DNA of 33,722 nucleotides, taken from assembly GCF_000710465.2 (NCBI RefSeq), contig NZ_JAIZ01000067.1, positions 1 through 33,722 on the forward strand. Reading direction: 5' to 3'. This stretch comes from Kitasatospora sp. MBT63. Lineage in GTDB: Bacteria > Actinomycetota > Actinomycetes > Streptomycetales > Streptomycetaceae. Position 1 is the first letter of the stretch. Each line of letters opens with the position of its first letter. This document shows positions 1 through 33,722 of this stretch, one piece after another. Made by a program: the position numbers and the translations under genes. Below the pieces are notes generated by a model, which saw nothing but the letters and a program-made list of their open reading frames with translations, was not told where the DNA came from and searched no databases.

Positions 1-111
1 GGCCGCCTCGGCGGCGGCCTGCGCGGCGGCGGCCCGGGCTGAGACCACCGCCAGGACGGTGGCCAGCTCCTCGGGGGTCGGCTGCCCGTGCAGCACTTGG
101 ATCGGGGGCAT
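1..111 (-). CDS. pccE: Acyl-CoA carboxylase epsilon subunit (partial, N-terminal 37 codons)
   Basis: This is the first 37 codons of a minus-strand gene that runs off the left edge of the window. The protein begins MPPIQVLHGQPTPEELATV and continues into an Ala-rich helix, which is the typical opening of the small epsilon subunit of actinobacterial acyl-CoA carboxylases. The family stabilises or activates the complex of the biotin-carrying alpha subunit and the carboxyltransferase beta subunit. A GGGAGAGG ribosome binding site lies just upstream of the ATG at 109-111. It starts 24 nt after the stop of pccB, so the two are almost certainly cotranscribed. Identity rests on a short N-terminal stretch plus the conserved pccB-pccE order. 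Confidence 0.8.
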   Translation of the reverse strand, partial: MPPIQVLHGQPTPEELATVLAVVSARAAAAQAAAEAA

Positions 112-135
112 GGATCCATCCTCTCCCTTCGGGGC

Positions 136-1716
<1,581 letters not shown>

Positions 1717-1839
1717 CCGGTGGCTCTCCCTGGTCCATGGGCCGCGGCCTGACGCAGGGGTGGGATTCCGGGCAGGGCGGCGCTGCGAACTACCGCCTAG
1801 TAGCGTAGCCAGCGCCGGGCCGTTCCGGTTATGGCAGGC

Positions 1840-1852
1840 GACACAGTGTGTC
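1840..1852. promoter_or_regulatory. 13-bp palindrome in the pccB/birA divergent region
   Basis: GACACA-G-TGTGTC is a perfect inverted repeat about 125 bp from the pccB start and 122 bp from the birA start, inside the 257-bp divergent intergenic region. It has the size of a repressor operator. No regulator is identified. BirA here has no DNA-binding domain, so it would not be the one binding. Confidence 0.35.
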
Positions 1853-1961
1853 CGGGCGCGTTCTGCGCGATGATGGGGCGGCTTACGGCCGGTGCCGGGA
1901 GGCCCGGGGCCGTCACGGTGAAGCCGCTCGCGTCGCGGCCGGCCGGCTGACGCTCCGTCGG

Positions 1962-1967
1962 TACGCT
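1962..1967 (+). promoter_or_regulatory. Probable -10 box of leaderless birA
   Basis: TACGCT lies 12 nt (first base to first base) before the birA GTG, which would put transcription start at or next to the start codon. There is no Shine-Dalgarno sequence in 'ggctcg' before the GTG, consistent with a leaderless mRNA. No convincing -35 is visible. Confidence 0.4.
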
Positions 1968-1973
1968 GGCTCG

Positions 1974-2876
1974 GTGACCGAGCCCACCGAGCCCACCCCT
2001 CCCCGCCGCAGCGGTCTGCGTGGCTTCGGCCACGACGGCCCCTCCCCCTGGACCGACCTCGACCGGCCGCCGCTGGACGCCACCGTGCTGCGCCGGGACC
2101 TGGTCCTGCCGGGCGCGCTGTGGACCGCCCTGGACGTCGTCGCCGACACCGGGTCGACCAACACCGACCTGGCCGCCCGGGCCAAGGAGGGTGCACCCGA
2201 GGGGGCCGTCCTGCTCGCCGAGGAGCAGACCGCCGGCCGCGGCCGCCTGGACCGCCGGTGGAGCGCCCCGGCCCGCTCCGGCCTCTTCCTGTCGCTGCTG
2301 CTGCGCCCCGCCGGCGTCCCCGTCGAGCGCTACGGCTGGCTGCCGATCCTGACCGGGGTGGCCGCCGCCTCGGTGCTGGAGCGGGTCGCCGAGGTCGAGA
2401 CCGGCCTGAAGTGGCCCAACGACCTGCTGGTGACCGTGGACGGCGCCGAGCGCAAGGTCGGCGGCATCCTCACCGAGCTCGCCGACGGCGCCGTGGTGGT
2501 CGGCCTCGGGATCAACGTCTCGCTGCGCGCCGACGAACTGCCGGTGCCCGCCGCGACCTCGCTGGCGCTGGCCGGCGCCGCCGTCACCGACCGGCAGACC
2601 CTGCTGCGCGCCCTGCTGCGCGAGTTCGCCGACCTGTACGGGGAGTGGACCCGGGCGGCCGGTGACCCGCACGCCAGCGGCCTGCTGCCCGCCTACACCG
2701 CCCGCTGCACCAGCCTGGGCCGCCCGGTCCGGGTCCAGCTGCCGGGCGGGCGCGAACTGCACGGCGAGGCGGTCGCGGTGGACGCCGACGGCCGCCTGGT
2801 GGTCCGCACCGCCGGCGGCGAACGCCACCCGGTGGCGGCCGGCGACGTGGTGCACGTCCGCCCGGAACCGTCCTGA
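1974..2876 (+). CDS. birA: Biotin--[acetyl-CoA-carboxylase] ligase
   Basis: A 300-aa class I biotin protein ligase that makes biotinyl-5'-AMP and transfers biotin to the lysine of biotin carboxyl carrier domains. The catalytic domain shows '[11 protein letters not shown]', the biotin/ATP loop '[14 protein letters not shown]' and the 'KWPNDLL' motif with the conserved lysine. It is followed by a C-terminal SH3-like domain beginning near '[16 protein letters not shown]'. There is no N-terminal winged helix, so it is monofunctional and not a repressor of the E. coli BirA type. The GTG start at 1974 is chosen because upstream codons are unrelated in character and a -10-like TACGCT is correctly placed for a leaderless transcript. 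It lies divergent from pccB, whose holoenzyme needs a biotinylated alpha subunit. Confidence 0.93.
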
Positions 2877-2892
2877 CCGGCGCTCCCGCCGT

Positions 2893-2923
2893 CCGGCGCG
2901 GGCCCGGTCCGGGCCCGCGCCGG
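2893..2923 (+). terminator. Terminator hairpin of birA
   Basis: A perfect inverted repeat with 15-bp all-G/C arms (2893-2907 and 2909-2923) around T2908, starting 17 nt after the birA stop. No U-tract follows, as is usual in high-GC actinobacteria. It separates birA from the adenylate cyclase. Confidence 0.75.
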
Positions 2924-2989
2924 GGCACCCCCGCACAGCTCAGGAGACATGTCCTGCATTTCCGTGCGAACATTCCACCTGGCAGCGGT

Positions 2990-3003
2990 GTGAGGCGCGC
3001 CAC
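2990..3003. promoter_or_regulatory. Candidate Crp operator upstream of adenylate cyclase
   Basis: GTGAGGCGCGCCAC fits the GTG-N6-G-N-CAC pattern I recall for Streptomyces coelicolor Crp. It lies 40 bp before the adenylate cyclase start. In GC-rich DNA this short pattern arises often by chance, so the location is the main argument. It could mediate autoregulation of cAMP synthesis. Confidence 0.35.
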
Positions 3004-3042
3004 TACCCGCGCGGGGGTCGTGCGCCACGGGACAGGCAGGAC

Positions 3043-4152
3043 ATGAGGCAAGTGCGGCGACCGCACGGGGACGGATCGGTGGCAGACGAGAGCGGCGGCG
3101 ACGGGCGGGACGACGACGACCAGACGGTCGCACTCGACCTGGAGCGGCTGATCCTGGACGCGCCCCGCCGGTACACCCCGTACCAGGCGGCCCGCGCCGC
3201 CGACGTGCCGATGGAGCTGGCCACCCGCTTCTGGCGGGCGATGGGCTTCCCCGACATCGGGCAGTCCCGGGCGCTCACCGACAACGACGTGATCGCGCTG
3301 CGCCGGCTGGCCGGCCTGGTCGAGTCCGGGCTGCTGAGCGAGCCGATGGCGATCCAGGTGGCCCGCTCCACCGGCCAGACCACGGCCCGGCTGGCCGGCT
3401 GGCAGATGGACACCTTCCTGGAGAACCTCACCCAGGCCGTCGAACCCGGGATGACCCGCGCCGACGTCGCCTACCCGCTGGTCGAACTGCTGCTCCCGGA
3501 GCTGGAGCAGTTCCTGGTGTACGTCTGGCGCCGGCAGCTGGCCGCCGTCACCGGCCGGGTGGTGCAGGCCGCCGAGGACACCGAGATCACCAGCGGCCGG
3601 CTGGCCGTGGGCTTCGCCGACCTGGTCGGCTTCACCCGGCTGTCGCGCCGGCTGGAGGAGGAGGAGCTCGGCGAGCTGGTCGAGACCTTCGAGAACACCT
3701 GCTCGGACCTGATCGCCGGTCAGGGCGGACGCGTCATCAAGACCCTCGGAGACGAGATCCTGTACGTCTCCGAGGACCCGGCCACCGCCGCCGAGATCGC
3801 GCTCGGCCTGGTCGAGACGCTGGCCAAGGAGGACACCATGCCCGCGCTGCGGGTCGGGATGGCCTTCGGCACCGTCACCTCCCGGATGGGCGACGTCTTC
3901 GGCACCACCGTCAACCTGGCCAGCCGGCTCACCTCGATCGCCCCCCGCGACGCGGTGCTGGTCGACGGCGAGCTGGCGGCCGCGCTGGAACTGACCGGTG
4001 CGGCGTCCGCCCCGCCGTCCTCCGACGACGGCCCCGCGCAGGCGCCGGCCGGTGAGCACCGCTTCCACCTGCAGCCGATGTGGCGGCGCCCGGTCCGCGG
4101 GCTCGGCCTGGTCGAGCCGTGGGTGCTGTCCCGGCCCGGCCGGCTCGGCTGA
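3043..4152 (+). CDS. cya: Class III adenylate cyclase
   Basis: A 369-aa cytoplasmic class III cyclase that makes cAMP from ATP. The C-terminal cyclase homology domain (about 183-330) carries metal-binding Asp193 in 'FADLVGFTRLS' and Asp237 in 'KTLGDEILYV'. It also has Lys233 for adenine recognition, and Asn291 and Arg295 in 'VFGTTVNLASRL', so it looks active and ATP-specific. The N-terminal part (about 40-160, from 'YTPYQAARAADVP') resembles the regulatory domain of actinobacterial cyclases such as mycobacterial Rv2212. No transmembrane segment is present. Start is ambiguous: ATG 3043 is used, and GTG 3079 is an alternative that would give 357 aa. It stands alone after the birA terminator. 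Three Crp-like sites in this window, one just upstream, suggest where its product may act. Confidence 0.93.
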   Translation: MRQVRRPHGDGSVADESGGDGRDDDDQTVALDLERLILDAPRRYTPYQAARAADVPMELATRFWRAMGFPDIGQSRALTDNDVIALRRLAGLVESGLLSEPMAIQVARSTGQTTARLAGWQMDTFLENLTQAVEPGMTRADVAYPLVELLLPELEQFLVYVWRRQLAAVTGRVVQAAEDTEITSGRLAVGFADLVGFTRLSRRLEEEELGELVETFENTCSDLIAGQGGRVIKTLGDEILYVSEDPATAAEIALGLVETLAKEDTMPALRVGMAFGTVTSRMGDVFGTTVNLASRLTSIAPRDAVLVDGELAAALELTGAASAPPSSDDGPAQAPAGEHRFHLQPMWRRPVRGLGLVEPWVLSRPGRLG

Positions 4153-4333
4153 CCCGCGCCGCACCCCGCCGGTACGCCGCCTTGCCCGCCGTACTCGCCG
4201 TACCCGCGTCGACCTTGACAAATCGGGCATAGCGCCCCTCGGCCGCCATAGTCTTGGTCCAGGATCCCGGCCCGGGTGTGGCCGGACGGGTCCGCGGCGA
4301 GGGATGAGGCGATCCGTGAGTGGTGAGGCGACG

Positions 4334-6133
4334 ATGACCGATGGCTGCGGCGCCGCGGCCCCCACCGACCTCCGGTTGCAGGCGGTGGTGGCACTGGCGC
4401 AGGACATGGCTGGCGCGCTGACCCCGCTGGAGGCCGTCCGGGCCGCCGCCGTCCGGGCCACCGACGCACTGTCCGCCACGATGGCCGCCGTCTCGGTCTG
4501 GGACCGCGAGTCGGGCCGGCTGCGGGTGCTGGTCAACCACGGCGAGCTGGCCGCCGGCGAGGAGGAACTGCCCGCGGACGAGTCGTACCCGGTCGCCGAC
4601 TTCCCGGAGATCGTCAGCTACCTGGAGGAGCACTGGACCACCGGGCGGTTGCCGCGCGCCTGGGTGCAGACCTCCGAGGACGAGGCCCCGGACACCGCGT
4701 ACGCGAGCGCCGGGGTCGGCGCGTTCTGCCAGCAGCGCGCCGCCGGACTGCGCCGCCGGGGCCGGGCCTGCTGCCTGGTCGCGCCGATCGTGCTGCACGG
4801 CCGGGCCTGGGGGGAGCTGTACCTGGCCCGGACGGTCGGACTGCCGGTGTTCACCGAGGCCGACACCGACTACGCCACCCTGCTGGCGGCCCAGATCTCG
4901 GCCGGGCTGGCGCAGACCGAGCGGGTCGCGGACCTGCGCCGGCTCGCCTTCACCGACGCCCTCACCGGCCTCGCCAACCGCCGCGCGGTGGACGCCCGGC
5001 TGGAGAGCGCGCTGAAGGCGCACAACCGGGACAACACCGTGGTCAGCCTGGTGGTCTGCGACGTCAACGGCCTCAAGCGGGTCAACGACGAGCTCGGCCA
5101 CGAGATGGGCGACCGGCTGCTGGAACGGTTCGCCCAGCAGCTGTCGATGTCCGCCGCCCGGCTGCCGGGCAGCCTGGCGGCCCGGCTCGGCGGCGACGAG
5201 TTCTGCCTGCTCGCCGAGGGGCAGAAGGCCGACGACGTGGTGGCCGTCGCCGAGGATCTGTGCACCAGGGCGCTGGAGCTGACCGAGGGTGAGGGGGTGG
5301 CCTGCGGGGTCGCCTCCACCGGCGACTCGATCGGCCCGGTGACCACCCCCGACCGGCTGTTCCGGCTCGCCGACGCCGCCCAGTACCGCGCCAAGGCCGC
5401 CCGCGCCGCCCACCCGGTGGTGGCCGGCCGCAGCCACGGTCCCGGTCTCGCCCCCGACCCCACCGTGCTGCTGGCCGACGCCGCCGACCCCCACCACCGC
5501 GCGGACGGCCGGCGCACCGGCCCGTCCGCCCGGTTCGGCAACCACGACCGCCGCCGCTTCCGCGGCGCCGCGCACAGCGCCGACCCCGGCCAGCTGCTCG
5601 CCGCCGTGCTCGCCGCTCTCGACCAGGGCGGCAACCGCCGTACCAGTCACCCCGCCGACACCCTGGCCCGGCTGACCACCGTCGCCGAGACCGCCGCCCG
5701 GCTGCTGAACGCGGTCGGCTGGTGGATCTCGTACGTGCCGCCCGGCTCCCAGCTGATGCGCACCGCGCAGCACGCCGTCTACCGGATGACCAGCGGCCCG
5801 AGCGGCAACAAGGCGCAGACCCAGCGGGCCCAGATCGAGGCCCCGGACGCCGTCTTCGACCTCGGGCACTACCCGACCACCCGGCAGGCGGTGCGCGGCG
5901 GCTCGTTCGCGCTGCGGGTCGGCGCGGCGGGCAACGACCCGGCCGAGGAGGCGGTGCTGGTGGTCAGCGGCTACCGGGGGATGGTCGCGGCCGGCGGCGC
6001 CAACCCGGCGGGGGGCTGGCTGGTCGAGCTGTTCGCGGACGACTCCACCCTGCCGCTCGGCCAGATCGCCTCGGCGCTGCGCGCCCTGGTCGCGGTCGCC
6101 CTCTCCGGCCCCGCCTCCCCGCCCCCGGCCTGA
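4334..6133 (+). CDS. cdgE: GAF-GGDEF diguanylate cyclase
   Basis: A 599-aa soluble diguanylate cyclase (2 GTP to c-di-GMP). Residues about 10-195 form a GAF-like sensory domain. The GGDEF domain follows with 'TDALTGLANRR', Asp243 in 'CDVNGLKRVNDELGHEMGD' and an intact GGDEF at 286-290. The inhibitory RxxD site expected at 277-280 reads LPGS, so product feedback is probably absent. Residues about 400-599 form a second, GAF-like C-terminal region unusual for a GGDEF protein. The start is uncertain: ATG 4334 has a GGTGAGG ribosome binding site, and GTG 4316 or ATG 4304 would add 6 or 10 residues. By domain plan and synteny beside hutH it matches the S. coelicolor protein I recall as CdgE; the symbol is from memory. 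c-di-GMP controls development through BldD in this family of bacteria. Confidence 0.85.
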   Translation: MTDGCGAAAPTDLRLQAVVALAQDMAGALTPLEAVRAAAVRATDALSATMAAVSVWDRESGRLRVLVNHGELAAGEEELPADESYPVADFPEIVSYLEEHWTTGRLPRAWVQTSEDEAPDTAYASAGVGAFCQQRAAGLRRRGRACCLVAPIVLHGRAWGELYLARTVGLPVFTEADTDYATLLAAQISAGLAQTERVADLRRLAFTDALTGLANRRAVDARLESALKAHNRDNTVVSLVVCDVNGLKRVNDELGHEMGDRLLERFAQQLSMSAARLPGSLAARLGGDEFCLLAEGQKADDVVAVAEDLCTRALELTEGEGVACGVASTGDSIGPVTTPDRLFRLADAAQYRAKAARAAHPVVAGRSHGPGLAPDPTVLLADAADPHHRADGRRTGPSARFGNHDRRRFRGAAHSADPGQLLAAVLAALDQGGNRRTSHPADTLARLTTVAETAARLLNAVGWWISYVPPGSQLMRTAQHAVYRMTSGPSGNKAQTQRAQIEAPDAVFDLGHYPTTRQAVRGGSFALRVGAAGNDPAEEAVLVVSGYRGMVAAGGANPAGGWLVELFADDSTLPLGQIASALRALVAVALSGPASPPPA

Positions 6134-6180
6134 CCGGCCCGGCGTCCGGCCGTCCTGCCGTCCCGCCTCGGGCCGCCGCC

Positions 6181-6219
6181 AGATAGTAGCCATGTACTTA
6201 ATAGCCATCTACTGTATCT
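6181..6219. promoter_or_regulatory. Operator/promoter of the first MarR gene
   Basis: An AT-rich island in GC-rich surroundings directly before the MarR start. It holds two direct copies of TAGCCATNTACT (6187-6198 and 6202-6213, 15 bp apart) and an outer dyad AGATAGTAG (6181-6189) facing CTACTGTATCT (6209-6219). TACTGT at 6210-6215 is a plausible -10 with transcription starting at the ATG (leaderless, no SD). Binding here would block transcription, as expected for MarR autorepression. Confidence 0.6.
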
Positions 6220-6222
6220 CTC

Positions 6223-6702
6223 ATGAGTGAGACACTCGAGGGTCCGACCCCCGGCTTCCTGGTCTGGCGGCTGTCGACGAAGTGGCGGGTGGCGGTCGAC
6301 CGGACCGTCGCCCCGCTGGGGCTGACGCACGCGCAGTACTCGCTGCTGTCCTCGCTGTACGGCATGGAGCGCTCCGGCGAGCGCCCCAGCCAGCGCCGGC
6401 TGGCCGACCACACCGGGCTCGAACCGCTGTACGTCTCCAAGCTGGCCCGCGCCCTGGAGTCCTCGGGGCTGATCGAGCGCGCCGCGGATCCGGACGACAG
6501 CCGCGCCGTGCGGCTGTCGCTGACCGGGCCCGGCCGGGAGGCGGCCGCTCGGGCGATCACCGAGGTCCACCGGCTGCTGGACCGGCTGCTGGCACCGCTC
6601 GGCGGCCGCGACAGCGCCCGCACCGCGGCGCTGGTCGGCGAGCTGACCACGCTGCTCGACGCACCACTCGACGCACCACCCGATCCACCGATCGAGGAGT
6701 AA
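6223..6702 (+). CDS. MarR-family transcriptional regulator
   Basis: A 159-aa winged-helix regulator. It shows the MarR order: N-terminal dimerisation helix, 'LTHAQYSLLSSLY', recognition region 'RRLADHTGLEPLYVSKLARALESSGLIER', then the wing 'RAADPDDSRAVRLSLTGPG' with the conserved D-x-R-A/R signature, and C-terminal dimerisation helices. MarR proteins usually repress their own operon and release DNA on binding a small aromatic ligand. The start at 6223 lacks an SD and lies right after an AT-rich repeat island, consistent with a leaderless autoregulated transcript. The next gene starts 2 nt after its stop, so the two are cotranscribed. Ligand and other targets are unknown. Confidence 0.85.
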   Translation: MSETLEGPTPGFLVWRLSTKWRVAVDRTVAPLGLTHAQYSLLSSLYGMERSGERPSQRRLADHTGLEPLYVSKLARALESSGLIERAADPDDSRAVRLSLTGPGREAAARAITEVHRLLDRLLAPLGGRDSARTAALVGELTTLLDAPLDAPPDPPIEE

Positions 6703-6704
6703 CC

Positions 6705-7142
6705 ATGTCCGTGCCCACCCTGAACGGCCAGGTCATCGGCCGTGCGCACTACGCCACCCGCGCCCTGCTGGAGCGCCTGCTGGCCCCCAGCGGCACCACC
6801 TTCCAGCAGTCGCTGGCCCTGAACGCCGTGGCCGACGAAGGCGGCACCGCCGACCGCGAGCAGGTGCTGGCGCGGCTGACCGCCGGCCTGAAGACCGACC
6901 GGGCGGCGGCGCTGTCCGTCCTCGCCGAGCTCACCGACGCCGGTCTGCTGGCGCCTTCCCCCGACGCGGCCGACGGCGTCGCACTCACCCCGGCGGGCCG
7001 CGGGCGCCAGGCCGGCATCCGCGCCGACGTCGCCGATCTCACCGCCCGGCTGTACGGCGGCCTGCCGCCCGAGGACCTGGCCGCCGCGGCCCGGGTCCTG
7101 ACCGCCCTGACCGCCCGCGCCGACGCCGAACTGGCGGGGTGA
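6705..7142 (+). CDS. MarR-like winged-helix protein, second of a tandem pair
   Basis: A 145-aa protein starting MSVPTLNGQVIGRAHYATRA with a GAGGAG ribosome binding site formed by the end of the preceding gene. A helical N-terminus, a central segment 'RAAALSVLAELTDAGLLAP' followed by 'GVALTPAGRGRQAG', and C-terminal helices give the outline of a MarR-type winged helix, but the recognition helix and wing are more degenerate than in its neighbour. In position and size it looks like a diverged partner of the upstream MarR gene; it might form a heterodimer or antagonise it. That role is inference. Family assignment is moderate, and the coding call is firm from codon use and spacing. Confidence 0.75.
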   Translation: MSVPTLNGQVIGRAHYATRALLERLLAPSGTTFQQSLALNAVADEGGTADREQVLARLTAGLKTDRAAALSVLAELTDAGLLAPSPDAADGVALTPAGRGRQAGIRADVADLTARLYGGLPPEDLAAAARVLTALTARADAELAG

Positions 7143-7146
7143 CAGC

Positions 7147-7179
7147 ACGCTGTTACAGCGTCACGGCCAGCGTCACAGC
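7147..7179. promoter_or_regulatory. Palindrome plus tandem 12-bp repeats upstream of the small membrane protein
   Basis: ACGCTGTTACAGCGT at 7147-7161 is a perfect palindrome with 7-bp arms. Overlapping it are two head-to-tail 12-bp units (7156-7167 and 7168-7179) identical at 11 of 12 positions, core CAGCGTCA. The set lies directly after the second MarR-like gene and about 90 bp before the next start, a good position for an operator. The regulator is unknown. Confidence 0.4.
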
Positions 7180-7266
7180 TGGGGTACGGCCGGGCCCTGA
7201 CCCCTGTCGCGGCCCGGGCCGGGCGTGCCACAGTGGGCCGTCGCAGGCCACCGGGGCGGGCGGGAA

Positions 7267-7635
7267 ATGAGGTTCGGGCTGATGAGGACACGTCTGGCAG
7301 GGGCGCTGCTCGCCCTGGCCCTCGCCGTCGGCGGCAGCGCGCTGACCGCCGGCGCGGCGCAGGCCGCGCCCCGTACCGCGGCGGTCTCGGCCGCCCAGCA
7401 GGCACCGGCGGCGGCCGGCGCGCAGTCGCCGTCGTCGTCGCAGGACCGGGCGTCCGGCCAGGCCGGAGCGCAGGCGCAGGCGCAGACCGAGCTGGCCGGC
7501 TCGAAGACCAAGAGCAAGAGCAAGAAGAAGAAGAGCAAGGGCGGCCTGATCGGCCTGCTGGTCGCGGTGGCCTTCGTGATCCTGGTGGTCTGCGTGGTGG
7601 TCTGGCTGATCCGCCGCCGGATCCGCCGCTCCTGA
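7267..7635 (+). CDS. Small secreted/membrane-anchored protein of unknown function
   Basis: A 122-aa protein I do not recognise. It begins with a signal peptide: MRFGLMRTR, then a hydrophobic Ala/Leu core ending near 'AGAAQAAPR' with a possible signal peptidase I site. An Ala/Gln/Ser-rich linker (about 40-80) and a dense basic stretch 'KTKSKSKKKKSK' follow. A single C-terminal transmembrane helix 'GLLVAVAFVILVVCVVVWL' is then capped by 'IRRRIRRS'. There is no LPxTG sorting motif. The likely topology is a short extracytoplasmic linker held by the C-terminal helix with a basic cytoplasmic tail. The start could be ATG 7282 instead. It stands between the MarR pair and fdhD, with its own putative operator. 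Function unknown. Confidence 0.7.
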   Translation: MRFGLMRTRLAGALLALALAVGGSALTAGAAQAAPRTAAVSAAQQAPAAAGAQSPSSSQDRASGQAGAQAQAQTELAGSKTKSKSKKKKSKGGLIGLLVAVAFVILVVCVVVWLIRRRIRRS

Positions 7636-7685
7636 ACCGGCCCCGCGCGGTCGCGCCCCCGCGGTCCGGACCCGGGTGATCCGGC

Positions 7686-8504
7686 CTAGCCGATCCGGTC
7701 CGCGCGGGTGTAGACGTTGCCGCCCTGTCCGCGCAGGAAGCCGACCAGGGTCAGGCCGAGTTCCTCGGCCAGGTCCACCGCCAGCGAGGACGGTGCCGAG
7801 ACGGCGGCCAGCAGCGGGATCCCCGCCAGCGCCGCCTTCTGGGTCAGTTCGAACGAGGCCCGGCCGCTGACCAGCAGCAGATGCCCGGTCAGCGGCAGCC
7901 TCCCCTCGCGCAGCGCCCAGCCGATCACCTTGTCGACCGCGTTGTGCCGGCCGACGTCCTCCCGCGCGCACAGCAGCCCGCCCTCGGCGTCGAACAGCCC
8001 GGCGGCGTGCAGGCCGCCGGTCGACTCGAAGGTCCGCTGGGCCGCGCGCAGCCGGTCCGGCAGCTCGTACAGCAGCTGCGCGGGCACCGTCAGCGGGTCC
8101 TTCTCCACCGGCCAGTGGCTGTGGGTGCGGACCGCCTCCACGGTGTCCCGGCCGCACAGGCCGCAGGCGCTGGTGGTGAGCAGGTTGCGGTGCGCGGACA
8201 GTGGCAGCCGGCCCGCGCCGCGCAGCGTCGCGTCGACCACGTTGTAGGTGTTGGCGCCGTCCGCGTCCGTCCCGGCGCAGTAGCGCAGTGCCGCCAGCTG
8301 CTCGCCGCCGTGCACCAGGCCCTCGCCGACCAGGAAGCCCGCGACCAGGTCGAAGTCGTGGCCGGGGGTGCGCATGGTCACCGTGAGCGGCTCGCCGCCC
8401 AGCCGGATCTCCAGCGGCTCCTCCGCCGCCAGCGCGTCCGGCCGCGCGGATCTCTCCGAGCCGCGCAGCCGTACCACCCGCCGCCGTACCGTCGCCCGCG
8501 CCAT
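7686..8504 (-). CDS. fdhD: Formate dehydrogenase accessory sulfurtransferase FdhD
   Basis: A 272-aa member of the FdhD family, which transfers sulfur from a cysteine desulfurase to the molybdenum cofactor of formate dehydrogenases. The catalytic pair Cys114 and Cys117 is in 'TSACGLCGRD'. Other family blocks are 'RTPGHDFDLVAGFLVGEG', 'DVGRHNAVDKVIGWAL' and the C-terminal 'GFLRGQGGNVYT'. ATG 8504 has a strong GGAGG-type site; the frame extends upstream without support. No formate dehydrogenase structural gene lies in the window. It is divergent from hutH across 185 bp that hold a Crp-like site. Since the hut pathway here would end by releasing formate, the pairing may be meaningful, but it is only suggestive. 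Confidence 0.93.
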   Translation of the reverse strand: MARATVRRRVVRLRGSERSARPDALAAEEPLEIRLGGEPLTVTMRTPGHDFDLVAGFLVGEGLVHGGEQLAALRYCAGTDADGANTYNVVDATLRGAGRLPLSAHRNLLTTSACGLCGRDTVEAVRTHSHWPVEKDPLTVPAQLLYELPDRLRAAQRTFESTGGLHAAGLFDAEGGLLCAREDVGRHNAVDKVIGWALREGRLPLTGHLLLVSGRASFELTQKAALAGIPLLAAVSAPSSLAVDLAEELGLTLVGFLRGQGGNVYTRADRIG

Positions 8505-8608
8505 CGATCCTGCCTCCGCTCGCTGCCTCGCCCCAGCTTGCGGCACGCCGGGCCCGCACGGAAATCCTCCGCGGGCCGCCGCCCGGCGGTGGGGCCGGGA
8601 GCGCGGCG

Positions 8609-8622
8609 GTGACGCGGGTCAC
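8609..8622. promoter_or_regulatory. Candidate Crp operator between fdhD and hutH
   Basis: GTGACGCGGGTCAC has perfect 5-bp arms (GTGAC/GTCAC), extended to 6 bp by the flanking bases 8608 and 8623. It fits the GTG-N6-G-N-CAC Crp pattern recalled for S. coelicolor. Its centre is about 74 bp before the hutH start, a position compatible with activation of hutH (or of divergent fdhD). Confidence 0.4.
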
Positions 8623-8653
8623 CCCGGTCGGCGAACCGGCTGCGCGTCAGCGG

Positions 8654-8682
8654 TTGTCATATCCTCATTCACCTGATGTCAT
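8654..8682 (+). promoter_or_regulatory. Putative hutH promoter (leaderless)
   Basis: TTGTCA (8654-8659) and TGTCAT (8677-8682) are separated by 17 bp. The -10 starts 13 nt before the hutH ATG, so transcription would begin at the start codon. No SD is present. Both boxes are imperfect, and the spacing is the main support. Confidence 0.45.
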
Positions 8683-8702
8683 TGTGCATATGGATATGCA
8701 CA
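8683..8702. promoter_or_regulatory. Perfect palindrome spanning the hutH start codon
   Basis: TGTGCATATGGATATGCACA has 9-bp perfectly complementary arms around a 2-bp centre, and the ATG at 8690-8692 lies inside it. If the transcript is leaderless, the element covers about -7 to +13, a classical repressor position. The coding sequence MDMHS is partly dictated by the palindrome. Confidence 0.7.
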
Positions 8703-10270
8703 GTGCTGTGGCCGTCGATGCCCCCGTGATCCAGGTCGGCAAGGCCGACGTCAGCGCCGAGGACGTGCTCGCCGTCGCGCGCGGCAACGCCCGGGTCGAG
8801 ATCGGCCCGGACGCGCAGGCCGAGATGGCCGCCGCCCGCGCCACGATCGAGGCCCTCGCCGCCGAACCGCGCCCGGTCTACGGCGTCTCGACCGGTTTCG
8901 GCGCGCTCGCCGTCCGCCACATCAGCCCCGAGCTGCGCGCCCAGCTGCAGCGCTCGCTGGTCCGCTCGCACGCCGCCGGCATGGGCCCGGCCGTCGAGCG
9001 CGAGGTGGTCCGCGCGCTGATGTTCCTGCGGATGAAGACCCTCGCCTCCGGCCGTACCGGGGTGCGCCCGCTGGTCGCGGAGACGATGGCCGCCATCCTG
9101 AACGCCGGCATCACCCCCGTGGTCCGCGAGTTCGGCTCGCTGGGCTGCTCCGGCGACCTCGCGCCGCTCTCGCACTGCGCGCTGGTGCTGATGGGCGAGG
9201 GCGTCGCGTACGGCCCCGACGGCGTCGAGCGCCCGGCCGGCGAGCTGCTCGCCGAGGCCGGCATCGAGCCGGTCGAGCTGCTGGAGAAGGAGGGCCTGGC
9301 CCTCATCAACGGCACCGACGGCATGCTCGGCATGCTGGTGATGGCGATCGCCGACCTCTCCCGGCTGTTCACCACCGCCGACATCACCGCCGCGATGAGC
9401 CTGGAGGCGCTGCTCGGCACCGACAAGGTGCTCGCCCCCGAGCTGCACTCCTCCATCCGCCCGCACCCGGGCCAGGCGCTCAGCGCCGCCAACATGCTCG
9501 CCGTGCTCAGCGGCTCCGGCCTGACCGGCCACCACCAGGACGACGCCCCGCGGGTCCAGGACGCCTACTCGATCCGCTGCGCCCCGCAGGTGGCCGGCGC
9601 CGGCCGGGACACCCTCGCGCACGCCGCGCTGGTCGCCTCCCGCGAGCTGGCGGCCTCGGTCGACAACCCGGTGGTGCTGCCCGACGGCCGGGTCGAGTCC
9701 AACGGCAACTTCCACGGCGCCCCGGTCGCGTACGTGCTGGACTTCCTCGCCATCGCCACCGCCGACCTGGCCTCGATCTCCGAGCGCCGCACCGACCGGC
9801 TGCTCGACAAGGCCCGCTCGCACGGCCTGCCCGCGTTCCTCGCCGACGACCCGGGCGTGGACTCCGGTCTGATGATCGCCCAGTACACCCAGGCCGCCCT
9901 GGTCAGCGAGAACAAGCGGCTCGCCGTCCCGGCCTCGGTGGACTCGATCCCGTCCTCCGCCATGCAGGAGGACCACGTCTCGATGGGCTGGTCGGCCGCG
10001 CGCAAGCTGCGCCTTGCGGTGGAGAACCTCGCCCGGGTGCTCGCCGTCGAGCTGCTCGCCTCGGCCCGCGCCCTGGAGATCCGCGCGGACGGCGGCAGCG
10101 GCCCGATCGCGCCCGCCACCGCCGCGGCCATCGCCGCGGCCCGCGAGGCCGGCGTGCAGGGTCCCGGCCGGGACCGCTTCCTGTCGCCGGACCTGGAGGC
10201 CGCGCACGCCCTGGTCGCCTCCGGCGGCCTGGTCGAGGCGGTCGAGCGGGTCACCGGTCCGCTGGCCTGA
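8690..10270 (+). CDS. hutH: Histidine ammonia-lyase
   Basis: A 526-aa enzyme that converts L-histidine to trans-urocanate and ammonia, the first step of histidine use. The MIO electrophile forms from residues 153-155 in 'GSLGCSGDLAPLSH'; the triad is Cys-Ser-Gly rather than the common Ala-Ser-Gly, which is also the Streptomyces form. Catalytic Tyr64 is in 'PVYGVSTGFG'. 'DNPVVLPDGRVESNGNFHG' and 'QEDHVSMGW' are further family blocks. The start at 8690 gives the known MDMH opening. The frame is open further upstream, but that part would run through the promoter and is rejected. No SD is present and translation is probably leaderless. The rest of the hut pathway lies 2.3 kb downstream behind three other genes. 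Confidence 0.97.
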   Translation: MDMHSAVAVDAPVIQVGKADVSAEDVLAVARGNARVEIGPDAQAEMAAARATIEALAAEPRPVYGVSTGFGALAVRHISPELRAQLQRSLVRSHAAGMGPAVEREVVRALMFLRMKTLASGRTGVRPLVAETMAAILNAGITPVVREFGSLGCSGDLAPLSHCALVLMGEGVAYGPDGVERPAGELLAEAGIEPVELLEKEGLALINGTDGMLGMLVMAIADLSRLFTTADITAAMSLEALLGTDKVLAPELHSSIRPHPGQALSAANMLAVLSGSGLTGHHQDDAPRVQDAYSIRCAPQVAGAGRDTLAHAALVASRELAASVDNPVVLPDGRVESNGNFHGAPVAYVLDFLAIATADLASISERRTDRLLDKARSHGLPAFLADDPGVDSGLMIAQYTQAALVSENKRLAVPASVDSIPSSAMQEDHVSMGWSAARKLRLAVENLARVLAVELLASARALEIRADGGSGPIAPATAAAIAAAREAGVQGPGRDRFLSPDLEAAHALVASGGLVEAVERVTGPLA

Positions 10271-10303
10271 CCTGCCGCCGGTGCCCGGGGCGGGCGGCCG
10301 TCA
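10268..10303. terminator. Bidirectional hairpin overlapping two convergent stop codons
   Basis: TGAC (10268-10271) and GCCGCC (10274-10279) pair with GGCGGC (10293-10298) and GTCA (10300-10303). The hutH stop codon is in the left arm and the stop of the minus-strand gene is in the right arm. It would serve both genes. Confidence 0.5.
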
Positions 10304-10705
10304 GGCCCACTCGCTCCGGGTGCCGCGGGACAGCTCGCGCTCCCGGCGGCGGTCCCCGAGGGCGGCGGAGAGGTTGACCCCGACGATCCCGGCCCAGCAG
10401 ACGATCAGACCGGTGACCCCGGCGTTCTCGGTGGCGATGGCGGTCAGCGGGATGCCCAGCACCAGCGAGGCGCCGCCCAGCGTGAACCGGCCGCCGCGCC
10501 CGCGGTCCCGGCCCCGGGCCGGGGCCCGGGCGTCGAGCTGCTCGGCGGCCCGCTGCTCGACCCGGGCGTCGAGGCGGGCGTCGAGCCGGGCGAGGAAGGA
10601 GTCGACGATCTCCGACTCGTACTCCTTGCCCAGTTCCTTGCGGGTCTGCACGGCGGCGTCGAGGTCGCGGCGCAGGTCGTCCTGGCGAGAGTCCATGAGG
10701 GCCAT
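10301..10705 (-). CDS. Small membrane protein of unknown function
   Basis: A 134-aa protein. The N-terminal half (about 1-60) is charged and predicted helical, with repeated Asp-Ala-Arg-Leu units ('FLARLDARLDARVEQRAAEQ') suggestive of a coiled coil. A basic spacer 'GRDRGRGGR' is followed by two hydrophobic segments (about 73-90 and 93-112) that would form a membrane hairpin, and a charged tail. I recognise no catalytic motif. ATG 10705 is used; ATG 10696 is an alternative, and neither has a clear SD. It is convergent with hutH and divergent from the RpiR regulator. Sequence style and codon use fit a real gene, but function is unknown. Confidence 0.7.
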   Translation of the reverse strand: MALMDSRQDDLRRDLDAAVQTRKELGKEYESEIVDSFLARLDARLDARVEQRAAEQLDARAPARGRDRGRGGRFTLGGASLVLGIPLTAIATENAGVTGLIVCWAGIVGVNLSAALGDRRRERELSRGTRSEWA

Positions 10706-10903
10706 GGTGACGGCCCGGACGGGCGGTCAGCCACCGCGGTACCGGGAATTCGGGGATCTTCAGGGAGAAATCAGGGTCACCCCCGAGAATCGGCCCGTCC
10801 CGGATCCCGAAACACCATTGCCCACCTGGCGGGACTGCGCCACAGTCGTCCCAGCCGCCGCAGCCAGCGGCGTCAGCCGAACCCGAGCTCGGAGGTACCG
10901 CAG

Positions 10904-11773
10904 ATGACCGCCCCGGAGGAGAACGGCGCCGTGGGCCCGTCCGCCCGCCTGCTGCAGCTCTTCGAGGGCCACCGGCTGACGCCGACGCAGCGCCGGATCG
11001 CCCACTCGCTGGTCCGGCACGCCACCGAGGCGCCGTTCCTGTCCAGCGTCGAGGTCGCCGAGCTGGCCGGAGTCAGCCAGCCCTCCGTCACCCGGTTCGC
11101 GGTCGCCCTCGGCTACGACGGCTACCCGGCGCTGCGCAAGCAGCTGCGCGAACTCGGCGGCGGCGAGCCGGCCGCCCCCGAGACCCCCGCCGACGCGGTG
11201 CGCAACGAACACCAGCAGGCCGTCCTGGCCGAGATCGAGCACCTGCGGCACCTGGCCGCACTGCTCGCCGACCCCGAGCCGATCGTCCGGGCCGCCCGGC
11301 TGCTCGCCGCCTCCCGGCCGCTGCCGGTGCTCGGCCTGCGGGCGGCCTCCGCCCAGGCCCGCGGCTTCGCGTACTTCGCCGCCAAGGTCCACCCCGACGT
11401 CCGGCTGCTGGACGAGGGCGGCTCGATGCTCGCCGACCGGATCGAACAGGCCGCCTTCGCCGGGGCCTCGGCGCTGCTCTGCTTCGCGCTGCCGCGCTAC
11501 CCGCGGGAACTGATGGACGCCCTGGCGGTGGCCCGGGCCTGCGGGCTGACCGTGCTGACCGTCGCCGACAGCGCCTTCGCCCCGGTCGCCAAGCTCTCCG
11601 ACCTGATGCTCCCGGCCGCGGTCGGCACCGGCCTGGTCTTCGACACCGCCTGTGCGCCGATGATGCTCGGCCGGGTGCTGCTGCAGACCATGTGCGACGA
11701 GATGCCCGGCGCGGAGGCCCGGCTGGAGGCGATCGAGCAGTCCGCCGCGGCCCGCGGCCTGTTCTTGGAGTAG
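10904..11773 (+). CDS. MurR/RpiR-family transcriptional regulator
   Basis: A 289-aa regulator with the RpiR architecture. An N-terminal helix-turn-helix (about 15-90) contains '[20 protein letters not shown]' and '[20 protein letters not shown]'; the S-x-P-S-V-T/x-R-F block is the family's recognition helix. A SIS domain (about 125-260) contains '[18 protein letters not shown]' and '[19 protein letters not shown]'. SIS domains in this family usually bind phosphosugars or related ligands. Strong SD (GGAGGT) 10 nt before the ATG. It sits between hutH and hutU, so it is a reasonable candidate regulator for the hut genes and their palindromes, but this is inference. Other Gram-positive hut systems use unrelated regulators. 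Confidence 0.9.
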
Positions 11774-11836
11774 CCGGGGCCTGGAGTGGCCGGGCCCCGA
11801 GCGGCCGGGGGCAGCCCCGAGGGCACAGCTTGGCCT

Positions 11837-11857
11837 CGGCCGGTTGCCCACCGGCCG
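11837..11857 (+). terminator. Terminator hairpin after the RpiR gene
   Basis: CGGCCGGT (11837-11844) and ACCGGCCG (11850-11857) form a perfect 8-bp stem with a 5-nt loop, 63 nt past the stop codon. It separates the regulator from the downstream CxxC protein. Confidence 0.6.
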
Positions 11858-11913
11858 TCAGCGGGCAGACCCTCCACAGGCCCTGGCGCCAGGGCCGGAC
11901 GGGGGAGTCAGCC

Positions 11914-12261
11914 ATGGGCCCGATCCACCAGATGAGACTGACCGGCCGACTCGCCTCGGGGGCCGACGAATGGTCCTGCCCGACCTGCGGCCGGCGGATC
12001 TCGCTGCGGCAGCCGCCCGAACCCGACCTGGTCGTCCTGGAGCCGGGCGACGAGAGCGCCGTCCACGTCGGGGTGATCGATCCGGACGCGGCGGCCGGAG
12101 CGGCGGAGAAGTACGGCATCGGCCCGATCCGCGAGATCCCGCGCGCCCCACGCCCGGCCGACCCGGCGGCGCCCCCGGCCCGCCCCGACCCGGTGGGTGC
12201 CGAGGACCGCCGCTGGCTTGCCGAGATCGGCATCGACTGGGACGGCGACGCCGCGGCCTGA
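11914..12261 (+). CDS. Small CxxC (zinc-ribbon-like) protein of unknown function
   Basis: A 115-aa hypothetical protein starting [20 protein letters not shown] with a GGGGAG ribosome binding site. The only recognisable motif is one CPTCGRR knuckle at about residues 22-28, half a zinc ribbon, so metal binding would need dimerisation or other ligands. A Pro/Ala-rich linker follows '[11 protein letters not shown]', and the C-terminus is acidic ('[13 protein letters not shown]'). It lies between the RpiR regulator and hutU. I do not recognise a function; a small accessory or regulatory role is possible. Confidence 0.7.
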
Positions 12262-12524
12262 CCCCGGGACGCGCCCTCAGCCGCGTCCCGCGTACCGCGG
12301 AGGCCCGTCCGCCCCCAGCACGGGCAGCGGCACGGGCAGCGGCACCGCCATGCCGTAGCGCCCGTCGAGCACGCCCCTGTGCGCTGCTCGATGCCTGCGT
12401 CCGCCTCCCGGAGTCTGCCGGGCCGGGCGGATTGGTGGGCCGGGGCTCTGGCCGATGGCCGATTGATTGGATATATTCAGAGAACCAAATCATGAATGAA
12501 TCCATCCGCAGGGAGGCCGGCAGC
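12262..12524. other. Intergenic region before hutU, with a possible minus-strand gene remnant
   Basis: This 263-bp stretch holds the hutU promoter and leader at its right end. Left of that it contains two perfect tandem copies of CACGGGCAGCGG (12319-12330 and 12331-12342). On the minus strand an open frame ends at the stop 12277-12279 and reads backwards through '...[19 protein letters not shown]', with plausible codon use but no start codon I can find upstream. It could be the decayed 3' end of a lost gene or chance. Confidence 0.3.
12468..12504 (+). promoter_or_regulatory. hutU promoter and overlapping dyad
   Basis: TATATT at 12472-12477 is a good -10 hexamer in a locally AT-rich stretch, predicting a start near 12484 and a leader of about 40 nt. 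A large dyad overlaps it: TGGATATATTCA (12468-12479) and TGAATGAATCCA (12493-12504) are complementary at 10 of 12 positions with a 13-nt spacer. It runs from the -10 into the leader and could be a repressor operator or, if transcription started further upstream, an RNA stem. The in-frame ATG at 12492 inside the right arm has no SD. Confidence 0.5.
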
Positions 12525-14198
12525 ATGGTGCAGCAGCAGACGGGCAGTGGTCCGCGTGAGGTCCGCGCGGCGCGCGGGACGAACCTGACCACGCAGGGGT
12601 GGCAGCAGGAGGCCGCCCTGCGGATGCTCATGAACAACCTCGACCCCGAGGTCGCGGAGCACCCGTCCAAGCTGGTGGTCTACGGAGGCACCGGCAAGGC
12701 GGCCCGCGACTGGCGCTCGTACGACGCCATGGTCCGCACCCTGCAGACCCTCAAGCAGGACGAGACCATGCTGGTCCAGTCCGGCCGTCCGGTCGGTGTG
12801 ATGCAGACCCACGAGTGGGCGCCGCGTGTCCTGATCGCCAACTCCAACCTGGTCGGCGACTGGGCCAACTGGGAGGAGTTCCGCCGGCTGGAGAGCCTCG
12901 GGCTCACCATGTACGGCCAGATGACCGCCGGTTCGTGGATCTACATCGGCACCCAGGGCATCCTCCAGGGCACCTACGAGACCTTCGGCGCCGTCGCGGC
13001 CAAGAAGTTCGACAACACCCTCGAGGGCACCATCACCCTGACCGCCGGTCTCGGCGGCATGGGCGGCGCCCAGCCGCTCGCCGTCACCATGAACGGCGGC
13101 GTGGCGATCTGCATCGACTGCGACCCGTCCCGGATCTCCCGCCGGATCGAGCACCGCTACCTGGACGTCGAGGCCAAGAACCTGGACCACGCGCTGCAGC
13201 TCGCCGTGGAGGCCCGTGACAAGAAGCAGCCGCTCTCGATCGGCCTGCTGGGCAACGCCGCCGAGCTGTTCCCGCAGCTGCTCGCGATGGACGCGCCGAT
13301 CGACATCGTCACCGACCAGACCAGCGCCCACGACCCGCTGAGCTACCTGCCGATCGGCGTCGCCTTCGAGGACATGGCGGACTACGCGGCCGCCAAGCCG
13401 GCCGAGTTCACCCAGCGCTCGCGCGAGTCGATGGCCAAGCACGTCGAGGCGATGGTCGGCTTCCAGGACCGCGGCGCCGAGGTCTTCGACTACGGCAACT
13501 CGATCCGCGGCGAGGCCCAGCTCGCGGGCTACACCCGGGCGTTCGAGTTCCCCGGCTTCGTCCCGGCGTACATCCGGCCGCTGTTCTGCGAGGGCAAGGG
13601 CCCGTTCCGCTGGGCCGCGCTGTCCGGCGACGCGCAGGACATCTACAAGACCGACAAGGCCGTGCTCGACCTCTTCCCGGAGAACGAGTCGCTGCACCGC
13701 TGGATCAAGATGGCCCAGGAGAAGGTGCACTTCCAGGGCCTGCCGGCGCGGATCTGCTGGCTCGGCTACGGCGAGCGCGACAAGGCGGGCGAGCGCTTCA
13801 ACGACATGGTCGCCTCCGGTGAGCTGTCCGCCCCGATCGTGATCGGCCGCGACCACCTGGACTGCGGCTCGGTCGCCTCCCCGTACCGCGAGACCGAGGC
13901 CATGCTGGACGGCTCGGACGCGATCGCCGACTGGCCGCTGCTGAACGCCATGGTCAACGTCGCCTCCGGCGCGTCCTGGGTCTCCATCCACCACGGCGGC
14001 GGCGTCGGCATCGGCCGCTCGATCCACGCCGGCCAGGTCACCGTCGCCGACGGCACCGCGCTGGCGGGCGAGAAGATCCGCCGGGTGCTCACCAACGACC
14101 CGGGCATGGGCGTCATCCGGCACGTCGACGCCGGCTACGACCTGGCGAGCGAGGTCGCGGCCGAGCGCGGGGTCCGCGTCCCCATGAACGAGCTGTGA
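12525..14198 (+). CDS. hutU: Urocanate hydratase
   Basis: A 557-aa enzyme that hydrates urocanate to 4-imidazolone-5-propionate using tightly bound NAD+. The NAD-binding glycine motif '[10 protein letters not shown]' is at 175-184, '[11 protein letters not shown]' is near residue 53, and the active-site cysteine lies in '[15 protein letters not shown]'. Sequence blocks are the very conserved family pattern and the length is typical (550-560 aa). The start at 12525 has a GGGAGG site 8 nt upstream; ATG 12492 in the same frame would add 11 residues but lacks an SD and lies in the operator-like dyad. Its last codons overlap the start of the next gene by 4 nt, so it heads a translationally coupled operon. 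Confidence 0.97.
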
Positions 14199-15406
14199 CC
14201 GACACCTTCGGCCGGATGTGGGCGGAGCTGCTCCCCGTGGGCCGCTCCGCCTCCTCCGGCGGCTACCGCCGCTTCGCCTGGAACTCCGCCGACGCCGAGT
14301 GCCGGTCCTGGTTCGAGGAGCAGGCCCGCGCCCGCGGCCTGGCGTACGAGCTGGACCGCAACGGCAACCAGTGGGCCTGGCTCGGCGACCCGCAGGCCGG
14401 CGGTGCGGTCGTCACCGGCTCGCACCTGGACTCCGTCCCGGACGGCGGCGCCTACGACGGCCCGCTCGGGGTGGTCTCCGCCTTCGCCGCGCTCGACGAA
14501 CTGCGCGAGCGCGGCGCCGAGTTCGACCGTCCGCTGGCGATCGTCAACTTCGGCGACGAGGAGGGCGCCCGGTTCGGCGTGGCCTGCATCGGCTCCCGCC
14601 TCACCGCCGGCGTGCTCTCCAAGGAGCAGGCGTACGCGCTGCGCGACGCCGACGGCGTCCGGCTGCCCGACGCCATGGAGCGGGCCGGCTACGACCCGGC
14701 CGCGATCGGTGCCGACCAGGAGCGGCTGGCCAGGGTCGGCGCCTACGTCGAACTCCACGTCGAGCAGGGCCGCTACCTGACCGAGGAGCACCCGGTCGGG
14801 GTGGCCAGCGCGATCTGGCCGCACGGCCGCTGGCGGTTCGACTTCCACGGCGAGGCCAACCACGCCGGCACCACCCGGATCGAGGACCGCCGCGACCCGA
14901 TGCTGACCTTCGCCGAGACGGTCCTGGCCGCCCGCACCCGCGCCCAGCTGGCCGGTGCGCTGGCCACCTTCGGCAAGGTCGCGGTCGAGCCGAACGGCAC
15001 CAACGCCATCGCCTCGCTGATCCGCGGCTGGCTGGACTCCCGGGCCGCGGACGAGCCGACCCTGACCGCCCTGGTCGAGGAGATCCGGCAGGCCGCGTAC
15101 GAGAGCGGCGAGCGGACCGGCATCAAGGTCGAGCTGACCCGCGAGTCCTACACCCCGGTGGTGGACTTCGACGGTCCGCTGCGCGACCGGCTGGCCGGGC
15201 GCCTCGGCGGGGTGCCGGTGCTGCCGACCGGCGCGGGACACGACGCCGGAATCCTCGCATCGGCGATCCCGACCGCCATGCTGTTCGTGCGGAACCCGAG
15301 CGGGGTCTCGCACTCGCCGGCCGAGCACGCCGAGGAGCGCGACTGCCTCGCCGGGGTGGCCGCCCTCGCCGACGTACTGGAGGACCTCGCATGTCTGCAG
15401 CGGTGA
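14195..15406 (+). CDS. M20-family amidohydrolase, annotated-type 'allantoate amidohydrolase'; probable N-formylglutamate deformylase of the hut pathway
   Basis: A 403-aa metallohydrolase of the M20 / Zn-dependent amidase (hydantoinase-carbamoylase) type. Ligand positions are visible: His77 in '[12 protein letters not shown]', Asp88 in 'YDGPLGV', Glu122/123 in '[10 protein letters not shown]', His188 in 'VELHVEQGR' and a late His in '[10 protein letters not shown]'. Family members cleave N-carbamoyl or allantoate amide bonds. Here it overlaps hutU by 4 nt (GTGA) and hutF by 16 nt, and no HutG-type gene is present. It most likely hydrolyses N-formyl-L-glutamate to glutamate and formate; that substrate is inference from position. 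No allantoin genes are nearby. The GTG start is fixed by the overlap. Confidence 0.88.
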
Positions 15407-16746
15407 CGTACTGGGCCGAGTACGCCTGGCTGCCGCACGCCAACGGACCGGTGGTCGAGCAGCAGGTGCTGATCGCGGTCGGCCCGGGCGGCCGGATCGC
15501 CAAGGTCACCCCGGACAGCGGGCCCTGCCCGCCCGGGGCGGTCCGGCTCGGCGGACTGGTGCTGCCCGGCCAGGCCAACGCCCACTCGCACGCCTTCCAC
15601 CGCGCGCTGCGCGGCACCGTGCAGGTCGGCTCCGGCACCTTCTGGACCTGGCGGGACACCATGTACCGGTTCGCCGGTGCGCTCGACCCGGACAGCTACC
15701 TTGAGCTGGCCACCGCCGTGTACGCGGAGATGGCGCTCGCCGGGATCACCGCGGTGGGCGAGTTCCACTACCTCCACCACGGCCCCGGCGGCGGCCGCTA
15801 CGACGACCCCAACGCGATGGGCGAGGCGCTGATCGAGGCCGCCCTGCGGGCCGGCATCCGGATCACCCTGCTGGACACCTGCTACGTCTCGGCCGGGTTC
15901 GGCGCCGAGCCGACCAAGCCGCAGCTGCGGTTCAGCGACGGTGACGCGGACGCCTGGGCGGAGCGCGCCTCGGAGCTCAAGGGCAGCGAGCACGCCCGGA
16001 TCGGCGCTGCCGTCCACTCGGTGCGCGCCGTCCCGGCCGAGCAGCTGAGCACCGTCGCCCACTGGGCGGCGATGCGCAAGGCCCCGCTGCACGTCCACCT
16101 CTCCGAACAGACCGCCGAGAACGACGCCTGCCTGACCGCGCACGGCGTCACCCCGACCCGGCTGCTCGCCGACCACGGGGTGCTCGGCCCGCGGACCTCG
16201 GCCGTGCACGCGACCCACCTCAGCGACGAGGACATCCGGCTGCTCGCCGACTCCTCCACCACCATCTGCATGTGCCCCACCACCGAACGGGACCTGGCCG
16301 ACGGCATCGGCCCGGCCCGCCGGCTGGCGAGCGCGGGCTGTCCGATCAGCCTCGGCAGCGACAGCCACGCGGTCATCGACCCGTTCGAGGAGGCCCGCGC
16401 GCTGGAGCTGGACGAGCGGCTGCGCACCCGCACCCGCGGCCACTGGACCGCCAACGCGCTGCTGCGCGCCGGTGCCGAGGACGGCCACGCCTCGCTCGGC
16501 TGGCCGGAGGCCGGCCGGATCGAGGCCGGCTCGCTCGCCGACCTCACCGCCGTCGCGCTGGACTCCGTCCGGACCGCCGGCCCGGCGCCCGCGCTGGGCG
16601 CCGAGACCGCGGTCTTCGCGGCCTCGGCCGCCGACGTCCGGCACGTCGTGGTCGGCGGCCGGCACATCGTCAAGGACGGCGTGCACCAGCTGGTCACCGA
16701 CGTCCCGGCCGCCCTGCGCGCGTCGATCGCCGCGCTGCAGTCCTAG
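15391..16746 (+). CDS. hutF: Formimidoylglutamate deiminase (N-formimino-L-glutamate iminohydrolase)
   Basis: A 451-aa amidohydrolase-superfamily enzyme that converts N-formimino-L-glutamate to N-formyl-L-glutamate and ammonia. The metal site is complete: His65 and His67 in 'ANAHSHAFHRAL', a His in 'LHVHLSEQTAEN' (234-240), 'AVHATHLSDED' (271-281), and Asp324 in 'SLGSDSHAVIDP'. 'CMCPTTERDLADGIGP' is the characteristic FIGLU-deiminase block. Length (about 450 aa) matches the family. The ATG has a GGAGG ribosome binding site lying inside the end of the preceding gene, showing tight coupling. Its presence commits this hut pathway to the five-step route through N-formylglutamate rather than direct formiminoglutamase. 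Confidence 0.93.
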   Translation: MSAAVTYWAEYAWLPHANGPVVEQQVLIAVGPGGRIAKVTPDSGPCPPGAVRLGGLVLPGQANAHSHAFHRALRGTVQVGSGTFWTWRDTMYRFAGALDPDSYLELATAVYAEMALAGITAVGEFHYLHHGPGGGRYDDPNAMGEALIEAALRAGIRITLLDTCYVSAGFGAEPTKPQLRFSDGDADAWAERASELKGSEHARIGAAVHSVRAVPAEQLSTVAHWAAMRKAPLHVHLSEQTAENDACLTAHGVTPTRLLADHGVLGPRTSAVHATHLSDEDIRLLADSSTTICMCPTTERDLADGIGPARRLASAGCPISLGSDSHAVIDPFEEARALELDERLRTRTRGHWTANALLRAGAEDGHASLGWPEAGRIEAGSLADLTAVALDSVRTAGPAPALGAETAVFAASAADVRHVVVGGRHIVKDGVHQLVTDVPAALRASIAALQS

Positions 16747-16761
16747 GCCTCGCCGGATCCG

Positions 16762-16779
16762 CGGGTCCTGTCGGACCCG
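16762..16779 (+). terminator. Hairpin after hutF
   Basis: CGGGTCC (16762-16768) and GGACCCG (16773-16779) form a 7-bp stem with a 4-nt loop, 15 nt past the hutF stop. It may attenuate or end the hutU-hutF transcript before hutI's own promoter. Confidence 0.4.
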
Positions 16780-16793
16780 GCCGCGGCCGGCCA

Positions 16794-16799
16794 TAGAAT
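16794..16799 (+). promoter_or_regulatory. -10 box of a separate hutI promoter
   Basis: TAGAAT matches the common -10 at 5 of 6 bases and the actinobacterial TAGRRT form exactly. The predicted start (about 16806) coincides with the first base of the large hairpin at 16807. A -35 element is not convincing. Confidence 0.5.
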
Positions 16800-16806
16800 C
16801 CGGGGT

Positions 16807-16841
16807 GCGGGCCCCACCAGGGCTGATCTGGTGGGGCCCGC
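16807..16841 (+). other. Perfect 14-bp hairpin at the predicted 5' end of the hutI mRNA
   Basis: Arms 16807-16820 and 16828-16841 are perfectly complementary with a 7-nt loop. With transcription starting near 16806, the message would begin with this stem. It leaves the SD (about 16855-16865) and the TTG start free, so a 5' stabilising stem is more likely than a translation block. It could also act as an intra-operon terminator. Confidence 0.55.
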
Positions 16842-16869
16842 GCCCCTACCCCTCGAAGGGAAGGGCCCC

Positions 16870-18036
16870 TTGAGCCTCCTCATCACCGACATCGGCACGC
16901 TGGTGACCAACGACCCCGCGCTCGGCAGCGGCCCGCTGGGTGTGGTCCCGGACGCGGCCGTGGTCGTGGAGGGCAGCCGGATCGCCTGGGTCGGCCCGGC
17001 CGCCGCCGCGCCCGCCGCGGACGAACGGTTCGACGCCAAGCACCGCGCGATGCTGCCCGGCTTCGTCGACTCGCACGCCCACCTGGTCTTCGCGGGCGAC
17101 CGGACCGCCGAGTTCAACGCCCGGATGTCCGGCCAGGCCTACACCGCCGGCGGCATCCGCACCACGGTCGCCGCCACCCGGGCCGCCACCGACGCCGAGC
17201 TGGACGCCAACCTGGTCCGCTTCCTGCGCGAGGCCCTGCACCAGGGCACCACCACCGTCGAGTGCAAGTCCGGCTACGGGCTGACCGTCGCGGACGAGGC
17301 GCGGGCGCTGCGGATCGCCGCCTCGCACACCCCCGAGACCACCTACCTGGGCGCGCACGTGGTCGCCCCCGAGTTCGCCGACGACCCGGCCGGCTACGTC
17401 GACCTGGTCACCGGCGAGATGCTGGACGCCTGCGCCCCGCACGCCCGCTGGGTGGACGTCTTCTGCGAGCGCGGCGCCTTCGACGGCGACCAGGCCCGCG
17501 CGATCCTCACCGCGGGCGCCGAGCGCGGCCTGATCCCGCGGGTGCACGCCAACCAGCTCTCGTACGGCCCCGGCGTGCAGCTGGCGGTCGAGCTGGGCGC
17601 CGCCTCCGCCGACCACTGCACCCACCTGACCGACGAGGACGTGGCCGCGCTGGCCGGCTCCGCGACGGTCGCCACCCTGCTGCCGGGCGCCGAGTTCTCC
17701 ACCCGCGCCGAGTACCCGAACGCCCGCCGGCTGCTGGACGCGGGCGCCACCGTCGCGCTGTCCACCGACTGCAACCCGGGCTCCAGCTTCACCAGCTCGA
17801 TGGCGTTCTGCATCGCGGTCGCCGTCCGCGAGATGGGCATGACCCCGGACGAGGCGGTGCACGCCGCCACCGCCGGCGGCGCCCGCGCGCTGCGCCGCAC
17901 CGACGTCGGCGTCATCACCCCGGGCGCCCGGGCCGACCTGCTGCTGCTGGAGGCACCCTCGCACGTCCACCTGGCCTACCGGCCGGGCGTGCCGCTCACC
18001 GCCGCGGTCTGGCGGGCGGGCGCGCGCGAGTTCTGA
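16870..18036 (+). CDS. hutI: Imidazolonepropionase
   Basis: A 388-aa amidohydrolase-superfamily enzyme that opens 4-imidazolone-5-propionate to N-formimino-L-glutamate. The metal-binding HxH is at His69/His71 in '[15 protein letters not shown]'. Other family blocks are '[12 protein letters not shown]', 'VHANQLSYG', '[10 protein letters not shown]', and the late metal Asp in '[10 protein letters not shown]'. TTG 16870 is taken as the start because a purine-rich GAAGGGAAGGG site lies directly before it. The ATG at 16831 in the same frame falls inside the hairpin arm and is unlikely. It closes the hut cluster, separated from hutF by 123 bp with its own promoter, and is followed by a very strong terminator. 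Confidence 0.96.
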
Positions 18037-18081
18037 CCGGCGCAGGACACCGCCGAAGGACTCCGCCGTACGACACCGCGT

Positions 18082-18129
18082 ACGACGAAGGGCCGGTACC
18101 CGCCGAGGCGGGTACCGGCCCTTCGTCGT
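18082..18129. terminator. Very long bidirectional terminator between hutI and the peptide transporter
   Basis: The arms 18082-18104 and 18107-18129 are perfectly complementary over 23 bp with almost no loop. It lies between convergent genes, 45 nt past the hutI stop and 13 nt past the transporter stop, and would end both transcripts. Confidence 0.9.
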
Positions 18130-18142
18130 GAAGGAGGTGGCG

Positions 18143-19648
<1,506 letters not shown>

Positions 19649-19922
19649 GTGTAGGGGTTCCTTGCCTGACTTCGTCCGCCAAGGGGGGTGGAGGCGGACG
19701 GGGACCAAACCACTGTACGTGGCGGTTTTCCATGACATGGCCGGACAAACATCGCAAATCAGGTAACACGCAGGCAAAGTCCTGGCGACCTCGTGGCGCC
19801 CAATCGATGGCGCGAGCGGAAATTGTCCTTTGAAGTGAAGGTAGCACGTCCGATTCTTTGGCAAAGGCCCCCATTCGACCCCTCGGACGGCCGGATGGCG
19901 GCACCCGCCCGATGATCACGCT

Positions 19923-19940
19923 CTGTGAACTAGTTCACAG
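19923..19940. promoter_or_regulatory. Perfect Crp/GlxR-type palindrome
   Basis: CTGTGAACTAGTTCACAG is a perfect 18-bp palindrome. Its core TGTGA-N6-TCACA is the enterobacterial CRP consensus, and the central TA matches the corynebacterial GlxR form TGTGAnnTAnnTCACA. It is centred about 112 bp before the response regulator start and 283 bp before the transporter start. The site lacks the G preferred next to NCAC in the S. coelicolor motif as I recall it. Confidence 0.65.
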
Positions 19941-20005
19941 TGGGCGCCGGGGCCGCCATGGTTGCCCCCTCGCCAGGTCATGCGGAGGTCAAGGGCCAGG
20001 ACGCA

Positions 20006-20037
20006 CCCTGATCAGGGGGCCCGCGGCGGTCTAACAT
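20006..20037 (+). promoter_or_regulatory. Response regulator promoter with palindrome over the -35
   Basis: TAACAT (20032-20037) lies 12 nt before the ATG, predicting a leaderless mRNA; there is no SD. The perfect 12-bp palindrome CCCTGATCAGGG (20006-20017) covers the expected -35 position (20009-20014), placing a bound protein over the promoter, possibly the response regulator itself. Confidence 0.5.
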
Positions 20038-20043
20038 CAGCCC

Positions 20044-20718
20044 ATGACCTGTGTGCTGCTGGCCGAGGACGACCCGGCAATCTCCGAACCGCTGGCCCGC
20101 GCGCTGCGCCGGGAAGGCTATGAGGTGCTGGTCCGCGAGGACGGACCGGCCGCGCTGGGGGCGGGGCTCACCGAGGAGGTCGACCTGATCGTCCTCGACC
20201 TGGGTCTGCCCGAGATGGACGGCCTGGAGGTCTGCCGGCGGCTGCGCGCCGACGGCAAGAGCTTCCCGGTGCTGGTGCTCACCGCCCGCGCCGACGAGGT
20301 GGACACCGTGGTCGGCCTCGACGCGGGCGCCGACGACTACGTCACCAAGCCCTTCCGGCTGGCAGAGCTGCTCGCCCGGGTCCGGGCGCTGCTGCGCCGC
20401 GGCAACGTCGACCAGCTCACCACCGGCGCGCACGGCGTCAAGATCGACATCGAGTCGCACCGCGCCTGGCTCGGCGAGGAGGAGCTCACCCTCTCCGCCA
20501 AGGAGTTCGAGCTGCTGCGGGTCCTGGTCCGGGACGCCGGCCGGGTGGTCACCCGCGAGGAGATCATGCGGCAGGTCTGGGACACCACCTGGTGGACCTC
20601 GACCAAGACCCTCGACATGCACATCTCCTGGCTGCGCAAGAAGCTCGGCGACGACGCGGCCAACCCGCGCTACATCGCGACCGTCCGCGGCGTGGGCTTC
20701 CGCTTCGAGAAGAACTGA
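20044..20718 (+). CDS. OmpR-family two-component response regulator
   Basis: A 224-aa response regulator. The receiver domain (1-115) has the acidic pair Asp9/Asp10 in 'LLAEDDPAI', phospho-acceptor Asp52 in 'IVLDLGLPEMDG', Thr80 in 'VLTAR' and Lys102 in 'VTKPF'. The C-terminal winged helix (about 130-222) shows 'LSAKEFELLRVLVRDAGRVVTREEI' and ends 'YIATVRGVGFRFEKN', the OmpR/PhoB pattern. It is complete and should be phosphorylation-competent. The kinase gene starts 43 nt downstream. Start is ATG 20044, likely leaderless. The specific system and target genes are not recognised. Confidence 0.93.
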   Translation: MTCVLLAEDDPAISEPLARALRREGYEVLVREDGPAALGAGLTEEVDLIVLDLGLPEMDGLEVCRRLRADGKSFPVLVLTARADEVDTVVGLDAGADDYVTKPFRLAELLARVRALLRRGNVDQLTTGAHGVKIDIESHRAWLGEEELTLSAKEFELLRVLVRDAGRVVTREEIMRQVWDTTWWTSTKTLDMHISWLRKKLGDDAANPRYIATVRGVGFRFEKN

Positions 20719-20761
20719 CGGACGAACCCGCCGAAGAACCGACGACGAAGGACCGCCCGGC

Positions 20762-22006
20762 GTGAAGCGCAGGATGATCAATTCACTGCTGGGCGTGGTC
20801 CTGGTGGTGGTCGCGGTGTTCTGCGTACCGCTGGCACTGATCGAGAAGCAGAGCATCGTCGGCGCCGCCAACGACCGGGTCGACGCGGCCGCCGTCCGGG
20901 TCCTCGGCCTGGTCGAGAGCCGGCTGGCGGCCGGCGAGCCGGTCACCGGCGAGAAGTTCGCCGCCCAGGTCACCGACGGCTCCTTCGTCACCGTCGACAT
21001 CCCCGGCCAGCCCCTCATCGCGGCCGGCCGCCCGGTCCAGGGCGCCGCCCTGACCGCCACCGAACAGGGCCTCAGCGGCGAGACCGTCACCGTGATGCAG
21101 TCCCGCGAGGACGTCGACCACGAGATCGGCAACATGCTGCTGCTGCTCGGCGTGGTCGCCCTGCTCGCCGTCCAGGCCGCCGTCGCACTCGCGGTCTGGC
21201 AGGCCAAACGGCTCGCCCGGCCGCTCACCGACCTCGCCGAGACCGCCGAACGACTCGGCTCCGGCGACCCGCGCCCCCGCGACCGCCGGTACGGCGTGCC
21301 CGAACTCGACCGGATCGCCGAGGTCCTGGACGCCAGCGCCGAGCGGATCGCCCGGATGCTCACCGCCGAACGCAGGCTCGCCGCCGACGCCTCCCACCAG
21401 CTGCGCACCCCGCTCACGGCGCTGTCCATGCGGCTGGAGGAGATCACCGCGCTCGCCGAGGAACCCCGGACCGTCCGCGAGGAGGCCGCCATCGGCCTCC
21501 AGCAGGTCGAGCGGCTGACCGACGTGGTGCAGCGGCTGCTCACCAACCAGCGCGACCGCAGCAGCCCGACGGCGGTCGGCTTCCCGCTGGACGAGGTGAT
21601 CAAGCAGCAGGTGGAGGAGTGGGGGCCGCCGCTGCGCGACAGCGGCCGGCGGCTGGTCATCGAGGGCCTGCACGGCGCCGAGGTGACCGGCACCCCCGGA
21701 ACGGTCGCCCAGGTGCTCGCCACCCTCATCGAGAACTCGCTGATGCACGGCGCCGGCACCATCACCCTGCGGGTGCGACGCTCCGGCAGCTCGATCGTCA
21801 CCGAGGTCCAGGACGAGGGCGCGGGCGTCCCGCCGGAGCTCGGCAACCGGGTCTTCGAACGCGCGGTCAGCGGCCGCAACTCCACCGGCATCGGCCTCGC
21901 CGTGGCCCGCGACCTCGCCGAGGCGGACGGCGGCCGACTGGAACTGCTGTCCCTGCGGCCACCGGTGTTCGCCCTGTTCGTAGGGCGGAGCCGGACGACC
22001 GACTAG
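20762..22006 (+). CDS. Sensor histidine kinase
   Basis: A 414-aa membrane sensor kinase, partner of the preceding response regulator. It has a transmembrane helix at about 8-28, an extracytoplasmic sensor region of about 95 residues, and a second helix at about 124-147. A HAMP linker follows from 'AKRLARPLTDLAETAERLGSG', then the dimerisation domain with phospho-accepting His212 in 'ADASHQLRTPLTAL'. The ATPase domain has Asn325 (N box), 'DEGAG' at 351-355 and 'GIGLA' at 376-380. GTG 20762 follows GAAGGA; ATG 20774 is possible. The last seven residues GRSRTTD and the TAG stop are encoded by the first unit of a 33-bp tandem repeat, so the C-terminus looks recently altered. The signal sensed is unknown. 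Confidence 0.92.
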   Translation: MKRRMINSLLGVVLVVVAVFCVPLALIEKQSIVGAANDRVDAAAVRVLGLVESRLAAGEPVTGEKFAAQVTDGSFVTVDIPGQPLIAAGRPVQGAALTATEQGLSGETVTVMQSREDVDHEIGNMLLLLGVVALLAVQAAVALAVWQAKRLARPLTDLAETAERLGSGDPRPRDRRYGVPELDRIAEVLDASAERIARMLTAERRLAADASHQLRTPLTALSMRLEEITALAEEPRTVREEAAIGLQQVERLTDVVQRLLTNQRDRSSPTAVGFPLDEVIKQQVEEWGPPLRDSGRRLVIEGLHGAEVTGTPGTVAQVLATLIENSLMHGAGTITLRVRRSGSSIVTEVQDEGAGVPPELGNRVFERAVSGRNSTGIGLAVARDLAEADGGRLELLSLRPPVFALFVGRSRTTD

Positions 22007-22076
22007 CGCAGTGTCGGGCGGAGCCGGACGACCGACCAGCTCAGTGTCGGGCGGAGCCGGAGCCGCACGACCGGCG
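21983..22076. repeat. 33-bp in-frame tandem repeat at the 3' end of the histidine kinase gene
   Basis: Unit 1 (21983-22015) and unit 2 (22016-22048) are each 33 bp, beginning GGGCGGAGCCGGACGACCGA, and differ at two positions. A third, partial and diverged copy starts at 22049. The period equals 11 codons. The stop TAG (22004-22006) is in unit 1, and the same position in unit 2 reads CAG. Confidence 0.85.
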
Positions 22077-22086
22077 GCCGGGCTGG

Positions 22087-22431
22087 TCAGGGGGCCAGGC
22101 GGTCCGGGGGCGGGAACCGGGTGATCGGCTCGTCCTGCCAGGTGTAGACCTCCAGGCCGGAGAGGTAGCCCGCGGAGGCGAAGACCAGGACGCCGCCGAC
22201 GGGCTGCCCGTCGGCGGCGAGCACCGTGGCCTCGGCGGCCGGGTGTGCGGCGGCGGGCGCGGCGGGCACCGCCGCCCGGTCCAGGTCGACGTCGATGCTG
22301 GCGCAGGGGCACGGACAGCGGCCGGTCACCCGCAGGTGGGGGATCTGGGCACGGAGGGCGCGGTGCGCGGGCCCGTCGCCCGCGAGGAGCGCATCGAGGA
22401 GCGCGACCGCCTCCGGCGCGAGTCCGGTCAC
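22087..22431 (-). CDS. Small conserved actinobacterial protein of unknown function
   Basis: A 114-aa protein beginning at GTG 22431 (VTGLAPEAVALLDALLAGD). A Cys-rich motif 'RVTGRCPCPCASIDVDLD' occurs in the middle, then a region 'AADGQPVGGVLVFASAGYLSGLEVYTW' and a 'TRFPPPD' end. The three cysteines could bind metal. I have an impression of similar short Streptomyces proteins but cannot name a family. The frame is open further upstream but would run into the end of the GtrA gene, and low-complexity Ser/Pro there argues against it. It begins 25 nt after the GtrA stop, probably in the same transcript. Confidence 0.7.
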   Translation of the reverse strand: MTGLAPEAVALLDALLAGDGPAHRALRAQIPHLRVTGRCPCPCASIDVDLDRAAVPAAPAAAHPAAEATVLAADGQPVGGVLVFASAGYLSGLEVYTWQDEPITRFPPPDRLAP

Positions 22432-22456
22432 CGTCCGGTCCGTCCGTCGGTGCGGT

Positions 22457-22999
22457 TCAGGAACGCTGGGCGACCGCTGCCGCGGGCGGCTGCTCGGCGG
22501 CGAGGAGGAGTTCGGCCTCGGCGACCACGGCGGGCTCGGCCGGTTCGGCCAGCTCCGGGAGGGCCTTGAACACCCAGGTGCGGTAGGAGAAGAAGCGGAA
22601 CACCGTGCCCGCGGCCAGGCCGACGAACTTCGCGGCGAGCTGCATGGGGTGTGAGGTGAGGCCGAGGACGTAGACCGAGAAGCCGAGCACACCGGTCTCG
22701 ATCAGCATCCCGGCGCCGCTGAAGAGCAGGAAGAGGGTGATCTCGCGCTTGCGCGAGGCCGCGTCGCGGTCGCGGTACAGCCAGTACCGGTAGCCGAGGT
22801 AGTTGGTCGCGATGGCGACCAGGGTGGCGGCGATGTTGGACCGCAGGGAGGCCAGGCCGAGGCCGTTGATGCAGATCCAGAAGACCAGGAAGTTGACGAC
22901 GACGCCGCTCAGTCCGACGATGCCGAACTTGACGACCTCGCCCGAGACCCCGCGCAGGCGGTTCGCGAGCGACGGCTTGGGCGCGGTGGTGGTCGTCAT
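22457..22999 (-). CDS. GtrA-like membrane protein
   Basis: A 180-aa protein with four transmembrane helices typical of the GtrA/DPMS-flippase family. These small proteins are thought to move polyprenyl-phosphate-linked sugars across the membrane or assist glycosyltransferases. Diagnostic features are 'VVKFGIVGLSGVVVNFLVF' in helix 1, 'NYLGYRYWLYRDRD' after helix 2, and 'FVGLAAGTVFRFFSYRTWVF' at helix 4. A C-terminal Glu/Ala-rich tail follows. ATG 22999 has AGGAG 10 nt upstream. The gene is divergent from purK. Cell-envelope genes further right (UDP-sugar dehydrogenase, LCP proteins) give a loose thematic link. Confidence 0.9.
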   Translation of the reverse strand: MTTTTAPKPSLANRLRGVSGEVVKFGIVGLSGVVVNFLVFWICINGLGLASLRSNIAATLVAIATNYLGYRYWLYRDRDAASRKREITLFLLFSGAGMLIETGVLGFSVYVLGLTSHPMQLAAKFVGLAAGTVFRFFSYRTWVFKALPELAEPAEPAVVAEAELLLAAEQPPAAAVAQRS

Positions 23000-23207
23000 A
23001 CCCGACTGTCTCCTGTGCTCGCCTGCCTTGGGGGCCGTGCGCGCGGCGCTGCGGCACGATGCGGAAACCCCTATCGACGCATGATCGGATAGTGCTTTTC
23101 CCGGGGTCCGGCCATCCAGGCTACTCGCTCCCCGACGGCCCGTCCCCACCCCGGGGGTCGCTCTTTACCCGGCAGGACGCCGTTACACCCGCGGTGACCG
23201 GCCCGGA

Positions 23208-23213
23208 TATCCT
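23208..23213 (+). promoter_or_regulatory. Probable -10 of leaderless purK
   Basis: TATCCT begins 13 nt before the purK GTG, and no SD is present, indicating a leaderless transcript. TTACAC at 23183-23188 is a possible -35 at a 19-bp spacing. Confidence 0.45.
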
Positions 23214-23220
23214 GGGCGGC

Positions 23221-24378
23221 GTGACTCTTGCGGGCAAGGCAAATTTTCCAGTGGTCGGCATGATCGGCGGCGGGCAGCTGGCCCGCATGGCGCACCAGGC
23301 GGGGGTCCCGCTCGGGATCCGCTTCAAGCTCCTCGCCGACACCCCCCAGGACTCGGCGGCCCAGGTGGTCTCGGACGTCGTCCTCGGTGACTACCGGGAC
23401 CTGGAGACGCTGCGCCGGTTCGCGGCCGGCTGCGACGTGGTCACCTTCGACCACGAGCACGTCCCGACCGAGCACCTGCGGGCCCTGCAGGCCGACGGGG
23501 TCGCCGTCCGGCCCGGCCCCGACGCGCTGGTGAACGCCCAGGACAAGGGCGTGATGCGGGCCAAGCTGGACTCGATCGGGGTGCCCTGCCCCCGCCACCG
23601 GCTGGTCGCCGACCCGGCCGACGTGACCGCCTTCGCGCACGAGGGCGCCGGCTACCCGGTGGTCCTGAAGACCGTCCGCGGCGGCTACGACGGCAAGGGC
23701 GTGTGGGTCGTCGACGACGAGCAGGAGGCCGCCGCGCCGTTCCTGGCCGGGGTGCCGGTGCTGGCCGAGGAGAAGGTCGACTTCGTCCGCGAGCTGGCCG
23801 CCAACGTGGTCCGCTCGCCCAGCGGCCAGGCGGTGGCCTACCCGGTGGTGGAGAGCCTCCAGGAGAACGGCGTCTGCGCCGAGGTGACCGCGCCCGCGCC
23901 GGACCTGGACCCGGAACTCGCGGGCGAGGCCCAGGCGCTGGCCCTGCGGATCGCCGGCGAGCTGGACATCACCGGCCACCTGGCGGTCGAGCTGTTCCAG
24001 ACCCGGGACGGCCGGATCCTGGTCAACGAGCTGGCGATGCGCCCGCACAACTCCGGCCACTGGACCCAGGACGGTGCCGTCACCTCGCAGTTCGAGAACC
24101 ACCTGCGGGCCGTCCTCGACCTCCCGCTGGGCGACCCCCGCCCGCGCGCGAAGTGGACCGTGATGGTCAACGTCCTCGGCGGGGACTACCCCGACATGTA
24201 CCACGCCTTCCTGCACTGCATGGCCCGCGATCCCGGCCTGCGGATCCACATGTACGGGAAGGACGTGAAGCCCGGCCGCAAGGTCGGCCACGTCAACGTC
24301 TTCGGGGACGACCTCGACGACGTCCGCGAGCGCGCCCGCCACGCGGCCGCCTACCTGCGAGGGACCATCACAGAATGA
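23221..24378 (+). CDS. purK: 5-(carboxyamino)imidazole ribonucleotide synthase
   Basis: A 385-aa ATP-grasp enzyme of purine synthesis that converts AIR, ATP and bicarbonate to N5-CAIR. The N-terminal domain opens with '[20 protein letters not shown]'. 'VTFDHEHVP' is the PurK version of the family E-H motif, '[17 protein letters not shown]' is the ATP-grasp loop, and '[18 protein letters not shown]' carries the catalytic and substrate residues. GTG 23221 is chosen because a -10 element directly precedes it. Its stop overlaps the purE start in an ATGA. The pair makes CAIR in two steps, as in bacteria with class I PurE. Confidence 0.97.
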
Positions 24379-24899
24379 CTGACCCGATCATCGGCATCGT
24401 CATGGGCTCGGACTCCGACTGGCCCGTGATGGAGGCCGCCGCCCAGGCCCTGGACGAGTTCGAGATCCCGTACGAGGTCGACGTGGTCTCCGCGCACCGG
24501 ATGCCGCGCGAGATGGTGGCGTACGGCGAGCGGGCGCACACCCGCGGCCTGAAGGCGATCATCGCCGGTGCGGGCGGCGCGGCCCACCTGCCGGGCATGC
24601 TGGCCTCGGTGACCCCGCTGCCGGTGATCGGCGTGCCGGTGCCGCTGCGCTACCTGGACGGCATGGACAGCCTGCTGTCGATCGTCCAGATGCCGGCCGG
24701 TGTGCCGGTGGCCACCGTCTCGGTGGCCGGGGCGCGCAACGCCGGCCTGCTGGCGGTCCGGATGCTCGCCGCGTTCGACCCCGAACTGGCCGAGAAGATG
24801 GTCGAGTTCCAGGCCGAGCTGAACACCCAGGCGACCGACAAGGGCAGGAAGCTGCGGGCCAAGGTGGCCGGTTCGGCCTCCTTCGGCTTCGGCAAGTAG
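24375..24899 (+). CDS. purE: N5-carboxyaminoimidazole ribonucleotide mutase (class I)
   Basis: A 174-aa class I PurE that moves the carboxylate of N5-CAIR to carbon to give CAIR. Diagnostic blocks are '[14 protein letters not shown]' (phosphate binding), '[11 protein letters not shown]' with the catalytic His, '[14 protein letters not shown]' and '[18 protein letters not shown]'. It overlaps the purK stop by 4 nt, so translation is coupled. Length is normal for the family (about 160-175 aa). Confidence 0.97.
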
Positions 24900-24931
24900 C
24901 CCGGGTATCCCGGCCGGTGGTGCGGGCACGG

Positions 24932-24937
24932 TAGAAC
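24932..24937 (+). promoter_or_regulatory. Probable -10 of leaderless dipeptidase gene
   Basis: TAGAAC begins 12 nt before the ATG at 24944. 'AGGGG' lies too close to the ATG to act as an SD, so a leaderless transcript is likely. Confidence 0.4.
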
Positions 24938-24943
24938 AGGGGC

Positions 24944-26143
24944 ATGACGCCTGAACTGCTCGACCGTGCCCGCGCCCTGCTCCGCGAGACCCCGGTGGTC
25001 GACGGCCACAACGACCTGCCCTGGGCGATGCGGGCCCAGGCCGGTTACGACCTGGACGTCCTCGACCTGGGCGCGGACCAGAGCGGTCGGCTGCACACCG
25101 ACCTGGCCCGGCTGCGCGCCGGCGGGGTCGGCGCGCAGTTCTGGTCGGTCTACGTCCGCTCGGACTGGGCGGGCGACCGCGCGGTCAGCGCCACCCTGGA
25201 ACAGATCGACTTCGTCCGCACCCTGGTGCAGCGCAACCCCGCCGAGCTGCGGCTCGCCCTGACGGCGGACGACATGGAGGCGGCCCGGGCCGAGGGCCGG
25301 ATCGCCTCGCTGATGGGCGCCGAGGGCGGCCACTCGATCGACTGCTCGCTCGGCGCCCTGCGGATGCTGCACGAACTGGGCGTGCGCTACCTGACGCTGA
25401 CCCACAACAACAACGTGCCGTGGGCGGACTCCGCCACCGACGAGCCGGTCGCCGGCGGGCTGACCGCGTTCGGCGAGGAGGTCGTCCGGGAGATGAACCG
25501 GATCGGCATGCTGGTCGACCTCTCGCACGTCTCCGCCGACACCATGCGCGCTGCCCTGCGGGTCTCCGCGGCGCCGGTGATCTTCTCGCACTCCTCCGCC
25601 CGCGCCGTCTGCGACCACCCGCGCAACGTCCCGGACGACGTGCTCGCCCAGCTGCCCGGCAACGGCGGCGTGGCGATGGCCACCTTCGTGCCCAAGTTCA
25701 TCCTGCCCGCCGCCATCGAGTGGACCGCCGACGCCGACGCCAACATGCGCGCCCACGGCCTGCACCCGCTGGAGACCACCCCGGAGGCGATGGCGGTGCA
25801 GGGCGCGTACGAGCGGGCCCACCCGCGGCCGTCGGCCACCGTGGCCACCGTCGCCGACCACCTGGACCACATGCGCGAGGTGGCCGGGATCGACCACATC
25901 GGCATCGGCGGCGACTTCGACGGCACCGCCTTCCTCCCCGAGGGGCTGCAGGACGTCGCGGGCTACCCCAACCTGATCGCCGAACTGCTCGGCCGCGGTT
26001 GGTCCGAGGCAGACCTCGGGAAGCTCACCTGGCACAACGCGGTGCGGGTGCTGCGGGACGCCGAGGACGTCGCCACCGACCTGCAGCTCACCTTCCGCGG
26101 CCCGTCCTGGGCCACCATCGAGCAGCTCGACGGCCGTGGTTGA
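24944..26143 (+). CDS. Membrane dipeptidase (peptidase family M19)
   Basis: A 399-aa zinc dipeptidase of the renal-dipeptidase family. Metal-site blocks are '[13 protein letters not shown]' (H-x-D), 'GAEGGHSID' with the bridging Glu, '[12 protein letters not shown]', '[17 protein letters not shown]' and '[17 protein letters not shown]'. There is no signal peptide or anchor, so despite the family name it is probably cytoplasmic, cleaving dipeptides (and possibly D-amino-acid or beta-lactam-like bonds). It stands directly after purE but has its own probable leaderless promoter. The MerR regulator gene follows 25 nt downstream. Confidence 0.94.
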
Positions 26144-26168
26144 CCTTCCCCCTGGGGGAGACGGGACG

Positions 26169-27002
26169 GTGGAGGGCGTGGAGGAGGAGGACCCGCTCCT
26201 GGGCATCGGTGCCTTTGCGCGCCGCTCCCGGCTGTCGCAGAAGGCGCTCCGGCTGTACGACGGCCAGGGCGTGCTGCGGCCGGACCGGGTGGACCCGGCC
26301 ACCGGCTACCGCTACTACCGCGAGAGCCGGCTGGCCGACGCCCGGCGGATCAGGCTGCTGCGCGGCCTGGACATGCCGCTCGCGGCGGTGGCCGAGGTAC
26401 TGGCCGCACCCGGGCCGCAGGCTGCCGCGCTGGTCGCCGAGTACTGGGAGCAGGTCGAACGCCGGACCGCCGCCCAGCGCGAGCTGGCCGCCTACCTCCG
26501 CATCCAACTCACCGGTGGCGAAGGGATCCTGGACATGTTCGACATTCAGCAGCGCGAGGTGCCCGAGCAACTGGTGCTGACCGAGCAGCGGCACATCCGG
26601 CCGGAGGAGCTGCCGGAGTGGATCCCGGCGGCCTGCGACCGGCTGTTCGCCGTCGCGCAGGCCCACGGCGGCGTCTTCGGGGCGCCGTTCGTGGTCTACC
26701 ACGGCGAGGTCAACGACGACAGCGACGGGCCGGTGGAGCTGTGCGTCCCGGTCGACCCGGCCCGCGCGGGCGGATTCGGCGCGCCGAGCCGGACCGAGCC
26801 GGCCCACCGGGAGGCGTACACCACCGTCACCAAGGCCCAGGTGGTCTACCCGCAGATCCTCTCCGCCTACGACGCCGTCTTCCAGTGGGCCAAGGAACAC
26901 GACGAGACGGTCAGCGCCGGCCCCCGCGAGGTCTACTTCGTGAAGTGGGACGAGGTCGCCCCGGGCGACCCGGCCTGCGACATCGCGGTGCCGATCGGCT
27001 AG
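26169..27002 (+). CDS. MerR-family transcriptional regulator with effector-binding domain
   Basis: A 277-aa regulator. The N-terminal MerR winged helix is clear: 'LLGIGAFARRSRLSQKALRLYD', then 'GVLRPDRVDPATGYRYYRESRLADARRI'. A linker helix (about 95-125) is followed by a C-terminal GyrI-like/BmrR-type effector-binding domain starting near 'QREVPEQLVLTEQRHIRPEE' and ending 'EVYFVKWDEVAPGDPACDIAVPIG'. Such proteins sense small, often cationic or hydrophobic molecules. GTG 26169 is preferred since GGGGGAG lies 8 nt upstream; GTG 26136 overlapping the dipeptidase end is possible. Likely cotranscribed with the dipeptidase. Effector unknown. Confidence 0.9.
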   Translation: MEGVEEEDPLLGIGAFARRSRLSQKALRLYDGQGVLRPDRVDPATGYRYYRESRLADARRIRLLRGLDMPLAAVAEVLAAPGPQAAALVAEYWEQVERRTAAQRELAAYLRIQLTGGEGILDMFDIQQREVPEQLVLTEQRHIRPEELPEWIPAACDRLFAVAQAHGGVFGAPFVVYHGEVNDDSDGPVELCVPVDPARAGGFGAPSRTEPAHREAYTTVTKAQVVYPQILSAYDAVFQWAKEHDETVSAGPREVYFVKWDEVAPGDPACDIAVPIG

Positions 27003-27053
27003 GGCACGCTTGCAGAGTCGCGTCGGACCCGGCGGGACTTTGCAAACGCGCCC
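27002..27053. terminator. Bidirectional terminator between the MerR gene and the CoA-binding protein gene
   Basis: Arms 27002-27019 and 27036-27053 match at 15 of 18 positions (one of the others can form G-U) with a 16-nt GC-rich loop. The left arm begins at the last base of the MerR stop codon, and the right arm ends 6 nt before the convergent gene's stop. Confidence 0.75.
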
Positions 27054-27059
27054 TTGGGC

Positions 27060-27470
27060 CTAGCCGAGCCGGGGCAGCTCGATCGCCGGGCAGCGGTCCA
27101 TCACCATGTCCAGCCCGGCGGCCGTGGCGCGCGCGTAGGCGGCCTCGTCGACCACGTCCAGCTGGAACCAGACCGCCTTGGCACCCACGGCCACGGCCTG
27201 GTCGGCGACCTCGCCGGCCAGGCCGCTGTTGACGAACACGTCCACCACGTCGACCGGGAACGGGATCTCGGCGAGGGTGGCGTACCCCTGCTCGCCGAGC
27301 ACCGTCTCGGCCTTCGGGTGCACCGGCACCACCCGCTTGCCCGCCCGCTGCAGCACCTGCGCGACGCCGTACGCCGCCCGGCGGGTGTTGGTGGACAGGC
27401 CGACCACCGCCCAGGTGTCGCCCGAGTCCTGAAGGATCCTGCGCACCGTGTCCCGGTCTCCGTAGCTCAT
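27060..27470 (-). CDS. CoA-binding domain protein
   Basis: A 136-aa single-domain Rossmann-fold protein of the CoA-binding family (YccU-like, similar to the N-terminal domain of succinyl-CoA synthetase alpha). Visible blocks are 'TWAVVGLSTNTRRAAYGVAQ', 'VVPVHPKAETVLGEQGY', 'VDVVDVFVNSGLAGEVADQA', 'AKAVWFQLDVVDEAA' and a final 'VMDRCPAIELPRL'. The biological role of this widespread family is not well defined. ATG 27470 (MSYGDRDTV) is used. It lies downstream of the UDP-sugar dehydrogenase on the same strand, separated by 71 nt with a structured hairpin. Confidence 0.9.
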   Translation of the reverse strand: MSYGDRDTVRRILQDSGDTWAVVGLSTNTRRAAYGVAQVLQRAGKRVVPVHPKAETVLGEQGYATLAEIPFPVDVVDVFVNSGLAGEVADQAVAVGAKAVWFQLDVVDEAAYARATAAGLDMVMDRCPAIELPRLG

Positions 27471-27491
27471 GCCACGGCCAACGACGTCCCG

Positions 27492-27540
27492 GGCCGCCGC
27501 ATTCCGCCGCCTTCGGCGGGGTCGCGGTGGCCCGGCGGCC
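27492..27540 (-). terminator. Nested hairpins between the dehydrogenase and CoA-binding genes
   Basis: The outer stem GGCCGCCG (27492-27499) with CGGCGGCC (27533-27540) encloses an inner stem CCGCCG (27504-27509) with CGGCGG (27514-27519) and a 4-nt loop. It lies directly past the dehydrogenase stop and probably ends that transcript. Confidence 0.5.
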
Positions 27541-27541
27541 G

Positions 27542-28885
27542 CTACTCCGCGCCGGGGCGGCCCATCGCCCGGTAGGTCCAGCCGGCCGAACGCCAGCGCT
27601 CGACGTCCAGGATGTTGCGGCCGTCCAGTATCCGGCGCTCGGCGACCACCCCGCCCAGCTGCGCCGGGTCCAGCTCGCGGAACTCCTGCCACTCGGTCAG
27701 GTGCAGCACCACGTGCGCGCCCTCGACGGCCTCCAGCGGAGTGGCGGCGTACGACAGGCTGGGGAACATCTTGCGGGCGTTGTCCATCGCCTTCGGGTCG
27801 TAGACCGTGACCTGCGCGCCCTGGAGCTGGATCTGGCCGGCCACGTTGAGCGCGGGGGAGTCCCGGATGTCGTCCGAGTTGGGCTTGAACGCGGCGCCCA
27901 GCACCGCGACCCGGCGGCCCAGGAAGCCGCCGCCGCACTGCTCGCGGGCCAGCTCCACCATCCGGGAGCGGCGCCGCATGTTGATCGAGTCGACCTCGCG
28001 CAGGAAGGTCAGCGCCTGGTCGGCGCCCAGCTCCCCGGCCCGCGCCATGAAGGCCCGGATGTCCTTGGGCAGGCAGCCGCCGCCGAAGCCCAGACCGGCG
28101 TTGAGGAACTTGCCGCCGATCCGCTCGTCGTAGGAGAGCGCCTTGGCCAGCTGCGTCACGTCCGCGCCGGCGCTCTCGCAGACCTCGGCCATCGCGTTGA
28201 TGAACGAGATCTTGGTGGCCAGGAAGGAGTTGGCGGCGGCCTTGACCAGCTCGGCGGTCGGGAAGTCGGTCACCACGAAGGGCACGCCCTCGGCGATCGG
28301 CGTCGCGTACACCTCGCGCAGCAGCTGCTCGGCCCGCTCGCTGCGGACGCCCACCACCAGCCGGTCCGGGTGCAGGGTGTCGCCCACCGCGTAGCCCTCG
28401 CGCAGGAACTCCGGGTTCCAGGCCAGCTCGGCGGCCTCGCCGGCCGGGGCCAGCGCGGCCAGCCGCTCGGCCAGCCGGTTGGCGCTGCCGACCGGCACGG
28501 TCGACTTGCCGACCACCAGGGTCGGCCGGGTCAGGTGCGGGGCGAGGGCGTCCAGCGCCGCGTCGACGTAGCTCATGTCGGCGGCGAACTCGCCCTTCTT
28601 CTGCGGGGTGTTGACGCAGATGAAGTGGACGTCGCCGAACTCGGCGACCTCCTGCGGGGAGTCGGTGAAGCGCAGCCGGCCGGTCGAGCCCTCGTGGCCG
28701 GGGACGTGCTTGACCAGCAGCTCGGCCAGCCCGGGTTCGTACATCGGTACCCGGCCCGCGGAGAGGGCGGCGATCTTCTCCGGGTCGATGTCCAGGCCGA
28801 GCACCTCGAAGCCGAGCTCCGCCATGCAGGCGGCGTGCGTCGCACCCAGGTATCCGGTACCGATCACGGTGAGGCGGAGGGCCAC
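27542..28885 (-). CDS. UDP-glucose/GDP-mannose dehydrogenase family protein (UDP-glucose 6-dehydrogenase-like)
   Basis: A 447-aa NAD-dependent enzyme that oxidises a nucleotide-sugar C6 alcohol to the acid in two steps, giving UDP-glucuronate for envelope polysaccharides. The N-terminal Rossmann motif is 'LTVIGTGYLGATHAACMAEL'. 'FICVNTPQKK', 'KSTVPVGSANRL' and 'NPEFLREGYAVGD' are substrate blocks. Catalytic Cys271 is in 'LGFGGGCLPKDIRAF', and 'GAAFKPNSDDIRDSPAL' marks the C-terminal domain. GTG 28885 follows AAGGGG. A possible minus -10 CATAGT lies at 28914-28909. The exact sugar nucleotide is inferred. It is divergent from an LCP ligase gene, which fits a role in wall glycopolymers. Confidence 0.93.
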   Translation of the reverse strand: MALRLTVIGTGYLGATHAACMAELGFEVLGLDIDPEKIAALSAGRVPMYEPGLAELLVKHVPGHEGSTGRLRFTDSPQEVAEFGDVHFICVNTPQKKGEFAADMSYVDAALDALAPHLTRPTLVVGKSTVPVGSANRLAERLAALAPAGEAAELAWNPEFLREGYAVGDTLHPDRLVVGVRSERAEQLLREVYATPIAEGVPFVVTDFPTAELVKAAANSFLATKISFINAMAEVCESAGADVTQLAKALSYDERIGGKFLNAGLGFGGGCLPKDIRAFMARAGELGADQALTFLREVDSINMRRRSRMVELAREQCGGGFLGRRVAVLGAAFKPNSDDIRDSPALNVAGQIQLQGAQVTVYDPKAMDNARKMFPSLSYAATPLEAVEGAHVVLHLTEWQEFRELDPAQLGGVVAERRILDGRNILDVERWRSAGWTYRAMGRPGAE

Positions 28886-29087
28886 TGCTTCCCCTTTGGT
28901 GTTCCGGGACTATGGCCGGCCGGGTCGGTACCCGAGGCCGCAGGCACCGATGGTATCCGCCGGACGGGCGGCCGTGGGGCGCTCCCCCCAAGGCGGATTT
29001 CAAAGCTCTGGGTAACTCCACGGCCACCTGCGGGTATCGGTGGCGACCGGAACTCCTGTTTCAATCCCGCGGCCGCGGCCGGACCGA

Positions 29088-29093
29088 CAGAAT
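29088..29093 (+). promoter_or_regulatory. Probable -10 of leaderless LCP gene
   Basis: CAGAAT begins 12 nt before the ATG at 29100, and no SD is visible. It is the same arrangement as upstream of birA, the response regulator and the dipeptidase gene. Confidence 0.35.
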
Positions 29094-29099
29094 GCGCGC

Positions 29100-30248
29100 A
29101 TGGACGCGCGGGAGCACGAGGACGGGGCGGGCGGGCAGCCCGGACCGCTGAGCTTTTTCGACCGGCAGGACGACACCGGGGAGCCGCCCGAGCAGGAGGC
29201 CCCCGACCGCAGCTCCCGGCGCCGGCGCCGGACCAGGCGGGTGCTGGTCTGGACCCTGACCGCCCTGCTGGTCCTGATCGGCGCGGGCGTCGGCGGCGTC
29301 TGGTGGACCGCCGAGCACTACGCGTCCTCGGTCGAGCGGATACCCGGCGCGTTCCCGAGCGTCCCGGAGTCCGCGCAGCCCAAGCCGGTGCCGGGCACGG
29401 GGACGACGTTCCTGCTCGTCGGCCTGGACGCCCGCTCTGACGTGCCCACCACCGGCGGCCAGGCCAAGGCCCCGGCCTGGAAGGAGGGGGCGAGCCGCAG
29501 CGACACCATGATGCTGCTGCACCTGTCCGAGGACCGCCGGAGCGTCTCGCTGGTCTCGATCGCCCGGGACACTTGGGTGCCCGTGCCCGGCCACGGCATG
29601 GCGAAGATCAACGCGGCGTACTCCTGGGGCGGCCCGGCGCTGATGGTCGACACCGTGCAGAAGCTCACCGGCATCCGGATCGACCACGTCGCGGTGATCG
29701 ACTGGAACGGCTTCAAGAAGCTCACCGACGCCGTCGGCGGCGTCGACATCACCATCCCGCAGACCATCGAGGCCAAGGGCGACGCCCGCGAGTGGCTCAA
29801 GGGCACCCACCACATGAGCGGCGAGGAGGCCCTGCTGTACGTCCGCGAGCGGCACGGCCTGCCCAACGGCGACCTGGACCGCACCAAGCGGCAGCAGAAC
29901 TTCCTGCGCGCCCTGATGATCCAGACCATGAACGCCGGCACCCTCGGCAGCCCCGCCCGGCTGACCGGCCTGCTGCAGGCCGTCGGCGACGTGGTCAGCG
30001 TCGACGACCGGCTCAGCAACACCGACCTCTACGACCTCGGCTGGAGCCTGCGCGCGGTGCGCCCGGACGACGTCCGCTTCATGAACGCGCCCTTCGGCGG
30101 CTTCGACAGCATCGACGGCCAGGACGTGGTAAAGCTCGACACGGCCGCCGCCACCGCGCTCTGGGAGGCCATCCGCAACGACCGGATGGCCGACTACTTC
30201 GCCCAGCACCGGACCACCAGCGACACCCTGGGGGAGAGCGTCCGCTGA
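29100..30248 (+). CDS. LytR-CpsA-Psr (LCP) family protein
   Basis: A 382-aa membrane-anchored LCP protein. A hydrophilic, Arg-rich cytoplasmic tail (1-47) precedes one transmembrane helix (about 48-69). The extracytoplasmic catalytic domain (about 110-290) carries 'ASRSDTMMLLHLSED', 'VSIARDTWVPVPGHGMAKIN' and 'GDLDRTKRQQNFLRAL'. Its Asp and Arg residues bind the polyprenyl pyrophosphate. LCP enzymes transfer wall glycopolymers from lipid carriers to peptidoglycan. Start is ATG 29100, probably leaderless; the frame is open slightly upstream. Followed immediately by a terminator hairpin. A second LCP gene lies at the right end of the window. Confidence 0.93.
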   Translation: MDAREHEDGAGGQPGPLSFFDRQDDTGEPPEQEAPDRSSRRRRRTRRVLVWTLTALLVLIGAGVGGVWWTAEHYASSVERIPGAFPSVPESAQPKPVPGTGTTFLLVGLDARSDVPTTGGQAKAPAWKEGASRSDTMMLLHLSEDRRSVSLVSIARDTWVPVPGHGMAKINAAYSWGGPALMVDTVQKLTGIRIDHVAVIDWNGFKKLTDAVGGVDITIPQTIEAKGDAREWLKGTHHMSGEEALLYVRERHGLPNGDLDRTKRQQNFLRALMIQTMNAGTLGSPARLTGLLQAVGDVVSVDDRLSNTDLYDLGWSLRAVRPDDVRFMNAPFGGFDSIDGQDVVKLDTAAATALWEAIRNDRMADYFAQHRTTSDTLGESVR

Positions 30249-30269
30249 GGCCCGGCCCGTCGCCGGGCC
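30249..30269 (+). terminator. Terminator hairpin of the LCP gene
   Basis: GGCCCGGC (30249-30256) and GCCGGGCC (30262-30269) form a perfect 8-bp stem with a 5-nt loop, starting at the base after the stop codon. Confidence 0.7.
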
Positions 30270-30285
30270 GCTCACCCGCTGTCGT

Positions 30286-30324
30286 GCAGGTCACCTGCGC
30301 GCGGGGTGCGGGCGAGCCTAGGAT
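30286..30324 (+). promoter_or_regulatory. Promoter and palindrome of the acyl-CoA dehydrogenase gene
   Basis: TAGGAT at 30319-30324 matches the actinobacterial -10 form TAGRRT exactly, giving a start near 30331 and a leader of about 40 nt. The perfect palindrome GCAGGTCACCTGC (30286-30298) covers the expected -35 position. An AT-rich stretch 'ACTGAACGGTAATTAACG' in the leader is a second possible operator. Confidence 0.45.
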
Positions 30325-30371
30325 GCATCTACTGAACGGTAATTAACGCTTTCGCGCGAAGGGTGTGGCAC

Positions 30372-31529
30372 ATGGCGGGCAGCTCGGACTTCGACCTCTT
30401 CCGGCTCAGTGAGGAGCACGAGATGCTCCGGGAGACGGTGCGTGCGCTGTCGGAGGCGAAGATCGCTCCGTTCGCGGCGGAGGTGGACGAGCAGGGCCGG
30501 TTCCCGCAGGAGGCGTTGGACGCGTTGCAGGGTAGTGATCTGCATGCGGTGCACGTGCCGGAGGAGTTCGGTGGTGCGGGGGCGGATGCGCTGGCGACGG
30601 TGATCGTGATCGAGGAGGTGGCGCGGGTGTGTGCCTCGTCGTCGCTGATCCCGGCGGTCAACAAGCTGGGTTCGCTGCCGGTGCAGTTGTCGGGTTCGCC
30701 GGAGTTGAAGGCGAAGTACCTGGGGGCGTTGGCGCGGGGTGAGGGGATGTTCTCGTACTGCCTGTCGGAGCCGGAGGCGGGTTCGGATGCGGCGGGGATG
30801 CGGACGCGGGCGGTGCGGGACGGGGATTTCTGGGTCCTGGACGGGGTGAAGCGGTGGATCACGAATGCGGGGGTGTCGGAGTTCTACACGGTGATGGCGG
30901 TGACGGATCCGTCGTTGCGGTCGAAGGGGATTTCGGCGTTCGTGGTGGAGAAGGGCGATGCGGGGGTGTCGTTCGGGGCTCCGGAGAAGAAGTTGGGGAT
31001 CAAGGGGTCGCCGACGCGTGAGGTGTATTTCGACGGGGTGCGGATTCCGGCGGACCGGATGATCGGTGCGGAGGGGACGGGGTTCGCGACGGCGATGAGG
31101 ACGCTGGACCACACGCGGGTGACGATCGCGGCGCAGGCGATCGGGATCGCGCAGGGGGCGTTGGACTTCGCGGCGGGGTACGTGAAGGAGCGCAAGCAGT
31201 TCGGGAAGGCGATCGCGGAGTTCCAGGGTGTGCAGTTCATGTTGGCGGACATGGCGATGAAGCTGGAGGCGGCGCGGCAGTTGACGTATGCGGCGGCGGC
31301 GAAGTCGCAGCGTACGGATGGTGATCTGACGTTCTTCGGGGCGGCGGCGAAGTGTTTCGCGTCGGATGTGGCGATGGAGATCACGACGGATGCGGTGCAG
31401 TTGCTGGGTGGGTACGGGTACACGCGGGATTATCCGGTGGAGCGGATGATGCGGGACGCGAAGATCACCCAGATCTACGAGGGCACCAACCAGGTCCAGC
31501 GCATCGTGATGGCCCGCAACCTGCCGTAA
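30372..31529 (+). CDS. Acyl-CoA dehydrogenase
   Basis: A 385-aa FAD-dependent enzyme that introduces the alpha,beta double bond into acyl-CoA. The three family domains are visible: an N-terminal helical domain, a middle beta domain with 'FSYCLSEPEAGSDAAGMRTRA', 'KRWITNAG' and 'KKLGIKGSPTREVYFD', and a C-terminal helical domain. 'RKQFGKAIAEFQGVQFMLAD', 'VQLLGGYGYTRDYPVERMMRD' and 'ITQIYEGTNQVQRIVMAR' are conserved; the Glu of 'YEGTN' is the usual catalytic base position. ATG 30372 follows GAAGG. The middle of the gene (about 30435-31460) has G-ending codons, TTG leucines and GAT/GGT, unlike its ends and neighbours. Substrate chain length is not predictable here. Confidence 0.95.
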   Translation: MAGSSDFDLFRLSEEHEMLRETVRALSEAKIAPFAAEVDEQGRFPQEALDALQGSDLHAVHVPEEFGGAGADALATVIVIEEVARVCASSSLIPAVNKLGSLPVQLSGSPELKAKYLGALARGEGMFSYCLSEPEAGSDAAGMRTRAVRDGDFWVLDGVKRWITNAGVSEFYTVMAVTDPSLRSKGISAFVVEKGDAGVSFGAPEKKLGIKGSPTREVYFDGVRIPADRMIGAEGTGFATAMRTLDHTRVTIAAQAIGIAQGALDFAAGYVKERKQFGKAIAEFQGVQFMLADMAMKLEAARQLTYAAAAKSQRTDGDLTFFGAAAKCFASDVAMEITTDAVQLLGGYGYTRDYPVERMMRDAKITQIYEGTNQVQRIVMARNLP

Positions 31530-31542
31530 CGCGCACCGGGGA

Positions 31543-31586
31543 CAGCCGTGAGCCCCCGTGCCGTCCGGCGCGGCGGCTCACGGCTG
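31543..31586. terminator. Bidirectional terminator between the acyl-CoA dehydrogenase and PH-domain genes
   Basis: CAGCCGTGAGCC (31543-31554) and GGCTCACGGCTG (31575-31586) form a perfect 12-bp stem; the 20-nt loop can itself fold. It lies between two convergent stop codons. Confidence 0.8.
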
Positions 31587-31603
31587 CTCCACGTGGTCCG
31601 GTC

Positions 31604-32032
31604 TCAGCGCGCCTGCCCGCCGTACCTGGCTCGCAACGCCTCCAACTCGTCGGCCACGCGCCCGGCATGGGTCGGCCGGCCGAGCAGGCGTTCCAGCCCG
31701 GACGGCTGGACGGCGGAGCAGCCGATCTCCCGGCCGTCCGCGAGTTCGATCACCAGACTGTTCCCGACGTCGAAGCCGCGGATGTCCGACCACGGCACCT
31801 GGCGCGATCCCAGGATGTTCACCACCTGCACCCCGCGATCGGTGACGGCCACCCGAAGCCGTGAGATCCGTACCCCCAGCGCGGCCATGCCCAGGTAGAG
31901 GAGCAGGAAGAGGGCCAGGCCGGGACGGGGGAAGTCCGGTGACAGCGGGCTGTCCGCGGCCGCCAGCCCGGCGGCCACCGCGACCAGCGCTGCCCCGCTC
32001 GCCGGATAGGTCCTGTTCCGGAACGCACGCAC
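31604..32032 (-). CDS. Bacterial PH-domain membrane protein
   Basis: A 142-aa protein with two closely spaced hydrophobic segments near the N-terminus ('GAALVAVAAGLAAA' and 'LALFLLLYLGMAALGV'). A small PH-like domain follows: 'ISRLRVAVTDRGVQVVNILG', 'RQVPWSDIRGFDVGNSLVIEL' and 'DGREIGCSAVQPSG'. This plan matches actinobacterial PH-domain proteins related to mycobacterial CFP-6. Function is unknown; they are membrane-associated. GTG 32032 is chosen because CGGAGG lies 9 nt upstream; the longer open frame lacks an SD. Convergent with the acyl-CoA dehydrogenase gene. Confidence 0.85.
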   Translation of the reverse strand: MRAFRNRTYPASGAALVAVAAGLAAADSPLSPDFPRPGLALFLLLYLGMAALGVRISRLRVAVTDRGVQVVNILGSRQVPWSDIRGFDVGNSLVIELADGREIGCSAVQPSGLERLLGRPTHAGRVADELEALRARYGGQAR

Positions 32033-32102
32033 GGCCTGGATCCTCCGAGTATCCGGGTCGCGGGGCCTGCCGGGTGCAGCGCCGGGCGGACCCGGTCCGA
32101 AT

Positions 32103-32567
32103 CTACGCCAGGCTCTTGGCACTGCCGGTCGCCGCCGGGCGGAAGCCCAGGCGGCGTGCCGGGGCGCCGGCCCAGATCTCGTTCGGGCCGGTGGAGCGGG
32201 TCAGGACGGCGTTGGCGCCGACGATGGTGCCGGCGCCGACGGTGAGGACGCCCGACTTGCAGACGATCTTCGCCCCGGCGCAGACCACCACACCGTCCTC
32301 CAGCACCACCCGCCGCATCGGGCTGAGCTCCTGCGGCACCCACGGATCCGCCCGCCCGATGGTGACGCCGTTGTAGAGCGTGACGTCCGCACCGAGCGTG
32401 GTGTACGGGTGCAGCACGGTGCCGAAGCCGCGGTGGAAGACGGTCAGCCCCGGGCCGATCTCCACCGCCGCCGGGACCTCCATCCCGTACAGCGCGAGCG
32501 CCTCCTGGACCAGCCGCCCGAGCAGGCGGTGGCGGCGGAGTCGGATCAGGGAGGTCACCAGCGACAT
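32103..32567 (-). CDS. Hexapeptide-repeat (left-handed beta-helix) acyltransferase, serine acetyltransferase-like
   Basis: A 154-aa transferase. A short helical N-terminus (about 1-35) is followed by hexapeptide repeats forming a left-handed beta helix: 'AAVEIGPGLTVFHRGFGTVLH', 'TTLGADVTLYNGVTIGRAD', 'VVLEDGVVVCAGAKIVCKSG' and 'LTVGAGTIVGANAVLTRS'. The C-terminus 'IWAGAPARRLGFRPA' has the common xxGxPA ending of sugar and serine O-acetyltransferases. It is too short for a full CysE and probably acetylates a sugar or another acceptor. ATG 32567 is used; the SD is weak. It lies downstream of an LCP gene with a strong hairpin between, suggesting envelope glycopolymer modification. Confidence 0.87.
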   Translation of the reverse strand: MSLVTSLIRLRRHRLLGRLVQEALALYGMEVPAAVEIGPGLTVFHRGFGTVLHPYTTLGADVTLYNGVTIGRADPWVPQELSPMRRVVLEDGVVVCAGAKIVCKSGVLTVGAGTIVGANAVLTRSTGPNEIWAGAPARRLGFRPAATGSAKSLA

Positions 32568-32588
32568 GGCCACCAGTGTGGCGGCGCT

Positions 32589-32615
32589 GCGGCGGACCGT
32601 CGGCCGGTCCGCCGC
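32589..32615 (-). terminator. Hairpin between the second LCP gene and the acyltransferase gene
   Basis: GCGGCGGACCG (32589-32599) and CGGTCCGCCGC (32605-32615) form a perfect 11-bp stem with a 5-nt loop, 33 nt past the LCP stop and 22 nt before the acyltransferase start. It probably terminates or attenuates the LCP transcript. Confidence 0.65.
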
Positions 32616-32647
32616 GACACGCCGCGAAGGCGTCAACGTCCGTACGG

Positions 32648-33722
32648 CTACTTGACGTCGGGCATCGCGGTGTCGTTCTTCATGGCGTCGAAGACCAGCT
32701 TCGACTTGGCCGGGTCCCACTTGACCGCGGACTCGCCGGTCGGGGTGTGGAAGTCGGGGTTGCCGATCGGCACGGTGATGCTCTTCCCGTCGCCGCTGGA
32801 GACGCCCTTCATGGCGAGGAACAGCGACCCGAGGTCGGTCAGGCCGGCGTCGTCGTCGACGATCAGCGTGCCGAGGCCGGAGCTGACCATCGGGTAGAAG
32901 GTGAACGGGTTGAGCAGGGTGGCCGGGGAGGCGGCCTGCTTGGCCAGCGCGCCCAGGAACTTCTGCTGGTTGCGCATCCGGCCGAGGTCCTGGTCGGCCA
33001 TCTGGTGGCGCTGCCGGACGAAGGCCAGCGACTGGGCGCCGGTCAGGGTCTGGCAGCCGGCCTTGAGGTTCAGCCCGGAGTCCTTGTCGGAGACGGCCTG
33101 GTCGATGCACATGTCGACACCGCCGACCGAGTCCACGATGCCGACGAAGCCGGCGAACCCGATCTCGGCGTAGTGGTCGATGTGGATGCCGGTGTTGGAC
33201 TCCACGGTCTGCACCAGCAGCCGGCCGCCGCCGCGGGCGAAGGCCGCATTGATCTTGGAGGTGGCGGCGGGCACGGTCTTGCCGTTGCCGCTGGTGTCGG
33301 GGTGCGCCGGGATCTGCACCCAGGAGTCGCGCGGGATCGACATCAGGGTGTTCCCGTGGTCCCCGATGTGCAGGATCATCATCGAGTCGCTGCGCTTGCC
33401 CTCGGCGGAGCCGGTGTGCAGCGAGTCCTCCTCCGCGTCGGAGAGCCCGGCGCGGCTGTCGGACCCCACGATCAGCCAGTTGGTGCCCTTGCCCTCGGCG
33501 GGCCGCCCGGCGTAGCCGGCCAGCACGTTCTCGTGGTTGAGCTGGGAGTCGGCCCAGAAGTAGGTGCCGATGCCGGTCACCAGCAGCGTGGTGACGACGG
33601 CCAGCGCGGCCACCTTGATCTTGCGGCGGCGCGGCCAGCGGGACCGGCCGGCGGCGGGCGCCCCCGGCGTACCCGGCCCGCCCGGACCACCGGGAGCCCC
33701 CGGCCCGCCCGGCCCGCCGGGA
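32648..33722 (-). CDS. LytR-CpsA-Psr (LCP) family protein (5' end beyond the window)
   Basis: The visible 358 codons lack the true start, which lies past the right edge. The first 23 or so visible residues are a Gly-Pro-rich collagen-like run of PGG/PGA/PGT units. A basic cluster 'RSRWPRRRKIK', a transmembrane helix ('VAALAVVTTLLVTGIGTYF') and the extracytoplasmic LCP domain follow. Catalytic-domain blocks are 'NWLIVGSDSRAGLSD', 'KRSDSMMILHIGD', 'MSIPRDSWVQIPAH', 'TSKINAAFARGGG' and 'MRNQQKFLGALAKQ'. A GTG at 33613 is just before the transmembrane helix and would leave it without a tail, so a start outside the window is more likely. The enzyme would attach glycopolymers to the cell wall. Confidence 0.92.
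   Translation of the reverse strand, partial: PGGPGGPGAPGGPGGPGTPGAPAAGRSRWPRRRKIKVAALAVVTTLLVTGIGTYFWADSQLNHENVLAGYAGRPAEGKGTNWLIVGSDSRAGLSDAEEDSLHTGSAEGKRSDSMMILHIGDHGNTLMSIPRDSWVQIPAHPDTSGNGKTVPAATSKINAAFARGGGRLLVQTVESNTGIHIDHYAEIGFAGFVGIVDSVGGVDMCIDQAVSDKDSGLNLKAGCQTLTGAQSLAFVRQRHQMADQDLGRMRNQQKFLGALAKQAASPATLLNPFTFYPMVSSGLGTLIVDDDAGLTDLGSLFLAMKGVSSGDGKSITVPIGNPDFHTPTGESAVKWDPAKSKLVFDAMKNDTAMPDVK

Follow-up and report, generated by a model that had tools for sequence, protein, structure and literature searches.

Within the 33,722 nucleotides of Kitasatospora sp. MBT63 DNA analysed here (the window), the gap between divergently oriented genes for a peptide transporter and a two-component system contains a perfect 18-bp palindrome, which raises the question of which protein would bind this element and which of its two neighbours it would serve. 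Comparison across related genomes indicates that the palindrome is probably the operator of Crp, a cAMP-binding regulator of the Crp/GlxR type, for the POT-family peptide transporter on its minus-strand side. The features on which the argument depends are as follows.

18143..19648, minus strand: POT-family oligopeptide:H+ symporter (PF00854, TIGR00924), the proposed target
19673..19700, minus strand: short perfect hairpin in the predicted leader of the transporter, directly preceding the ribosome-binding site
19712..19717, minus strand: TACAGT, conserved -10-like box of the predicted transporter promoter, its first base 214 bp from the palindrome centre
19827..19834, minus strand: TTCAAAGG, the window's version of an element resembling TTCGAAGG that is conserved among relatives, with about 97 bp between it and the palindrome centre
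19923..19940, no strand: 18-bp palindrome with TGTGA-N6-TCACA, the proposed Crp operator (from sequence and conservation)
20032..20037, plus strand: TAACAT, -10-like box of draR a few bases before the ATG, with a predicted leaderless start
20044..20718, plus strand: OmpR-type response regulator draR, a neighbour not supported as target
20762..22006, plus strand: sensor kinase draK with the DraK N-terminal domain (PF18092), a neighbour not supported as target

The palindrome and its surroundings

The preliminary description had reported a perfect palindrome, and indeed CTGTGAACTAGTTCACAG at 19923-19940 is its own reverse complement across 18 bp and provides the only exact occurrence of TGTGA-N6-TCACA in the whole window, as compared to a mean expectation of 0.01 from 100 dinucleotide shuffles (with a match in one of the 100); an independent-base estimate of the expected number of exact matches is 0.004 for the window and approximately one for the genome. 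When up to two mismatches were allowed, the window showed no enrichment (4 found versus 5.15 expected), and within the window the exact palindrome alone thus stands out. The further statements that the element is richer in A+T than its surroundings (56%, versus 37% in the divergent gap and 27% in the window) and that it lies in a 395-bp divergent region (from the transporter start at 19648 to the draR start at 20044) were borne out by measurement. The same is true for the statement that the window also codes for an adenylate cyclase; positions 2662-4152 encode such a domain (PF00211, adenylate/guanylate cyclase), which is compatible with a Crp operator, but no proof of one.

With regard to the flanking genes, the two-component pair was named draR/draK because a kinase with PF18092 lies beside an OmpR-type regulator; the -10-like box of draR reads TACCAT or TACGAT in most aligned relatives. 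The stretch of the window from the palindrome to the start codon folded no better than its shuffles (z 0.23), and an Rfam search of the window returned a single sub-threshold match of microRNA type, on both strands. The surroundings of the transporter (window 8609-18036 and 24944-26143) are rich in genes for amino acid and peptide use, including an aromatic amino acid lyase, a urocanate hydratase, an M20 peptidase-family protein, an amidohydrolase, and an M19 dipeptidase. In Streptomyces coelicolor, DraK/R is described as SCO3062/63, as acting at high nitrogen supply, and as having a sensor domain that changes with pH (PMC9739842); the transporter beside this pair should be SCO3064, the promoter of which is given elsewhere as one of the WblC-repressed and WblC-bound promoters (PMC7157823).

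Beyond the window, exact TGTGA-N6-TCACA occurred 677 times in 70 genomes of the genus, versus 27 times for a control consisting of the same pattern reversed without complementing; TGAGT-N6-ACTCA was rejected as a control pattern because it contains the MacR box and is common in its own right, at 0 to 14 copies per genome. The MBT63 genome has nine exact sites, including that in the window. Exact sites elsewhere in this genome (L187:3001-3016, L185:3001-3016, and L183:3001-3016) lie upstream of genes for NADH dehydrogenase chain 3 (at about 100 bp, and recurring with an identical spacer in other genomes of the genus), for the sporulation protein SsgA (at 117 bp), and for a protein with GGDEF, GAF, and PAS domains (at about 117 bp); another is located within a gene for orotidine-phosphate decarboxylase and precedes a small gene for an S13-like protein with an H2TH domain by about 250 bp. 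Of the eight exact sites outside the window, four overlap with mechanically called reading frames, so that not all of them need be operators. Separately, GTGAACACGTTCAC or its reverse complement recurs elsewhere in many genomes of the genus (L090; e.g., G000:C32:20388-20401).

Conservation and linkage to the transporter

Conservation was assessed in three sets of loci, which overlap, so that their counts are not additive. A DraK-based search yielded 60 loci, of which 55 (L005-L059) are from Streptomycetaceae or filed close to them, the five remote ones being left out; 48 of the 55 have the transporter, and a scan of the 450 bp upstream of it found the motif with at most one mismatch in 47 of these 48 loci, including 35 with an exact match, as compared to 0.35 in shuffles, with L043 as the one locus lacking such a site. 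Of 200 family genomes searched, 172 have the transporter, our own genome among them. From these, a set of 77 upstream regions from other genera was assembled with the best match per genome among those listed, leaving aside G171, which lies at a contig end; removal of L111, which was too short, left 76 loci. The motif with at most one mismatch was present in 71 of these 76 loci (0.50 expected from shuffles), never in its exact form and mostly as TGTGA-N6-TCTCA when read in the sense of the transporter. Within the genus itself, all 63 loci examined (62 further listed loci plus the window) carry the motif with at most one mismatch, and in 58 it is exact. Across relatives with the same target gene, the half-sites are kept while the 6-bp spacer varies. 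Conservation in relatives, which the preliminary description had named as a way to check its reading, was found upstream of the transporter in all three sets (47/48, 71/76, and 63/63), and the check thus did not refute the reading.

No site with at most one mismatch was found in five of the 76 loci from other genera or upstream of the remoter transporters of G079, G081, and G083, where G079 corresponds to L133 and is already among the five; at least G079 and G083 possess Crp despite lacking a site at this threshold. As a separate observation, G081 is the sole sampled family genome without an intact crp match, with a crp-like stretch that is split into several frames (L267 and L269) or reflects an assembly error, and its transporter gap has only a two-mismatch site at the usual distance (L264:3343-3358).

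The site tracks the transporter rather than draRK. It was absent from all seven loci that have draRK without the transporter, including L053, in which draR aligns only in two pieces. In ten further loci (L006, L012, L106-L110, L112, L116, and L130), a second copy of the POT transporter, whole or fragmentary, lies between the site-bearing transporter and draR; the gap on the draR side lacked the site in all ten, the best matches having three or four mismatches, and in the two tandem loci of the Kitasatospora type the site is located 1 to 1.7 kb from draR. Finally, six genomes have transporter and draRK at separate places; a site with at most one mismatch was present upstream of the transporter in five of them (L115 has two mismatches) and upstream of draR in none. 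Since the site is lost without the transporter and missing from the draR side, the sensor kinase as target, which the preliminary description had suggested, fails as a general rule; by contrast, the link to peptide uptake that it had also suggested is well supported by the comparison, as the site is kept upstream of the transporter.

A single Crp operator shared by both divergent genes would be in keeping with the one gap that transporter and draR have in common, and in 25 of 61 genus loci 46 bp separate the palindrome centre from the start codon of draR, which places it beside the predicted draR promoter. In the window, however, the centre is 112 bp from draR, and the distances over the 61 loci (eight unmeasured) spread between 33 and 156 bp, apart from a single one of 380 bp, so that draR shows no common spacing; moreover, the site disappears with the transporter and is not retained with draR. 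We thus consider a shared operator unlikely, and an operator for the transporter is the reading that we carry forward.

Candidate binding proteins

The MBT63 genome encodes a Crp protein of 224 residues (L095), in which the recognition-helix stretch GASRETVNKALADFA is the same, residue for residue, as in 3h3u, 3mzh, and 3d0s, the three best among the solved relatives listed, with titles that place them in the Crp/Fnr family and which we take to be M. tuberculosis proteins. Of the 61 family genomes sampled, 60 have Crp, at E values of up to 1e-60. The assignment of the palindrome as a Crp/GlxR-type site in the preliminary description is well supported by the kept half-sites, the variable spacer, the conserved position upstream of the transporter, and a widespread Crp with a matching recognition helix.

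Candidate binders were sought among the Crp/Fnr proteins above the family cut-offs. One of these, L100, the second full-length Crp/Fnr-family protein of the genome, has a Crp-type helix-turn-helix score at least equal to that of Crp and a helix, SREAVAR, with the R-E-R pattern of E. coli CRP. Relatives of L100 (E up to 1e-40) were nevertheless present in only 17 of the 61 family genomes, as compared to 60 of 61 for Crp, while the site is near-universal upstream of the transporter; for this patchy distribution L100 was rejected as a general binder, and binding by L100 or another Crp/Fnr-family protein in place of Crp appears improbable. It is less credible still that the palindrome is a site of DraR, with which this OmpR-type regulator would control its own operon and perhaps the transporter, since, for all that DraR is encoded right beside it, linkage to the transporter speaks against DraR as the binder, the site being absent from the draRK-only loci (7/7), from the draR-adjacent gaps of the tandem loci (10/10), and upstream of draR where draRK is elsewhere (6/6). 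Moreover, the gap has no match with up to two mismatches to a DraR motif, and the spacing between site and draR differs greatly among loci.

A MacR-type palindrome was considered as well and does not fit the site; the arms of the MacR box are TGAGTAC. Palindromes similar to TGAGTAC-NN-GTACTCA, which resemble this box, are frequent throughout the genus, and a literature search on the TGAGTAC motif, with most subscription journals outside its scope, found nothing.

Promoter geometry and comparison with known Crp systems

With Crp as the probable binder, a cAMP-loaded Crp dimer would bind both TGTGA half-sites and switch the transporter promoter, which would set transcription of the transporter. 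Crp would more likely act as an activator, with repression as the alternative, because the predicted promoters are without a good -35 box. In genomes of the Streptomyces type, Crp may act beside the promoter, with a -10-like box 38 bp from the palindrome centre, while in Kitasatospora it would act over a distance of about 214 bp, seemingly always from the same side of the helix. All promoter boxes and transcription starts referred to here are predictions from conservation.

Within the genus, the distance from the first base of the TANNNT box (TACAGT in the window, 19717-19712, minus strand) to the palindrome centre is 214 bp in 35 of 63 loci; it is 213 bp in 6, 215 bp in 4, 212 bp in 2, and 211 bp in 2 of the 63, and shorter distances of 203 and 192 bp were found in 3 and 11 loci, respectively. 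From the box to the transporter start codon, the distance ranges from 41 to 148 bp over 61 genus loci (one unmeasured). The distance from the palindrome centre to the TTCGAAGG-like element is 95-99 bp wherever the pattern was recognised, except in L225, where it is 86 bp; the pattern was not recognised in several loci, including the 192-bp group, in which related forms occur at 86-87 bp. The large changes in spacing resemble losses of roughly 11 bp from one half or the other. In other genera, distances of 215 bp (L105), 213 bp (L130), 192 bp (L107, L108, and L115, the site of the last having two mismatches), and 159 bp (five loci) were observed, and among the 73 loci whose site matches either form with at most one mismatch, 48 have a TANNNT box exactly 38 bp from the centre.

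In the window, the palindrome centre is about 226 bp from the predicted transporter start, which is far for ordinary Crp activation, as class I/II Crp-dependent promoters have the site no more than about 100 bp from the start. The chance of the observed phasing at a period of 10.5 was estimated as 0.014 to 0.0004 for two to four independent 11-bp changes, depending on the tree, and an earlier test gave 0.03 with four lineage values including 159 bp and 0.07 with three values; the four loci with 211-212 bp deviate by two or three bases, the distances of 42 bp (L119) and 38 bp (Streptomyces type) fall outside the series, and the phase statistics for the Kitasatospora spacing are suggestive only. 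In a further model, which we consider less likely than not, Kitasatospora and certain genera related to it would use Crp as a helix-phased enhancer from an operator about 226 bp upstream of the predicted start, where the spacing would be held almost to the base pair or cut by approximately whole turns (203 and 192 versus 214 bp) and the conserved elements in between would join one nucleoprotein complex or DNA loop, while in Streptomyces-type genomes the same operator would lie against the promoter, before a long leader.

These Streptomyces-type leaders (L134:205-492, L154:208-497, L158:2208-2497, and others) measure 188 to 371 bases from the predicted start to the transporter start codon and contain conserved blocks and hairpins, the first hairpin being followed by a T-rich run. 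A consensus fold over 29 of 34 leaders has 54 pairs, of which 19 have at least one two-sided kept change, a raw count without a shuffled baseline; no Rfam match was found in the eight relatives searched. The leader could be an attenuator or riboswitch-like.

The site most likely lets these bacteria tune peptide uptake through cAMP. If true, cAMP would be tied to peptide uptake in antibiotic producers, next to a two-component system with links to antibiotics and to nitrogen supply, and the related loci would provide a ready-made series of spacings with which to study how Crp acts from afar. A literature search on CRP with POT-family transporters found nothing in the sources covered, most subscription journals being outside them. 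The palindrome itself would be a further example of the already known Crp/GlxR operators; if proven, the long and seemingly helix-phased spacing of Kitasatospora would be a variant of these. According to a 2023 report, a test promoter was not shifted by purified Crp of S. tsukubaensis, matching earlier failures by others, and GlxR was substituted for it (PMC10033298); a near-perfect, family-wide operator should make a good probe for the missing Streptomyces Crp band shift.

Among known systems, S. coelicolor Crp, for which 393 ChIP-chip targets are given in PMC10033298, is a regulator of orthologous type, and its sites share the GTG half-site and the closing CAC with the palindrome; unlike the strong consensus GTG(N)6GNCAC quoted in that report, the window has a T where a G is required (position 10). 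The GlxR operators of Corynebacterium glutamicum follow GTG(N)8CAC (PMC10033298), which the palindrome meets (GTGAACTAGTTCAC), but they belong to another genus and another target, and the present element is a candidate site. There is also a likeness to mycobacteria, in that the M. smegmatis proteins Crp1 and Crp2 are reported to recognise TGTGA-N6-TCACA (PMC7739888) and in that solved actinobacterial Crp chains have a recognition-helix stretch identical to that of the MBT63 Crp. The cydA sites of M. smegmatis are placed between -58 and -101 from the start (PMC7739888), in contrast to a centre about 226 bp from the predicted start here, where the target, moreover, would be a peptide transporter.
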